Shown: positions 1-64,000 of the stretch, in pieces | How the letters are laid out: each line of letters starts with the position of its first letter | Numbering within the stretch: the stretch's first letter is position 1 | From: Psychrilyobacter atlanticus DSM 19335 | GTDB taxonomy: Bacteria > Fusobacteriota > Fusobacteriia > Fusobacteriales > Fusobacteriaceae | Length of the DNA stretch: 64,000 bases | Assembly: GCF_000426625.1 (NCBI RefSeq) | Contig: NZ_KE384547.1 | Span: 1,603,159-1,667,158, forward strand | Direction: 5' to 3' | The notes under the pieces: generated by a model | What the model saw: the letters and a program-made list of their open reading frames with translations, nothing else | What the model was told of the DNA's origin: nothing | Databases searched by the model: none | Position numbers and translations under genes: made by a program

Positions 1-1297
1 TGTTATGCTCTACTGATCCGTGATAACTTCTTGCACTCCATTTATTTTGAAGACTTTCAGGAACCTCATATTCATTATGAACTTCGTTGATTGTTACACC
101 TTTATTTGCTAAATTTAATACTCCATTATTTAGATTGGCATAGGTATCTCTCTGATCTCTCATAACTTCTTGAATCCTGTCATTTCCAAATCTAGGCCAA
201 GTATGGGATGCCATCATTACTTCTGCATCTTGTCCAAACATATATAGAGCTTGATCAATGTTCTTTGACCATAATAATGCATCTCTTACTAATGCTCCTC
301 TCAATGTATAGATATTATGAATTGTTGCAGTTATATTTTCTGCTGCCCAGAAAGTTTTTGTTTCTGGGAAATAAGTATTCATTTCCGATGGTGCCTCTGT
401 TCCAGGGGTGTTTTGGAATACCATTTTTACGCCATCTACAGTCATATTTTCTATGTGCTTTGAAACTGTTACATTTGGAGCTACTAATCCAACCTGACCC
501 TTTGATATGTTTTTTCCTATTGATTGGTCTACATGGCCATGAGGATCTGACGGTAAAAGTACACCATATTGGAAGAATAAACGACGATTCATAGCATTTC
601 CTGTAGCAAGGTTTTCAGATACAGCATGTTCCATAAATCCAACTGGAGCAATTACTTTTACCTTTCCACTCTTTACATCCTTTTCGTCAACTACACCTCT
701 AGCGCCTCCAAAATGATCTGCATGGGAATGTGAATATATTACTGCTACTACAGGACGTTCTCCTAACTGCTCATTGACAAATTTAAGTGCTGCTGATGAA
801 GTCTCTGGTGATGTCAAAGGGTCCATTACTATCCACCCTGTATCACCTTTAACAAATGTTATATTTGCTAAGTCAAAACCTCTAACCTGATAAATCCCGT
901 CTGCTACCTTATACAAACCATAGTTCATATTAAGAATTGCTTGTCTCTGTAATGAGGGATGAATTGATTTATAATCTTCCCCTTCTTTTAATAAATAATC
1001 ATAACTTCCTATATTCCAAACTACTTTTCCGTCTTTATCTTTAATTTCCCTATAATCTGGGGCAGCTATAAACCCTTTTCTCTGCTCATCAAAATCTCTC
1101 TTATCTTCAAATGGTAGTTTATTTTTTTGCTCCTCCCATTTTTCAATTGTATATTTTGATGCACCCTTTCCCTTTGGATCAAAATGGGCAGAGCTAACCT
1201 CTGTTTTCTCCTCTCCTTTAACCTCTGTCTTAGTCTCATTACATCCAGTAACTGCTACTAGCATCAGTGCCACTATTGCAAACTTCATCTTTTTCAT
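1..1297 (-). CDS. Alkyl/aryl-sulfatase-like MBL-fold lipoprotein, C-terminus cut by window edge
   Basis: I translated the minus strand from ATG 1297 and the frame stays open to the window edge (432 codons). A GGAGG site lies just upstream of the ATG. The N-terminus is a lipoprotein signal ending VAVTGC (Cys19), so the protein is probably exported and lipid-anchored. Around residue 187 is the metal-binding motif HSHADHFGG, preceded by GDTGWIVMDPLTSPET. This layout is typical of SdsA1/BDS1-type metallo-beta-lactamase-fold alkylsulfatases, which hydrolyse sulfate esters such as alkyl sulfates. The C-terminal dimerisation and SCP2-like domains would lie outside the window. It is divergent from a MarR regulator, a possible control pair. 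The substrate is inferred from family only. Confidence 0.85.
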   Translation of the reverse strand, partial: MKKMKFAIVALMLVAVTGCNETKTEVKGEEKTEVSSAHFDPKGKGASKYTIEKWEEQKNKLPFEDKRDFDEQRKGFIAAPDYREIKDKDGKVVWNIGSYDYLLKEGEDYKSIHPSLQRQAILNMNYGLYKVADGIYQVRGFDLANITFVKGDTGWIVMDPLTSPETSSAALKFVNEQLGERPVVAVIYSHSHADHFGGARGVVDEKDVKSGKVKVIAPVGFMEHAVSENLATGNAMNRRLFFQYGVLLPSDPHGHVDQSIGKNISKGQVGLVAPNVTVSKHIENMTVDGVKMVFQNTPGTEAPSEMNTYFPETKTFWAAENITATIHNIYTLRGALVRDALLWSKNIDQALYMFGQDAEVMMASHTWPRFGNDRIQEVMRDQRDTYANLNNGVLNLANKGVTINEVHNEYEVPESLQNKWSARSYHGSVEHN

Positions 1298-1439
1298 CTT
1301 TTCCTCCTTATTCTATCAATTAATTTTTATAAATCTAAGTTTTATGAAAAAATTCTAACAAAATTTATCTCCTCTGAAAACGGGTGAATACTTCATCCTT
1401 TAATTTGAAATAAAAAAATATCCCTACCAATAACTCGTT

Positions 1440-1467
1440 TTGAATTTTTAATTATTTGTGCTAATAT
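1440..1467 (+). promoter_or_regulatory. Promoter of marR-type gene
   Basis: TTGAAT (1440-1445) and TAATAT (1462-1467) are separated by 16 bases. They lie 31 bases before the MarR start, in the divergent gap shared with the alkylsulfatase gene. Confidence 0.5.
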
Positions 1468-1498
1468 TCATTAATATAACAAAAATCATGGAGGAATT

Positions 1499-1978
1499 AT
1501 GGAGAAAATAACAAGTAAATTTGCTGGACTGGTTAAAATATTTTCATCTATTGATAAAGAAATAAATTATACGGCCAAAGAAAGATTAAAATTGTTAGGG
1601 ATAACCAAGGCAGAAAGTGTATATATCAAGCTGATCTATGAGGCAGAAGGACTAACCCAGTATGAGATAGCAAAATCTCTCCACATGAGCAAAACCCTTA
1701 CAATAAAACACATCAGCAGTTTAGAGAAAAAAAAGATCATATATAAAGTAGAAGCTGATTTAAATAAAAAACAAGTTTACCTGACAGATAAAGGTGTGGA
1801 GATCTATAAAAGTTTTAATGAAATTTTAGAACTCCTAGGAAGTATTATGTTTGAGGAGTTTCCTGAAAAAAAAGTAGACGAATATATAATTATATTAAAT
1901 TCTATAAAAAATAATTTAAATAAATTTAATAAAAGAAGAGTCAATGAGTCTGATATTAACCATAATAAATTTGAATAA
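1499..1978 (+). CDS. MarR-family transcriptional regulator
   Basis: A 159-residue protein, the usual size for the MarR family. A winged helix-turn-helix spans roughly residues 45-100. It includes LTQYEIAKSLHMSKTLTIKH, which matches a recognition helix, then a basic wing (SSLEKKKIIYKVE). Flanking helices would form the dimer interface. The start is fixed by GGAGG (1490-1494), although the spacing to ATG is short. It is divergently arranged with the alkylsulfatase-like gene, 201 bases apart. MarR proteins often control the divergent neighbour and respond to small amphipathic or aromatic compounds, so control of the sulfatase is a reasonable guess but not shown. Confidence 0.85.
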   Translation: MEKITSKFAGLVKIFSSIDKEINYTAKERLKLLGITKAESVYIKLIYEAEGLTQYEIAKSLHMSKTLTIKHISSLEKKKIIYKVEADLNKKQVYLTDKGVEIYKSFNEILELLGSIMFEEFPEKKVDEYIIILNSIKNNLNKFNKRRVNESDINHNKFE

Positions 1979-2091
1979 TTTTTATAAAAACACAGGGAGA
2001 GAAAAATTAAAAAATAATGAAAAAATAGAATGATTATATAAAATACTCCTATAATAATTGTACTTTTTACGAAGAAAATGAATTATAACCC

Positions 2092-2120
2092 TTGAAAAAA
2101 ACGAAAATAGGTTATATACT
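2092..2120 (+). promoter_or_regulatory. Strong sigma-70-like promoter of the dipeptidase gene
   Basis: TTGAAA (2092-2097) and TATACT (2115-2120) have an ideal 17-base spacer. They lie 62 bases upstream of the pepV-like ATG. The gap 1979-2182 otherwise holds nothing I recognise. Confidence 0.7.
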
Positions 2121-2182
2121 AAGAGGGTAAAATATGAAAAAAAGTTAATGGAATAAATAATTAAATCGAAGGGGTGTTTTAA

Positions 2183-3544
2183 ATGTTACAAGATAAAGTA
2201 TTAAACTATAAAGATGACGTAGTAAAATCAATACAGGAAGCTATTAGAATTAAGAGTGTAGAGGAAGCTGCTTTACCTGGGATGCCATTTGGAGAAGGAC
2301 CTGCAAAGGCCTTAGCTCACTTTTTAGAGTTAGGAGAAACATTAGGATTTGAATCTACTAACTTTGATAACTATGCTGGTCATATTGATTTCGGAGATGG
2401 AGAGGAAACTCTAGCTATCCTTGGACATGTAGATGTAGTACCTGAAGGGGAAGGATGGGATCACGATCCATATGGTGGAATTATTGCTGACGGTAAGATC
2501 TATGGTAGAGGAACTTTAGACGACAAGGGTCCTATGATCATGTGTATGTATGCTATGAAAGCATTAAAAGATTCTGGATTAAAGCTAAACAAGAAAATTA
2601 GAATGATCTTAGGAGCTAACGAAGAAACTAACTGGGGATGTATGGACCACTACTTTGGTACTCTAAAGATGCCGCAACCAACTTTAGCATTTACTCCTGA
2701 TTCAAGTTTTCCAGTTACATTTGCAGAAAAAGGAATTATGCAGGTGACTATGACTAAAAATATCGATACTAAAAACATCACTATCGAAGGTGGAAAAGCA
2801 TTTAACTCCGTAGCAGAAAGTTGTGAAATGACATTCCCAGCTGAACTTTTAAACACTTTAGAAGCTAAAATAAAAGAATACAATGAAAACAATGAATATA
2901 AGATGGAAATCAAAGATGGAAAATTAATCTCTTATGGTAAATCATCTCATGGAGCTAGACCACAAAGTGGATATAATGCTATATCTGCATTGATGGGAAC
3001 TTTAGAAGGAGTAGATTTAGGAGAGATCTCTGAATTTGTAACTTTCTATAACTCTAAGATAGGAATGGAGTACAACGGTGTTTCTATGGGAATTGGATTT
3101 GAAGATGCAGACTCTGGAAAATTAAGTTTAAACATTGGAAAAGTATCTATCCAGGATGGTAAGGTAGAATTAAGCATCGATATGAGATACCCTGTAACAA
3201 CTAAAAAAGAAGCTGTTTTAGAAGGGTTAGAAAAAGCTGCTGCAGAAAATAATTTTGAATTAACTGTAAAGAGCCACACCAATGCACTTTATTCTCCTAA
3301 AGACACTGTCTTAGTAAAAACACTTATGGACGTATACAAAGAGATCACAGGAGATGCAGATGCTGAACCTGTAGCTATCGGTGGGGGAACATATGCCAGA
3401 GCCGTAGATAATGGTGTAGCATTTGGAGCATTATTACACGATCAAGAGGACAATATGCACCAAAAAAATGAGTATTTAGAGATCAGCAAGTTAGATACAC
3501 TATTAAAGATCTATGTAGAAGCTATCTATAGATTAGCTAAATAA
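2183..3544 (+). CDS. pepV: M20-family dipeptidase, PepV type
   Basis: A 453-residue zinc metallopeptidase of family M20, matching the PepV/Sapep subfamily in length. These cytoplasmic enzymes cleave dipeptides, including ones with an N-terminal beta-Ala or D-Ala. Visible metal and catalytic residues are His82-x-Asp84 in LGHVDVVPEG, Asp113 in GRGTLDDKGP, Glu147-Glu148 in GANEETNWG, and His426 in DNMHQKNE near the end. The insertion between the two halves of the catalytic domain (about 185-320) fits the lid domain of PepV. The gene follows a strong promoter and AAGGGGTG, and appears monocistronic. It fits an amino-acid or peptide-fermenting lifestyle. The physiological substrate is inferred from the family. 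Confidence 0.9.
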   Translation: MLQDKVLNYKDDVVKSIQEAIRIKSVEEAALPGMPFGEGPAKALAHFLELGETLGFESTNFDNYAGHIDFGDGEETLAILGHVDVVPEGEGWDHDPYGGIIADGKIYGRGTLDDKGPMIMCMYAMKALKDSGLKLNKKIRMILGANEETNWGCMDHYFGTLKMPQPTLAFTPDSSFPVTFAEKGIMQVTMTKNIDTKNITIEGGKAFNSVAESCEMTFPAELLNTLEAKIKEYNENNEYKMEIKDGKLISYGKSSHGARPQSGYNAISALMGTLEGVDLGEISEFVTFYNSKIGMEYNGVSMGIGFEDADSGKLSLNIGKVSIQDGKVELSIDMRYPVTTKKEAVLEGLEKAAAENNFELTVKSHTNALYSPKDTVLVKTLMDVYKEITGDADAEPVAIGGGTYARAVDNGVAFGALLHDQEDNMHQKNEYLEISKLDTLLKIYVEAIYRLAK

Positions 3545-3582
3545 GAAACATGAATAAATGGATACTTCTTTAAAAATACTTA

Positions 3583-3621
3583 TTGATTATAAAAGTTCAA
3601 TATGGTACTATTTCTTATAAT
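3583..3621 (+). promoter_or_regulatory. Candidate promoter of the manganese riboswitch transcript
   Basis: Two overlapping options are visible: TTGATT (3583-3588) with TACTAT (3606-3611) at 17 bases, or a consensus TATAAT at 3616-3621 with a poor -35. The second would start transcription at about 3628, exactly where riboswitch helix P1 begins. Confidence 0.4.
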
Positions 3622-3627
3622 AATGAT

Positions 3628-3727
3628 CAAAGGGGAGTAACCGGCTCAATAGAGCAGGTAGGTTCAACATGCATGGCTCTAAAAGCCTGGACCTATCAAT
3701 ATACTAAAGTATATGGTGAGACTTTTG
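3628..3727 (+). ncRNA. yybP-ykoY manganese riboswitch
   Basis: The sequence carries the conserved loop GGGGAGTA (3632-3639), a small hairpin ATATACTAAAGTATAT (3699-3714) and the 3' end GGTGAGACTTTTG. These line up with the B. subtilis yybP element as I remember it, which ends ATACGAAAGTAT...AAGACCTTT. Helix P1 can form between CAAAGG (3628-3633) and CTTTTG (3722-3727). The 3' arm of P1 is also part of the following terminator stem, so Mn2+ binding should stabilise P1 and prevent termination, making this an ON switch. Known family members sense Mn2+ and control metal exporters, which fits the downstream cation exchanger. Confidence 0.85.
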
Positions 3728-3760
3728 TTAGAATTTTTTTCTAACAGAAGTCTCTTTTTT
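3718..3760 (+). terminator. Riboswitch-controlled intrinsic terminator
   Basis: Stem GAGACTTTTGTTAG (3718-3731) pairs with CTAACAGAAGTCTC (3741-3754) with one G-U, followed by a T run to about 3760. It overlaps riboswitch helix P1 and ends about 30 bases before the exchanger start. Confidence 0.85.
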
Positions 3761-3789
3761 TATTTTGATCTACAAAAGGAGGAATAAAT

Positions 3790-4731
3790 ATGGTTTATTT
3801 AATATTATTTTTTATTGTTGCTGGTGGGATGGTATTTTTCGCTAAAAGACTCACTCATTCAGGGGATAACTTAGGGAAATCTCTGGGAATGGAATCCTCG
3901 TGGGTAGGAGTAGTTTTACTTGCATCTATCACATCCTTGCCTGAGTTGGTTACCGGGATCACATCTACTAATCTAGGGAACCAGACTATGGCTATAGCTA
4001 ATATTTTTGGGAGCAATACTTTTAATCTCTTTATAATTTTTATCCTGGATGTTATTATCTTAAGAAAGTTTGTTTTCATAAAAAATATCGATAGAAAAGA
4101 GGGATTAAAGTTATCTCTTCTTACTTTATTTTTAAGCAGTATCTTCATATTGGGTTCATTCTTTAAAGAGGTTCAGCTTTTAGGACAAAGTCCATTTATC
4201 CTTTTTATCTTTGGAGGTTATATCTTCTTCATGAAATCCCAGGGTAGTAATGAGGAGGAAAAAAAGAAGATTGATTATACGAAAGTAATGAAACCATTAA
4301 AAATATTTTTAATCGATTCTATAGGGGTAGTTATTTTAGGGTATGTCTTATCCCAGACTGCGGATAAATTAGCTGTTACACCTATAATGGGTATTGTCCT
4401 TGGCCAATCAATAATAGGAGGTTTTTTATTGGCTGTCTCTACCTCCCTTCCAGAATTGATAGTTTCTACAGAAGCGGTAAAAAAAGGGGATTTTCAGATG
4501 GCTATGGGAAATATCCTAGGGAGTAACTTATTTAACCTGGCTACCCTTATGGTAGTTGAATTTCTATCTAAGGGGAGTCTCTACAACTATTTAGGAGGTT
4601 TTAACTTTTCTGTTGTCGGTGCAGCTATTTTAATTCAAGGTATCTTCAGTATAAGCTTATATTATAAAAAGGAAAAACTTTCTTTTTTATTGTTAGGTGG
4701 ATACCTATTATCTCTAGTAACCTCAATATAG
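3790..4731 (+). CDS. Calcium/cation:proton or sodium exchanger, CaCA (YrbG) family
   Basis: A 313-residue inner-membrane protein with about ten hydrophobic segments. It has the two inverted alpha-repeats of the CaCA superfamily: TSLPEL (48-53) with NIFGSNTFNL (71-80), and TSLPEL (218-223) with GNILGSNLFNL (240-250). The acidic residues of these repeats bind the transported cation. A GGAGG site precedes the ATG. The only control element is the upstream Mn2+ riboswitch with its terminator, so the gene is probably induced by high Mn2+ and may export Mn2+ rather than, or as well as, Ca2+. Family membership is seen directly; the ion preference is inferred. Confidence 0.9.
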   Translation: MVYLILFFIVAGGMVFFAKRLTHSGDNLGKSLGMESSWVGVVLLASITSLPELVTGITSTNLGNQTMAIANIFGSNTFNLFIIFILDVIILRKFVFIKNIDRKEGLKLSLLTLFLSSIFILGSFFKEVQLLGQSPFILFIFGGYIFFMKSQGSNEEEKKKIDYTKVMKPLKIFLIDSIGVVILGYVLSQTADKLAVTPIMGIVLGQSIIGGFLLAVSTSLPELIVSTEAVKKGDFQMAMGNILGSNLFNLATLMVVEFLSKGSLYNYLGGFNFSVVGAAILIQGIFSISLYYKKEKLSFLLLGGYLLSLVTSI

Positions 4732-4774
4732 TAAAAATTTTACCTTTTTAATCCATTATATTTAAAAGCTTCCA

Positions 4775-5850
<1,076 letters not shown>

Positions 5851-5852
5851 AT

Positions 5853-5934
5853 CAGTAACGTGACGTTACATCTAGACAGACACAATCTAGATTTTAGTAA
5901 TGCCCTTTGCGGGTATAATTTTCTAGATCATAAT
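5853..5934 (+). repeat. Dispersed palindromic repeat, copy A (long form)
   Basis: The core AGTAACGTGACGTTACATC (5854-5872) is a near-perfect palindrome (GTAACG-TGA-CGTTAC). A tail of about 60 bases containing GACACAATCTAGATTTTAG, CCTTTGCGGG and TTTCTAGAT aligns with copy C at 36514. It starts two bases after the lacI-type stop codon, in the same orientation. Confidence 0.7.
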
Positions 5935-5972
5935 AAAAACCAGACTCTGTATCTACAAAGTCTGGTTTTTTA
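5935..5972. terminator. Bidirectional terminator between lacI-type gene and lacZ
   Basis: AAAAACCAGACT (5935-5946) and AGTCTGGTTTTT (5959-5970) form a GC-containing stem with A and T runs on either side, serving both convergent genes. Confidence 0.85.
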
Positions 5973-5973
5973 T

Positions 5974-9042
<3,069 letters not shown>

Positions 9043-9046
9043 TCAA

Positions 9047-9071
9047 GTAAAAATTTTAGTAAATATTTTAC
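9047..9071. promoter_or_regulatory. Candidate operator in the lacZ promoter
   Basis: Read on the minus strand, this element begins GTAAAATATTTAC, with perfect inverted arms GTAAA and TTTAC, and then repeats TAAAATTTTTAC. It lies directly downstream of the lacZ -10 box, a classic repressor position. A very similar element lies at the same place in the ABC promoter (9265-9288). Recognition by the LacI-type protein is inferred. Confidence 0.5.
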
Positions 9072-9074
9072 ATT

Positions 9075-9103
9075 ATTGTATTTTATGTTTCCTTCATTGT
9101 CAA
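9075..9103 (-). promoter_or_regulatory. lacZ promoter
   Basis: On the minus strand, TTGACA (9103-9098) and TACAAT (9080-9075) are separated by 17 bases. The -35 is full consensus. It ends 45 bases before the lacZ ATG. Confidence 0.8.
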
Positions 9104-9225
9104 GTTATATATTTAAATAGTAGTTTAAAAAATTATTTTAATTCCTGTTAAAAATAAACAAAAAATCTTAAATCTCCAATTAGTGAGCACTATTTAAAGG
9201 GATTGTAATAATTTTTATAAAGTTA

Positions 9226-9254
9226 TTGACATTGAAGTTAATAAGAACTATAAT
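9226..9254 (+). promoter_or_regulatory. Perfect-consensus promoter of the sugar ABC operon
   Basis: TTGACA (9226-9231), 17 bases, TATAAT (9249-9254): an exact sigma-70 consensus. Such a strong promoter next to an operator-like element suggests control mainly by repression. Confidence 0.85.
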
Positions 9255-9264
9255 CGAAATATAG

Positions 9265-9288
9265 GTAAAATTATACTAATTTTTTTAC
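9265..9288. promoter_or_regulatory. Candidate operator in the sugar ABC promoter
   Basis: GTAAAATTATAC is followed by TAATTTTTTTAC, placed just after the -10 box at about the transcription start. It matches the lacZ-side element (9047-9071, read on the minus strand) over most of its length. The two together suggest one shared repressor. Confidence 0.5.
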
Positions 9289-9313
9289 TAAAATAAAAAG
9301 GGGGAGAAACAAA

Positions 9314-10624
9314 ATGAAAAAAATATTTTATTTAATTGTAGGATTACTTGTTGTATTTTTAACTGGTTGCGGTGGCTCTAAGCCTGTAGAAAATTCAGAA
9401 ATAACAGGGGAAGTGATCAAGAGCGACATAAAAGCTGAACTAAAAATTTGGTCATGGGACGTAGCAGCACTAGGACTTAAGGATACCATCCCTAGTTTTA
9501 ATGAAAAGTATCCTAATGTAAAAGTTACTGTAGAGGAAGTAGGGACTGGCGACACATATCAAAAATTAACTATCGGTTTAAATTCTAACACAGGTTTACC
9601 CGATATTATGACTATTGAAACTGATGCTTTTATAAAGTATCCACCTAATTTCCCAAATGGATTTTACGATCTTACAAAGGTTACTACTGATTTTAAAAAT
9701 GACTTCGATCCAAGTAAGTGGCAGCTGGGTATGTATGAAAACAAACTCTATGCGCTTCCATGGGACTCAGCTCCTGCCGGTATATTCTACAGAAGAGATT
9801 TTTTTGAAAATGCAGGAATAGACCCAAATAATATAAAAACTTGGGATGATTTTATAGAAGCTGGTAAAAAAGTACAAGCTGCTAATCCAGGGGTTAAGAT
9901 GATCCCTATCAACTATGCTAAGGGAACCGCTATCCATTCTATGATGGTCAATTCTCTTGGATCTGGAAGTTTTAACAACGAGGGACAGATCACTGTGGCA
10001 GATAAAAGTAATATAAAAGCTTTAAAAATGCAGAAAAAATTTATCGATGAAGGTATTTCATATAATGCTGACTCTTGGAATACTTTAGTTATCGCTACTA
10101 AAAATAACGAAGTAGCTACTGTCTTATATGGTGGATGGTGGGGGGGAACTCTAAAAGACCAGATGCCAGAACAAAATGGTAAATGGGGAATTATTCCCAT
10201 CCCTAATTTTGAAAAGGGTGGTAAAAGAGTAAGTTATGCAGGTGGAGCGTCTTTAGCTATCCCTTCTCAATCTAAAAATGGTGAATTAGCATGGGAATTC
10301 ATTAAGAATGCTGTCGCTACGAAGGAAAATCAAGTTATGATGTATAAAAAGTATGATCTTTTTCCTTCATATTTACCAGCTTTTGAAGATGAGTATTTTA
10401 AAAAAGGGGATCCATATTTTGCAGGTCAAAAAGTATCTGAGCTTTTCGCTGACATGGTTCCTTTGATCAATAAAAAATATGGTACTGAAGATGATTCTGA
10501 AGCCAGTGACTATTTATTGGATGCTCAAGCAGCTGTACTCACTGGAAATGCTGACGTTGATAAAGTATTAAAAGGTGCAGCAGAAGCTATAAAAACTGCA
10601 ACTGGTAGATCTATTGCTAATTAG
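9314..10624 (+). CDS. Sugar ABC transporter substrate-binding lipoprotein (family 1)
   Basis: A 436-residue extracytoplasmic solute-binding protein. It has a lipoprotein signal ending VFLTGC (Cys19), then a family-1 solute-binding core with LKIWSWDVAALG, YENKLYALPWDSAPAGIFYRR and a late GGASLAIPSQSKN. This pattern is typical of oligosaccharide importers (MsmE/LacE-like). It binds sugar outside the membrane and delivers it to the two permeases encoded directly downstream. The ribosome site is AAGGGGGAG. The gene is driven by a consensus promoter divergent from lacZ. A beta-galactoside is the likely ligand by context, not by sequence. Confidence 0.92.
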   Translation: MKKIFYLIVGLLVVFLTGCGGSKPVENSEITGEVIKSDIKAELKIWSWDVAALGLKDTIPSFNEKYPNVKVTVEEVGTGDTYQKLTIGLNSNTGLPDIMTIETDAFIKYPPNFPNGFYDLTKVTTDFKNDFDPSKWQLGMYENKLYALPWDSAPAGIFYRRDFFENAGIDPNNIKTWDDFIEAGKKVQAANPGVKMIPINYAKGTAIHSMMVNSLGSGSFNNEGQITVADKSNIKALKMQKKFIDEGISYNADSWNTLVIATKNNEVATVLYGGWWGGTLKDQMPEQNGKWGIIPIPNFEKGGKRVSYAGGASLAIPSQSKNGELAWEFIKNAVATKENQVMMYKKYDLFPSYLPAFEDEYFKKGDPYFAGQKVSELFADMVPLINKKYGTEDDSEASDYLLDAQAAVLTGNADVDKVLKGAAEAIKTATGRSIAN

Positions 10625-10633
10625 GAGGATTTC

Positions 10634-11554
10634 ATGGATATAAGTATCATAAGAGAAAAGGAGAGAAGGACTAACCTTCTCTCTAAATTCAAACTAAATA
10701 AGAGAACTGCTCCCTATTATTTTATAGCTCCAGCAGTAGCACTCTTTCTATTATTTACCCTGTATCCTTTTTTTAGGACAATCTTATTGAGTTTTTATAG
10801 CTATCAAAGAGGCAGTTATGTTTTTTCTGGTATTTCAAATTATCAAAGGCTTTTTTCAGACGCTATTTTCTTTAAGGCTCTTTCAAATACCTTTACATAC
10901 CTTCTGATACAGGTTCCCCTTATGTCTACGTTATCTTTGATTTTAGCAGTTGCTTTAAACTCAAAGATTATTAAATGGAAATCTCAATTCAGGATTGCAT
11001 TTTTTCTGCCCTCTGTAACAGAGATGATTGCATATTCCATAATATTTTCACTTTTTTTAAGCGATAAAGGGCTATTAAACTATCTTTTATCTATATTAGG
11101 AATAGAGTCTATCCCTTGGTTGATTCATCCTTTTTGGGCCAAAGTATCCATCATGGTGGCTCTTACTTGGAGATGGACTGGGTATAATATGATCATCATG
11201 CTTGCTGGTTTACAGGGGATTTCAGATACATTATATGAAGCTGCAGAAATTGACGGTGCTTCAAAATTTCAACAATTTCTCCATATAACGGTCCCTCAAA
11301 TGAAGCCAATCATCTTATTTTCTATGCTCATGTCTACAATAGGTACTATTAACCTATTCAGCGAACCATTTATCCTTACTAAGGGTGGTCCTAGTAACTC
11401 AACTATATCTTTAGGACTTTACCTGTATAATCAAGGATTTATGAATTTAAATTTTGGATATGCATCAGCAATCTCAGTTGTACTTTTAATAATCACAGCT
11501 ATCATGTCCTTTATACAAATGAAAGCAGGAGGAAAAGATAATGGTGGACTCTAA
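10634..11554 (+). CDS. Sugar ABC transporter permease, MalF/LacF type
   Basis: A 306-residue membrane protein with six likely transmembrane segments. It has the conserved permease EAA loop, EAAEIDGASKFQQFLHITVP, about 80 residues from the end, which docks onto the ATPase. The N-terminal region (RTAPYYFIAPAVALFLLF) is typical of MalF-type sugar permeases without the large MalF periplasmic domain. An AGGAGG site overlaps the stop codon of the binding-protein gene nine bases upstream, and the next permease overlaps its 3' end by 14 bases. It forms the channel with that second permease. The ATPase must be encoded elsewhere. Confidence 0.92.
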   Translation: MDISIIREKERRTNLLSKFKLNKRTAPYYFIAPAVALFLLFTLYPFFRTILLSFYSYQRGSYVFSGISNYQRLFSDAIFFKALSNTFTYLLIQVPLMSTLSLILAVALNSKIIKWKSQFRIAFFLPSVTEMIAYSIIFSLFLSDKGLLNYLLSILGIESIPWLIHPFWAKVSIMVALTWRWTGYNMIIMLAGLQGISDTLYEAAEIDGASKFQQFLHITVPQMKPIILFSMLMSTIGTINLFSEPFILTKGGPSNSTISLGLYLYNQGFMNLNFGYASAISVVLLIITAIMSFIQMKAGGKDNGGL

Positions 11555-12371
11555 AAATAAAATAAAAACAATATTAAGTTACAGTATAATTATAATAGGA
11601 GTTATTGTTTCACTTTTCCCATTCTATTGGATGTTTATAGGTGCAACTAACTCCTCAGCAGATATATTTTCATTCCCGCCTAAGATGGTTCCTGGGAAAA
11701 GTTTTATGAAAAACCTAACTGCCTTAAATGAACAAATTGATCTCCAAAGAGTTATCTTTAATTCATTCTTTGTAGCTATAACATACACTATATTTACCCT
11801 GGCCCTTAGTAGTATTACTGGTTATGCCTTTGCAAAATTTGAATTTAAAGGCAGAAATTATTTATTTGGAGCTATCCTTTTAACTATGATGCTCCCGGGA
11901 CAGGCTACTATGATACCTCTTTTTGATATTATGAAAGCTTTTGGATGGTTAAATTCATATAAAGCTGTTATTATTCCTGGAATTGCCAGTGCCTTCGGTA
12001 TATTTTTAATGCGTCAGAATATGTTAAAAGTGCCTGATTCACTTATTGAAGCAGCTAGAATAGACGGTTGTGGAGAGTTTGCTATTTTCTATAAGATAGT
12101 TCTTCCTACTATGAGACCATCTATTGCAGCACTTGGAATATATATGTTTATGGCTCAATGGGGTAACTTCATGTGGCAACTTATCGTTCTCAATGATTCT
12201 AGTATGAAGACTTTACCAGTAGCTCTTTCATCTCTTGTTGGTCTCTCTAGAGTTGATTATGGACAAGTACTTTTAGGAGCTAGTTTATCTACTCTCCCTG
12301 TTATTGCAATATTTTTGATCCTTCAAAAACAATTTATATCTGGGATATTAGGTGGAGCATTAAAAGAATAA
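11541..12371 (+). CDS. Sugar ABC transporter permease, MalG/LacG type
   Basis: A 276-residue membrane protein with about six transmembrane segments and the EAA motif EAARIDGCGEFAIFYKIVLP. Its opening segment (YSIIIIGVIVSLFPFYWMF) and the stretch MLPGQATMIPLFDIMKAF are characteristic of MalG-type permeases. It starts inside the 3' end of the preceding permease gene with GGAGG ahead of the ATG, indicating translational coupling. No ATP-binding subunit follows; the next gene is a POT transporter. Family-1 sugar importers in many bacteria share one MsmK/UgpC-type ATPase encoded elsewhere, the likeliest explanation. Confidence 0.92.
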   Translation: MVDSKNKIKTILSYSIIIIGVIVSLFPFYWMFIGATNSSADIFSFPPKMVPGKSFMKNLTALNEQIDLQRVIFNSFFVAITYTIFTLALSSITGYAFAKFEFKGRNYLFGAILLTMMLPGQATMIPLFDIMKAFGWLNSYKAVIIPGIASAFGIFLMRQNMLKVPDSLIEAARIDGCGEFAIFYKIVLPTMRPSIAALGIYMFMAQWGNFMWQLIVLNDSSMKTLPVALSSLVGLSRVDYGQVLLGASLSTLPVIAIFLILQKQFISGILGGALKE

Positions 12372-12417
12372 CGAGAAGTTGAACATAATATTTAAAAAAT
12401 TAAATGGGGGAGAGAAA

Positions 12418-13776
12418 ATGGATAAGAAAAAACAACCGAAAGGTTTATACTTATTAGGATCATTAATGATGTGTTCTAATTTTGGGTATTATGGAAGTAG
12501 AATAGTAATGTTATTATTTATGGTAGCAGGAATTGAACATGGTGGATTGGGACTCATGAACGCACAGGGGGCTTCTATTTTAGCAACATATATGGCTCTT
12601 GCATATCTTACACCTATGTTAGGTGGGTGGTTAGCAGATAATGTTCTAGGATTTAGAAAGACTACATTGATAGGATTTATATTGTGTACCATAGGATATT
12701 TCACAGGATTTGTATATAATAGTATTAATGGTATTTATATAATGACAGGATTAGTAGCATTAGGAGCTGGACTATACAAAGGAAATTTATTAAACCTTCT
12801 TGGACTCATGTATGATGAAGATGAAGAAAGTCTGAAAGATGCAGGATTCTCTATAGTATACTCATATATTAATGTAGGTATATTCATAGGAACTTTAGTA
12901 TGTGGTCTTATAGCTACTAAATGGATGGCTACATTTAATACTGACGGATCGGTAGCGATATATGGTTATAAATATGTATTCTTAACTACATCAATGGTTC
13001 TATTATTAGCTACTATATTATTATCGACATTACAGAACTCGTGCCTTAATGGAAAGGGGATTAAACCATTAGCAGCGAAGAAAAAGAATGGTGTCAAAGA
13101 ACCACTTACCGAAGCAGAGAAGAAAAATGTATTAGTTATATGTATCGTATCATTTGTAGCTAGTTTCTTTTGGATTGCATATTATCAAAATGCATTATCA
13201 GTAGTATTATATGCTAGAAATCACATACAGTTAACATATGGCGGCTTTGAAATCCCCCTTACATGGATGGATACATTAAATGCGATATTATGTGTAGTAT
13301 TAGCTGGAGTATTTGCTAAGTTTTGGCAATGGAAGGCAACTACCAAGAATGGAGATTTTAATATGGCTACTAAGATAACTATAGGTTTCGTATTATTAGC
13401 TTCAGCATTCGCATTGATGGCTGTATCCATGCTTCAAACTATTGGAGGAGGAAAAGCTTCTATATTATGGTTGATCGGATTTATAGTATTAATGACAATG
13501 GGTGAATTATCATTCTCACCAATAGCGTATTCTATGGTAGACAAATTAGCTCCGTCTAGACTTAAAGGATTGATGATGTCTGTGTTTTTCTTATCAGTAA
13601 TGGTCGCGAGTAAGTTAAGTGGATATGTTCAATTATTCGTTGAAAAAATGGGGGCATTAGAGGCATTTATTTCTATAGTAATATATCTATTAGTTATTGC
13701 AGGAATACTGTTCTCATTTAATAAGAAGTTAGAACAGTTAGAAAAAGAAGGTAAAGCTAAACCATTAAATATATAA
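12418..13776 (+). CDS. POT/PTR-family oligopeptide:proton symporter
   Basis: A 452-residue membrane protein with about twelve transmembrane segments. Family features are GYYGSRIVMLLFM near the start, ALGAGLYKGNLLNLLGLMYDE (the counterpart of the POT motif after segment four), FFWIAYYQ, and MGELSFSPIAYSMVDKLAP followed by RLKGLMM. I chose ATG 12418, which has GGGGGAGA at the right distance; an in-frame ATG at 12379 would add thirteen residues but lacks a good site. Members import di- and tripeptides with protons. It lies 46 bases after the ABC permease gene and may be co-transcribed with the sugar importer, which is odd for a peptide carrier. Confidence 0.88.
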   Translation: MDKKKQPKGLYLLGSLMMCSNFGYYGSRIVMLLFMVAGIEHGGLGLMNAQGASILATYMALAYLTPMLGGWLADNVLGFRKTTLIGFILCTIGYFTGFVYNSINGIYIMTGLVALGAGLYKGNLLNLLGLMYDEDEESLKDAGFSIVYSYINVGIFIGTLVCGLIATKWMATFNTDGSVAIYGYKYVFLTTSMVLLLATILLSTLQNSCLNGKGIKPLAAKKKNGVKEPLTEAEKKNVLVICIVSFVASFFWIAYYQNALSVVLYARNHIQLTYGGFEIPLTWMDTLNAILCVVLAGVFAKFWQWKATTKNGDFNMATKITIGFVLLASAFALMAVSMLQTIGGGKASILWLIGFIVLMTMGELSFSPIAYSMVDKLAPSRLKGLMMSVFFLSVMVASKLSGYVQLFVEKMGALEAFISIVIYLLVIAGILFSFNKKLEQLEKEGKAKPLNI

Positions 13777-13813
13777 CTAGGTTTGTACAAAAACAAATAA
13801 GGAATGCCTATCT

Positions 13814-13918
13814 ATGAATAGATTAAATGAATTCTCAGAAAAAATTGATCAAGGAACCCTTGATGTCGCTGCCGCCAAGGAAACTAAGTATCTTTTCATA
13901 GATATAAAGGTAAAATAA
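13814..13918 (+). other. Possible short or relic ORF
   Basis: A 34-codon reading frame (MNRLNEFSEKIDQGTLD... ending DIKVK) has acceptable codon use but only a weak AAGGA upstream. After its stop, another frame continues with plausible residues (KGKIKGIERFWSLIYL), as if a longer gene had been shifted. I recognise no family. It may be a decayed gene fragment or chance. Confidence 0.2.
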
Positions 13919-14037
13919 AAGGAATAGAAAGATTTTGGAGTTTAATTTACTTATATCAATATCACAATAAACTTATAATAGGGTATACTCTATTATAAAA
14001 TAAAGATCCAAAATAACTTTCAAAAGGAGGAAAGATA

Positions 14038-14937
14038 ATGGAAAAAAACAAAAAACATATAATAGCAGACCTTACCCTTGTTATTGTAGCTATCATATGG
14101 GGTTCAGGATTTACTGCTTCTAAGATGGCACTGGACAGCGGACTGGGACCATTTTATATGATGGCATTCAGATTCTTGATTGCAGCAGTTATTATGGGGA
14201 TTGTTTTCTATAAAAGGATAAAGAACATTGAAAAAAAAGATCTTATAGCGGGATCTATTGTTGGTTTTTTCCTCTTCTTTGCTTTTGCCACCCAAACAGT
14301 GGGACTGCAGTTTACAACAGCTTCTAAAAATGCATTTTTAACAGGTACCAATGTCGTTATGGTTCCATTTATCTTTTGGGGAATAACAAAAATAAAACCC
14401 GATATGTGGTCACTCCTTGCAGCTGTAATGTGTTTCTTAGGTATAGGATTCCTATCTTTTGATGGAAACTTCGCCCTTGGGTTTGGAGACACTTTGTCTC
14501 TTATCTGTGCCGTTGGTTTTGCCTGCCATATCAGTTTGACTGGGTATTACAGCAAAAAAGTAGATACAACATTACTCACACTTATACAGATGGCTGTCGC
14601 TGCTATCCTATCCTTTGTGTCTGGTTTCTTCTTTGAAACTCTTCCTACAGAGGTTGGGTCTACGGGTATTTTAGCTGTAGTTTATCTTGGGATTTTTAGT
14701 ACTATGATTGCTTTTTTCCTTCAGACTACAGCACAAAAACATACCACTGCTTCTAGAACTGCTATTATCTTATCTACAGAGGCACTCTTTGGGACACTTT
14801 TTTCCATAATGCTTCTAGGAGAAATTCTTACATTTAAGATGATTATAGGAGGAGCTGCTATCTTTATGGCTATTATCACTGCTGAAACCAAGTGGGAATT
14901 TTTGAGAAAAAAGCAGCGTGACGTTGCATCCAGTTAA
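14038..14937 (+). CDS. EamA/DMT-family membrane transporter
   Basis: A 299-residue protein with ten predicted transmembrane segments in two EamA repeats. The first opens with LVIVAIIWGSGFTASKMAL, and the second ends with ILSTEALFGTLFSIMLLGEIL. These proteins usually export metabolites or amino acids; the substrate cannot be read from the sequence. AAAGGAGG precedes the ATG. The last eight codons (KQRDVASS) are formed by a copy of the dispersed palindromic repeat, so the native C-terminus may have been replaced. It is convergent with engB and shares a terminator with it. Confidence 0.9.
   Translation: MEKNKKHIIADLTLVIVAIIWGSGFTASKMALDSGLGPFYMMAFRFLIAAVIMGIVFYKRIKNIEKKDLIAGSIVGFFLFFAFATQTVGLQFTTASKNAFLTGTNVVMVPFIFWGITKIKPDMWSLLAAVMCFLGIGFLSFDGNFALGFGDTLSLICAVGFACHISLTGYYSKKVDTTLLTLIQMAVAAILSFVSGFFFETLPTEVGSTGILAVVYLGIFSTMIAFFLQTTAQKHTTASRTAIILSTEALFGTLFSIMLLGEILTFKMIIGGAAIFMAIITAETKWEFLRKKQRDVASS
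14911..14933 (+). repeat. Dispersed palindromic repeat, copy B (core only)
   Basis: AGCAGCGTGACGTTGCATCC lies inside the 3' end of the EamA gene and encodes its final residues; the stop codon follows two bases later. It matches the core of copies at 36514 and 44387. Confidence 0.7.
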
Positions 14938-14982
14938 TAAAATAGAATTAGAGTTCTTATTCATTAAAAATTTGTAACACTA

Positions 14983-15024
14983 AAAAAAGCTAACCATGGA
15001 AATTCCATAGTTAGCTTTTTTTTT
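14983..15024. terminator. Bidirectional terminator between eamA-type gene and engB
   Basis: AAAAAAGCTAACCATGGA (14983-15000) pairs with TTCCATAGTTAGCTTTTTT (from 15003). The stem is long, with A and T runs on either side. Confidence 0.9.
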
Positions 15025-15661
15025 AATCTTCTGTATTTTCATCTTCCTGATCAATTACAGGAGCAACATGATTTTTATATTCTTCTAAAGCCTCATCTAA
15101 ATATTCAGCTAATTCCTCTCTCCCTTTATGAGAAAGTGCAGAATAGAACAATACATCACTATTTTTAAATTCTATCTTCTTTTTAATATCTTTTAACTGC
15201 TTAAATTTTTCATTATTAGACATCTTATCTACTTTAGTAAAGATGATCTTATATGGTACGTTATAATAATCTAACCATTCTAACATATCAAGGTCTTCTC
15301 CACTTGGAACTCTTCTAATATCTAGTAATACAAATACTAATTTATTTCTTTTAGAAGCTAGGTATCTCTCCATAGTATTTCCCCAAGCTTCTTTTATAGC
15401 TTTTGGAACTTTGGCAAATCCATATCCAGGGAGGTCTACTAAATAAGTTTCATCATTTATGATGAAGTAGTTTATCAGTTGAGTTCTTCCTGGTGTTTTT
15501 GATGTTCTAGCCATTTTTTTTCTATTTGTTAAACTGTTTATTAGAGATGATTTCCCTACATTTGATCTACCTACAAAGGCAAACTCTAAATTATTTATTG
15601 GTTCTGGATAATCAGCTTCAAATACTGCCGATTTTACAAAATCAGATTTTTTTATTTCCAT
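15023..15661 (-). CDS. engB: Ribosome biogenesis GTPase EngB (YsxC/YihA)
   Basis: A 212-residue GTPase of the TrmE-Era-EngA-EngB group, needed for large ribosomal subunit assembly. The G motifs are all visible: G1 GRSNVGKSS (31-39), G2 TPGRTQ, G3 DLPGYGFA, G4 TKVDK and G5 SALSHKG. An acidic C-terminal tail (QEDENTED) follows the domain. GAGGAG precedes the ATG. It is the last gene of the rimP-to-engB minus-strand block. lon followed by engB is a common bacterial order, here interrupted by a nitroreductase gene. Confidence 0.95.
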   Translation of the reverse strand: MEIKKSDFVKSAVFEADYPEPINNLEFAFVGRSNVGKSSLINSLTNRKKMARTSKTPGRTQLINYFIINDETYLVDLPGYGFAKVPKAIKEAWGNTMERYLASKRNKLVFVLLDIRRVPSGEDLDMLEWLDYYNVPYKIIFTKVDKMSNNEKFKQLKDIKKKIEFKNSDVLFYSALSHKGREELAEYLDEALEEYKNHVAPVIDQEDENTED

Positions 15662-15755
15662 TTTTTATTCTCCTCTATCCAATTTGGTTGAAACTATAAA
15701 AATCAAACTTTTTATAGATCTAACCAATATTGAATTCTTCAATCCTAATTTTCAA

Positions 15756-16322
15756 TTATTTAATATAATTTACTGTATTTTCTTTTCTTGCATGGGGCTT
15801 TGGAGTTCCTTCTAACGACGAATAACCTAAAGTTACCGCATATTGAACTTCGTACCCTTCAGGAATTCCCATTTCTTCATTTCTTTTTTCTTTCTCTTCA
15901 CCTTTGAAATATTCAACTACCAATCCTATCCAACAAGTTGAAACTCCCAATGATTCAGCAGCTAAAAGCATATTTTGTGTAGCAGCACCTAAGTCTGCCT
16001 TCATAGAATAAGCTCCCTCTTTTTTTCCAGCTACTACTATTACTGTAGGAGCTTCGTATAAGATATGAAAACTTTCATTTCTTGCCATTCTTCTAAATAG
16101 TGGTGTTTCACAATCTTTTAATGCTTCCTTTGTTCCTACACTTATTTGATCTATTGTCTCTTTATTTTGTAATACAGTAAAATGCCATGGTTGAGCATTG
16201 TGTCCACTAGGAGCATAAAGCCCTGCTTCGATAATTGCTTCAATTTTTTCCTGCTCTATCTGCATCTCCTTATATTTTCTAATAGACCTACGTTTTTTTA
16301 TATTTTCTAATACTGTGTTCAT
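15756..16322 (-). CDS. Nitroreductase-family flavoprotein
   Basis: A 188-residue protein of the FMN-dependent nitroreductase family. The FMN-binding start RRSIRKYKEMQIEQEKIE is followed by APSGHNAQPWHFTV, and a later AAESLGVSTCWIGL stretch is typical. Such enzymes reduce nitro groups, quinones or flavins using NAD(P)H and work as dimers. It follows lon by only 11 bases with its own AAGGAG site, so it is probably co-transcribed. A paralogue with the same motif set lies at 44410-44973. The substrate is unknown. Confidence 0.9.
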   Translation of the reverse strand: MNTVLENIKKRRSIRKYKEMQIEQEKIEAIIEAGLYAPSGHNAQPWHFTVLQNKETIDQISVGTKEALKDCETPLFRRMARNESFHILYEAPTVIVVAGKKEGAYSMKADLGAATQNMLLAAESLGVSTCWIGLVVEYFKGEEKEKRNEEMGIPEGYEVQYAVTLGYSSLEGTPKPHARKENTVNYIK

Positions 16323-16333
16323 ATTTCTCCTTT

Positions 16334-18640
16334 TTATCTTTCAAATGCTATTTTTTTGACATCTTCATAAGTTTTTGCAAAATGAATAGTCATATCTTTT
16401 TTCACTTCTCTAGGCAATTCATCTACATCAGACTCATTGTCTAATGGTAATATTACCTCGTGAATTCCAATTCTATGTGCTCCGATTACCTTTTCCTTGA
16501 TTCCTCCTACTGGTAATACCTCTCCAGTAATTGTAATCTCTCCGGTCATGGCAATATCCTGTCTTATCTTTTTCTTTGTCAATACTGAGATTAAAGCTGT
16601 AGTAATAGTCACACCTGCAGATGGACCATCTTTTGGTACAGCACCCTCTGGAAAGTGAAGATGTACATCTGTATTTTCATTGAATTTTTCATCTATTTTT
16701 AATTCTTCAGCAACCGATCTAACATAAGAATAAGCCACATGTGCTGACTCCTTCATTACATCTCCTAATTTTCCAGTTAATAAGATCTTACCCTTACCTT
16801 TCATAGAAACTGATTGTACCTCTAGTGTAGTTCCTCCGACACTTGTCCATGCCAATCCAGTTACTACACCTAATTTAGGCTCTTTTTCCTTGATCTTATC
16901 AGGTCTGTATTTCACCTTTCCAAGATATGTTTCCAGATTTTTTACTGTTACAGTTATTTTTTTCCTATTTTTTTCTAAGACTAACTTAGCTAATTTTCTA
17001 TATAGGCTGTGTATCTCTCTCTTTAAATTTCTTACACCAGCTTCCCTAGTATATTCATTTATAATTCTTAGGAGTGCTTCATCAGATACTTTAACATCTA
17101 TTTCAGATAATCCATTATCTACCTTAGCTTCATCTAATAGATATTTTTTAGCTATATGCATCTTTTCAAATTCAGTGTATGAATTTAAACCGATAATCTC
17201 CATTCTGTCTCTAAGGGGTCCTGGGATACCTCTCAAATCATTTGCTGTAGCTATAAAGAATACATTGGAAAGATCAAATGGTATGTCTAGATAGTGATCT
17301 TCAAAGTTCTTGTTTTGTTCCGGGTCAAGAACCTCTAACATTGCAGAACTAGGATCTCCCTTAGCATCGCTAGACATCTTATCAATCTCATCTAATAATA
17401 TAAGTGGGTTTTTAGTTTTAGCCTGTTTCATAGCTTTTATTAATTTCCCTGGCATAGAACCAATATAAGTTCTTCTATGTCCTCTAATCTCTGATTCATC
17501 TCTTACTCCACCTAAAGAAATTCTTGAAAAATTTCTTCCCATAGCATCTGCTACAGATTTAGCCAGTGAAGTTTTACCTACACCTGGAGGTCCCACTAAA
17601 CAAAGGATTGTACCCTTCATATTTGGATTTAATTTTTTAACTGCTAAATACTCTAAGATCCTTTCTTTTATCTCTTTTAACCCATAGTGATCTTCTTCTA
17701 ACTTATCATGAGCTTTTTTTATATCTAAGATATCCTTTGTTTTCTTGCTCCAAGGCAGGTCTAATACTGTTTCTACATAGTTACGTACTACACTAGCTTC
17801 AGCTGAAAATGCCGGCATCTTAGATAATTTAGAGATCTCTTTTTCTACTTTTTTCTTTACTTCTTTTGGAAGTTTCTTGCTCTTTATTAATTTTTTTAAT
17901 TCTAAGATATCATCGTCATCAGACTGATCTTCTCCTAGTTCTTCCTTTATAGCACTTAATTTTTCCTTCAAGAAATACGCTCTTTGAGCTGAATTCATCT
18001 TTTCTTTTACTTTATTTTCTATTTTTTTCTCTAAGTTTAAGATCTCTAATTCTTTCTTTAAGATCTCTATTAGTTTATAACCTCTTTCCTCTAAATTAAA
18101 TATCTCTAAAAGTTTTTGTTTTTCTTCAGATGTAATATTTAAATTTCCACTTATTAGGTCAAACTTTTTGTCTGTATCTTTCATAGATTTTATACTAACT
18201 AAAAGATCTGGTAGGATCTTACCACTTAATTTAGCATATCTTTCAAATGATTTTAATACCCTTCTAACTATAGCTTCTCCTACATTTTCGGATAATTCCT
18301 CTGTCTCAACAGCTGTAGATTCAGCGTAGATTACTCCATCAGTTTCCTCTATATCACCTAAAATAATTCTATGAGAAGCTTCTACCAATACTTTTACCGT
18401 ATTATTCGGCATCTTTACTGTCTGTAGAATAGTAGCTTCTACCCCTATTTTATGTATATCATCTGTGTAATTTGGTTCTTCCACTAAAAAGTCTTTTTGC
18501 ATACACAGGATTAGTTTACTGTCCTCAGCCAGTGATTTTTCCAATGTATTAACACTTTTTTCTCTTCCTATATAAAGAGGCATTATAGCTCCCGGAAAAA
18601 CCACTAGATCTCTAGTAGGTATAAATGTAATCTTTGTCAT
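16334..18640 (-). CDS. lon: ATP-dependent protease Lon
   Basis: A 768-residue protein with the full Lon layout: N-terminal substrate-binding domain and coiled coil to about residue 300, an AAA+ module with Walker A GPPGVGKTS and Walker B ILLDEIDKM, and a C-terminal S16 peptidase domain. The catalytic dyad is Ser674 in PKDGPSAG and Lys717 in GGIKEKV, the same 43-residue spacing as in E. coli Lon. It degrades damaged and regulatory proteins in the cytoplasm. GGGAGG precedes the ATG, 18 bases after clpX, continuing the clpP-clpX-lon run. Confidence 0.97.
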   Translation of the reverse strand: MTKITFIPTRDLVVFPGAIMPLYIGREKSVNTLEKSLAEDSKLILCMQKDFLVEEPNYTDDIHKIGVEATILQTVKMPNNTVKVLVEASHRIILGDIEETDGVIYAESTAVETEELSENVGEAIVRRVLKSFERYAKLSGKILPDLLVSIKSMKDTDKKFDLISGNLNITSEEKQKLLEIFNLEERGYKLIEILKKELEILNLEKKIENKVKEKMNSAQRAYFLKEKLSAIKEELGEDQSDDDDILELKKLIKSKKLPKEVKKKVEKEISKLSKMPAFSAEASVVRNYVETVLDLPWSKKTKDILDIKKAHDKLEEDHYGLKEIKERILEYLAVKKLNPNMKGTILCLVGPPGVGKTSLAKSVADAMGRNFSRISLGGVRDESEIRGHRRTYIGSMPGKLIKAMKQAKTKNPLILLDEIDKMSSDAKGDPSSAMLEVLDPEQNKNFEDHYLDIPFDLSNVFFIATANDLRGIPGPLRDRMEIIGLNSYTEFEKMHIAKKYLLDEAKVDNGLSEIDVKVSDEALLRIINEYTREAGVRNLKREIHSLYRKLAKLVLEKNRKKITVTVKNLETYLGKVKYRPDKIKEKEPKLGVVTGLAWTSVGGTTLEVQSVSMKGKGKILLTGKLGDVMKESAHVAYSYVRSVAEELKIDEKFNENTDVHLHFPEGAVPKDGPSAGVTITTALISVLTKKKIRQDIAMTGEITITGEVLPVGGIKEKVIGAHRIGIHEVILPLDNESDVDELPREVKKDMTIHFAKTYEDVKKIAFER

Positions 18641-18658
18641 CGTTTTCCCTCCCGATCA

Positions 18659-19906
18659 TTATTTTAATTTTTTAGTTTTTTCTATTATCAGTGCTTTGCT
18701 ATTATCCATCACTGATTCCTCTGTTATTCTTACTTTTTCTACAGCAGGATTAGACGGGATCTCATACATTAGATCTAACATTGCACTTTCCATAAGTGCA
18801 CGTAGTCCTCTGGCTCCTATCTTTCTTTTTAGAGCTAACTCTGCCATTTTTCTAAGGGCACTTTCTTCAAATTCTAATTCTACATTTTCTAATTCAAAGA
18901 ATGTTTTATATTGTTTTACCAATGCATTCTTAGGTTCAGTCAATATTTTCATCAAAGCTTCTTCATCTAAGTTAGCTAGAGTAGTAATTACTGGGAATCT
19001 ACCTATAAGTTCAGGAATTATACCTTGTCTTACTAGATCTTCTGGTAAAACCCTCATGAAAGCTTCTCCTTCAGATTCATTCTTTTCATTTATTACAGTA
19101 GCTCCAAATCCCATAACTTTTTTATTTGATCTAGATTTGATTACCTTCTCTAGACCTTCAAAAGCTCCTCCTACAATAAATAGGATGTTCTTTGTATTTA
19201 TCTTTACTAATTCTTGGTTTGGATGCTTTCTTCCACCTTGAGGAGGTACCTGTGCTTCAGTTCCCTCTACGATTTTAAGAAGTGCCTGCTGTACTCCTTC
19301 TCCTGATACATCACGAGTTATAGAGGTATTTTCTGATTTTCTAGCTACTTTATCTAGCTCATCTATATAGATTATTCCTCTCTCGGCCGCTTCTACATCA
19401 TAGTCAGCTGCCTGTAACAATCTTACCAATACATTCTCTACGTCATCTCCTACATACCCTGCTTCTGTAAGGGTAGTTGCATCTGCTATAGCAAATGGTA
19501 CATGAAGAGTTTTAGCCAAAGTTTCAGCTAAAAGAGTCTTACCTGTTCCTGTAGGACCAATAAGTAAAACATTTGATTTCTGTAATTCTACATCTCCAGT
19601 TTTTCCTTTATGTCTGATTCTTTTATAGTGATTATATACCGATACTGCCAATACTTTCTTTGCAGCTTCCTGACCTATTACATAGTCATCTAATTTTGCC
19701 TTTATCTCTTTAGGAGTCATCAGAGTAACATCATCAAAGCTGTTATCTTCTACAGATTCTCCCATCTCTATTTGCATATCTTCTATAAGCATCCCACAAG
19801 CTTCTATACACTCATCACATATATTTGCATCTGGACCTGTTATTAATTTCGCTACTTCATTTTCTGATTTTCCACAAAATGAACATTTTTGTATTTCTCT
19901 TTTCAT
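18659..19906 (-). CDS. clpX: ClpX ATPase subunit of the Clp protease
   Basis: A 415-residue AAA+ unfoldase that feeds substrates to ClpP. The N-terminal zinc-binding domain has Cys8, Cys11, Cys30 and Cys33 (CSFCGK and ICDEC). Walker A is GPTGTGKT, Walker [11 protein letters not shown], followed by the arginine-rich sensor region. The ORF could open 14 codons earlier, but ATG 19906 is clearly right: it sits two bases after the clpP stop codon, with GGGGAGAGA in the last clpP codons as its ribosome site. This is tight coupling with clpP. Confidence 0.97.
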
Positions 19907-19907
19907 T

Positions 19908-20492
19908 CTATCTCTCCCCTTCTGCGAATACTCTGTCAACCAATCCATATTCCATAGCTTCCTCAGCTGTCATAAAATTATCTCTTTCAGTGTCTTTTTT
20001 TACTTGCTCTATACTTTTTCCTGTCGTTTCAGATATTATTTTAGAAGTTAATTCTTTCATTCTTTGAATTTCTTTAGCTTGAATTTGGATATCAGTAGCT
20101 TGACCTTGAGCTCCTCCTAATGGTTGATGGATCATTACTCTAGCATTTGGCAGTGCAAATCTTTTACCTTTTGCTCCTGCTGTTAGTAAAAGTGCTCCCA
20201 TAGATGCAGCTTGACCTATACACACAGTTTGTACATCTGGTCTGATATACTTCATAGTATCGTATATTGCCATTCCTGAAGTTATAACTCCTCCTGGGCT
20301 GTTAATGTACATAATTATATCTTTTTCCGGGGCATCTGCCTCTAAAAATAATAATTGTGCCACTATTGAGTTAGCTACTAGATCGTTTATCTCTGTTCCT
20401 AAAAAGATTATTCTATCCTTTAATAATCTCGAATATATGTCGTAGGCTCTTTCACCTTTTCCGTTATTTTCAATAACTGTTGGATTATACAT
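19908..20492 (-). CDS. clpP: ClpP protease subunit
   Basis: A 194-residue serine peptidase, standard length. The catalytic triad is Ser97 (GQAASMGA), His122 (MIHQPLGG) and Asp171 ([11 protein letters not shown]). ClpP forms a tetradecameric chamber and degrades proteins delivered by ClpX. GGAGG stands seven bases before the ATG. It is followed immediately by clpX and preceded by a 176-base gap after tig, so it may also have its own promoter. Confidence 0.97.
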
Positions 20493-20623
20493 AAATTTTT
20501 ACCTCCAAATGTTTTTTTATTTATCATATAAATTATCAAATAACATTTAATAATTTATACAATAAACCCACTCCCTTTAAATTTATATAACTTATAAAAA
20601 TGGTGGTCTATATATATAGCTTA

Positions 20624-20645
20624 AGGGACAAATAAAATTTGTCCC
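20624..20645 (-). terminator. Hairpin after the trigger factor gene, weak terminator candidate
   Basis: GGGACAAA and TTTGTCCC form an eight-pair stem about 25 bases after the tig stop codon. There is no clear T run on the minus strand, so it may be a partial terminator or processing site before clpP. Confidence 0.35.
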
Positions 20646-20668
20646 AAAAGTCTATACACTTAATTTAA

Positions 20669-21958
20669 TTATTTAGCTTGTGCTTGAATGAATTCAACAG
20701 TTTTTTGCATAGTAGCATCTACTTTTAAGTTCATTGTGAAGTTCTCTAAGTTGTTTGCTTTAGTTAATTCTTCCTTTAACTTGTCTGCATCCATCTTGTA
20801 CATAGAAGCAACTTCAACTAATTTAGCTTCTAACTCTTCTTCAGTTAATTCGATCTTTTCGATCTTTGCGATCTCATCTAAGATAAGGTCTAATTTGATC
20901 TTTTCAATTGCCATAGGTCTAACTTGCTCGTTTAATTGCTCCATTGTAGATCCTGACATTTGTAAGTACATCTCTAAGTTCATTCCTTGAGATTTTAATT
21001 GGTTTTCCATCTCAGAAATTCTTCCTTTGATCTCTCTAGCTACCATAGATAAAGGTAAAGTCATTTCAGTGTTAGCTAAAACTTGGTTTAATAAAGTTTG
21101 TCTATATTCTCCCTCTACTCTAGCTTCTTCTCTGTTTTTGATCTCTTCAGTTTTCTTAGTTTTTAAATCTTCTACAGATTCAAATCCTGCTTCCTTTGCG
21201 AATTCTTCATTTAATTCAGGTGTAGCAGTTACTTTTATTGCGTTTATTTTAACTTTGAAAGTTGCTTCCTTTCCAGCTAAGTGTTCTGCATTATATTCAG
21301 TTGGGAAAGTTACTACTATTTCTCCCTCTTGACCTTTTTCATATCCTACTAATTGCTCTTCAAATGTATCTATGAAAGATTTAGTTCCTAATTTTAACAT
21401 GTGTGATTCAGACTTTCCACCTTCGAAAGCTACTCCATCAACAAATCCTTCAAATGCAAGATCTAAAGTGTCGTTGATTTCAGCTTTGTGACCTTCAGCA
21501 GCATCTTCTAAGTTAGCCTTAGCAGATACCATCATTTCGATCTCTTTGTTTACAATTTCATCATTCATTTCGAATGCTTCTTTTGTAGCTTCTAATCCTT
21601 TATATTCTCCTAATTTGATCTCAGGGAATACATCTACCATAAATGTAACAGCAAATTTTTCTCCATCTAAGTCTACTTTAGTTGTCTTTATGTAATCTAC
21701 AGGATTGATTTGTCCATCCTTTAAGATAGCTTCATAATGAGATTTTAAGATAGCGTCAGTAATCTCTTCTTTGATTACACCTTCATAATGAGATTCGATA
21801 GCTGATTCAGGTGCATGTCCTTTTCTGAATCCTGGAATTTCAGCATCCTTAGCTATTTTTTTTACAGCGTCTTTCTTAGCAGTAGATACTTCTGCACCTT
21901 CTACCTTTAATGTGATTTCAACTACTGAGTTATCTAATTTTTTTACTTCATAATTCAT
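20669..21958 (-). CDS. tig: Trigger factor, ribosome-associated chaperone
   Basis: A 429-residue protein with the three trigger-factor parts. The N-terminal ribosome-binding domain carries GFRKGHAP, the counterpart of the GFRxGKxP signature. The FKBP-type peptidyl-prolyl isomerase domain follows (about 150-245, with GFVDGVAFEGG), then a long helical C-terminal chaperone domain. I chose ATG 21958, preceded by GGAGG. An upstream in-frame codon at 22042 would add 28 residues with no family match. It binds nascent chains at the ribosome exit and lies next to clpP-clpX-lon, as in many bacteria. Confidence 0.95.
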   Translation of the reverse strand: MNYEVKKLDNSVVEITLKVEGAEVSTAKKDAVKKIAKDAEIPGFRKGHAPESAIESHYEGVIKEEITDAILKSHYEAILKDGQINPVDYIKTTKVDLDGEKFAVTFMVDVFPEIKLGEYKGLEATKEAFEMNDEIVNKEIEMMVSAKANLEDAAEGHKAEINDTLDLAFEGFVDGVAFEGGKSESHMLKLGTKSFIDTFEEQLVGYEKGQEGEIVVTFPTEYNAEHLAGKEATFKVKINAIKVTATPELNEEFAKEAGFESVEDLKTKKTEEIKNREEARVEGEYRQTLLNQVLANTEMTLPLSMVAREIKGRISEMENQLKSQGMNLEMYLQMSGSTMEQLNEQVRPMAIEKIKLDLILDEIAKIEKIELTEEELEAKLVEVASMYKMDADKLKEELTKANNLENFTMNLKVDATMQKTVEFIQAQAK

Positions 21959-22051
21959 GTTCTTTGTTCCTCCTTGTATGTGATTATATATATTTAAATG
22001 CTCTAAGCACTTATTACTTTGTGTGGGTAATTCATAAATCATCTTTACTTA

Positions 22052-23746
22052 TTACACTTTTATTTTTATATCTTTTATTTTAATTTGAATAATTTTATTA
22101 TTATTATAACAAATTTTTTCTGGATAGTATGCTATTTCATAGATTTTATCCATATAATTATCTTCATCGATCTTATGAGCCAGATTGAATCCTACAGCAG
22201 AGTAAAGTTTCCCATTTTTTTCTAAAAAAGTTTTAAAATGTTTATCTTCAACTCCAAATTTTTTCACTCTGACAAATTTTAGATCTCTGTCTATAAATAG
22301 TGGATATGGATTAGCTGCTCCAAAGGGTGAAATCTTAGCAAGTTCACCTATAAAGTTATCATCTACCATCTCTAATGGATAGTTATAATCTATCTTTATA
22401 ATATCTTTTTTGTACTTTTTTGTAGATTCTCCAATACCTTTGGCAATAGCTTTTTCAACTGTTTCCAGTTTATCTTTAGCTACTATGAATCCAGCAGCTA
22501 AATCATGCCCTCCAAATCTAATCAAGGTATCAGACATATTATTTAATATATTAAATATATTTATCCCTGCTACACTTCTACAAGACGCCTTTCCAAAGTT
22601 ATTTTGTAACGAGATAAGGATAACTGGAATGTTGTACCTGACAGAAAGTCTGCTGGCTACAACTCCAATAACACCTGGATGCCAATCATGGGATTTTAAA
22701 AATAGATATTTCAAACTATCTTTATCCTCTATCTTCTCCACTTCATCGTTAATCTCATTAAAAATTTTTCTCTCTAAAATACGTCTTTTATTGTTGGATT
22801 TTTTCATATCCTCAATAATAGAATAAAGTTCACTGTCATTCCCTTCTAAAAAGAAGTCTGCTCCCGTTCTTGATTTTCCAATCCTTCCCAAGGCATTTAA
22901 TAACGGTGATACAAAAAAGCTGATATCTGTTGTGCTTATATCTTTAGGTGATAATTTCAAATATCTAAGCAGGGACCTGAGTCCCTTTATCTTAGTATTT
23001 TTTAAAGCTATCAACCCATTTTTCACTATAACTCTGTTTTCATCCGTTAAAGGCATTACGTCTGCTATAGTTCCTATCATCACTATGTCCAAATGTTCAT
23101 ATAGAGCTTTTGGATCCATACCTAGTTTTTTATATACAGCACAAGCTACTTTAAAAGCTACTCCAGCACCAGATAGATATTTAAATCTGTAATTTTTACT
23201 TAATTTGGGGTTAATTACTAAAAGTTTTTCTTTTTTATCTTTTATTATTTTATGATGATCGGTAATTATAACATCGATACCTAGAGATTTTGCATATTCA
23301 AAATCTTCTACTGAATTAATTCCTGTATCTACCGTTATGATTACCTTTCCACTTCTTTCATTGACATAATCTATTGCCTGCCTATTCAGACCATACCCCT
23401 CATCCATACGATTTGGAATATAATATGAGGTTTCTATCCCGATAAGATTAAAAACAATAGTCAGATAAACAGAGGCTGTTATACCATCTACATCATAATC
23501 GCCATAGATAAATACCTTACTTTTACTATCTTTAGCCCTGATTACCTTTTCTACGACCTCCTCCATCCTTTCAAAATCAAATGGATCTTCTAGATCTTCT
23601 ACACCTGCATTTAAAAATTTCTGGATATCGTCATCGGAATCAATCCCCCGTGATAGCAGGAGTTTTACCACTTCTGTGGATAAATTATGCTTCTCAACTT
23701 TGTCTTTCACCTGGGACTCATCATATGTATTATATTCCCAATACAT
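22052..23746 (-). CDS. recJ: Single-stranded-DNA exonuclease RecJ
   Basis: A 564-residue DHH-family 5'-3' exonuclease acting in recombination and mismatch repair. The DHH domain has GDYDVDG (82-88) and TDHHK (162-166), and the DHHA1 domain has RFGGHDLAAGF. The C-terminal OB-like region is short, so the protein is close to the compact size seen in Firmicutes and Fusobacteria. TAGGAGG precedes the ATG, which lies 11 bases after rbfA. Its position behind rbfA couples DNA repair to the translation operon; I see no functional reason for it. Confidence 0.93.
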   Translation of the reverse strand: MYWEYNTYDESQVKDKVEKHNLSTEVVKLLLSRGIDSDDDIQKFLNAGVEDLEDPFDFERMEEVVEKVIRAKDSKSKVFIYGDYDVDGITASVYLTIVFNLIGIETSYYIPNRMDEGYGLNRQAIDYVNERSGKVIITVDTGINSVEDFEYAKSLGIDVIITDHHKIIKDKKEKLLVINPKLSKNYRFKYLSGAGVAFKVACAVYKKLGMDPKALYEHLDIVMIGTIADVMPLTDENRVIVKNGLIALKNTKIKGLRSLLRYLKLSPKDISTTDISFFVSPLLNALGRIGKSRTGADFFLEGNDSELYSIIEDMKKSNNKRRILERKIFNEINDEVEKIEDKDSLKYLFLKSHDWHPGVIGVVASRLSVRYNIPVILISLQNNFGKASCRSVAGINIFNILNNMSDTLIRFGGHDLAAGFIVAKDKLETVEKAIAKGIGESTKKYKKDIIKIDYNYPLEMVDDNFIGELAKISPFGAANPYPLFIDRDLKFVRVKKFGVEDKHFKTFLEKNGKLYSAVGFNLAHKIDEDNYMDKIYEIAYYPEKICYNNNKIIQIKIKDIKIKV

Positions 23747-23757
23747 ACCATATCCTC

Positions 23758-24111
23758 CTAATTGTTAACTTTATCAATTAAGTTAGATATTTTTATCGCT
23801 CTAGCCACTGTATCATCTAAAAATACTCTGATTTCAGGTACATATCTAAGGTTAGTTTCTTCCGATACTCTTTTTCTTAAGTATTTTCTGATCTCATTTA
23901 ACCCTTCTAAAACCATAAGTTCATCTACTTTATTATCTCCAACAGATAAAACACTAAAATATGCATCTGCATATCTTAGGTCTTGAGTAACTTCTATCTT
24001 AGTTACCGATACCATCCCTTGAATTTTTGGATTTTTAACTTCCATGAATAAAGCTGTAGATATTATTCTTGTCATTTGTTTTTCGATGCCTAATAATCTT
24101 TGTTTTCTCAT
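23758..24111 (-). CDS. rbfA: 30S ribosome-binding factor A
   Basis: A 117-residue KH-like protein that helps mature the 5' end of 16S rRNA in the small subunit. The signature RKQRLLGIEKQMTRIIS opens the protein, MVSVTKIEVTQDLRYADAYF is the central region, and LRYVPEIRVFLDDT is near the end. It begins two bases after the infB stop with little ribosome-site sequence, so translation is probably coupled. infB-rbfA is one of the most conserved bacterial gene pairs. Confidence 0.95.
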   Translation of the reverse strand: MRKQRLLGIEKQMTRIISTALFMEVKNPKIQGMVSVTKIEVTQDLRYADAYFSVLSVGDNKVDELMVLEGLNEIRKYLRKRVSEETNLRYVPEIRVFLDDTVARAIKISNLIDKVNN

Positions 24112-24113
24112 AA

Positions 24114-26219
24114 TTATTTCACATCTTTTAGTGTTCTTTGGATTTCATCGATCTTGTATGCTTCTACAGTATCTCCCTCTTTAATATCATTAAAGTTCTT
24201 GATATTTAATCCACATTCTTGACCTACGATAACTTCTTTAGCATCGTCTTGATATCTCTTTAATGAAGCTAATTCTCCATCGTATACCATTACACCATTT
24301 CTAAGAATTCTGATCTTTGAATCAGCATAGATCTTTCCATCTTCTACATAACAACCAGCTATGTTTCCAATTTTAGATACTTTAAATACTTTTTTGATCT
24401 CGATTCTTCCTAAGTAAACTTCTTTATATTCAGGGTCTAACATTCCTGATAAAGCTTGCTCTATATCTTCTACAATTTGATAGATGATACTAGAAGTTCT
24501 GATCTCTACACCAGCTTTTTCTGCATCTCTCATAGCTTTTGTAGTTGGTCTTACGTTAAATCCTAAGATGATTGCATTAGATGCTTCTGCTAGTCTAATG
24601 TCACTTTCAGATATTGCTCCAGATGTAGCTTGGATGATATTTACTGCTACTTCTGATGTAGATAATTTATTTAATGATTCCTTAAGAGCTTGTACAGAAC
24701 CTTTTGAGTCTGCTCTTATAATAAGGTTTAATTCTTTTAAGTTAATATCATCCATATGTTGAGATAAAACTTCTAAAGAGATATGTTTTTTCTTGTTTTG
24801 GTCGTTTAATTTTCTATCTTTTTCTACTTCTTCTACGATTCTTCTAGCATGTTGTTCATTTTGAACTACATACATTACATCTCCAGCTTCTGGAACTGTA
24901 TTGAATCCTATAACTTCAGCTGGTTGAGAAAGTGAAGCAACTTCTGTTTTTTCACCTTTATCGTTAAGTAATGCTCTTACTTTTCCATAAGATTCTCCCG
25001 CTACGATTATATCTCCAACTTTAAGAGTTCCTTCCTGTACTAAAACGTCAGCAATTGGTCCTACTTTTGGATCTAATCTAGATTCCATAACTACACCTTT
25101 TGCTCTTTTCTTTGGATTACCTTTTAATTCTAACATCTCTGCTGTAATTAATATAGTATCTAAGATTCCTTCTAGGTTTTGTTTGAATTTAGCAGAAATT
25201 TCGATGAATTCTACATCTCCACCCCACTCAACTGGTACTAATCCATGTTCCATTAATTCATTTTTAACTCTAGATGGATCTGCTCCGTCTTTATCTATCT
25301 TATTTACTGCAATTATGATAGGTACATTAGCTGATTTTGCATGGGCTACAGCTTCTACAGTTTGAGGCATTACACCATCGTCTGCTGCTACTACTAAGAT
25401 AGCTATATCTGTAACTTGTGCTCCTCTTGCTCTCATTTCTGTAAACGCCTCATGTCCTGGAGTATCTACGAAAGATATTTTTTTACCGTCTTTTACTATT
25501 TGGTAAGCACCGATCTTTTGAGTGATTCCACCAGCTTCTCCATCTGCTACATTAGCTTCTCTGATAGCGTCTAATAATGAAGTTTTTCCATGGTCAACAT
25601 GTCCCATGATAGTTATGATTGGAGCTCTTTCTACAAGGTCAGTTTCTTTATCTCCAACTTCTAAGTTAAATTTATCTCCAAATGCCATCTCTTCTACTTC
25701 TTCTTGCTCTACCATAGCATCATAATCATCAGCTAATTCTTCAGCTAAATCCATATCTATAACACTGTTGATAGTTAACATTTGTCCTTTTAAGAATAAC
25801 TTTTTGATAAGTTCAGAAACATTTATTCCTAATTTCTCAGCGAAGTTACCTAATGTAATTTCACCTCTTATCTTTATTAATTTTACTCCATCTTCTTCGA
25901 TAACTTCATCTTCTACTTCTTCTGCTTTATTCATAGTAAATTCGTTTCTTTTACCTTTTTTCTTTTTTTCCTTCTTTTCTTTTACTACTTTTTCTTTCTT
26001 TTCTTTTACCTTAGTTGTTTTCTTTTTTTTCTTCTTACTTTTTTTATCTGTTTCTTCTGCAGTTCCTTCATTTGAATTGAAGTAAGCCTCTACCTTAATT
26101 ACTTCGTCTTCATTTAATCCAGAAACGCTCTTTTTTCCCTCTATACCTAATTCGTTTAATATCTCTAAGAATTCTTTACTTGTTTTATCATATTTTTTTG
26201 CTATTTCATGTACTCTCAT
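24114..26219 (-). CDS. infB: Translation initiation factor IF-2
   Basis: A 701-residue GTPase that places initiator tRNA on the ribosome. After an IF2_N segment and a very lysine-rich linker (about 58-91), the G domain shows GHVDHGKTS (206-214), DTPGHEAFT and NKIDKDG. Domains II, IF-2 core III and C-terminal IV follow ([22 protein letters not shown]-like end). The N-terminal region is short compared with E. coli IF-2, as in many low-GC bacteria. AGGAGG precedes the ATG, 16 bases after ylxR. Confidence 0.97.
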
Positions 26220-26235
26220 ATATTCCTCCTAGTAT

Positions 26236-26754
26236 CTATTCCGTCATACCACGAGCCACCTTTTTACTTTTGATACCTATCAGATTTACTTCAGGTTTAT
26301 CAAAAATAGCACCTAACTGTGCCTTCGATCCGTAATGAATGAATTTTATATTGTTTTCTCGTGCTAATCTCATAATTCTTTTATCATTTTTTTCACTGAT
26401 ATCTTCAGCAATTATTAAAAAATGTATTCTTTTTATGTCCTCTGTAACCATGTTAATTCCAAAACTTAAAAATTCAGAACGTTTCATAGTTTCTAATAAA
26501 CTCAAATAATCTTTCTGAGCTCTTTTTACTGTTATAGCCATCTTGTATAAGTCTTCGTTAGACAGGTTTATTTTTCTATTCTTAGACAATCTTTTTATGC
26601 ACTCATGGGTTTTACATACATATGTACCCCTTGCCTGCATATTTTGATTTTCATCGAATATATATTGACCATCTATCTCTACAATCCTAAAAAGTTCGCT
26701 TTTATCTTTTTTTTCTCTGCATACAAGACATGTTCTAGTAGGAGTATTATTCAT
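26236..26754 (-). CDS. YlxR (DUF448) RNA-binding protein fused to an L7Ae/YlxQ-like domain
   Basis: A 172-residue protein. The first 85 residues are a YlxR domain with the zinc-like motif RTCLVCREKKDKSELFRI and RGTYVCKTHEC. The second half (about 105-170) resembles YlxQ/ribosomal L7Ae: IHFLIIAEDISEKNDKRI, then IKFIHYGSKAQLGAI. In B. subtilis these are two adjacent genes between nusA and infB; here they form one. I chose ATG 26754, with GAGGGAGA ahead; it overlaps the nusA stop region. YlxR-type proteins bind RNA and influence transcription or RNase P, but the role of the fusion is not known to me. Confidence 0.85.
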   Translation of the reverse strand: MNNTPTRTCLVCREKKDKSELFRIVEIDGQYIFDENQNMQARGTYVCKTHECIKRLSKNRKINLSNEDLYKMAITVKRAQKDYLSLLETMKRSEFLSFGINMVTEDIKRIHFLIIAEDISEKNDKRIMRLARENNIKFIHYGSKAQLGAIFDKPEVNLIGIKSKKVARGMTE

Positions 26755-27886
26755 TTTCTCCCTCAACTGTTTCCTCTATCTTGTTATCTTCTAAAGAAAG
26801 CTCTTTAGATAATTTTACTTCTTCTTCAGCAGCCATTACATCTTCAAGAGTTTTAATATCTACTCTCATTCCTGTTAATTTTGCTGCTAACCTTGCATTT
26901 TGACCTGCTTTACCGATTGCAAGAGACAGTTGACTCTTTTCTACTATTACTCTTGCTGTTTCTTCATCGTCTAAGATCTCTACAGATTCTACTTTAGCCG
27001 GGCTAAGAGCAGCTTTAACGAATTCTTTTTTATCCTTTTTCCATTCGATGATATCTATCTTCTCACCATTAAGTTCAGTAACTATATTCTTGATTCTAAG
27101 TCCTCTTTGACCGATACAAGCTCCTACAGTGTCAATATCTTCATTATCTGAGTATACTGCTACTTTAGCTCTAGATCCTGCTTCTCTTACTACTGATTTT
27201 AATTCTATTATTCCCTCTTCTATCTCAGGAACTTCTAATTCAAATAATTTTCTTAAGAAATCATCATGTTTTCTAGAAATTATTATCTTAGGATATTTAT
27301 TTGTCTTTTCAACTTCAGATACATATACCTTAAGTCTATCTCCAACTCTATATAAATCAGCCGGTGATTGTTCTTGTATAGTTAATACCGCTTCTTTCAT
27401 ATCGAATTCAATATGGATGTTTCTTCTTTCATCTATTCTTCTGATAATACCATTTAACATCTCATGCTCATTTTCTTTAAAGTTATCATATAGATGTTGT
27501 CTTTCTGCTTCCCTTACTTTTTGGATAACAATCTGTTTTCCATTTTGGATAGCATTTCTCTTGAACTCTTCACAATTTTCTTCGATTTCTACTACGTCAC
27601 CGATTTTTGATCTTTTCTTTCCAGGTATCATTTGAGCTTCAGATAACTCTATCTCTAACTCATCATCTTGAACACTTGCTACTACTGTTTTAGGAACAAA
27701 AATAATTATTTTTGCTTTCTTTTCATCTATTCTTACTGATAAATTATCGTATTCACCATAATTTTTCTTATATGCTGCAAGGATAGCTTGCTCTATTGTC
27801 TCTATTAATTCTTCCTTACTAATTCCTTTTTCTTTTTCTAACTCATCTAAAGCTTCTAAGAAAATTTTAAAATCTTTTTTTGTCAC
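26747..27886 (-). CDS. nusA: Transcription termination/antitermination factor NusA
   Basis: A 379-residue protein: N-terminal RNA polymerase-binding domain (1-125), S1 domain, then two KH domains with GACIGQRGLRIKNIV and LAIGKAGQNARLAAKLTG. It lacks the C-terminal acidic repeats of E. coli NusA, as in Firmicutes-like forms. The start codon is GTG (27886), fixed by GTAGGAGG upstream. NusA modulates pausing and termination. It sits between rimP and ylxR in the standard order and its 3' end overlaps the ylxR start, so the two are translationally coupled. Confidence 0.96.
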   Translation of the reverse strand: MTKKDFKIFLEALDELEKEKGISKEELIETIEQAILAAYKKNYGEYDNLSVRIDEKKAKIIIFVPKTVVASVQDDELEIELSEAQMIPGKKRSKIGDVVEIEENCEEFKRNAIQNGKQIVIQKVREAERQHLYDNFKENEHEMLNGIIRRIDERRNIHIEFDMKEAVLTIQEQSPADLYRVGDRLKVYVSEVEKTNKYPKIIISRKHDDFLRKLFELEVPEIEEGIIELKSVVREAGSRAKVAVYSDNEDIDTVGACIGQRGLRIKNIVTELNGEKIDIIEWKKDKKEFVKAALSPAKVESVEILDDEETARVIVEKSQLSLAIGKAGQNARLAAKLTGMRVDIKTLEDVMAAEEEVKLSKELSLEDNKIEETVEGENE

Positions 27887-27906
27887 TTTTGACCTCCTAC
27901 TTATCT

Positions 27907-28383
27907 CTATTTATCTTTAAATTCAAAAACTATATTAGCTTTTTTTATTTCCTCAAAAGGAATTTCTAAAGTTTTTTCCTCAGTATTTAAATAAACTACA
28001 GATCCTTCTATTTTTTCCAATTCCCCAGTCCAGTTTCTTGAATCTTCAAGTTTATGCTTTAGTATAACTTTGATTTTTTCCCCAGCAAATCTTACAAAAT
28101 CCTTCTCTTTTTTGAGTGGTCTCTCTAAACCTGGCGAAGACACCTCTAAGAAAAATTTATCCTCTATCATCTTATCTACATCTTCTGAAATACTATTGCT
28201 CACCTTAGCACATTCATCTAAAGTAATTTCACCATCAATTTTTTCAAGATATATTCTTAAAAACCAATAAGCTCCATCTTGAACATATTCCATATCAACC
28301 AATTCTAATTCTATGGGTTTTAATACTGGAATTAGTAATTTTTCTACTCTTTCCAATAGTTTTTCATCCACTTTTTTTGCCAT
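27907..28383 (-). CDS. rimP: Ribosome maturation factor RimP
   Basis: A 158-residue protein of the RimP family, needed for 30S subunit maturation. The N-terminal domain shows LELVDMEYVQDGAYWFLRIY and the Sm-like second domain begins after DKFFLEVSSPGLERPLK. ATG 28383 is preferred, with AGAGGTG upstream; a GTG nine bases earlier is also in frame. It is the first gene of the nusA-infB operon and stands behind a probable promoter with a leader of about 80 bases. Confidence 0.95.
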   Translation of the reverse strand: MAKKVDEKLLERVEKLLIPVLKPIELELVDMEYVQDGAYWFLRIYLEKIDGEITLDECAKVSNSISEDVDKMIEDKFFLEVSSPGLERPLKKEKDFVRFAGEKIKVILKHKLEDSRNWTGELEKIEGSVVYLNTEEKTLEIPFEEIKKANIVFEFKDK

Positions 28384-28411
28384 ATTTTTCACCTCTCTTT
28401 TGTAACAAATA

Positions 28412-28437
28412 GGGAGAGAACCTCTCAGCTCTCTCCC
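28412..28437 (-). other. Leader hairpin upstream of rimP
   Basis: GGGAGAGA and TCTCTCCC form an eight-pair stem with a ten-base loop. An alternative smaller hairpin, GAGAG paired with CTCTC (28414-28426), overlaps it. No T run follows. It lies in the untranslated leader between the rimP promoter and ribosome site and could be a control or stability element. Confidence 0.35.
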
Positions 28438-28468
28438 TCCTTTATTATTTATTTTAATTCTTTCCTAG

Positions 28469-28497
28469 ATTTTAACATAAATAACACAAAATAGCAA
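28469..28497 (-). promoter_or_regulatory. Promoter of the rimP-nusA-infB operon
   Basis: On the minus strand, TTGCTA (28497-28492) and TAAAAT (28474-28469) are 17 bases apart, about 85 bases before the rimP start. Confidence 0.6.
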
Positions 28498-28683
28498 GAT
28501 TTCTTATTCTTTTTCTAGGGACAAACAGGCATAAAAAACGCACAAAATTCTTTATTTTTTTTCATTTTAATTTAATTTTCACTCTATTTTTAGCGTTTTT
28601 TAACTTTTTTAATATAGTGTGCTTTTTACAGACTTTTTCTACCCTTTCTGCATTATGTGAAAAAATGAATTAGTTTTTTAGTA

Positions 28684-28711
28684 TTGACATATTAAAATTA
28701 TAGTATATACT
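28684..28711 (+). promoter_or_regulatory. Distal promoter of symporter copy 1
   Basis: TTGACA (28684-28689), 16 bases, TATACT (28706-28711). The surrounding AGTATTGACATATTA block is repeated in the proximal promoter 85 bases downstream, so this is a duplicated promoter. Confidence 0.65.
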
Positions 28712-28768
28712 TCTAATAAGAAAGTTGTTTATTTTACTATTCTAAAAGGTGTGTCTCAAATTTTAGTA

Positions 28769-28796
28769 TTGACATATTATAAAAATAGTATATAAT
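28769..28796 (+). promoter_or_regulatory. Proximal promoter of symporter copy 1
   Basis: TTGACA (28769-28774), 16 bases, TATAAT (28791-28796). The same 16-base architecture and flanks recur before copy 3 (32776-32803) but not before copy 2. Confidence 0.75.
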
Positions 28797-28856
28797 ATAA
28801 TGATAATTTCAATAAATTTTATTTTATCATTTAAAAAAATTAAGGATGTGATATTT

Positions 28857-30419
28857 ATGAGTAAGGAAGAAAACAGAGGCCAGTGGGGTTCTCGTTCAGG
28901 GTTTATTCTTGCCGCTATAGGTTCGGCAATCGGTTTAGGAAACATCTGGAGATTTCCATATGTCGCTGCAAGTAATGGTGGAGGAGCATTTTTAATCCCT
29001 TACCTGGTTGCACTATTTACAGCAGGTATACCATTATTAATATTAGAATTTGCCATGGGACACAAGATACGTTCTAGTGCTCCTGGAGTATTTGCAAAGT
29101 TAAACAAAAAATATGAAGCTATTGGATGGTTTCAAACACTTATTGCATTTTTTATAACTACATATTATGTTGTTATTATCGCTTGGTCATTCAGTTACCT
29201 TTTCTTCGCTTTTACAGGAGCATGGGGAACAGATCCAAAAGCATTTTTATTCGGTGAGTATTTAAAATTAGGAGATGCCCCTAGTACTTTAGGTAACTTA
29301 GGTGCCAGTTTAGGAGGATTAAATCTTAAGGTTGCACTCCCACTATTACTAGTATGGGGAGTAAACTACAGTGTTCTTAGAATGGGTGTAAAAAATGGAT
29401 TGGAAAAAGCAAATAAGATCTTTATGCCACTTTTAATTATGGCGTTATTCGTTATCGTAATCAGAGGAGTTACTCTCCCTGGTGCTATGGATGGTCTGGA
29501 TTATTTCTTCAGCCCTGATTTTTCTAAATTAACTGACCCACAAGTATGGTTAGCTGCATACGGACAAATCTTTTTCTCACTTAGTATTTGTTTTGCTATC
29601 ATGTATGCTTATGCGAGTTATTTACCTAAGAAATCAGATATTGTTAACAATGCATTTATGACTGGATTAGGAAACTGTAGTTTCAGTTTAATCTCTGGTA
29701 TCGGAGTATTCTCTATCTTAGGATTTATGGCTCATACTCAAGGTGTCAGCGTAGCTGAAGTTTCAACTGCTGGTGTAGGACTAGCATTTATTGTATTCCC
29801 AGAAGCTATAAATCAATTACCAGGGATGAATGGATTAATCGGTGGAATCTTCTTCGTTACACTTATCTTTGCAGGATTATCATCATCTATGTCTATCATG
29901 GAAGCTGTAGTAGCCGCTATCTCTGATAAGTTTAAATTAACTAGAGTACAAGCTTTAAATAGATTTGCACTTACTTCTGGAATCTTATCACTATTAGTTG
30001 CGACTAATGGTGGATTATATGTATTAGATATCGTAGACTATGCAACTAATCAATATGGAATTGTTATTGCTGGTATATTAGAATTAGTTATCTTAGGTTG
30101 GTTCTTCAACCTTGAGAGTGTTAGAACTTATGTAAATGAATTATCTGATTTCAGAGTTGGAAAATGGTGGATTTGGGCAATCAAAGGAACTTCTGTTCTT
30201 CTAGTAATTATCTTAGCTCTTAAGATAAAAGGTGAAATTGCCGCTCCATACGAAGGTTATTCTTGGACTGCATTGGGAGTATACGGATTAGGAGTTATGC
30301 TTATCATAACAGCTGGATCATTTATCCTGGCAAAGAGAAAAGGTTCTCAGGAATTTGAAGATAAAATATACAATGAGCCTATGAACAACGAGCTTGAGTT
30401 GGATCTAGATTTAGACTAA
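28857..30419 (+). CDS. Sodium:amino-acid symporter, NSS/SNF family, copy 1
   Basis: A 520-residue, twelve-segment inner-membrane transporter of the neurotransmitter:sodium symporter family. Segment 1 has the signature GSAIGLGNIWRFPY (22-35), including the unwound sodium and substrate site, and the central GLSSSMSIMEAVVAA stretch is family-typical. ATG 28857 with AAGGATGTG upstream is chosen over an in-frame ATA at 28800 because all three copies begin MSKEENRG here. It is followed by a small subunit gene like that of the MetPS methionine/alanine importers. It probably imports a hydrophobic amino acid with Na+. The acidic C-terminal tail is ELDLDLD. Confidence 0.93.
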   Translation: MSKEENRGQWGSRSGFILAAIGSAIGLGNIWRFPYVAASNGGGAFLIPYLVALFTAGIPLLILEFAMGHKIRSSAPGVFAKLNKKYEAIGWFQTLIAFFITTYYVVIIAWSFSYLFFAFTGAWGTDPKAFLFGEYLKLGDAPSTLGNLGASLGGLNLKVALPLLLVWGVNYSVLRMGVKNGLEKANKIFMPLLIMALFVIVIRGVTLPGAMDGLDYFFSPDFSKLTDPQVWLAAYGQIFFSLSICFAIMYAYASYLPKKSDIVNNAFMTGLGNCSFSLISGIGVFSILGFMAHTQGVSVAEVSTAGVGLAFIVFPEAINQLPGMNGLIGGIFFVTLIFAGLSSSMSIMEAVVAAISDKFKLTRVQALNRFALTSGILSLLVATNGGLYVLDIVDYATNQYGIVIAGILELVILGWFFNLESVRTYVNELSDFRVGKWWIWAIKGTSVLLVIILALKIKGEIAAPYEGYSWTALGVYGLGVMLIITAGSFILAKRKGSQEFEDKIYNEPMNNELELDLDLD

Positions 30420-30457
30420 TAGGAACATTATTTAAATAATAATTAGGAGGTATTTAT

Positions 30458-30559
30458 ATGAGTACTGGAGCTATCATCGTTGCTGTTTGCAGCATAACTC
30501 TTCTTTGGGGTGGATTTGCTACTTGTTTAAGAATAGCAATGAGAGACGAAAATAAATAA
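30458..30559 (+). CDS. NSS transporter small subunit (MetS-like), copy 1
   Basis: A 33-residue protein, MSTGAIIVAVCSITLLWG followed by GFATCLRIAMRDENK, with one transmembrane helix and a short basic tail. TTAGGAGG precedes the ATG, 38 bases after the symporter. Family knowledge: methionine/alanine importers of the NSS type (MetP/MetS) need such a tiny membrane partner. Near-identical genes follow copies 2 and 3, which confirms it is a real gene despite its size. Confidence 0.88.
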   Translation: MSTGAIIVAVCSITLLWGGFATCLRIAMRDENK

Positions 30560-30588
30560 AAGTAAGTAAAAACAGAATAAAATGAATT

Positions 30589-30634
30589 AAAACCTGTAAA
30601 TTAGACATTAGTGTCAAAGTTTACAGGTTTTTTC
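30589..30634 (+). terminator. Terminator after symporter unit 1
   Basis: AAAACCTGTAAA (30589-30600) pairs with TTTACAGGTTTT (30620-30631), with an inner GACA/TGTC stem, then TTTTTT. A homologous terminator follows unit 2. Confidence 0.85.
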
Positions 30635-30815
30635 TATACTGAAAATAAAAATTAAATAAATTAATTTTTTACCGAACTATCCCCACCTTTTTTCATCTCC
30701 TCAAAAGGAATTTTTACGCCTATATTGTATAATTAGTTGTAACAAAAAAAACATAGAAAATCCTTGGCATGAGAACTTCTATTATATTTTATATTAAAAA
30801 AAGGATGTGATATTT

Positions 30816-32381
30816 ATGAGTAAGGAAGAAAACAGAGGTGAATGGGGATCCCGTTCAGGGTTTATCCTAGCCGCTATCGGTTCAGCTATCGGATTAGGTA
30901 ATATCTGGAGATTTCCATATGTAGCTGCTAGTAATGGTGGAGGTGCATTTTTAATACCTTATCTAATTGCACTATTTACAGCAGGTATCCCGCTATTGAT
31001 CTTAGAATTTGCCATGGGACACAAGATACGTTCTAGTGCTCCTGGAGTTTTTGCAAAATTGAACAAAAAATATGAGGCTATTGGATGGTTTCAAACACTT
31101 ATTGCATTTTTTATAACTACATATTATGTTGTTATCATCGCCTGGTCATTCAGTTATCTTTTTTATGCTTTTACCGGGGCATGGGGTACAGATCCAAAGG
31201 CATTTTTATTTGGTGAATATTTGAAATTAGGAGACGCTCCTAGTACTTTTAGTAACTTAGGTTCAAGTTTAGGTGGGCTAAATCTCAAAGTCGCAACTCC
31301 ACTACTACTGGTATGGGGTATCAACTATGGTGTTCTTAGAATGGGTGTAAAAGATGGATTAGAAAAAGCAAATAAGATCTTTATGCCACTTTTAATTATG
31401 GCTTTATTCGTTATCGTAATCAGAGGAGTTACCCTTCCTGGTGCTATGGATGGTCTGGATTATTTTTTCAGCCCTGATTTTTCTAAATTAACCGATCCGA
31501 AAGTATGGTTAGCTGCATACGGACAAATCTTTTTCTCTCTTAGTATTTGTTTCGCTATCATGTACGCTTACGCAAGTTATCTGCCTAAGAAGTCAGATAT
31601 TGTTAACAATGCCTTCATGACCGGACTAGGAAACTGTAGTTTCAGCTTGATCTCTGGTATCGGAGTATTCTCCATCTTAGGATTTATGGCTCATACTCAA
31701 GGTGTTAGTGTAGCTGAAGTCTCAACTGCCGGTGTAGGCTTAGCGTTTATCGTATTCCCGGAAGCGATCAACCAATTACCTGGAATGAATGGCTTGATTG
31801 GCGCAATCTTCTTTGTTACACTTATCTTCGCCGGGTTATCATCATCTATGTCTATCATGGAAGCGGTAGTAGCTGCCATATCAGATAAGTTTGATCTAAC
31901 TAGAGTACAAGCTTTAAATAGATTCGCAATCACTTCTGGAATCTTATCACTATTGGTTGCAACTAATGGCGGGTTATATGTATTAGATATAGTAGACTAC
32001 GCTACCAATCAATATGGAATAGTTATTGCTGGTATATTAGAATTAATCATCCTAGGATGGTTCTTCAACCTTGAGAGTGTTAGAATTTATGTCAATGAAA
32101 TATCTGATTTCAGAGTTGGAAGATGGTGGTTTTGGGCAATCAAAGGGACCTCAGTTATTTTGATTATTATCCTGTTACTTAAAGTTAAAGGTGAGATTGC
32201 TAGCCCATATGAAGGTTATTCTTGGACTGCACTAGGAGTTTACGGCCTAGGAGTTATGACCATCATCACAGTTGGATCATTTATTATGACAAAGAGAAAA
32301 GCTTCTAAAGAATTTGAAAACAAAATATATCACGATCCTATCGGTAGTCACCTTGAACACGCCGATGAAGATGAAAGATAA
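30816..32381 (+). CDS. Sodium:amino-acid symporter, NSS/SNF family, copy 2
   Basis: A 521-residue paralogue of copy 1, nearly identical over most of its length, with the same GSAIGLGNIWRFPY signature and transmembrane pattern. The start is ATG 30816 with AAGGATGTG, exactly as in copy 1. The C-terminal tail has diverged (HDPIGSHLEHADEDER), and the upstream promoter region does not match those of copies 1 and 3. Its partner small-subunit gene is frameshifted, so this copy may depend on the subunits made by its neighbours or be losing function. Codon-level differences are scattered, so the duplication is not brand new. Confidence 0.93.
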   Translation: MSKEENRGEWGSRSGFILAAIGSAIGLGNIWRFPYVAASNGGGAFLIPYLIALFTAGIPLLILEFAMGHKIRSSAPGVFAKLNKKYEAIGWFQTLIAFFITTYYVVIIAWSFSYLFYAFTGAWGTDPKAFLFGEYLKLGDAPSTFSNLGSSLGGLNLKVATPLLLVWGINYGVLRMGVKDGLEKANKIFMPLLIMALFVIVIRGVTLPGAMDGLDYFFSPDFSKLTDPKVWLAAYGQIFFSLSICFAIMYAYASYLPKKSDIVNNAFMTGLGNCSFSLISGIGVFSILGFMAHTQGVSVAEVSTAGVGLAFIVFPEAINQLPGMNGLIGAIFFVTLIFAGLSSSMSIMEAVVAAISDKFDLTRVQALNRFAITSGILSLLVATNGGLYVLDIVDYATNQYGIVIAGILELIILGWFFNLESVRIYVNEISDFRVGRWWFWAIKGTSVILIIILLLKVKGEIASPYEGYSWTALGVYGLGVMTIITVGSFIMTKRKASKEFENKIYHDPIGSHLEHADEDER

Positions 32382-32420
32382 ATAAAGTATTGTTTAGATA
32401 ATTAATTAGGAGGTATTTAT

Positions 32421-32521
32421 ATGAGTACCAGTCTATCATTGTTGCTGTTTGCAGCATAACCCTATTTTGGGGTGGGTTCGCTGTTTGTTTAAAAATAGCA
32501 ATGAAAAAAGAAAATAAATAA
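32421..32521 (+). pseudogene. NSS small subunit (MetS-like), copy 2, frameshifted
   Basis: The sequence aligns along its whole length with copies 1 and 3, including TTAGGAGG, the ATG and the final stop. One base is missing at codon five: the G of GCT in copies 1 and 3. Reading from the ATG gives only MSTSLSLLLFAA and a stop. In the shifted frame the remaining 28 codons (IIVAVCSITLFWGGFAVCLK...) are intact. This is either a recent inactivating mutation, a phase-variable or slippage site, or a sequencing error. Confidence 0.85.
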
Positions 32522-32535
32522 AATCACATAAGAAC

Positions 32536-32590
32536 AAAAAATCTGTAAATTAGACATTAAAAAAGTGTCAAATTTTACAGATTTTTTTTA
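32536..32590 (+). terminator. Terminator after symporter unit 2
   Basis: AAAAAATCTGTAAA pairs with TTTACAGATTTTTTTT, with an inner GACA...TGTC stem. It is homologous to the unit 1 terminator. Confidence 0.85.
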
Positions 32591-32658
32591 TTTTTAGGAT
32601 CTTTGATTTTTCCTCAACAATTTTCACTTTCATTACTACAATCATTTTTTAAGGATAA

Positions 32659-32694
32659 ACTATTTTTTAAGCATTTACTTGCTAAAAAAATAGT
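32659..32694. repeat. Long AT-rich inverted repeat
   Basis: ACTATTTTTTAAGCA (32659-32673) and TGCTAAAAAAATAGT (32680-32694) form a 15-base stem with one mismatch and a six-base loop. It is upstream of the copy 3 promoter and absent before copies 1 and 2. Confidence 0.6.
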
Positions 32695-32775
32695 CTTTAT
32701 ACAAAAACTACATGAGTTCATACCAATAAAATTATACATTTTTACTGTTTTTATGGTCGTATTTAAAAATCAGTA

Positions 32776-32803
32776 TTGACTTATTAAAAAAATAGTATAT
32801 AAT
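32776..32803 (+). promoter_or_regulatory. Promoter of symporter copy 3
   Basis: TTGACT (32776-32781), 16 bases, TATAAT (32798-32803). The flanks AGTATTGAC and ATAGTATATAATATAA match the copy 1 proximal promoter, so the promoter was duplicated with the gene. Confidence 0.75.
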
Positions 32804-32861
32804 ATAACAATAATTTAGTAAATTTTTACTTTATTATTAAAAATTTAAGGATGTGATATTT

Positions 32862-34397
32862 ATGAGTAAAGAAGAAAATAGAGGCCAGTGGGGTTCTCGT
32901 TCAGGGTTTATCCTAGCCGCTATAGGTTCAGCAATTGGATTAGGTAATATCTGGAGATTTCCATATGTAGCTGCAAGCAATGGTGGAGGAGCATTTTTAA
33001 TCCCTTATTTAATTGCACTATTTACAGCAGGTATACCATTATTGATTTTAGAATTTGCTATGGGACATAAGATTCGTTCTAGTGTTCCTGGAGTTTTTGC
33101 AAAGTTGAATAGAAAATATGAAGCTCTCGGATGGTTCCAAACACTTATTTCATTTTTTATAGCTACATATTATGTGGTTATTATCGGATGGTCATTCAGT
33201 TACCTATTCTTCGCTTTTACAGGTGCATGGGGTACAGATACAAAGGCGTTTTTATTCGGTGACTATTTACAATTAACTGATTCTCCTATGAATCTAGGCG
33301 GATTAAACCTTAAAGTCGCAGCTCCAGTACTATTAGTGTGGGGAATCAACTATGGTGTTCTTAGATTAGGTATAAAAAATGGATTGGAAAAAGCCAATAA
33401 GATTTTTATGCCCCTTTTAGTTGTTGCATTATTAATTATAGTTGTTAGAGGAGTTACTCTTCCTGGTGCTATGGCTGGATTAGATTATTTCTTTACTCCT
33501 GATTTTTCTAAATTAACTGACCCAAAGGTATGGTTAGCTGCATATGGACAGATCTTTTACTCACTTAGCATTTGTTTTTCTATCATTATTGCTTATGCAA
33601 GTTACCTGCCTAGAAAATCAGACATCGTTAACAACGCTTTCATGACTGGTTTAGGAAACTGTAGTTTCAGTTTAATCTCTGGTATCGGAGTATTTTCTAT
33701 CTTAGGATTTATGGCTCAAGCTCAAGGTGTCAGTGTAGCTGAAGTTTCTACTGCCGGTGTAGGATTAGCATTTATCGTATTCCCTGAAGCCATCAATCAG
33801 TTACCAGGAATGAATGGATTAATTGGTGGAATCTTCTTTTCTACACTTATCTTTGCAGGATTATCATCATCTATGTCTATCATGGAAGCAGTTGTAGCTG
33901 CTATCTCGGATAAGTTTAAATTAACCAGGGTTCAGGCCTTAAATAGATTTACACTTGCTTCGGGGACCTTATCACTATTGGTTGCCACTAACGGCGGACT
34001 ATATGTATTAGATATCGTAGACTATGCTACCAACCAATACGGAATAGTTATTGCAGGTATCTTAGAATTAGTTATCTTAGGTTGGATTTTCAACCTTGAG
34101 AGCGTTAGAGTTTATGTCAATGAATTGTCTGATTTCACAGTTGGAAAATGGTGGGTTTGGGCAATTAAAGGAACTTCATTTATTTTAGTTGTTATGCTGG
34201 CACTTAAGATTAAAGGCGAGATTATCAGCCCATATGGTGGTTATTCTTTAACTGCATTGGGAGTTTATGGTCTGGGTGTTATGATAATTATGACAATTGG
34301 AGCATTTATTCTGACAAAGAAAAAAGGTTCTCAAGAATTTGAAGATAAAATATACAATGAACCTCTAAACAACGAACTTGAGTTAGAATTAGAATAA
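32862..34397 (+). CDS. Sodium:amino-acid symporter, NSS/SNF family, copy 3
   Basis: A 511-residue paralogue of copies 1 and 2 with the same start (ATG 32862, AAGGATGTG) and signature. It is the most divergent of the three. Seven residues are missing in the loop after segment 3 (FGDYLQLTDSPMNLGG), and several membrane positions differ (for example SIIIAYASYLP where copy 1 has AIMYAYASYLP). Such changes lie close enough to the transport path to alter substrate choice. The acidic tail ELELELE resembles copy 1. An intact small subunit follows. Confidence 0.93.
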   Translation: MSKEENRGQWGSRSGFILAAIGSAIGLGNIWRFPYVAASNGGGAFLIPYLIALFTAGIPLLILEFAMGHKIRSSVPGVFAKLNRKYEALGWFQTLISFFIATYYVVIIGWSFSYLFFAFTGAWGTDTKAFLFGDYLQLTDSPMNLGGLNLKVAAPVLLVWGINYGVLRLGIKNGLEKANKIFMPLLVVALLIIVVRGVTLPGAMAGLDYFFTPDFSKLTDPKVWLAAYGQIFYSLSICFSIIIAYASYLPRKSDIVNNAFMTGLGNCSFSLISGIGVFSILGFMAQAQGVSVAEVSTAGVGLAFIVFPEAINQLPGMNGLIGGIFFSTLIFAGLSSSMSIMEAVVAAISDKFKLTRVQALNRFTLASGTLSLLVATNGGLYVLDIVDYATNQYGIVIAGILELVILGWIFNLESVRVYVNELSDFTVGKWWVWAIKGTSFILVVMLALKIKGEIISPYGGYSLTALGVYGLGVMIIMTIGAFILTKKKGSQEFEDKIYNEPLNNELELELE

Positions 34398-34436
34398 TAA
34401 AGTTATTATTTAAACAATAATTAGGAGGTCATTTAT

Positions 34437-34535
34437 ATGAGTAGTAGTGCTATCATCGTTGCTGTTTGCAGCATAACTCTCCTCTGGGGCGGTTTCGCAG
34501 TTTGCTTAAAAATAGCAATGAAAGATAAAAAATAA
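34437..34535 (+). CDS. NSS transporter small subunit (MetS-like), copy 3
   Basis: A 32-residue single-helix protein, MSSSAIIVAVCSITLLWG then GFAVCLKIAMKDKK. TTAGGAGG precedes the ATG. It differs from copy 1 mainly at both ends, while the membrane helix is almost unchanged. It is the last gene of the array, directly before a terminator. Confidence 0.88.
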   Translation: MSSSAIIVAVCSITLLWGGFAVCLKIAMKDKK

Positions 34536-34568
34536 AAAAAGGAAATCCAATTGGATTTCCTTTTTTTA
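34534..34568. terminator. Bidirectional terminator between symporter array and ABC-F gene
   Basis: GGAAATCCAATTGGATTTCC (34541-34560) is a perfect palindrome flanked by A7 and T7 runs. Confidence 0.9.
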
Positions 34569-34587
34569 TTTCTTTCTATAGTAAAAT

Positions 34588-36141
34588 TTATATAATTTTT
34601 GTTGTCCAATCTTCAACGTTCCAAACATCTGTTACTATATCCATATAAAATTCAGGTTCATGACTTACTATAAATACAGTTCCTTTAAACTCTTTTATGG
34701 CTCTTTTCAATTCTTCCTTAGCATCTACATCCAAATGATTTGTTGGCTCATCCAATACTAAAAAGTTAATCTCATGATTCATAATCTTACCTAATCTTAC
34801 CTTTGCATTTTCTCCTCCAGACAGAGCTCTCATCTTTGTCCCGATATGATCTTTAGTCAAACCACATTTAGCTAAAGCAGACCTTACCTCTCCATTAGTT
34901 AATGATGGGAACTCATCCCAAAATTCATCTAAAGCAGTCTTTCCACTACTGTCTTCCTCTTGCTTAAAATATCCCACTTCTAAGAACTGACCATGCTCTA
35001 TCTCACCAGAAATAGGCTTAATCTTTCTCAATATAGTATTTATCAAAGTAGATTTTCCTAATCCATTTACCCCTTTGATTGCAATTTTTTCATTTCTTTC
35101 TATAGTAAAATTCAACTTTCTAGTTAATGGGTCATTATACCCTATCACCAGATCTTTTACCGTAATAACTTCTCTTGATGGAGTTCTTGCAGTTTTAAAA
35201 TAAAATTGCGGTTTTGGTTTATCCCGCTCTAGAGTTATTACATCCATTTTATCTAATTTTTTTTGTCTACTCTTAGCCATGTTAGTAGTTGCTATACGGG
35301 CTTTATTACGTGCCACAAAATCTTCTAAATGCGCTATTTCCTTTTGTTGCTTTTTATAAGCCTGCTCTATTTGACGTTTTTTCAATTCATACATCTCTAA
35401 AAATTGATGATAACCACCTGTATATCTAGTCAGTTCTGCTTTCTCAATATGATAGATTACATTGGTTACGTCATTTAAAAATGGAATATCATGAGATACC
35501 AAGATAAATGCATTTTCATAATTTTGTAAAAAATTCTTCAACCAGATAATATGATTCTCATCCAAAAAGTTAGTAGGCTCATCCAAGATCAAGATCATAG
35601 GATTTTCAAGTAAAACTTTAGCAAGTAAAATCTTAGCTCTCTGACCACCAGATAACTCTGCTACATCTTTTTCCAGCCCTATATCCATCAATCCCAATCC
35701 GGCTGCATAGGATTCTATTTTTGAATCTAAGTTATAAAATTCTGATCCATCTAAAATACTTTGAATCTCTCCTACCTCTTCTAAGATCATCTCCATCTCA
35801 ACTTCGTTGCATGTAGCCATCTTTTCATAGAGTTCCATAATTTCTTGTTCTAATTTAAACATAGGAGCAAAGGCTGACTTCAAGACATCTCTGATAGATT
35901 TACCCGCCTCCAGACTACTGTACTGATCCAAATATCCTGTGGTAATATGATTACACCACTCTACCCTTCCTTCATCAGGCATAAGTTTCCCCGTTATTAT
36001 ATTTAGGAAAGTTGATTTCCCCTCTCCATTGGCTCCTACTAAACCGACATGTTCTCCCTTCAACAATCTAAAGGAAGCATCCTCTAAAATTGTTCTAGCC
36101 CCATATCCGTGGCTTACCCTGCTTACATCTAAAATACTCAT
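34588..36141 (-). CDS. ABC-F family ATPase
   Basis: A 517-residue soluble protein with two ABC domains and no membrane segment. Walker A motifs are GANGEGKST (36-44) and GVNGLGKST (about residue 350). Signatures are LSGGQRAK and LSGGENAK, each followed by ILDEPTNFLD or VLDEPTNHLD. Between them is the charged ABC-F linker (LKKRQIEQAYKKQQKEIAHLE). The closest type appears to be YbiT/YkpA-like. ABC-F proteins act at the ribosome exit site in translation quality control or drug protection; which one cannot be told here. It is monocistronic, convergent with the symporter array. Confidence 0.92.
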   Translation of the reverse strand: MSILDVSRVSHGYGARTILEDASFRLLKGEHVGLVGANGEGKSTFLNIITGKLMPDEGRVEWCNHITTGYLDQYSSLEAGKSIRDVLKSAFAPMFKLEQEIMELYEKMATCNEVEMEMILEEVGEIQSILDGSEFYNLDSKIESYAAGLGLMDIGLEKDVAELSGGQRAKILLAKVLLENPMILILDEPTNFLDENHIIWLKNFLQNYENAFILVSHDIPFLNDVTNVIYHIEKAELTRYTGGYHQFLEMYELKKRQIEQAYKKQQKEIAHLEDFVARNKARIATTNMAKSRQKKLDKMDVITLERDKPKPQFYFKTARTPSREVITVKDLVIGYNDPLTRKLNFTIERNEKIAIKGVNGLGKSTLINTILRKIKPISGEIEHGQFLEVGYFKQEEDSSGKTALDEFWDEFPSLTNGEVRSALAKCGLTKDHIGTKMRALSGGENAKVRLGKIMNHEINFLVLDEPTNHLDVDAKEELKRAIKEFKGTVFIVSHEPEFYMDIVTDVWNVEDWTTKII

Positions 36142-36277
36142 AAAATTTTATCTCCTATATATTAATTTTCTCTATATTACGCACTAAAACATTCTCAGAC
36201 ATTTAGAATAATTTTATCACGAATCCAATATAAAATCTAGAGCAGAGGTTCTATACCTTATCCACTCCACCCTCCAA

Positions 36278-36451
36278 TTAGATTATCAAATTAAAAACAA
36301 CTAACCCCGCTCCTACAGCCACTACAAATACTATACTCAAAAAATATTTATTCCAAAAGATCTCTCTTCCACCTATCAAAAGACCTAAAACACCTATTAT
36401 TAAACCAATAACTCCTCCAATAACCTCAGCACAAAGATATTTAAAAAACAT
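36278..36451 (-). CDS. Small two-helix membrane protein of unknown function
   Basis: A 57-residue protein with two hydrophobic segments: VIGGVIGLIIGVLGLLIGG near residues 10-28, and FLSIVFVVAVGAGLVVFNLI at the end. I chose ATG 36451 because GGGGTGGG stands just before it; a TTG four codons upstream is also in frame. No family recognised. Glycine zipper-like spacing (GxxxG) suggests helix packing. Neighbours are an ABC-F gene and a YdbC-like gene, with no obvious link. Confidence 0.5.
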   Translation of the reverse strand: MFFKYLCAEVIGGVIGLIIGVLGLLIGGREIFWNKYFLSIVFVVAVGAGLVVFNLII

Positions 36452-36513
36452 TTCCCACCCCAAATTTTATTTTATTTCTCTTAATTATAACACAACCTTT
36501 AGATTCTAATAAA

Positions 36514-36592
36514 AAGCAACGTGACGTTGCATCCAGATAGGCACAATTTGCATTTTAATGACACCTCTTGCAGGAACACTTTCCTAGATAAT
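36514..36592 (+). repeat. Dispersed palindromic repeat, copy C (long form)
   Basis: The core GCAACGTGACGTTGC (36516-36530) is an inverted repeat with a three-base centre. The tail includes GGCACAATTTGCATTTTAAT, CTCTTGCAGG and TTTCCTAGAT, in the same order as in copy A (5853). Unlike the other copies it does not follow a plus-strand gene; it lies between two minus-strand genes. Confidence 0.7.
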
Positions 36593-36593
36593 A

Positions 36594-36621
36594 AAAAAGA
36601 ACGATAAAATATCGTCCTTTC
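36594..36621 (-). terminator. Terminator after the YdbC-like gene
   Basis: On the minus strand AGGACGAT and ATCGTTCT pair around ATTTT, followed by TTTTTT. Confidence 0.75.
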
Positions 36622-36643
36622 TATCCTACACTAATTCTATCTT

Positions 36644-36862
36644 TTATAGATCCATATCATTTAATATTTTCTTTAATTCTACCAATTCTTCCCATGAGAG
36701 GGTTATCCCCTTCCCCATCTTTTCATGGGTTTCATCCCATTCCCTAATATCAGCTTTAGCTTTTCTATTATTCCACGAAACCAGATTCAGCTCCTTAGTC
36801 CATCCCTTTCTTTCACTTAGTACTCCTAATTTTTCTTCTATCTCAAATTTTATTCCTGCCAT
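36644..36862 (-). CDS. YdbC/PC4-like single-stranded nucleic-acid-binding protein
   Basis: A 72-residue protein resembling YdbC, a bacterial relative of the eukaryotic PC4 coactivator: FEIEEKLGVLSERKGWTKEL, then NLVSWNNRKAKADIREWDE and KMGKGITLSWEELVELKKIL. PC4-like proteins bind single-stranded DNA as dimers. The small size, the tryptophans at the beta-sheet positions and the C-terminal helix fit. It starts eight bases after the Gfo/Idh/MocA gene, so they are probably one operon. Its role in the cell is unknown to me. Confidence 0.8.
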   Translation of the reverse strand: MAGIKFEIEEKLGVLSERKGWTKELNLVSWNNRKAKADIREWDETHEKMGKGITLSWEELVELKKILNDMDL

Positions 36863-36870
36863 CTCTCCTC

Positions 36871-37854
36871 CTAATTCACTTCTATTTCTAAATTATCATA
36901 TTTAAACCCTAATTTCTCCTTAACCATATCTATAGTCACATGGAGATTTAGAGATTTTTCATAGGTCATAATTTCATTTTGTCTCTTTCCTTTTAGGAGA
37001 GTGTCCACAAAGGACTCCATTTCATAACCTAGCCACTTATCTTCCTTCAACTCAAAACTTCTATCTTCTTCTCCCAATCTCTTCAAAACAAATTTTTCAG
37101 CTACAGTCCAGGTATCAGGTATCTCTATCATGCCATCTGTGCCTATTATCTTGGCACTGTTCCCAGAGATAGAATCCATAGTAGCATAAAAACTACCACT
37201 AACTCCTCCTTTGTATTCCAAGAGTCCGGTAACACTTCCCTCTACTCCCCACTCATTCTTCCTTGTTTTCACATCTATCTCAGCAGGGATTCCCAATAGA
37301 TCAGTCAATAAAAATATATTATAGATTCCTATATCATAGAGAGCCCCTCCAGCCTGTTTAGAGTTATGCTTATGCACTTTGGTACTCTTACTCCCAAAAG
37401 ATGACTCTACATGTACTACATTCCCTATTTGACCATTTTCTATTAGATCTTTCATTTTTTTATAAAGGGGATTAAACCCTACTACCATAGCTTCCATAAA
37501 CAAAAGATTTTTTTCTTCTGCTAATTTTATTACCTCTTCCAACTCCTCCTTCTTTAATACTGCCGGCTTTTCACACAATACATGCTTTCCCGCATTTAGA
37601 GTTTTCATAGTATAAGCAAAGTGGGTCGGGTGCATAGTAGCAATATAAACAGCATCTATATCTTCATCCTTTAACATCTCACCACTGCTTTCATAAGGTT
37701 TTTCTATATTGTATTTCTTGGCTATCTCTGCCGTTTTCTCAAAATTTCTAGCACATATCCCAACTACATCTATTTTTTCATTCTTTTGTACTTCATCCAG
37801 AAACTGCTGGGCTATTCTTCCAGTCCCAATTATTCCAAAATTTATCTTTTTCAT
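36871..37854 (-). CDS. Gfo/Idh/MocA-family NAD(P)-dependent oxidoreductase
   Basis: A 327-residue dehydrogenase. The N-terminal Rossmann fold has GIIGTGRIAQQF (7-18), and HVLCEKPAVLKKEEL carries the conserved EKP with its catalytic Lys. A GGALYDIGIY stretch in the C-terminal domain is typical. Such enzymes oxidise or reduce sugars, inositols or dihydrodiols; the substrate cannot be read here. It stands 56 bases after a chalcone-isomerase-like gene and directly before a YdbC-like gene, with AGGAGG at its start. Confidence 0.9.
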   Translation of the reverse strand: MKKINFGIIGTGRIAQQFLDEVQKNEKIDVVGICARNFEKTAEIAKKYNIEKPYESSGEMLKDEDIDAVYIATMHPTHFAYTMKTLNAGKHVLCEKPAVLKKEELEEVIKLAEEKNLLFMEAMVVGFNPLYKKMKDLIENGQIGNVVHVESSFGSKSTKVHKHNSKQAGGALYDIGIYNIFLLTDLLGIPAEIDVKTRKNEWGVEGSVTGLLEYKGGVSGSFYATMDSISGNSAKIIGTDGMIEIPDTWTVAEKFVLKRLGEEDRSFELKEDKWLGYEMESFVDTLLKGKRQNEIMTYEKSLNLHVTIDMVKEKLGFKYDNLEIEVN

Positions 37855-37910
37855 TTTTCCTCCTATTTCTCCAATAAACTTAAGACTTTATAGAATCAGC
37901 ATTCTTTGAT

Positions 37911-38474
37911 CTAAGATTTCCCCAGCATCTCTGCCTTTAAACCTTTATCTATGGCTCTGTCTCCTAGCCAAATACCGAATAAAGCTTCTTTAAAATCCTG
38001 CCCCTCTGTAGTCAAAATATGTTTTCCATTTTTATATGTTTCCACTTTTCCATCTATATAATTAAAAGTGAATACATCTCCGCTTTTAACCTTTCCACCT
38101 TCAAATATACCGGTAAAAATTTTAAGTCTATCCTTGATCTGCTCCATCTTTTTAGGTTCTACAGTAGAAAATCCCTCTTCTAGCGCTTCCTTTAACTTAG
38201 AACTGGTAATCAATTTAGATATGATATTTAATTCAATGGTCATATTTTTATCCCCTTCTACAATAGCCACAGCATCCATTGTTTTTTCCGGTAAATACAA
38301 TGACCCCACATAGAGTTTAAAAAATAACTTTTTCCTTATCCCTGCACCATTTAATACCATTTTTTTATCTACAGCAATAAAGTCTTCTTTTACATCTACT
38401 CCTGCTATATTGACTGCCATGGCAGAGACACCCATTAAAATTCCAAGTATCACCGTTATCAAACCTCTCCACAT
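37911..38474 (-). CDS. Exported chalcone-isomerase-like protein
   Basis: A 187-residue protein with a signal peptide (LITVILGILMGVSAMA, cleavage near 20) and a chalcone-isomerase-like fold signature: LNGAGIRKKLFFKLYVGSLY, then a central IELNIISKLITSSKLKEAL and the end ALFGIWLGDRAIDKGLKAEM. Bacterial members are periplasmic and are not known to act on plant chalcones; some may bind fatty acids or heme. AGGAGGAAG precedes the ATG. The function here is unknown. Confidence 0.8.
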   Translation of the reverse strand: MWRGLITVILGILMGVSAMAVNIAGVDVKEDFIAVDKKMVLNGAGIRKKLFFKLYVGSLYLPEKTMDAVAIVEGDKNMTIELNIISKLITSSKLKEALEEGFSTVEPKKMEQIKDRLKIFTGIFEGGKVKSGDVFTFNYIDGKVETYKNGKHILTTEGQDFKEALFGIWLGDRAIDKGLKAEMLGKS

Positions 38475-38564
38475 ATCTTCCTCCTGATTTTTTAAAATTC
38501 TTCTAGATAATTATAGCATATAAAGGAGCTCCAAAAAAAGAAGAATTCTGAACCTTCTTCACCA

Positions 38565-38850
38565 CTAATTAAAAACCTTCTAATGCAGAGACACAGAGCT
38601 TCACAGAGATCTAGATTAGAGTTCCACAAAGATTTTTTTGCCACAGATTACACACATTTTTAGAAGCAAAACCAGTAAGTATACTAAGATTTTTTTCTTG
38701 GTTTAAAAGCGAAGTTTATAGTCGTTATGCTTCAGCCCACTGTTCCTACGATTACGATTGTGACAGAGGTTATTGCTTCGTCTTCCCCATTTAGGGGAAA
38801 ACATAATTAAGTAGGTGTGAGAAACCTTTAGAACTTCCTTTTATGATTTT
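38565..38850. repeat. Degenerate dispersed intergenic repeat, copy 1
   Basis: It contains AATGCAGAGACACAGAG, TTTTTTTGCCAC, and a well-kept block (38690-38736) with CTTGGTTTAAAAGCGAAGTT and ATAGTCGTTATGCTTCAGC. The same parts in the same order occur at 40790-40960. GCAGAGACACAGAG-type tracts are a widespread kind of bacterial intergenic repeat. Confidence 0.65.
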
Positions 38851-38884
38851 TTCTTAAGTAAGGTGATGTCTGATATCTATATAT

Positions 38885-38911
38885 AAAAAAGGAGCAGTTT
38901 TCACCACTCCT
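38885..38911 (-). terminator. Terminator after aspS
   Basis: On the minus strand GGAGTGGT pairs with ACTGCTCC around GAAA, followed by TTTTTT. Confidence 0.8.
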
Positions 38912-38921
38912 CATATGTTTA

Positions 38922-40706
38922 TTACTTAGTCGCTTCTTCGTAAGTACTAGTTAGCGATAATTCTTCTAATTGATCTATATCTACATTTCCAGGAGCTTCA
39001 GTCAATAGACATTGACCTTTGTTAGTTACTGGGAATGGAATTACGTCTCTTATAGAGTCTTGCTTTAACATTGCCATTAACCATCTGTCCACACCAAATG
39101 CTAATCCGCCATGAGGAGGAGCACCATATTTAAATGCTTCTACGAAGAAACCAAATTTTTCATTGATTTCAGCTTCAGTTAATCCTAGTTGTTCAAATAC
39201 AACTTTTTGTACTTCTCTATCATGGATTCTGATACTTCCTCCACCAATTTCGAAACCATTTAAGATGATATCGTAAGAGTTAGTTCTTACTTTATCCATT
39301 TGATCTCCAGCCAAGAACATCTCCATATCTTCTTCTTTGATAGATGTGAATGGGTGATGCTGAGCCTTATATCTTTCTTCCTCTTCACTCCACTCAAACA
39401 TAGGGAAGTCTACTACCCATAGGAATTTATGACTATCTTTATTGATTAACCCTAATTCATTTCCTAATTTTAATCTAAGTGCTCCTAATCCTCCGTAAAC
39501 TACTTTTGCTTTATCAGCTAAGATTAATATTACATCTCCTACTTTTGCTCCTGTAGTTTCTAAGATTTGTGCCATCTCTTCTTCTGAGAAGAATTTAGCG
39601 ATTGGAGAGTTTACTCCCTCTTCAGTTACTTTGATCCAAGCTAAACCTTTAGCTCCGAAATAAGTTTTTGCATAAGTTTCTAAATCTCCTAAAACTTTTC
39701 TAGAGAAGTTAGTCGCTTGTCCTGGTGCTACGATAGCATTTACTATTCCACCTGAGTTGGCAGTTCCAGAGAACGCTTTAAACCCACACTCTTTCATTAT
39801 AGAAGTTAAGTCTTTTAACTCTACTCCAAATCTAACATCAGGTTTGTCAGAACCAAATCTGCTCATAGCCTCATGGTATGGCATTTTTTCGAATGAATAG
39901 TTAGCCTCTTCACCAGTTACTCTAGTGAATACTTTCTTACATAATCCTTCTACATATTCCATTACTTCATCCATTGTTACAAATGACATTTCCATGTCTA
40001 ATTGTAAGAATTCTAATTGTCTGTCTGCTCTTAAATCTTCATCTCTGAAACATTTAGCAATTTGGAAATACTTTTCTACTCCACCAATCATTAATAATTG
40101 CTTGAATAATTGTGGTGATTGAGGTAATGCATGGAATTTACCTTTGTTCATTCTACTTGGTACCAAGAAATCTCTAGCTCCTTCAGGAGTTGATTTAGTT
40201 AATAGAGGAGTATCTACTTCGATAAATTCACTGTCATCCATAAATCTTCTAATAGCCATCATCATATCATGTCTTTTTCTGATATTATTCATCATAGCAG
40301 GTCTTCTTATATCTAAATATCTATATTTTAATCTTAAATTTTCGTTTACATTAGCATCATCTGATATTTCAAATGGTAATACTTCTGCTGAGTTTAATAC
40401 TTCTATGTTCGTGATGAATACTTCTACATCTCCAGTAGCCATCTTGTCATTTTTAGAAAATCTTTCCTTTACTTCTCCAGTTACTTTGATTACATATTCA
40501 CTTCTAACTTTAGATATTATTTCTTTCATCTCTTCAGTAGCATCTTGAGGAACTACTATTTGAGTTACTCCCTCTCTATCTCTAAGGTCGATAAAAGTTA
40601 ATCCTCCTAAGTCTCTCTTAGTTGCTACCCAACCAGATAAAGTTACTACTTCACCGATATTTTCTGCTCTTAATTCTCCCAATTTATGGGTTCTATACAT
40701 ATTCAT
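38922..40706 (-). CDS. aspS: Aspartyl-tRNA synthetase
   Basis: A 594-residue class II synthetase of the bacterial AspRS type. It has the N-terminal OB-fold anticodon domain ([20 protein letters not shown]), class II motif 2 ([14 protein letters not shown]), a bacterial GAD insertion (about 280-420), and motif 3 at the end ([15 protein letters not shown]). It charges tRNA-Asp. GAGGTG precedes ATG 40706; a second ATG two codons later is possible. It follows hisS in the usual hisS-aspS order, but 579 bases away, with repeats in between, so it likely has its own promoter. Confidence 0.97.
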
Positions 40707-40776
40707 CTTTACACCTCTATTTATATAAAATATTTTTATTTATTGACACACACTACATGTCTAACTTTAAAACTTT

Positions 40777-41000
40777 TTTTGTCACGAATTAATAAACTCT
40801 CTCAACGCAGAGACACAGTGGTCTCCGAGGTTCGCAGAGTTAAATCTTTTTTTGCCACTAATTTACACTGATTTTAACTAATCTATAAGATCCTACTGTT
40901 CCGCACAGAAGTTTTTTTCTTGGTTTAAAACGAAGTTTATAGTCGTTCTACTTCAGCAGTACTTTTTCTACAATGACAATCGTGTTTTACTAAACTAAGA
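40777..41000. repeat. Degenerate dispersed intergenic repeat, copy 2
   Basis: Parts shared in order with copy 1 are AACGCAGAGACACAG, TTTTTTTGCCAC and a block (40912-40956) with CTTGGTTTAAAACGAAGTTT and ATAGTCGTTCTACTTCAGC. Orientation is the same as copy 1, so the two copies flank aspS as direct repeats. Confidence 0.65.
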
Positions 41001-41100
41001 CAATTATAAATCTTCTTGAACTTTTATGTCTCGTTTTCTTTCAAGAGAAAAGAGACCCGTATTAAAGATGGAATCTTTAGAACTTTTTTCACAATTTAAT

Positions 41101-41137
41101 TCCCTTGGTTACTTTCTCTTGAAAAAAAGTAACCAAA
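41101..41137. repeat. Inverted repeat CTTGGTTACTTT...AAAGTAACCAAAG
   Basis: CCTTGGTTACTTT (41103-41115) and AAAGTAACCAAAG (41125-41137) form a stem with a nine-base loop. GGTTACTTT palindromes of this kind are common in intergenic repeats. No long T run follows on either strand. Confidence 0.6.
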
Positions 41138-41285
41138 GTTCAAGACTATATAAAAATTATTATTCCATACTCAATAAAATTATAAAAAATCGAATTGATT
41201 GTACATACTCTTGTAAGTCATCGAATATTTTTATAAATTTTATTTTCATATTTCACTTTACATAATTTTTATAATGTCGCTTTTT

Positions 41286-42566
41286 CTATAGATTAATAAA
41301 GTCTTTCTTTACTTCATTATTTTTGTTATTCACTTTTTCTAACAACTCTTCAAACTTTACTACTTCTACATCTCTGCTACTTAATTCTTTCAATCCTAAT
41401 GTTTTATTAGCTTTTGAATCAACATCTATAATTAGTTCCCTTTTAGCTCCTAATTTAAATGCTTTTTTTCTATGAGCATTGGCAGATTTTGGTGCATATT
41501 CAATATAAACTTTTACTCCATTATCTCTTAATTTATTAGCTACTAAGAAAGCATAATCTATATTTTCTTCTCCCATCCAGCTTACATATACATCAGGAGT
41601 ATTTATGATCTTATCTTCTCCTAACAACATCATCAATCTATCTAGGCCCGATCCAAATCCTACTGCTGGAACTTCCTTATCTCCTAATTGCTTGATTAAG
41701 TTATCATATCTTCCGCCACCTAGGACAGTTCCTTGAGATCCTAATTTTTCAGTTATAATTTCAAATACTGTACTTGAGTAGTAATCTAATCCTCTAACTA
41801 ATCTTGGGTTCTCTATATATTCTACACCAAACATGTCTAAGTATTCTTTTACAGTGTCATAATGCGTCTTCTCTTCAGCGTTCAAGTTATCAGGTAACAT
41901 TGGAGCGTCTATTGTTAGTTCTTGACACCCTTTATTTTTACAGTCTAAAACTCTAAGAGGGTTAGCTTCATATCTAGTCTGACAGTCAGCACATAGTCCG
42001 TCTTTTTTAGGAGTAAGATAATTTACTAAAATATCTCTATATTTTGCTCTTGTTTCATTTCCTCCTACAGAGTTTATGTTAACTTTTAGATCTTCTATCC
42101 CTAATTTTTCCATCAGTCTATATCCCATAGATATCACTTCAGCATCTGCCATTGGTGATGCATTTCCTAAGATTTCTACACCTACTTGATAAAACTCTCT
42201 ATATCTTCCTGCCTGTGGTCTCTCATATCTGAACATATTATTGATATAATAATATTTAGTCAGATCTTCCTTTCCATAGGTCTTATTTTCTAAATACGAT
42301 CTTACTACTGGAGCTGTTCCTTCCGGTCTTAGAGTGATACTTCTATCTCCACGGTCAGAAAATGTGTACATCTCCTTGTCTACGATATCTGTTCCCTCTC
42401 CTATTCCTCTTTTGAATAAGTCTGTAGATTCAAATGTAGGAGTTATCATTCTACCAAAACCGTAATTTTCCAATAACTCTTTTGCTGTATCTTCTATAAA
42501 GTTAAATTTTAGAGCTTCTACATCATAGATATCTCTAGTTCCTCTCATTGCTTTTATCAATTTCAT
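41286..42566 (-). CDS. hisS: Histidyl-tRNA synthetase
   Basis: A 426-residue class II synthetase. Visible motifs are MRGTRDIYD at the start, class II motif 2 (FRYERPQAGRYREFYQ), the HisRS signature GLDYYSSTVFEI, motif 3 with GFGSGLDRL, and a C-terminal anticodon-binding domain (about 330-420). It charges tRNA-His. GAGGTG precedes the ATG, 22 bases after truB, so truB-hisS is one operon. No convincing terminator is visible after it. Confidence 0.97.
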   Translation of the reverse strand: MKLIKAMRGTRDIYDVEALKFNFIEDTAKELLENYGFGRMITPTFESTDLFKRGIGEGTDIVDKEMYTFSDRGDRSITLRPEGTAPVVRSYLENKTYGKEDLTKYYYINNMFRYERPQAGRYREFYQVGVEILGNASPMADAEVISMGYRLMEKLGIEDLKVNINSVGGNETRAKYRDILVNYLTPKKDGLCADCQTRYEANPLRVLDCKNKGCQELTIDAPMLPDNLNAEEKTHYDTVKEYLDMFGVEYIENPRLVRGLDYYSSTVFEIITEKLGSQGTVLGGGRYDNLIKQLGDKEVPAVGFGSGLDRLMMLLGEDKIINTPDVYVSWMGEENIDYAFLVANKLRDNGVKVYIEYAPKSANAHRKKAFKLGAKRELIIDVDSKANKTLGLKELSSRDVEVVKFEELLEKVNNKNNEVKKDFINL

Positions 42567-42588
42567 TCTTTCACCTCACAAATTTTGT

Positions 42589-43449
42589 CTAAAATACTTT
42601 CCAGCCTTTTAATCTATTATCAATAACTTCTCCTAAACCAACAAATTCTTTATCTACATAAATTCTATATCTGTCATTTGGTTTTTGGCATACTACTGTA
42701 TTTCCATTTAAAAATAATTTTATTTGTTTTTCATCTTTTAACTCTACTTTTTCAAAATTAAAACTGTCCTCTACACTGGTTACAAAAGAAAAGTCTTCAT
42801 TTTCTCCCATCTCTTCCATCTGCTCAATGGTAAATCCATCTTCTACCAGGTATTCTCCCACTTGAGTTCTTCTCAGTCCATTCATATGTGCATAGGTTTG
42901 AAGTTCTTCTCCCATATCAAATATTAATGATCTGATATAAGTTCCCTTAGATACTTCACAGTAAAGTTTCCCTGTCTGTGTTTCCTCATCAAATTCCATC
43001 AACTCTAACTTTGATATTACCACATCTCTGCTTTTTCTTTCAATCACTACCCCTTCACGAGCTAGTTCATAGAGTCTTTTTCCATTTACTTTAAGTGCCG
43101 AATACATAGGAGGAACTTGTTTTATCTCTCCTCTAAATTTAGATAATATATTCTTTACATCTTCACTTGTTACTTTAACATCACTTCTATCTATAACTTC
43201 CCCTTCAGTATCATAGGTATCTGTTTTTGACCCTAAAATAAAGTCAGCTATATAGGTCTTTTCCTTAGCTTCTATTACATTAGCCAGTTTAGTAGCCCTT
43301 CCAAGACAAATTACAAGTACCCCTGTTGCCAGTGGATCTAAAGTCCCAGTATGTCCTATTTTTTTCATATTTAATATTCTTTTTAGTTTTCTAATCACAT
43401 CAAAGGAAGTATATCCTTTGGGTTTATCTACATTAATTAATCCATTCAA
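42589..43449 (-). CDS. truB: tRNA pseudouridine-55 synthase TruB
   Basis: A 286-residue protein that makes pseudouridine 55 in the T loop of tRNAs. The opening GLINVDKPKGYTSFDVI and catalytic Asp38 in GHTGTLDPLATGVL are diagnostic; later YSALKVNGKRLYELAR and the KGTYIRSLIFDMG motif agree. A short C-terminal extension fits the bacterial type. Downstream, hisS and aspS make this a small tRNA-related gene group with a promoter at 43483-43511. Confidence 0.96.
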   Translation of the reverse strand: MNGLINVDKPKGYTSFDVIRKLKRILNMKKIGHTGTLDPLATGVLVICLGRATKLANVIEAKEKTYIADFILGSKTDTYDTEGEVIDRSDVKVTSEDVKNILSKFRGEIKQVPPMYSALKVNGKRLYELAREGVVIERKSRDVVISKLELMEFDEETQTGKLYCEVSKGTYIRSLIFDMGEELQTYAHMNGLRRTQVGEYLVEDGFTIEQMEEMGENEDFSFVTSVEDSFNFEKVELKDEKQIKLFLNGNTVVCQKPNDRYRIYVDKEFVGLGEVIDNRLKGWKVF

Positions 43450-43482
43450 TTTTATTCACCCTATATTATTTATTTTCATAAC

Positions 43483-43511
43483 AGTATATCATATTTACTG
43501 GCCTTAAACAA
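43483..43511 (-). promoter_or_regulatory. Promoter of truB-hisS
   Basis: On the minus strand TTGTTT (43511-43506), 17 bases, TATACT (43488-43483), 33 bases before the truB ATG. The rest of the gap to 43731 is AT-rich with nothing recognised. Confidence 0.6.
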
Positions 43512-43731
43512 TCTGAGAAATTCTTATTTACCACTAACCTTCTGCCTTTTTTAAACAACTAATGTAACTAATTATCTCAAATCAAAGTCAAAACCTCTCT
43601 ATCATGAATTACACCACTCCTAACAAACAGAACTATTTTTATTTTTAAATTCTATTTAACTTGTTTTTCATCCATATATGCTTCAGTATCCGCGCTCTAC
43701 TTTTTTATTCTATTAATTCTGTTCCTCGGCG

Positions 43732-44361
43732 TTATTCTTGGTTTAATTTTAACTTTGAAAGGTATTCCTCCACATCATACTTTACCTCTGTCAATCTACT
43801 GTTCCCCATTTCAGACTCTATCCCAACGATCCCCAGTCCACGAGCAAAATAGATATAATATTCAGATCCATCTTTTCTATATCTTAATTTCACTGCCTCT
43901 ATCTCTTTCCCCATCAATTCTATCTTTTCATCTACAGATAAGATCTTATATGTAGATTTGTCATCGTTTATCCAAGAAATACCTTTTTTTATAGGTGATC
44001 TGAGTAAGATCAAATTATTGTTTGATTTCTCATCTATATAATTATCTTTTAATTGATCCGTTTCCCCTTCTCTATATACCAACATGTAGCCATCTTTATT
44101 TACACGATAAACAGCAGCTCCCATAGTAGCAGTATCCATAGTTTTTTTCTGATAAAATTCACCCTTTATCTTATCTATTATTTCTACACTTCCAGCTCCT
44201 TCAAATCCTCCATCAAAGATCTTAACCATAGGTTTATCCGGCATATAATCCCTTACCCCTACTTCCTTTGGTTGCTTTGAGTTTATTACATTAAACATTA
44301 AAAATATTACCGATATTAAAATTATTATCCTTATAGCTTTTTTATTTAATTTATGCTTCAT
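43732..44361 (-). CDS. Membrane-anchored protein of unknown function
   Basis: A 209-residue protein with one N-terminal helix (IRIIILISVIFLMFNVI, about 9-25) and an extracytoplasmic remainder with no cysteines. The rest is beta-rich: GGFEGAGSVEIIDKIKGEFY, GDTDQ-like polar loops, YRKDGSEYYIYFARGLGIVG. The final part, in which a charged strand is followed by a phrase like FARGLGIVG, recalls bacterial lipoproteins whose last strands report a converted value. I recognise no family. It lies after a nitroreductase gene in a co-directional group with a spherulin-4-like gene. Confidence 0.65.
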   Translation of the reverse strand: MKHKLNKKAIRIIILISVIFLMFNVINSKQPKEVGVRDYMPDKPMVKIFDGGFEGAGSVEIIDKIKGEFYQKKTMDTATMGAAVYRVNKDGYMLVYREGETDQLKDNYIDEKSNNNLILLRSPIKKGISWINDDKSTYKILSVDEKIELMGKEIEAVKLRYRKDGSEYYIYFARGLGIVGIESEMGNSRLTEVKYDVEEYLSKLKLNQE

Positions 44362-44386
44362 AATTTAACCTCCATTTTTTTATTAT

Positions 44387-44409
44387 CAGGATACAACGTC
44401 ACGCTGCTT
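44387..44409 (-). repeat. Dispersed palindromic repeat, copy D (core only)
   Basis: Read on the minus strand, AGCAGCGTGACGTTGTATCC begins directly after the TAA stop (44412-44410) of the nitroreductase gene, in the same direction as that gene. Confidence 0.7.
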
Positions 44410-44973
44410 TTATTTTATCCTATTATAGCTGCCCTTTCTTGGTTGTGATTTCAATTTTTCCTTAGCTGGATACCCAAGCACTATCCCATGATGCAGAGTA
44501 TAACCATTCGGTATCTTCAGCAATTTTGCGTACTCTTCATGTTTTTCACCACTACTCTCAAATAGTTTATTGATAAATCCAATCCAGCAGCTCCCGATAC
44601 CGATACTTTCTGCTGCTAATCCCATATTTTGACTTACAGCTCCTAGATCATCAATTGGTGAAAATCCATTATCACTATAGGAAAGTAATATTAAAACTGG
44701 AGCATCATAAAACGCATCATATTTATCGTTATTGGCCCAGCCAAAATAAAGCGGATCTTCTATATTTTTACAGACTTCCTTTGTTTCAAAGTTTATCTTT
44801 TTCATTATCTCTTTATTTTCTACTATCGTAAAATGCCAAGGTTGTCTATTGTGTCCACTAGGAGCCCACATACCAGATTCAATTATTTTATTTAACTCCT
44901 CCTCTGTGATCATCTCTTTTTTATAGGATCTGGTGGTTCTTCTGTCTTTAATTATTTTTAAAATATCATTCAT
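44410..44973 (-). CDS. Nitroreductase-family flavoprotein, second paralogue
   Basis: A 187-residue FMN-dependent nitroreductase-type protein. RRTTRSYKKEMITEEELN opens it, APSGHNRQPWHFTIV binds FMN, and AAESIGIGSCWIGFI follows. It is clearly related to the protein at 15756-16322, with the same length and motif order. Substrate unknown; NAD(P)H-dependent reduction of nitro compounds, quinones or flavins is the family role. It begins 30 bases after the spherulin-4-like gene and ends exactly at a dispersed repeat. Confidence 0.9.
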   Translation of the reverse strand: MNDILKIIKDRRTTRSYKKEMITEEELNKIIESGMWAPSGHNRQPWHFTIVENKEIMKKINFETKEVCKNIEDPLYFGWANNDKYDAFYDAPVLILLSYSDNGFSPIDDLGAVSQNMGLAAESIGIGSCWIGFINKLFESSGEKHEEYAKLLKIPNGYTLHHGIVLGYPAKEKLKSQPRKGSYNRIK

Positions 44974-45003
44974 TATTCGTCCTCCATTATTTCTTACAGT
45001 ATA

Positions 45004-45753
45004 CTATAAGTCCTTCAAAAGTTTCAATGATATGGTATCCCAATTTTCAGAAGTTAAGTATATATAATTCAAATCATATTTTTTATATAATTTTTTTATT
45101 TCTTTTCCATCTATATCTTTAGGAGCTGTATGGAGTAAGATTCCTTTTTTCCCCTTACTTAGATTCATATTATTAAGGTAGTTAGTAGGAGATATAAATT
45201 TTTCATAGGTATTCTCAAAAATTATCATAATCACCCCGTCTTTTAAGAATTTTTCATAATCTTCATCTATATATCCTGCATTGGTCACGATAATTTGGTC
45301 TTCTATATACTCATAGTAATCCTGATATTTTTTTATCAGCCTTTCACAGTTGCCACTGCAGCTCCCCATCCCTTCATCTAAAAATATCCCGTCTATATTC
45401 CATTTATCCCTCCAAAGGTCTATATCTTTCCTTACTTCCCTTTGTCCCCTTTCTCCATAACCCGTAGACACATACCCAATCACTTTCCCACCATTATCTT
45501 GTATCCGTTTTATTTTCTCCTCTAACTTTTCAAAATAATATTCATTCTCCTCCCTGCTTATAGGCCCATTATTTGGGTTAACTATTGTTATCACCTTGTT
45601 TTTCTTTGAAAATTCAGCTATCCCATCAAAACCAATATCAAATTTCTCTCCTAACGGTATATATGCAGGAATTATATAGCTATACTTTTTAGGTCTCAGC
45701 CAAAACATTATTACTATACCAAATATAAAGGCAATTATAAATAAATTTCTCAT
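45004..45753 (-). CDS. Spherulin-4-like (spherulation-specific family 4) protein
   Basis: A 249-residue protein with an N-terminal membrane or signal helix (LFIIAFIFGIVIMFWL) and a TIM-barrel-like domain. YIIPAYIPLGEKF, ITIVNPNNGP, VIGYVSTGYGERG and WNIDGIFLDEGMGSC match the order of motifs in spherulation-specific family 4, related to GH114/GH135-like glycosidases. The conserved Asp and Glu of the FLDE segment would be the candidate active site. It is probably displayed outside the membrane; a polysaccharide target is possible by analogy to related galactosaminidases. The function is not established from sequence. Confidence 0.75.
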   Translation of the reverse strand: MRNLFIIAFIFGIVIMFWLRPKKYSYIIPAYIPLGEKFDIGFDGIAEFSKKNKVITIVNPNNGPISREENEYYFEKLEEKIKRIQDNGGKVIGYVSTGYGERGQREVRKDIDLWRDKWNIDGIFLDEGMGSCSGNCERLIKKYQDYYEYIEDQIIVTNAGYIDEDYEKFLKDGVIMIIFENTYEKFISPTNYLNNMNLSKGKKGILLHTAPKDIDGKEIKKLYKKYDLNYIYLTSENWDTISLKLLKDL

Positions 45754-45821
45754 CCTCTCCTCCTATATTTTTTCTCAAACTTAGATGGCAATCTGTCGAT
45801 TGTCTCAATAATTTTTTCCAT

Positions 45822-45855
45822 AAAAAAATAGTAGAGATCTCTCCCTACTATCTTT
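45822..45855 (-). terminator. Terminator after the TldD/TldE pair
   Basis: On the minus strand ATAGTAG pairs with CTACTAT across GGAGAGATCT, then TTTTTTT. Confidence 0.8.
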
Positions 45856-45960
45856 TATATACCCTATAATTCTTTTATTCCTTGCTCTCAATCATTTATA
45901 TCTGTCTAAATTCACTTTTCACCTATTTCTCCCTTTAATTTTAAAATCACGTAGATATTT

Positions 45961-47289
45961 TTATTTCCCCGATATACTCAATTCATTTATAAATAGTGAT
46001 GGTGAACCTACTCCAGAGCCTCCATACTTAAAATCATCCCCAAGGTCATTTACATCCTTTAACAACTCAAAGAAGTTTCCTGCAACGGTTATTAGATTAA
46101 CAGGTCGGTCTAACTTCCCACCTTTAATTAAAAATCCACCTGCCTGTAAGGAAAAGTCCCCGGTAACCGGGTTTAATCCTGCATGAATTCCCGATAGATC
46201 ATCTATATAGATCCCATCTTCTACCTTGGCAGTCAACTCCTCCAAGGATAGTTCTCCGTTTTCAATTGAAAAATTAGTTGGTTTAACTGCCACCAATCCT
46301 TTAAACCCTCCTTTAAATCCATTCCCTGTACTCTCTACACCATCTTTTTCAGCTGTTTTTCTATTGTGTAGGAACGTCTTTAATACCCCATCTTCTACGA
46401 CAATTTTATTGGATGAAGCTACTCCCTCGTCATCAAATGCCGTTGAATTAGGACCAAAATCCACTAGCGGTTTATCAACTATAGTAATGTTTTTAGAAAA
46501 AATATTGCTTTCCACCTTTCCCTCTAACATAGACAATCCTTTTTGGACATTTTCAGCTGAAAAACTAGAACTCATTACCTCCAATAGATCAGCCGCAACT
46601 TCATTCGAAAGGATAGTTTTATACTTGCCAGAATCAGCTTTCTCTGCACCTAATTTATTTGTTGCATTTAAAGCTACCTTTTCAGCAAATTTTTCTACGT
46701 CAATACTGTTAATATCATTTGTTAAGATGAAATCTCCACCTGTTGTGACTTCATCACCTTTTTTAGTAGCAGCATAACAATAGACCAAAATAGAATTATC
46801 TTTTTTATCTAAATTTAAATTCTTAGAGTTAACTATCACAGTTTCTGTTTCACTCTCAACGAAAACCAACGCCTGAATAGTATCTATATTTTTATAACTC
46901 CTTACTTTTTCATCTATTTTTTTTAACAATTCAATCTTAGCGGCAGTTTCTATGTTTTTTATATCTCCATTAAATGTTCTTACTTCTGGGTATTCTTCAC
47001 TTCCTTCAAAGAGAGAAAACTCCTCATTTGTTTCTATAACCGAAGCATTTAATATTAATTGATCTAATAACTTTACTGCTTTTTCTTCCGATATCTCTTC
47101 AGTATACACAGAACCTGCTTTCCCATTATATTTTCCCTTTAATGAAATTCCTGAAACATCCGAAACTTTATATTCTTCTACTGCGGAATCAAATAATTTA
47201 ATTGAAGTAGAACCGCTTCTAGAAAAATAAACTTCCAACTCCTCTATTTTTTTTTCCTTAGCTATATTAAATAAATTAGTGTAATTCAT
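45961..47289 (-). CDS. TldE/PmbA-family metalloprotease subunit
   Basis: A 442-residue protein of the TldD/PmbA family, lacking the HExxxH motif and thus the TldE (PmbA) partner. Recognisable parts are LFDSAVEEYKVSD, the late VEDGIYIDDLSGIHAGLNPV and VTGDFSLQAGGFLI, then GSGVGSPSLFINELSISG. With TldD it forms a heterodimeric protease that trims or cleaves unfolded or modified peptides, such as microcin precursors or the CcdA antitoxin. The ATG follows the tldD stop by two bases, so they are coupled. The target here is unknown. Confidence 0.9.
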   Translation of the reverse strand: MNYTNLFNIAKEKKIEELEVYFSRSGSTSIKLFDSAVEEYKVSDVSGISLKGKYNGKAGSVYTEEISEEKAVKLLDQLILNASVIETNEEFSLFEGSEEYPEVRTFNGDIKNIETAAKIELLKKIDEKVRSYKNIDTIQALVFVESETETVIVNSKNLNLDKKDNSILVYCYAATKKGDEVTTGGDFILTNDINSIDVEKFAEKVALNATNKLGAEKADSGKYKTILSNEVAADLLEVMSSSFSAENVQKGLSMLEGKVESNIFSKNITIVDKPLVDFGPNSTAFDDEGVASSNKIVVEDGVLKTFLHNRKTAEKDGVESTGNGFKGGFKGLVAVKPTNFSIENGELSLEELTAKVEDGIYIDDLSGIHAGLNPVTGDFSLQAGGFLIKGGKLDRPVNLITVAGNFFELLKDVNDLGDDFKYGGSGVGSPSLFINELSISGK

Positions 47290-47291
47290 AA

Positions 47292-48677
47292 TTATTTTTT
47301 CCCTCCTACTGTGATAGATGAAACTCTTATTCTAGGCTGACCTACATCAGCTGGGATAGTTCCACTTACTGATCCGCACATCCCTTGAGCACAAGACAGG
47401 TTATCTCCTACCATATCGATCTTATGTAAAATTTTAGGACCGCTTCCAATTAATGTAGCACCCTTTACAGGAGTTGTAATCTTTCCATTTTCTATCAAAT
47501 AACCTTCCCTTACTGAGAAATTAAAATCTCCAGTTGTAGTGTCTACACTTCCTCCACCCATTGATTTTGCATATAATCCGAACTCTACGCCTTTTAACAT
47601 ATCCTCTAAAGTAGAAGTTCCAGGTGCAATAAATGTATTTGTCATCCTAGAAGTAGGAGCGAATTTATACGATTGTCTTCTTCCAGAACCAGATGACTCT
47701 CCTTCCATCCTTCTAGCTCCTAATCTATCTATCATATACCCCTGGAGTATTCCATCTTTTATCAGGATATTTTTTTGACCCCTATTACCTTCATCGTCGA
47801 TATTCATAGATCCCCATCCATTGGCGATAGTCCCATTATCGATGGCAGTCACACAGCTGCTGGCTACCTTCTCCCCAATCTTATCTGTAAATACAGACAA
47901 TTTTTTAGCTACAGATGTAGCTTCTAGTCCATGTCCACAAGCCTCATGGAATATTACTCCACCAAATCCATTTTCCATAATAACTATCATCTCTCTGCTG
48001 GGAGCATCATCAGCGGATAAAAGTGTTATAGCCTGCCTGGCTGCTTCCTTTGCAACTTCTACTACATCCACATCCTCACTATAAAATTCAAATCCTTTCT
48101 GTCCTCCTGGAGCAGATGAACCAGTTTGTACATTTTCTCCATCCTTTGCAATACAGCTTGTACTTATTCTAGTATGAACTCTGGTATCACTTGTATTTAA
48201 CCCTTCTGAATTGATTATTTTAATATTTTGTACAGTATCAAAGTACGATACTTCTACCTGTGTGATTTTTTCATCATATTCTCTGGCTGCCTTATCTATT
48301 TTTTTCAACAATGCAACCTTTTCTTCTACAGGTACTGTATCCGGCATCCTTTTGATCTCATGCTGATTTATTTCAGTTGTAGCTTCACCTATTCTCCCTT
48401 CTACCAAATCCTCTTTTTTCTCCAATGAATCAGCTAATTTTTTTGTGATCAAAAGTAAGTTCTCATCATTTAAATTATTTGTATACCCATAGACTACATT
48501 TGATCCGTCTAAAATCCTAATTCCAACTCCAAAATCATTTCCAGATAGAACTTTTTCTATCTTTTGTGATGATAGATTAAGTGAAAATGTGTCTTTCTCT
48601 TCAAAAAATATCTCTGCAAAGTCACCACTGACCAAAGCCGTTTTAAATATTTTTGCAACAACCTCTCTGTTTAACAT
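47292..48677 (-). CDS. tldD: TldD-family metalloprotease
   Basis: A 461-residue zinc protease with HEACGH (244-249), the HExxxH motif of TldD. The order of motifs is as in E. coli TldD: GFGGVIFHEACGHG, GSMNIDDEGN, TSRMTNTFIAPG, and a C-terminal GMCGSVSGTIPADVG that supplies a metal-binding Cys. It is the catalytic half of the TldD/TldE heterodimer, and its partner is encoded directly downstream. GGGAGG precedes the ATG. Confidence 0.94.
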   Translation of the reverse strand: MLNREVVAKIFKTALVSGDFAEIFFEEKDTFSLNLSSQKIEKVLSGNDFGVGIRILDGSNVVYGYTNNLNDENLLLITKKLADSLEKKEDLVEGRIGEATTEINQHEIKRMPDTVPVEEKVALLKKIDKAAREYDEKITQVEVSYFDTVQNIKIINSEGLNTSDTRVHTRISTSCIAKDGENVQTGSSAPGGQKGFEFYSEDVDVVEVAKEAARQAITLLSADDAPSREMIVIMENGFGGVIFHEACGHGLEATSVAKKLSVFTDKIGEKVASSCVTAIDNGTIANGWGSMNIDDEGNRGQKNILIKDGILQGYMIDRLGARRMEGESSGSGRRQSYKFAPTSRMTNTFIAPGTSTLEDMLKGVEFGLYAKSMGGGSVDTTTGDFNFSVREGYLIENGKITTPVKGATLIGSGPKILHKIDMVGDNLSCAQGMCGSVSGTIPADVGQPRIRVSSITVGGKK

Positions 48678-48723
48678 AATATTCCCTCCCTATTGATGTC
48701 TTGCTTAAAATTTTAATATTTAT

Positions 48724-48757
48724 AAAAAAAGGCAGTAGAGTTTCCCCCACCGCCTTT
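48724..48757 (-). terminator. Terminator after megL
   Basis: On the minus strand AAAGGCGGT pairs with ACTGCCTTT, followed by a T run. Confidence 0.8.
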
Positions 48758-48765
48758 GAATAATT

Positions 48766-49956
48766 TTATAATTTTGCCAACCCCTGCTCCAGATCAGCTA
48801 TAATATCATCTGCATCTTCTAAACCTACAGACATTCTAACCAATCCCTCAGTTATTCCTGCTGCCGCTCTTTCTTCCACTGTATAAGGGGAATGGGTCAT
48901 AGATGCCGGATGCTGAATTAAAGTTTCTGTATCTCCTAAACTTACTGCCAGAGTACACAACTCCAAACTATTTAATAATTTCTTCCCTGCTTCTAATCCA
49001 CCCTTTACATCAAAGGCAATTATTCCACCATATCCATCCATCTGTTCCTTTGCTATTTCGTGTCCCTCATGAGATACAAGGCCCGGATAATATACTTTCT
49101 CCACCATAGAATTAGCATCCAGGAATTTTGCTACCTTATATGCATTACTGCAGTGTCTTCCCATCCTAAGCTCCAAAGTTTTCATCCCTCTAATCATAAG
49201 AAAAGCATCTTGCGGACTCAGAACTGAACCAGTCATATCCTTTACACCTATTAGTCTTATCTGGGTTACTGTCTCTAAATCTCCTGCTACAAATCCTGCC
49301 ACTACATCTCCATGACCATTTAAATATTTAGTTGCTGAATGAACTACCAGATCGGCTCCAAACTCCAGTGGTCTTTGAAGATATGGTGTTGCAAATGTAT
49401 TGTCTACAACTACTCTAGTCCCTTCATTTTTATGTGCTATTTCACAAACTGCCTTAATGTCTACAATTTTTAAATTTGGATTTGCCGGTGTTTCTAAATA
49501 AACTATCTTCGTATTCGATCTCATAGCTTTTTTTACCGCTTCCAAATCAGAGGTATCTACAAATTCTACATCGATTCCAAATTTAGTTAATCCATGACTG
49601 AAATAAGCATAAGTACACCCATATAAAGTTTTATCTGCCAATAGATGATCCCCAGATTTCAATAATGTCCACATAGTTGAAGATATAGCTCCCATTCCAG
49701 AACTCGTAGCCAATGCTCCTTCTGCTCCTTCTAATAAAGCTAACTTTTTCTCTACAACACTTGATGTCGGATTACCTAATCTTGAATAGATATATCCTGG
49801 CTCCTCCATAGCAAATCTTCTTCCACCCTGCTCTGCACTGTCAAATACAAATGTAGAACTTTGGTATATTGGTGTAGTTAATGTCCCAAATGGATTTTTT
49901 TCTGCTCCTCCATGTATCGCTTTTGTTCCAAACCCTTTTTTTTGAATCTCGTTCAT
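48766..49956 (-). CDS. megL: Methionine gamma-lyase (PLP enzyme)
   Basis: A 396-residue Cys/Met-metabolism PLP enzyme. Lys210 in HSATKYLNGHGD should bind PLP. Asp185 and Tyr112 match the cofactor and proton-transfer positions. Cys114 in LYGCTYAYF is the residue that marks methionine gamma-lyases, as opposed to cystathionine enzymes. It splits methionine into methanethiol, ammonia and 2-oxobutyrate. The start is preceded by AAGGGGG. The enzyme is well known in fusobacteria and fits amino-acid fermentation; the NSS symporters may supply methionine. It is monocistronic with its own promoter. Confidence 0.93.
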   Translation of the reverse strand: MNEIQKKGFGTKAIHGGAEKNPFGTLTTPIYQSSTFVFDSAEQGGRRFAMEEPGYIYSRLGNPTSSVVEKKLALLEGAEGALATSSGMGAISSTMWTLLKSGDHLLADKTLYGCTYAYFSHGLTKFGIDVEFVDTSDLEAVKKAMRSNTKIVYLETPANPNLKIVDIKAVCEIAHKNEGTRVVVDNTFATPYLQRPLEFGADLVVHSATKYLNGHGDVVAGFVAGDLETVTQIRLIGVKDMTGSVLSPQDAFLMIRGMKTLELRMGRHCSNAYKVAKFLDANSMVEKVYYPGLVSHEGHEIAKEQMDGYGGIIAFDVKGGLEAGKKLLNSLELCTLAVSLGDTETLIQHPASMTHSPYTVEERAAAGITEGLVRMSVGLEDADDIIADLEQGLAKL

Positions 49957-49997
49957 TTTGAAGCCCCCTTAAAAAACCGTTATTTCAACCTACCCCA

Positions 49998-50026
49998 TTT
50001 ATACAACACTTCTTTAGAAAAAGCAA
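49998..50026 (-). promoter_or_regulatory. Promoter of megL
   Basis: On the minus strand TTGCTT (50026-50021), 17 bases, TATAAA (50003-49998), 41 bases before the ATG. No SAM-riboswitch-like structure is visible. Confidence 0.65.
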
Positions 50027-50124
50027 TTTTTTAGAATAAATGCCCTCTCTAGTTAAAATTAGCTTTAATTTTGATTAAAGATATTATATTCGTTAAAAAA
50101 ATTTAACATTCTTCCCTTCATCGG

Positions 50125-50154
50125 TTTACAGAAACAAGTGAAATAGAGTATAAT
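50125..50154 (+). promoter_or_regulatory. Promoter of the LysM/M23 lipoprotein gene
   Basis: TTTACA (50125-50130), 18 bases, TATAAT (50149-50154), 54 bases before the ATG. Confidence 0.55.
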
Positions 50155-50208
50155 TTTAATAACTATTATTTTTATATTTAATAGAAAACTTAGATTTTAG
50201 GAGAGTTT

Positions 50209-51030
50209 ATGAGACCCATACAAAAGTTACTTTTTATAATAATAACTTCGGTTATCTTAATATCATGTTCTAACAGTAAATATTATACAGTAAAAAAAGG
50301 AGATACACTGTATTCAATTTCCCAAAAAAGAGATGTTTCAGTTTCAGAATTAAAGGGAATAAATAATTTAGAGAGCAACTTATTATACTCCGGTCAGAAG
50401 ATATACCTTAAGCCTTCTAAAAATTATAAAGGCAGCTATCATATAGTAAAATCTGGAGACACCCTTTATAGTATCTCAAAAAAATACGATGTAAAAGTTA
50501 ACAGTTTAAAAAAGATAAATAATTTGAAAAGCAATACACTCTATAGAGGCAACAAGATATACCTAGGTAAGATGGTAAGTAAGGGAGATCTAAACTACAG
50601 CTCTAGTTCTTCCACAACATATAAAAACAATTCCAAAAGTTCTACCTTAAAAAACTTTGGACAACCATTAAAGACCATGTCAGTGAACAGTCCCTATGGA
50701 TACAGGGATCATCCTGTTTTAGGTAGAAAAATATTACATACAGGAGTCGATCTAAAAGCTTCTATGAATACTCCTGTCTATTCACCCTATAGTGGAGTAG
50801 TTACCTATGCAGGCTGGATGAACGGATATGGGAAGATCATTATTATAGATAATGGAAATAATTATGAAACAAGATTTGCACACTTAAATAGAATTTTGAT
50901 AAAAAAAGGGCAGAGAGTCACTAAGGGAAAAGTTATAGCTAAATCTGGAAAGACAGGTAGAGTTACTGGTCCCCACCTGCACTATGAGATCAGGTATAAA
51001 AAACAATCTATGAATCCTATGAAATTATAA
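50209..51030 (+). CDS. LysM and peptidase M23 lipoprotein (murein endopeptidase type)
   Basis: A 273-residue envelope protein. The lipoprotein signal ends VILISC (Cys20). Two LysM domains follow: YYTVKKGDTLYSISQKRDVS and YHIVKSGDTLYSISKKYDVK. An M23 metallopeptidase domain is at the C-terminus, with His177 and Asp181 in HTGVDLK, His225 and HLH (256-258). All metal ligands are present, so it should be active, unlike the inactive activator NlpD/EnvC type. It likely cuts peptidoglycan cross-bridges during growth or division. It resembles NlpD in layout. AGGAG precedes the ATG. Confidence 0.92.
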   Translation: MRPIQKLLFIIITSVILISCSNSKYYTVKKGDTLYSISQKRDVSVSELKGINNLESNLLYSGQKIYLKPSKNYKGSYHIVKSGDTLYSISKKYDVKVNSLKKINNLKSNTLYRGNKIYLGKMVSKGDLNYSSSSSTTYKNNSKSSTLKNFGQPLKTMSVNSPYGYRDHPVLGRKILHTGVDLKASMNTPVYSPYSGVVTYAGWMNGYGKIIIIDNGNNYETRFAHLNRILIKKGQRVTKGKVIAKSGKTGRVTGPHLHYEIRYKKQSMNPMKL

Positions 51031-51064
51031 TTTTTTTATAATTTATCAAAATATCAAAAAGAAG

Positions 51065-51096
51065 ACTCCTATTATTTAAGTAGGAGTTTATTTTTT
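51065..51096 (+). terminator. Terminator after the M23 lipoprotein gene
   Basis: ACTCCTA (51065-51071) pairs with TAGGAGT (51081-51087), followed by TTATTTTTT. Confidence 0.75.
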
Positions 51097-51178
51097 AAGA
51101 TTATTTTAAAATTAAAATGCCGTCAAAAATTATTGGATAGAATCATAAGAGCATAAATAGAGGGAGGAATCACTAAAA

Positions 51179-51976
51179 ATGTCTGAATTAGTTATAGTAA
51201 GAGGTGGAGGAGATCTCGCTTCTGGTGTGATACAAAAATTTCATAGAAGTGGATTTAGAGTCTTAGTCTTAGAGACAGAAAAGCCTTCTTTTATAAGAAG
51301 AGCAGTCTGTTACGGTGAGGCCGTATATGAAAAAGAAATAATCTTAGAGGAGAGTAAAGCTATACTGGCTCACAAAATAGATGAGGTCGATAAAATATTA
51401 GATGGCGGAAATATAGCTGTAATTGTGGACCCTTCTGGCGATACAATAAAAAAATTGAAGCCTTTGGCTGTAGTGGATGCTATCCTGGCTAAAAAAAACT
51501 TGGGAACAAATATCCAAATGGCTCCTATCACTATAGGTATTGGCCCAGGATTTAGTGCAGGACAAGATGTAAATATTGTCATAGAAACAATGAGGGGTCA
51601 CAATCTTGGACGCTTAATTTTTTCTGGAAAAGCCAAGAAGAACACTGGTATTCCGGGAGTTATAAAGGGTTATGGAAGGGAAAGGGTTATCTACAGTGAA
51701 GTTGATGGGATTATTAAAAATATCAAAGAGATCGGAGATCTTGTGGAAAAAAATGAAGTAATTGCCCTCATAGGTAATACAGAGGTAAAGGCCCCTCTGA
51801 GTGGAGTTTTAAGGGGACTTATAAGAGGTGGATATCAAGTTCCCAATGGATTTAAGATAGGAGATGTGGATCCCCGTATAGATCAACAGCAAAATTGCTA
51901 TACCATATCAGACAAAGCCAGAAGTATTGGTGGATCAGCTTTAGAAGCAGTGTTATATCTAAGGAGAAAGATTTAA
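51179..51976 (+). CDS. yqeB: YqeB-type selenium-dependent molybdenum-hydroxylase accessory protein
   Basis: A 265-residue protein matching the EF2563/YqeB family. LVIVRGGGDLASGVIQKFHR opens it with a nucleotide-binding glycine run, and GPGFSAGQDVNIVIETMRGH and RIDQQQNCYTISDKARSIGG are family-typical. These proteins occur with selenium-dependent molybdenum hydroxylases and are thought to help insert or mature the cofactor. The gene is followed without gap by modA, then modB, xdhC and a molybdopterin-binding gene, which supports the assignment. No hydroxylase structural gene and no selenium-donor gene are in the window. Confidence 0.85.
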   Translation: MSELVIVRGGGDLASGVIQKFHRSGFRVLVLETEKPSFIRRAVCYGEAVYEKEIILEESKAILAHKIDEVDKILDGGNIAVIVDPSGDTIKKLKPLAVVDAILAKKNLGTNIQMAPITIGIGPGFSAGQDVNIVIETMRGHNLGRLIFSGKAKKNTGIPGVIKGYGRERVIYSEVDGIIKNIKEIGDLVEKNEVIALIGNTEVKAPLSGVLRGLIRGGYQVPNGFKIGDVDPRIDQQQNCYTISDKARSIGGSALEAVLYLRRKI

Positions 51977-52702
51977 ATGATAAAAAAAATACTCCTTGTG
52001 CTTATTGTAATCTCATCTTTGATAGGCTGTAATAAAGGCAAGAAAGAAAAGGAAACTGTTACTATAAGTATAGCAGCCAGTCTCACCGATGGTATCGAAG
52101 AAATTGCAAAAAACTATACAAGAGATACAGGTATAGAAGTTAGAATAAATCTAGGTGGATCTGGTTCCCTCAGAAAGCAAATGGAAGAAGGAGCCCCGGT
52201 AGATTTTATATTCTTAGCTTCTAAAGATCATATAGACCAGCTTGCAGAGAAGAAAATAATTGATGAGAGTAAATATCTCCTGAAAAACAGTCTGGTGGTT
52301 ATAGGAAACAAAAAAATAAATAATCTCAAAGATATTTTAACAAATACAGAAAAACCACTAGCCGTGGGAGATCCTGATTTTGTCCCAGCAGGCAGATATG
52401 CTCGTGAAGCACTTGTAAAGTTAAAATTATGGAAAAGTTTTAACGACAATATCCTCTTTACCAAAGATGTCAGGTCGGCACTTTTTTATGTAAAGATAAG
52501 TGAGGTAGATTATTCTATAGTTTATAAAACCGATGCCTTCCTCCTAAAGGACAAAGAGATCTATTATATTGACACTTCCCTTCACTCCCCAATAGTATAT
52601 GGATCAGGAGTAAAAGTAGGAAGTATTCCAGGAAAGAAATTCAGCAATTACCTGACTAAAAATATAGAACTCTTTAAAAAATATGGATTTAAGGTGAGAT
52701 AG
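51977..52702 (+). CDS. modA: Molybdate ABC transporter substrate-binding lipoprotein ModA
   Basis: A 241-residue periplasmic-type binding protein with a lipoprotein signal ending SSLIGC (Cys18). ITISIAASLTDGIEEIA-like opening, LGGSGSLRKQMEEGAPVDFI and LAVGDPDFVPAGRYAREAL follow, as in ModA. It captures molybdate or tungstate. The ATG directly follows the yqeB stop codon with no spacer, indicating translational coupling, and the next gene begins one base after its own stop. Confidence 0.93.
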   Translation: MIKKILLVLIVISSLIGCNKGKKEKETVTISIAASLTDGIEEIAKNYTRDTGIEVRINLGGSGSLRKQMEEGAPVDFIFLASKDHIDQLAEKKIIDESKYLLKNSLVVIGNKKINNLKDILTNTEKPLAVGDPDFVPAGRYAREALVKLKLWKSFNDNILFTKDVRSALFYVKISEVDYSIVYKTDAFLLKDKEIYYIDTSLHSPIVYGSGVKVGSIPGKKFSNYLTKNIELFKKYGFKVR

Positions 52703-53377
52703 ATGATATTAGAAGCAAGTAAGTTATCTTTAAAGATCGCTCTTATATCTACACTTATAACTATTATTTTAAGTTTTATCCTTGCACTTTTTATCTCCAA
52801 AGGTAATAGAAAAAGAGATAAACTAATTGAAGGGTTTATAAGTTTCCCACTGTTTTTCCCCCCTTCGGTTTTGGGATACATACTCCTTATCCTCCTAGGG
52901 AAAAATGGAATTCTAGGCAGAATTTTAGCTATCTACGGAATAGAGATAATATTTACTTGGAAGGCAGGAGTCATTGCCTGTGTACTTGTATCTCTTCCTA
53001 TGGCATATCAATGTATTAAAGCAGGGTTTTTAGAGATAGATCGTGAGCATATAGAAGCAGCCTTTGAAATGGGAGCTACTAAGCTAGAGATGTGCAGGTA
53101 CGTCTTCTTCCCATTGATCAGAAAAAATATTGGCGCTGGTGTAGTTCTTTCCTTCGGCAGATCTTTTGGAGAATTTGGGGCTACCCTTATGATTGCTGGG
53201 AATATCCCAGGGAAAACCCAAACCATACCTATGGCTATCTATTATGCTGTAGAAAGAGGAGATAATCATTCAGCTAATATTCTCTTAATTATAGTAACCT
53301 GTATTAGTTTTACTGTTATGTGGTGCTATAATCACTATTGGTTAAATAATAATCCCAAGCAGAGAGATCGTTCTTAA
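52703..53377 (+). CDS. modB: Molybdate ABC transporter permease ModB
   Basis: A 224-residue membrane protein with five to six transmembrane segments and the ModB EAA loop: EAAFEMGATKLEMCRYVFFP. The SFGRSFGEFGATLMIAGNIP segment is characteristic. It forms the channel for ModA-bound molybdate. It abuts modA. No ModC-type ATPase gene follows; the next gene is xdhC after 116 bases, so the ATPase must be encoded elsewhere or shared. Confidence 0.93.
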   Translation: MILEASKLSLKIALISTLITIILSFILALFISKGNRKRDKLIEGFISFPLFFPPSVLGYILLILLGKNGILGRILAIYGIEIIFTWKAGVIACVLVSLPMAYQCIKAGFLEIDREHIEAAFEMGATKLEMCRYVFFPLIRKNIGAGVVLSFGRSFGEFGATLMIAGNIPGKTQTIPMAIYYAVERGDNHSANILLIIVTCISFTVMWCYNHYWLNNNPKQRDRS

Positions 53378-53493
53378 CTTCTTCTGCCAAACTATAATAG
53401 AAGATAAATTCTATTCAAAATAAAGTGGAATTTAGACAAAATATTTAATATGAATCAAATAGACGTCAGATAAAGTAATACAGGAGGAAAATT

Positions 53494-54303
53494 ATGGAAG
53501 GGAAAATCATGCAGGAAATAGCCAAAAGAATAGACAGCGGTGAAAAAGTCGCTCTAGTAACTCTTATGAGTGTAAATGGGTCCAGTCCTGGGAAATCTGG
53601 GAGTATCATGGGAGTTTTTTTTGATAGAACAACCATCGGTACAATAGGTGGTGGAAACTTAGAATTTCAAGTAATTAACTCTGCCATAGAAGCTATGAAA
53701 ATCGGTGAAAATAGAGAGTTTGAACTTACATTGGCAGCAGATGGCAGTCTGGATATGATCTGTGGTGGAAAGGTCAAGGGGTATATCAAGGTCTTTCAAA
53801 GGAGAAAAAAACTGATTATTGCTGGAGGGGGACACCTTGGAATAGACCTTTATAAACTGGGAAAATACCTCAATATGTATACTGTAATAATAGACGATAG
53901 AGAGGAATACGTAACTAAGGAGAGATTTCCTGAAGCCGACGAACTTCTCTGGGGAGACATAGGAGAAATCTTAAAAGATTACCCATTAGATGACAGTTCC
54001 TATCTCGTTATAGTAACCCGTGGACATCTTGGTGATAAAAGTGCAGTAAAAGCTGTTGTAGGAAGAAAAACAGCCTATGTAGGTATGATTGGAAGTCGAA
54101 AAAAAGTTGTTGAAAGTTATAGAGATCTTATGGATGAAGGGATACAAAAAAGCGATCTCTTAGAGATCTATTCTCCTGTGGGATTGGATATATCAAGTGG
54201 TGAGCCTGCTGAAATTGCTCTAGGAATAATGGCAGAGATATTAAAAGTAAAAAATAATGGGACAGGAAAACATATGAGAGAAGTGAAAACCATAAATTTA
54301 TAG
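53494..54303 (+). CDS. XdhC-family molybdenum hydroxylase maturation factor
   Basis: A 269-residue protein. The N-terminal XdhC/CoxI domain has NGSSPGKSGSIMGV and CGG (90-92), the conserved Cys that can bind the cofactor's molybdenum. The C-terminal Rossmann domain has GGGHLG (111-116) and a final GLDISSGEPAEIALGIMAEI. XdhC proteins bind molybdenum cofactor, promote its sulfuration and deliver it to xanthine-dehydrogenase-type enzymes. It lies between modB and a molybdopterin-binding gene and is followed by the latter after ten bases. Confidence 0.9.
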   Translation: MEGKIMQEIAKRIDSGEKVALVTLMSVNGSSPGKSGSIMGVFFDRTTIGTIGGGNLEFQVINSAIEAMKIGENREFELTLAADGSLDMICGGKVKGYIKVFQRRKKLIIAGGGHLGIDLYKLGKYLNMYTVIIDDREEYVTKERFPEADELLWGDIGEILKDYPLDDSSYLVIVTRGHLGDKSAVKAVVGRKTAYVGMIGSRKKVVESYRDLMDEGIQKSDLLEIYSPVGLDISSGEPAEIALGIMAEILKVKNNGTGKHMREVKTINL

Positions 54304-54313
54304 GAGTTGAGTT

Positions 54314-55330
54314 ATGAAAAGGATAGATACAAAAGATGCAGTCGGCCATGTTATTTCCCATGACATAACAGAGATAATCCCAGGAAAATTTAAAGGAAGA
54401 GCCTTTAAGAAGGGGCATATAATAAAAGAAGAAGATATAGAAAAACTCCTAAAATTAGGAAAGGAACACATCTATATCTTTGAAATTGGGGAAGACGAAC
54501 TTCATGAAAATGATGCCGCATTAATTTTAGGCGAGATTGGCTGTGGAGAAAATATCTATTTAAGTGAAGATATTAAAGAGGGAAAGATAGAATTCTATGC
54601 AAAAGTTGACGGACTCCTCAAAATAAACAAGGAGAAACTTTTTGAATTAAATATGCTAGGCCAGATCTCCTTTGCTACACTTCCTGAAAATATTCCTGTA
54701 AAAAAAGGAGATAAGATAGCCGGAGCCAGGGTAATCCCCCTTATTATAAAAAAAGATAAAATGGAGTCAGCTAAACAAATAACTCCCTATAAACTAATAG
54801 ATGTAAAAGAATTTAAAAAGATGGATATTGGTATAGTAACTACAGGGAGCGAGATTTTTCATAAAAGGATAGTAGATAAGTTTGGACCTGTAGTTGAAAA
54901 AAAAGTGACTGAATATGATTGTAATGTAATCGGTCAAATTGTAGTAACTGATGATAAAGATATGATAAAGGATGCTATTAAAACCCATATAAATAATGGA
55001 GCAAATATGGTAATATGTACAGGTGGTATGTCTGTAGATCCAGATGACCTCACACCTAGTTCTATAATCGAACTGGGAGGAGAGTTAGTAAGTTATGGAT
55101 CCCCAGTACTTCCTGGGTCTATGTTTCTGCTTTCATATTTGGATGGGATTCCAATTATGGGACTTCCCGGCTGTGTGATGTATTGTAAAAAAACTGTATT
55201 TGATCTGGTCTTACCTAGGGTTCTCAGTGGAGAAAAATTGAGTGTGGAAGATATCATGAGGTATGGTCATGGTGGCCTTTGTCAAGACTGCGATATATGC
55301 AGATACCCAAATTGTAGTTTTGGTAAATAA
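54314..55330 (+). CDS. Molybdopterin-binding protein with Cys-rich C-terminal tail
   Basis: A 338-residue protein. The C-terminal half is a MoaB/Mog-type molybdopterin-binding domain: IGIVTTGSEIFHKRIVDKFG-like opening, ICTGGMSVDPDDLTPSSI and GLPGCVMYCKKTVFDLVLPR. The N-terminal half (about 1-160) resembles MoeA-linked pieces. The last 20 residues carry four cysteines, CQDCDICRYPNC (323-334), that could bind a metal or an Fe-S cluster. With its neighbours it likely handles molybdenum cofactor for a hydroxylase. The stop codon coincides with the start of a dispersed repeat. Confidence 0.85.
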   Translation: MKRIDTKDAVGHVISHDITEIIPGKFKGRAFKKGHIIKEEDIEKLLKLGKEHIYIFEIGEDELHENDAALILGEIGCGENIYLSEDIKEGKIEFYAKVDGLLKINKEKLFELNMLGQISFATLPENIPVKKGDKIAGARVIPLIIKKDKMESAKQITPYKLIDVKEFKKMDIGIVTTGSEIFHKRIVDKFGPVVEKKVTEYDCNVIGQIVVTDDKDMIKDAIKTHINNGANMVICTGGMSVDPDDLTPSSIIELGGELVSYGSPVLPGSMFLLSYLDGIPIMGLPGCVMYCKKTVFDLVLPRVLSGEKLSVEDIMRYGHGGLCQDCDICRYPNCSFGK

Positions 55331-55374
55331 AGTCACGTGACGTTGTATCCAGAAAAGCACAATTTAGATTTTTA
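55330..55374 (+). repeat. Dispersed palindromic repeat, copy E
   Basis: AGTCACGTGACGTTGTATCC starts on the last base of the preceding stop codon, same orientation, followed by AGCACAATTTAGATTTT, which matches the tails of copies A and C. The palindromic core is partly decayed here (GTCACGTGAC remains self-complementary). Confidence 0.65.
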
Positions 55375-55474
55375 TATTTTTTTAAATACTGTACAAAATA
55401 TAAAAATAGAGAAACAACTTTAAGCTGTATAAGCAGATTAAAGATAAAAATAAATAAAAAGGTGGAGAAATAAT

Positions 55475-55822
55475 ATGGAAATCAAAAGATATGAAACTAA
55501 CAAAAGAACAAGCAAAGTAGTAATACACAACAATACAGTGTACCTATGTGGACAAGTAGCAAAAGACGCTACTAAAGGAATCAAAGATCAAACAGTTACA
55601 ACCCTTGAAAAAATAGACGAATTATTAGCCAGTGTAGGGTCAAATAAAGATAAAGTCCTATCTGCTACAATCTATGTTAAAGATATGTCATTATTTCAAG
55701 ATATGAATGAAATTTGGGATAGCTGGACAAATGAAGGATTTGCTCCTGCCAGAGCGTGTGTAGAAGCAAAAATGGCTAGAGAAGAATTATTAGTAGAAAT
55801 TTCTATCGTAGCAGCAGTATAA
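55475..55822 (+). CDS. RidA-family reactive intermediate deaminase
   Basis: A 115-residue protein of the RidA/YjgF family, which hydrolyses reactive enamine/imine intermediates made by PLP enzymes. [37 protein letters not shown] and a final [20 protein letters not shown] fit, including Arg93 and the trailing Glu of the active-site pair. AAGGTGGAG precedes the ATG. It stands alone between the molybdenum cluster and a convergent LysR gene; PLP enzymes such as MegL would be a source of its substrate. Confidence 0.9.
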
Positions 55823-55830
55823 TACTATTA

Positions 55831-55869
55831 AAAGAGGCTTTCCCCACAAAAGGATAAAGCCTCTTTTTT
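55831..55869. terminator. Bidirectional terminator between ridA-type and lysR-type genes
   Basis: AAAGAGGCTTT (55831-55841) and AAAGCCTCTTTTTT (55856-55869) pair around a polar loop. Confidence 0.85.
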
Positions 55870-55921
55870 ATAGAACTCAACTAATTTTTTATTATAGATC
55901 AAAAATCCAGTATTCTATTAA

Positions 55922-56788
55922 TTATTCTTTAAAGTTTAATAAAAATGTTTCTGCTACTTGAGATAGAGGACGATTTTTTACCCAGACAATAACAGTTTGA
56001 GTCTCTAATTCACTCTCCTCTATTATTATCGATCTCAAATTCTTATTAGGCATAAGTTTAGCCGCACTTTTAGGCACTATCCCTATTCCCATACCAGTAT
56101 ATGTCCATAAAAGGATAGATTTACTGTCTTCTCCCTCACATATAATATTAGGCTGGAACCCTACCTGGTGACAACTAGAAGTAATTAAATTTTCAAATCT
56201 TTTATCTAGTATTATGGGTTTATCTTTTAGTTCCTCTAAAGATATAGACTTTAAAGAACTAGGAAAAAACAGGTCCTCTCTAGCCACTGCAACCATAGGT
56301 TCCTTAGGCATATATATAAGATTAAAATTTTCTGTATTAAATGGTGTTCTCACTATTCCAATCTCAATCATCCCATTGTTTAAAAGATCTAAAATCTTAT
56401 ATGTATTCCCCTCCTTCATTTGAAAATTAATCTCAGGATATTCCTTATAGAAATTATGAATTTGTTCTGGTAGAAGCATTGCTCCTGCTGAGGAAACAAA
56501 TCCAATGGAAAGAATTCCCTTAACTCCTAAATTCAAATTTTTAATCTCCTTTGCAGAAGTTTCCATAAGTTCAATAATCTGCTTAGCTCGATGCTGTAAT
56601 AGTTTACCGGCTTCAGTAAGTTTCATTTTCCGAGTACTTCTCTCTAACAGAGTTACTCCTAATTCTTCCTCCAACAGTTTTAGCTGCTGACTTAATGGTG
56701 GCTGGGAAATATATAGCTTTTTTGCTGCCTTAGTTATATTTTTTGCCTCTGCAATGGCTAAAAAATATTTTAATTGTCTGATATCCAT
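55922..56788 (-). CDS. LysR-family transcriptional regulator
   Basis: A 288-residue LysR-type protein. The N-terminal winged helix-turn-helix is FLAIAEAKNITKAAKKLYIS followed by QPPLSQQLKLLEEELG. The effector-binding domain begins near residue 90 with LSIGFVSSAGAMLLPEQI. LysR proteins usually activate a divergent target while repressing themselves. Here the divergent gene is an aspartate-racemase-like enzyme, with a 20-base perfect palindrome in between. The inducer is unknown. Confidence 0.93.
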   Translation of the reverse strand: MDIRQLKYFLAIAEAKNITKAAKKLYISQPPLSQQLKLLEEELGVTLLERSTRKMKLTEAGKLLQHRAKQIIELMETSAKEIKNLNLGVKGILSIGFVSSAGAMLLPEQIHNFYKEYPEINFQMKEGNTYKILDLLNNGMIEIGIVRTPFNTENFNLIYMPKEPMVAVAREDLFFPSSLKSISLEELKDKPIILDKRFENLITSSCHQVGFQPNIICEGEDSKSILLWTYTGMGIGIVPKSAAKLMPNKNLRSIIIEESELETQTVIVWVKNRPLSQVAETFLLNFKE

Positions 56789-56825
56789 ATTAGTTCTCCC
56801 TTCTGCGAATTTTTTATTTATATCT

Positions 56826-56845
56826 ATATCATATTAATATGATAT
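56826..56845. promoter_or_regulatory. 20-base perfect palindrome, candidate LysR operator
   Basis: ATATCATATT is followed by its exact complement AATATGATAT. It is centred about 56 bases before the likely transcription start implied by TATAAT at 56880-56885, the usual place of a LysR recognition site. The racemase -35 box is poor, as expected for an activator-dependent promoter. Confidence 0.5.
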
Positions 56846-56926
56846 CTTTAATATCTTTTTATTTTTTATACATTTTTAGTATAATTATAACAAATAATTA
56901 ACCGAATGAACAGGGGAGGTCAAATC

Positions 56927-57616
56927 ATGAAGATAGCAGGAGTTTTAGGTGGTATGGGACCCATTGCCACAATTGACCTATTAAATAAAATAGTAAAATA
57001 TACCGATGCAAAAAAAGATAGTGATCATATCCATACCTTAGTGGACAATTATACAGAGATTCCCGACAGGACTGCCTATATTTTAGGGCAGGGAGAAAAT
57101 CCTGAACAACACCTCATAGACTCAGCCTTAAAATTAGAAGCTATGGGTGCTAGTTTTATAGTTATGCCATGTAATACTGCTCATTATTTTTATGAAAAAG
57201 TCTGTGGTGCAGTAAAGATACCCTTTATAAATATGATAGATGAGGTAGCCAAAGAATTGAATGATATTAAAAAAGTAGGCCTTTTGGCAACAAAGGGAAC
57301 CTATAAAGGGCATATCTACGAGAATATATTCAACAGATACGGAATAGATGTAAAAATACCTCCTATAGATATGCAGGAAATTGTAACCGACCTTATCTAC
57401 AGGGTAAAAGAAGGTAAGGATGATATAGATCAAGTTCCTATAGACCAGGTATTAGATTATTTTTCTAGTTTAGGAATAGACAAGATCATCTTAGGATGTA
57501 CAGAACTTCCTGTAGCCTTTAGAAGACTGGAGATAGAAGGAGAATTTCTTGACCCTACAAAAATATTAGCTGTCAGCACCATAAAGCTAATAGGAAAGAA
57601 GATTAAAGAGTGTTAA
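56927..57616 (+). CDS. Aspartate/glutamate racemase-family protein
   Basis: A 229-residue cofactor-independent racemase-type protein. GVLGGMGPIATIDLLNKIV opens it. The two catalytic cysteines are Cys82 in MPCNTAHYF and Cys191 in LGCTELPV. ATG 56927 is preferred with AGGGGAGG ahead; an in-frame ATG seven codons upstream lacks a site. It would interconvert L- and D-aspartate or a related acid. It is divergent from and likely controlled by the LysR gene. Similar proteins include amino-acid racemases of broad range, so the substrate is uncertain. Confidence 0.9.
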   Translation: MKIAGVLGGMGPIATIDLLNKIVKYTDAKKDSDHIHTLVDNYTEIPDRTAYILGQGENPEQHLIDSALKLEAMGASFIVMPCNTAHYFYEKVCGAVKIPFINMIDEVAKELNDIKKVGLLATKGTYKGHIYENIFNRYGIDVKIPPIDMQEIVTDLIYRVKEGKDDIDQVPIDQVLDYFSSLGIDKIILGCTELPVAFRRLEIEGEFLDPTKILAVSTIKLIGKKIKEC

Positions 57617-57695
57617 AAATTAAATTAAAATGACTTTTTATATTTTCATATGATAAACTTTATATAAGAAATATATATATATGGAGGAAATTTTT

Positions 57696-58205
57696 ATGAA
57701 AAACAATAAATATGGATTTACATTAATTGAATTATTAATTGTTATAGCTATCATTGGCATTTTAGCAACAACGTTAGCTCCAAAATTAAGGGCACAATTA
57801 GCCAAAGCAAAAGATGCAAAAGTTGTTAGTTTTCTGGGAGCGTCAAGAACCGGATATCAGGTTTTATCTATGGAAAAAATGATTAATAATTCAGATGATT
57901 CTGTAGTTCCAACAGTTAAATTAAGCGAAATCTTGGATAAACTAGACTCAAAGGCTTCTCCACTTATCGATCATATATGGGGATTTTTAAGAGTAGGTGG
58001 TTCTAAAAAAAATCTAACTTCTGAATTAAGATATAGCGGTACAATTCATCTGATGTCAGGTAGTGCTCATGATACCAAAAATATTTTTTATGAAAGTCAG
58101 CCTCAGCCTATTGATGAAATAATCACTCTCGAGCCTTTTTCTGAGTATACACATAATAATATAGAAAAATATAGCACTGAAGGTCTTCAATGGAATAAAT
58201 ATTAA
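57696..58205 (+). CDS. Orphan type IV prepilin-like protein
   Basis: A 169-residue protein with a class III leader: MKNNKYG then FTLIELLIVIAIIGILATT. The prepilin peptidase cut would fall after Gly7, and Glu12 is the conserved Glu+5. The hydrophobic helix is followed by a globular domain with no disulfide pair, unlike major pilins. ATG 57696 is chosen because GGAGG stands before it and the leader is only correct from there. No pilus assembly gene (PilB, PilC, PilD) is nearby, so it is probably a minor or competence pseudopilin. It ends at a strong bidirectional terminator. Confidence 0.85.
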   Translation: MKNNKYGFTLIELLIVIAIIGILATTLAPKLRAQLAKAKDAKVVSFLGASRTGYQVLSMEKMINNSDDSVVPTVKLSEILDKLDSKASPLIDHIWGFLRVGGSKKNLTSELRYSGTIHLMSGSAHDTKNIFYESQPQPIDEIITLEPFSEYTHNNIEKYSTEGLQWNKY

Positions 58206-58238
58206 AAAAAACCTAGGAAAATTTCCTAGGTTTTTTTA
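58204..58238. terminator. Bidirectional terminator between prepilin and LPP20-like genes
   Basis: CCTAGGAAA and TTTCCTAGG pair with A8 and T7 runs. Confidence 0.9.
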
Positions 58239-58246
58239 GTTATGAT

Positions 58247-59254
58247 CTACTTTATTAATGATTTCTTTAATTTTTCTTTCATCTGCTCAAATCCATTTTT
58301 TACTGCTTTTTCATAGGCAGCTTCCTTTGAATTTTCGTCGTCTCCTTCTCCAGTAGCAGTGATGGTAAGTAAATTTTCTACTTTTTTCTTATTATATAAT
58401 TCCACTGTAATATTTAATGTTGTTACAAAAGATTCAGGGGTAATCATCTTTTTATTGTAATAAACTGCTGGTTTAGTAGATGTATGAATACTGTTCAATA
58501 CCACTTTCACCAGGGTGTTTACTGTAGAATCATTGTCACTGCTCACAGCTACCTTATCATCGTTTTCACGTGAGATAGATGCTAACATAGAGTAGAAATA
58601 ATTATCAAAATATTCCTTAGAACCATCATTAAATTTCCCACTGCTCTTAACATATAGAATATTTACCCCATTATAAAGGCTGTCACTATTAATTTTTTTC
58701 TCCACTGATTGAAGATCATTTTTTATTTGAGTCTTTGTATATGGAAGGTTATAAATTTTAGTACTTCCTAATATAATAGCTACATTTCTATATGAGTCGA
58801 ACTCATCATAGCTTTTTAAGGCACTGGTTAAGTAGTTCTTTTTAAGATTTAAATCTTCTGTCTGAGAAAACTGAGTATAGTTACTGTTAATCAGACCTCT
58901 AAGCTCATTGGCTTTTTTCTCATATAGAGATATCTTCGTGTCATCTAAAGTAGCTGTAGCAGTATATTTCGATCTAAACCATTTTTTCTTAACTTTGAAG
59001 TCTACACCTAAAAGATTAGTTTCTGAAATAGTAGATATTCCAGATGAAACCTCTCTATTCGACTGCCCGTTAGTAAGGCTTTTATTACTGGTAAAATTGC
59101 TCTTGATAGTAACCTGTATTTGATTAGAAAGATCTGCCAAGGCTTCTTTTTTTGCCGTAACTTCACTATTTCCCATCCCTACCCCTTCCAAAGTTTTAGA
59201 AAAACTTGTGATGGTCATAAGAACACCTAAAAATAATATCATTAATTTTTTCAT
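58247..59254 (-). CDS. LPP20-like exported protein
   Basis: A 335-residue protein with a cleavable signal (LMILFLGVLMTITSFSKT). Its N-terminal part, LEGVGMGNSEVTAKKEALAD followed by LSNQIQVTIKSNF, matches the LPP20/FlgP-type domain, and a DDENSKEAAYEKAVKNGFEQ repeat-like region recurs at the end. It lacks a lipobox Cys, unlike its neighbour. It starts 11 bases after the upstream LPP20 lipoprotein gene stops, so they form a two-gene operon. Envelope-associated; function unknown. Confidence 0.7.
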   Translation of the reverse strand: MKKLMILFLGVLMTITSFSKTLEGVGMGNSEVTAKKEALADLSNQIQVTIKSNFTSNKSLTNGQSNREVSSGISTISETNLLGVDFKVKKKWFRSKYTATATLDDTKISLYEKKANELRGLINSNYTQFSQTEDLNLKKNYLTSALKSYDEFDSYRNVAIILGSTKIYNLPYTKTQIKNDLQSVEKKINSDSLYNGVNILYVKSSGKFNDGSKEYFDNYFYSMLASISRENDDKVAVSSDNDSTVNTLVKVVLNSIHTSTKPAVYYNKKMITPESFVTTLNITVELYNKKKVENLLTITATGEGDDENSKEAAYEKAVKNGFEQMKEKLKKSLIK

Positions 59255-59265
59255 ACTTTATCCTC

Positions 59266-59934
59266 CTAATTTGTTTCTATAGTTTCATCCTGAGTTTCTT
59301 CAACTTCTTTTACTTCTTTATCTACACCAGGAAAATCTTCATCATTAGAACTGCCAAAATAAGTATTTAATTCCTTCTCTAGTTCAGCTTGTGAAGATTC
59401 AGCTTTTATTTTTAACTTTAAATTTTCATCGGTGTAATTGTTTGGATTGTTTATAGCCTTTGTTGTAGTCTCGATCAATCTTTCATTATCTACAGTCATT
59501 AAAACAAACAATTCATCTTGAGGAGATATCCAAGTTTCCTTTAGTGAAGCCCCCTTTAGGTCTACACTAACCAATTCTTTTACTATATTTTCTGAAAGAG
59601 CGTCTACACTAGTAGAATCTCCTACTCCTATTTTACTGGTATACGATTTAAATAAACCATCAACTTTAGTCTTAATCTGTCCTCCCAGGTCAAGTCTTGC
59701 ACTGGCCATAGCTTCCTTTCTTGCAAAATCAAACCCAAGGTCTGTCATTTTAGCTGACCCCACTCCGGCAATTCCCTTATCATAAGTAGGCTGAATTACC
59801 CATCTAGGATATTCCTTCATCTTTTCATAGTTCACGTTAGTTCCTAACTCTGGTTTTGTCTCCTTGGCACTACATCCGCCAAATGCTGTAGCAGTTAAAA
59901 TAGTTAAAATTAAAATAGATTTTTTTATATTCAT
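59266..59934 (-). CDS. LPP20-family lipoprotein
   Basis: A 222-residue lipoprotein with signal ending ATAFGGC (Cys21). The domain YPRWVIQPTYDKGIAGVGSA, then DFARKEAMASARLDLGGQI is the LPP20 pattern, also found in H. pylori LPP20 and in flagellar-linked FlgO/FlgP relatives. No flagellar gene is nearby. A long acidic tail follows. AGGAGGGCATC precedes the ATG. It is divergent from mtnN and is followed by an unlipidated relative. Confidence 0.8.
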   Translation of the reverse strand: MNIKKSILILTILTATAFGGCSAKETKPELGTNVNYEKMKEYPRWVIQPTYDKGIAGVGSAKMTDLGFDFARKEAMASARLDLGGQIKTKVDGLFKSYTSKIGVGDSTSVDALSENIVKELVSVDLKGASLKETWISPQDELFVLMTVDNERLIETTTKAINNPNNYTDENLKLKIKAESSQAELEKELNTYFGSSNDEDFPGVDKEVKEVEETQDETIETN

Positions 59935-60015
59935 AATGATGCCCTCCTAATTTATATTATATTTAACTTCATTATACATATATTTTAAAAAAAATCCTAT
60001 TAAAATTAAAAAAAA

Positions 60016-60045
60016 TTGTGTTATTTCAATTTAATTTGATATAAT
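60016..60045 (+). promoter_or_regulatory. Promoter of mtnN
   Basis: TTGTGT (60016-60021), 18 bases, TATAAT (60040-60045), 35 bases before the ATG. Confidence 0.55.
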
Positions 60046-60080
60046 TTTATAGAATAAATAATTTAGGAGGATATATAAAA

Positions 60081-60773
60081 ATGATAGGAATAATTGGTGC
60101 TATGCACGAGGAAATAATAGAATTAAAAAATATGATTTCAAATTTAGAGGAGGAGAAAATACTAGATATTACCTTCTTTAAAGGAACTTTAGAAGGTAAA
60201 GATATCGTATTAGTAGAGGGAGGAATAGGTAAAGTAAATTCATCTGTATGTACTACTTTATTAATCGATAGATTCAAAGTAGATCAACTTATATTTACAG
60301 GAGTAGCAGGTGGAACTAATCCTAGTATAGAGGTAGGAGATATCGTTATATCAAACGAACTTATAGAGCATGACTTTGACTGTACAGCTTTTGGAATGAA
60401 ACATGGAGAGATCCCTAGAATGGATACTTCTATCTTTAAAGCCGATAAAAAATTGATTAAAATAGCTGAGAAAAGTGCTTTAGAATTATTTGACCAAAAA
60501 AATATCTATACAGGAAGAATAGTAAGTGGAGATGTCTTTGTAGCTGAACCTGCAAAAATAAATTGGTTAAGAGAAACTTTTAATAGTGAGTGTACAGAGA
60601 TGGAAGGAGCAGCAGTAGCTCATGTCTGCCACTTATTCAAAATACCATTTGTGATTATAAGATCTATCTCAGATAAGGCAAATGACGACGCTAAAACAGA
60701 TTTCCAAGAATTTGTAAAATTAGCAGCTAAGAACTCTAAAAACTTAATTGTAGAAATGATGAAAAGAGTATAA
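60081..60773 (+). CDS. mtnN: 5'-methylthioadenosine/S-adenosylhomocysteine nucleosidase
   Basis: A 230-residue nucleosidase that removes adenine from MTA and SAH, recycling methionine and supporting autoinducer-2 synthesis. IGIIGAMHEEIIELK opens it, with Glu11 matching the catalytic Glu12 of E. coli; ECTEMEGAAVAHVC binds the ribose and Asp198 in RSISDKAND protonates adenine. AGGAGG precedes the ATG. folC begins 43 bases later, so mtnN-folC is probably one operon. Confidence 0.95.
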   Translation: MIGIIGAMHEEIIELKNMISNLEEEKILDITFFKGTLEGKDIVLVEGGIGKVNSSVCTTLLIDRFKVDQLIFTGVAGGTNPSIEVGDIVISNELIEHDFDCTAFGMKHGEIPRMDTSIFKADKKLIKIAEKSALELFDQKNIYTGRIVSGDVFVAEPAKINWLRETFNSECTEMEGAAVAHVCHLFKIPFVIIRSISDKANDDAKTDFQEFVKLAAKNSKNLIVEMMKRV

Positions 60774-60816
60774 GAATAAAGAAATTTAATTTATAATTAA
60801 AAAAGGAAGTCAAATT

Positions 60817-62049
60817 ATGAATATAGATAAAACTTTGGAAGAACTTTATTCCCTTACTAATATGGGAATAAAATTAGGCCTAGACAACATAAAAAACATC
60901 TTAAAATTAATGGGGAACCCCCAGGATAACTATAAGATCCTGCACATTGCAGGAACCAACGGTAAGGGCTCTACAGCAACTATTTTAGAAGCCAGTTTAT
61001 TAGAAGCAGGTTATAAGGTAGGTAAGTATACCTCACCTCATATTGAAAAATTTAATGAAAGAATTGTGGTAAACAGGGAGCAGATATCAGATGAAAGGAT
61101 ATGCTCCTACTACAAAAAAATTCGAACCTTAATTGAAGTCAATGATTTACACCCAACCTTCTTTGAGATCACCACTGCAATGATGTTTGATTACTTCAAA
61201 GATTGCGGCTGTGAATACGTAGTTCTAGAGACCGGCTTAGGGGGACGTTTTGATGCAACTAATGTGTGTCATCCTGAAATTTCTATAATCACTAATATAT
61301 CTATGGATCATATAAATATCTTAGGAGATAATCTGACCGATATAGCCCGTGAAAAATGCGGTATTATCAAAGACAGTCCTGTTGTAATTGCTGATTCTAA
61401 ACCAGAATTGATAACTGCTGTTGAGAAAAAAACTAAAGACTATGTCGATGTGCTAAAAAAATATAGAAATGTAAAATTTGAACTAACCGAAGATTTTGGA
61501 ACTACAATTTATATAGATAATATGGAGTTTAACCTTTCTCTTTATGGAGAGTATCAAATAAATAATTTTTTAGGAGCATATGAAGCCCTGAAAAAAATAG
61601 GAATATCAAATAAAAATATACAGGATGCAGTCTCCAAAGTTTTTTGGCCTGGTAGATTTGAGATTTACTCCAAAGAGGATCCAATCGTAATACTAGACGG
61701 TGCTCACAATGTAGATGCTGCATCTAGATTAAAGGAAAATATCCTTTCTAAATATAGAAAGAACGGTGTTGTTACTTTGGTCTCCATCTTAGAAGATAAA
61801 GACAGAGATGGAATCCTAGAGGAAATTTCAAAGTTTAGTGATGAGATAATATTTACATCATTAGAAGATTTTCACCGGGGGACTTCTGGAAGTCAATTGC
61901 TGGATCTAGTGTCTGACTTTAAAGATCAAATAGTAGAGGATAACCTCATAAAAGCTTTTGAATTGGCTAAAAAAACAAAGAAAGTTATCGTTATCTGCGG
62001 CTCATTTTATTTGTTATCTAAATTTAAAAAATCTATTCAAATGAGGTAG
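60817..62049 (+). CDS. folC: Folylpolyglutamate/dihydrofolate synthase
   Basis: A 410-residue Mur-ligase-like enzyme that adds glutamate to folates. HIAGTNGKGSTATIL (43-57) is the P-loop signature, followed by GKYTSPHIEKFNERI, then VLETGLGGRFDATNVC and DHINILGDNLTDIAREK. ILDGAHNVDAASRLK is in the C-terminal domain. GGAAG precedes the ATG. It lies between mtnN and a small membrane-protein gene ahead of the HPr kinase gene, all in the same direction. Confidence 0.94.
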   Translation: MNIDKTLEELYSLTNMGIKLGLDNIKNILKLMGNPQDNYKILHIAGTNGKGSTATILEASLLEAGYKVGKYTSPHIEKFNERIVVNREQISDERICSYYKKIRTLIEVNDLHPTFFEITTAMMFDYFKDCGCEYVVLETGLGGRFDATNVCHPEISIITNISMDHINILGDNLTDIAREKCGIIKDSPVVIADSKPELITAVEKKTKDYVDVLKKYRNVKFELTEDFGTTIYIDNMEFNLSLYGEYQINNFLGAYEALKKIGISNKNIQDAVSKVFWPGRFEIYSKEDPIVILDGAHNVDAASRLKENILSKYRKNGVVTLVSILEDKDRDGILEEISKFSDEIIFTSLEDFHRGTSGSQLLDLVSDFKDQIVEDNLIKAFELAKKTKKVIVICGSFYLLSKFKKSIQMR

Positions 62050-62053
62050 AATT

Positions 62054-62290
62054 ATGACAAAAAAACAAGTTTTATTCTGGAGATTCACCTTAATTTTGGT
62101 TGTTATTTCAGGTGGATATTTTATAACTCAAAAGATCTCAGGTAATAAAAATAAAAGTATAGATCAGGTAGTAGAGGTTAAAAAAACAGCAAAAGATATC
62201 GATATCAATAAAAATGATGAAAAAACAGTTGAAAAAGAGGTAGAGTTAAGTATCAGACCAGATGATTTTTATAAAAAAAAGAAAAACTAA
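62054..62290 (+). CDS. Small single-pass membrane protein of unknown function
   Basis: A 78-residue protein with one N-terminal helix (FWRFTLILVVISGGYFI, about 9-25) and a strongly charged, lysine-rich remainder. No family recognised. It begins four bases after the folC stop codon and ends 35 bases before the HPr kinase start, with AGGTAG as a weak ribosome site. Codon use agrees with its neighbours. Confidence 0.6.
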   Translation: MTKKQVLFWRFTLILVVISGGYFITQKISGNKNKSIDQVVEVKKTAKDIDINKNDEKTVEKEVELSIRPDDFYKKKKN

Positions 62291-62325
62291 CTATGAAATA
62301 ACACCGATAAATAATAGGGGGGCTT

Positions 62326-64000
62326 ATGATTAAAAAATTTGTAAGGTTATCAAAACTAGTGAAAGCTTTTGAATTCACTGTAATCTATGGGGGATTAGAT
62401 AATCTAGAAAGAAAGATCTTACTCCCTACAGTGCATAGAGTAGGAGCTGAATTAACTGGATTTTTGGTAGAAGGAGATGAACTCAATAAGCAGCTACACG
62501 TTTTAGGGACAGAGGAGATGAGGTATATCGATTCCCTTTCCTCGGAAGTGAGAAAAGACAGATTGAAAAAATACTTTTCCTATAATTTTCCTTGTATCAT
62601 TGTAGCCTGTGATAAGGATATCCATCCTGATTTTATAGAATATGCTAAAAAACATAATAAACCTCTTTTGACCACTAAAAATAAAACTGCAGTTATCATA
62701 AGGAAATTAAAATATTATCTCCAAAGAAAATTAGCACCTGAAATAAGGGTAGAGGATCATGTTTTAATCGAAATCCTAGGAATAGGTGTTTTGATAGGTG
62801 GTTATGAGGATGCAAAGATTGGATCTACCCTAGAATTAATCGAAAGAGGCCACAAATATATTACAGATGAAAATTTAATTATTAAAAAAATCGGACCCGA
62901 TATCCTCTTAGGAGAAAATGGTTTTGATAAGAGTAACGTCAAAACACATTTTTATTTGGGAACAGGCAGTGAGAATATAGATATTACCAATAACTATGGG
63001 ATTATTGCAACTCGGAGAACTAAGGAGATAAACCTATATATCAATCTGGAAAAATGGGATAAAAGAAAGTTCTATGACAGGTTGGGAATAGATAAACAAT
63101 TCGAAGAGATCCTGGGAGTTCAAATTCCTAAGCTAAGTCTTCCTGTACGAAGGGGAAGAAATCTAGCTGTAATAATTGAAACGGCAGCTATAAATGAAAG
63201 GTTGAAGCAAATTGGAATGAATTCTTCTGAATATTTTTTAGAGGAAACTAAAAAAATGATCGCTTTTAACAAAGAGAATAAGAAAGGTGATAAGATGAAT
63301 AAAAATATTTTGACAGTAAAGAAAATAGTCGATGAATTTGGTCTAAAAGTTATTACGGGAGAGGAGTTTTTAGAAACAACTTATATAACTAAGACTGCAC
63401 TTCACAACCCTGCCTTGGCACTTTCTGGATTTTATGAAGTATTTTATCAAAATGGTTCTAAGAGTTTACAACTATTTTCCCAGGGAGAATTAAATTTTTT
63501 AAAGAGCCTGGATGATGATGTTAAATATAGAAATTTAAACAATTTTTTTGACTTTGACTTCCCTGCTATGATAATAGCAGATGCAGATGAGATTGAGCAA
63601 TGTTTTATCGATCTATCTAGGGAAAAAAAGAAGATCATGTTATTTTCCGATAAAACTTCTACTCAACTAACAGCAGACTTAAACCAATTTTTAGAAAAAA
63701 AGTTTGCTCCTAAAATCACCATGCATGGAGTTTTTGTTGAGATGTTTGGATTTGGTGTGCTTCTTACTGGTAAAAGTGGAATTGGTAAGAGTGAAACCGC
63801 TCTAGAGTTAATTCATAGAGGACATAGATTGATTACGGATGATAAAGTAACTTTTCATGAACATCCCAGTGGAATGGTGATAGGAAAAGCGGATAAAATC
63901 CCTTATTTCATGGAACTTAGAGGTCTCGGTATCATAGATATCAAAGCTCTTTATGGATTAGGGTCTGTAAGAAAAGAAAAAAGATTAGATGCAATCATAG
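62326..64000 (+). CDS. hprK: Tandem-duplicated HPr kinase/phosphorylase, N-terminal copy degenerate; 3' end cut by window
   Basis: One frame runs from ATG 62326 (GGGGGG upstream) to the edge, 558 codons. I read every codon and found no stop. Residues 1-323 and 324 onward are two HPrK-like halves. The second is canonical: His467-Gly468, P-loop GKSGIGKS (482-489), LIHRGHRLITDD and LRGLGIIDI. The first keeps the frame (LELIERGHKYITDE at 169-182) but has GGYEDAKIGS (158-167) where the P-loop should be, lacks the catalytic His position, and has LGTGSENIDI in place of LRGLGIIDI. HPrK phosphorylates HPr on Ser46 and controls sugar use. The first half probably regulates or scaffolds. Confidence 0.85.
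   Translation, partial: MIKKFVRLSKLVKAFEFTVIYGGLDNLERKILLPTVHRVGAELTGFLVEGDELNKQLHVLGTEEMRYIDSLSSEVRKDRLKKYFSYNFPCIIVACDKDIHPDFIEYAKKHNKPLLTTKNKTAVIIRKLKYYLQRKLAPEIRVEDHVLIEILGIGVLIGGYEDAKIGSTLELIERGHKYITDENLIIKKIGPDILLGENGFDKSNVKTHFYLGTGSENIDITNNYGIIATRRTKEINLYINLEKWDKRKFYDRLGIDKQFEEILGVQIPKLSLPVRRGRNLAVIIETAAINERLKQIGMNSSEYFLEETKKMIAFNKENKKGDKMNKNILTVKKIVDEFGLKVITGEEFLETTYITKTALHNPALALSGFYEVFYQNGSKSLQLFSQGELNFLKSLDDDVKYRNLNNFFDFDFPAMIIADADEIEQCFIDLSREKKKIMLFSDKTSTQLTADLNQFLEKKFAPKITMHGVFVEMFGFGVLLTGKSGIGKSETALELIHRGHRLITDDKVTFHEHPSGMVIGKADKIPYFMELRGLGIIDIKALYGLGSVRKEKRLDAII

What the first reader, a model, noticed from the sequence alone, without database searches (positions are those of the whole stretch)
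62326..64000. Double HPr kinase with a dead-looking first half
A single uninterrupted frame encodes two HPrK-like units. The second has all kinase motifs. The first has lost the P-loop lysine and glycine pattern, the catalytic histidine site and the HPrK signature, yet retains the flanking secondary-structure motifs. HPrK normally forms a hexamer of about 310-residue chains; a fused degenerate copy would change the assembly and could act as a built-in allosteric or HPr-binding domain. Whether this is general in fusobacteria is unknown to me.
Basis: partly seen in the sequence, partly recalled or inferred. Interest (0 to 1): 0.6.

Follow-up and report, generated by a model that had tools for sequence, protein, structure and literature searches.

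The report
Fusobacterial tandem HPr kinase, halves complementary
Fusobacteria that have a sugar-sensing HPr kinase carry it as two fused copies that have lost opposite parts of the working site, so the "dead" first copy probably completes the active site of the second, and the gene also seems to carry a second, internal translation start for the second copy.

Summary
The tandem is real: one 634-aa frame, cut by the window end, with two HPrK N+C units. It is general. All 64 intact genes from 18 fusobacterial genera are tandem (608-676 aa), and no single-domain HPrK was seen in 98 Fusobacteriota genomes. The fusion itself was reported for Fusobacterium nucleatum in 2008. "Dead first half, complete second half" is wrong in an informative way: the halves have degenerated reciprocally. 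Half 1 lost His140, the P-loop, Asp179 and the HPrK signature (P-loop in 0/64). Half 2 keeps these in 64/64 but lost Trp237, the Arg245 loop (YDRLG, 0/64) and the Pro266 loop, which half 1 keeps in 64/64. In solved HPrKs these second residues reach into the neighbouring subunit's site. The best reading is a self-complementing kinase whose composite site is catalytic half 2 plus donor half 1. Support: a reduced 269-aa relative keeps the half-1 donor segment plus catalytic half 2; and Ser46 in the partner HPr is present with the tandem (68/69 genomes) and replaced by Asn in 20 HPrK-less relatives. New and untested: a conserved Shine-Dalgarno plus NTG start at the junction predicts a separate half-2 product.

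The parts
62326..64000 (+). Tandem HPrK gene (634 aa; continues about 230 bases beyond the window)
62341..62721 (+). Half 1, Hpr_kinase_N domain (residues 6-132)
   Evidence: Pfam PF02603; AF2 model
62728..63243 (+). Half 1, Hpr_kinase_C-like domain ('donor' half, catalytically degenerate)
   Evidence: PF07475, 134 bits
62800..62826 (+). Degenerate P-loop of half 1, GYEDAKIGS (canonical GxSGxGKSE; one residue shorter)
63046..63216 (+). Donor module kept only in half 1: LEKWDKRKFYDRLG...PVRRGRNLAVIIETAA...G (contains equivalents of L. casei Trp237, Arg245, Pro266)
   Evidence: 64/64 first halves, 0/64 second halves; structural role from PMC9399212
63283..63291 (+). Shine-Dalgarno-like element AAAGGTGAT in the linker
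   Evidence: duplex energy -9.7 kcal/mol
63295..63297 (+). Candidate internal start codon ATG at the natural N-terminus of half 2
63310..63693 (+). Half 2, Hpr_kinase_N domain (residues about 329-456)
   Evidence: PF02603 second stretch
63700..64000 (+). Half 2, Hpr_kinase_C domain (catalytic half; continues to about 64197)
   Evidence: PF07475, 170.8 bits
63724..63726 (+). Catalytic His (L. casei His140 equivalent, H467), 64/64
63769..63795 (+). Intact P-loop GKSGIGKSE of half 2
63838..63843 (+). Catalytic Asp-Asp (L. casei Asp178-Asp179 equivalents, D505-D506)
63913..63939 (+). HPrK signature ELRGLGIID of half 2

Best explanation
It is the HPr(Ser46) kinase/phosphorylase of this organism, built as a self-complementing tandem. 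After one ancient duplication-fusion the halves specialised. Half 2 keeps the catalytic face (His140, P-loop, Asp179, signature). Half 1 keeps the donor face that in ordinary HPrK hexamers reaches from the neighbouring subunit into the active site and onto HPr (Arg245 loop, C-terminal region, Pro266 loop). One chain would thus supply both faces of one composite site; probably three chains form a pseudo-hexamer with three working and three dead sites. It would phosphorylate and dephosphorylate Ser46 of the HPr that carries NGKSIMGLM. Shown here: tandem, reciprocal loss, generality, HPr co-variation. Inferred: the composite site and its geometry, the oligomer, the activity.
For: Against 93 single-domain HPrKs, 49 kinase-domain positions are conserved. 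20 are kept only in half 2 (all between residues 140 and 210, L. casei numbering) and 8 only in half 1 (all between 237 and 293). P-loop: half 1 0/64, half 2 64/64; YDRLG and PVxxGRN: half 1 64/64, half 2 0/64. The literature places Arg245 and the C-terminal helix of one subunit with His140', Ser157', Asp179' and Glu204' of another around one HPr (PMC9399212). Half 1 and half 2 are each monophyletic (100/99), consistent with one duplication and long retention; both stay constrained (kinase-domain pairwise identity 49% and 60%). A reduced relative (G067, L070) has lost both N domains and the half-1 P-loop region but keeps the half-1 donor segment plus catalytic half 2. HPr with Ser46-Ile-Met is present in 68 of 69 HPrK-bearing genomes (the other is an incomplete genome with no HPr found) and in 0 of 29 without; in 20 of the latter the matching HPr has Asn46, and the rpoB tree suggests at least two losses.
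Against: No activity, structure or oligomer was measured. Half 2 retains GRN and Glu278 of the C-terminal region, so its own donor face may be altered rather than lost. The AlphaFold model (pLDDT 84.6, pTM 0.70) could not be examined in coordinates, so contact between the donor loop and the P-loop is unproven. The L. casei geometry was taken from a secondary paper. Position-level reciprocity is shared by descent and need not count as many independent events.
Confidence: 0.68

Rival explanations
1. Half 1 is a regulatory pseudo-enzyme (allosteric or scaffold): half 2 is self-sufficient and half 1 senses metabolites or binds HPr elsewhere.
For: Half 1 keeps its own N domain, and much of its degenerate loop (DAKxG) is itself conserved across most genera. 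Pseudo-enzyme fusions are common (general knowledge).
Against: It does not explain why half 2 lost exactly the donor positions kept in half 1, nor why the reduced G067 protein dropped the rest of half 1 but kept that segment.
Confidence: 0.2
2. The gene makes two products: the full-length tandem and, from a conserved internal ribosome-binding site at the junction, a separate half-2 protein of about 310 aa. The mixed oligomer's composition sets activity. (Compatible with the best explanation.)
For: Best Shine-Dalgarno energy next to an in-frame NTG at the junction: genus mean -8.4 kcal/mol against -1.6 for same-size windows elsewhere in these genes (0 of 20000 as low); 94% at -6 or better against 7%; comparable with the genes' own starts at -9.6. 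Stronger than synonymous recoding of the same peptide (22 of 20000; 14 of 18 genera, Wilcoxon p 0.0023). Internal SDs are generally depleted in coding regions (PMC5100845).
Against: Most of the signal (-6.9 of -8.4) is already fixed by the linker peptide. One genus-12 member is weak (-4.3). The reduced G067 gene lacks the site. No translation data. It could be a relic of separate genes or a pausing site.
Confidence: 0.5
3. Half 1 is a decaying duplicate with no role.
For: Loss of the P-loop, His140 and signature.
Against: Retained in all 64 intact genes of 18 genera, with the YDRLG and PVxxGRN motifs invariant; 49% mean pairwise identity in its kinase-like domain.
Confidence: 0.03

Closest known systems
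Single-domain HPr kinase/phosphorylase (HprK/P; L. casei 1jb1/1kkl/1kkm/2qmh, S. xylosus 1ko7, M. pneumoniae 1knx)
   Same: Same N and C domains and fold in each half; half 2 has the full catalytic motif set; Ser46-HPr is present in the genome.
   Different: Two units per chain; catalytic and donor modules sit on different halves; probable internal translation start.
Fusobacterium nucleatum tandem HPrK noted in PMC2405797 (2008)
   Same: Same architecture: two HPrK domains in tandem. This is the prior report of the fusion.
   Different: In the passages read there is no word on degeneration, reciprocity, range, HPr co-variation or internal start.
C-terminal-domain-only HPrK of alpha-proteobacteria and Coxiella (3tqf)
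   Same: Shows the N domain is dispensable, as in the reduced G067 protein.
   Different: Single catalytic unit.
Heteromeric enzymes with one degenerate subunit that completes the partner's site (e.g. trypanosomal deoxyhypusine synthase, from memory)
   Same: Same logic: a dead-looking paralogue supplies part of the active site.
   Different: Here the two are fused in one chain, and the fold is P-loop HPrK.

Membership tests
HPr kinase/phosphorylase (HprK/P) | Hpr_kinase_N + Hpr_kinase_C domains over cut-off | tested here: met
   Both families, two stretches each
HPr kinase/phosphorylase (HprK/P) | P-loop GxSGxGKS, His140, Asp179, signature in one unit | tested here: met
   Half 2, 64/64 for P-loop, His and Asp
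HPr kinase/phosphorylase (HprK/P) | Arg245 loop, Pro266 loop and C-terminal module in the same unit as the P-loop | tested here: not met
   Half 2 0/64 for YDRLG; present in half 1 instead, 64/64
HPr kinase/phosphorylase (HprK/P) | An HPr with Ser46 in the same genome | tested here: met
   67/69 by pattern plus G097 by inspection
HPr kinase/phosphorylase (HprK/P) | ATP- or PPi-dependent phosphorylation and phosphorolysis of HPr-Ser46 | not testable with these tools
   Needs biochemistry
HPr kinase/phosphorylase (HprK/P) | Homo-hexamer | not testable with these tools
   Oligomer not modelled; a trimer of tandems is inferred
Pseudokinase domain (half 1) | Loss of nucleotide-binding and catalytic residues with fold retained | tested here: met
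   P-loop 0/64, His140 0/64, E163 0/64; phmmer to 1ko7 3e-47 over most of the chain; AF2 pLDDT mostly above 80 in half 1
CcpA-type catabolite repression partner | CcpA over the NCBIfam cut-off in the phylum | tested here: not met
   0 of 98 genomes over the TIGR01481 cut-off, though many LacI-family relatives are present

The most novel reading that the evidence does not exclude
One gene encodes, through a conserved internal ribosome-binding site, both a tandem HPrK whose two halves make a single composite active site and a separate catalytic half. Fusobacteria would then tune HPr kinase/phosphorylase by the ratio of donor to catalytic domains in a mixed hexamer.
Probability: 0.3. Interest if true: 0.78.

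Novelty: new variant of a known kind. Interest (0 to 1): 0.62.

Why it matters
If right, nature has separated the two faces of the HPrK site that homo-hexamers keep on one chain. That makes a long-standing question directly testable: what the neighbouring subunit's Arg245 and K3 loops contribute to kinase against phosphorylase activity. Each face can be mutated alone in one polypeptide. It also gives a clear case of reciprocal degeneration after fusion, and a clade where loss of the kinase coincides with loss of Ser46 in its substrate.

Tried and rejected
Sequencing or assembly artefact: rejected, same fusion in 64 assemblies. Tandem HPrKs outside Fusobacteriota: none seen among about 120 HPrK-bearing genomes of other lineages; the four longest frames checked were upstream read-through of single HPrKs. 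Extra weak PF07475 hits in G031 and G033 are MiaA, chance P-loop matches. CcpA as partner: no member over cut-off. The AF2 model gives no coordinates here, so the domain interface could not be inspected. The apparent conservation of NTG itself is partly built in by my choice of NTG codons; only tests with the same choice in the controls or with synonymous recoding are used. Original structure paper (Fieulaine 2002) not held. No ribosome-profiling paper on Fusobacterium recognised.

Full report
What is there. A single frame starts at 62326 and is still open at the window end. In the genome it is 634 aa and carries Hpr_kinase_N and Hpr_kinase_C twice. Half 1 is residues 1 to about 321. A short linker reads NKENKKGDK. 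Half 2 begins at Met324, where an ordinary HPrK would begin. Each half matches the solved S. xylosus enzyme 1ko7 almost end to end. An AlphaFold model of the 86%-identical relative L104 folds with mean pLDDT 84.6 and its best PDB match is 1ko7. Upstream lie mtnN-like and folC-like genes and a small membrane-anchored frame; downstream are a YitT-family gene, folB and folK.

Generality. In 98 Fusobacteriota genomes, 69 have HPrK hits. Sixty-four genes are intact and all are tandem, 608-676 aa, from 18 genera. Four more are broken or cut in drafts and one is a reduced tandem (G067). No single-domain HPrK was found in the phylum. In a wider sample the HPrKs of other lineages were single-unit; the four longest frames checked were upstream read-through. 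A tree puts all first halves together (100/99) and all second halves together (100/99), with largely parallel branching. One duplication-fusion before the sampled Fusobacteriota diverged is the simplest reading. The tandem of F. nucleatum was noted in 2008 (PMC2405797); the passages read do not mention degeneration.

Reciprocal degeneration. I aligned both halves with 93 single-domain HPrKs and took the 49 kinase-domain positions conserved in at least 85% of them. Twenty are kept only in half 2: His140, Gly141, Ser157, Gly158, Gly160, Ser162, Glu163, Asp179, Glu204, Arg206, Gly207, Gly209 and others, all between residues 140 and 210 in L. casei numbering. Eight are kept only in half 1: Trp237, Phe/Tyr243, Arg245, Gly247, Pro266, Ile276, Ala281 and Ala293. 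Seventeen, mostly structural glycines, are kept in both. No first half has GxSGxGKS and every second half has the loop; every first half has YDRLG and PVxxGRN and no second half has either. My numbering comes from the L. casei sequence in the PDB alignment anchored on His140, and it reproduces Arg245 and Val267 as named in the literature.

Why that matters. In the L. casei hexamer one HPr is held by two adjacent subunits: the catalytic site of one, and the C-terminal helix and Arg245 of the other. A docking paper defines the substrate site as Arg245, Thr294, Leu301 and Ile305 of one chain with His140', Ser157', Asp179', Arg180' and Glu204' of the other, and places the K3 loop (266-271) of one subunit against its neighbour (PMC9399212). 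The fusobacterial halves divide these same two sets. The simplest mechanism is a composite site made of half 2 (catalytic) and half 1 (donor). The homo-hexamer's six equivalent sites would become three working and three dead ones. The composition and symmetry of the oligomer are inference.

A natural deletion. One small genome (G067) has a reduced version: a 287-aa frame, 269 aa from its likely start. Both N domains are gone and so is the half-1 P-loop region. The half-1 segment NWNKEEHFDRLG...IPIKKGRDVGILIEVAVL and the catalytic core of half 2 remain. The same genome keeps the Ser46-type HPr. That is what a composite-site enzyme would be expected to keep.

Substrate co-variation. A DNA pattern for NGKSIMGLM of HPr hits 67 of 98 genomes: 67 of the 69 with HPrK and none of the 29 without. 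The two exceptions are G097, whose HPr reads DAKSIMGI (Ser46 kept), and G060, 76% complete, where no HPr was found at all. In 20 of the HPrK-less genomes the most similar HPr has Asn at position 46; the others have only other HPr paralogues or none. On the rpoB tree the HPrK-less Leptotrichiaceae-like genomes form two groups separated by HPrK-bearing ones (SH-aLRT 94), so two losses are likely but not certain. This supports a working HPr-Ser46 enzyme in the genomes that keep the tandem. HPr orthology was judged by similarity, not by a tree.

Internal start. The linker DNA carries a Shine-Dalgarno-like element followed by an in-frame ATG, GTG or TTG at the start of half 2 (here AAAGGTGATAAGATG, 63283-63297). 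The best duplex energy at the junction averages -8.4 kcal/mol per genus, against -1.6 for same-size windows elsewhere in these genes (0 of 20000 as low), and the genes' own starts average -9.6. With the peptide held fixed and codons recoded synonymously the expectation is -6.9, so most of the signal is carried by the choice of linker residues; the remaining excess is significant (22 of 20000; Wilcoxon p 0.0023 over 18 genera). SD sequences are usually depleted inside genes (PMC5100845). I read this as a probable internal translation start giving a half-2 product, at about even odds. A relic of two genes, or a pausing site, is possible. G067 lacks it.

Verdict. An HPr kinase by homology and genome context, in a new, phylum-wide variant. 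The fusion is known; I found no earlier account of the reciprocal split, the substrate co-loss or the internal start in the literature held here.

Noticed in passing
62054-62290; L104 to L107 just upstream of the tandem gene: A short single-pass-membrane-like frame (62-78 aa, no Pfam match) sits between folC and the tandem hprK in this and related genomes.
   Followed up: partly
L070 (G067 contig 10): Reduced tandem HPrK of about 269 aa without N domains, apparently a minimal composite enzyme.
   Followed up: partly
L238, L240-L252, L254, L255, L257, L258, L260, L267: HPrK-less Fusobacteriota carry an HPr in which Ser46 is replaced by Asn, some with insertions near residue 38.
   Followed up: partly
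L218, L237 and other second HPr copies: A second HPr paralogue (GLHTRPG...GKSLLKLL or GTSLLKLL) is found in genomes with and without HPrK.
   Followed up: no
62800-62826 and first halves in general: The degenerate P-loop of half 1 is itself fairly conserved (G-x-x-DAKxG in most genera, not in the g25 genomes); possible retained ligand or structural role, unexplained.
   Followed up: no
Whole phylum: No CcpA over the NCBIfam cut-off in 98 Fusobacteriota, so what reads Ser46-phosphorylated HPr there is unclear.
   Followed up: partly
L033:8756-9649: folK is fused to a 2-thiouracil desulfurase (DUF523-type) domain.
   Followed up: no
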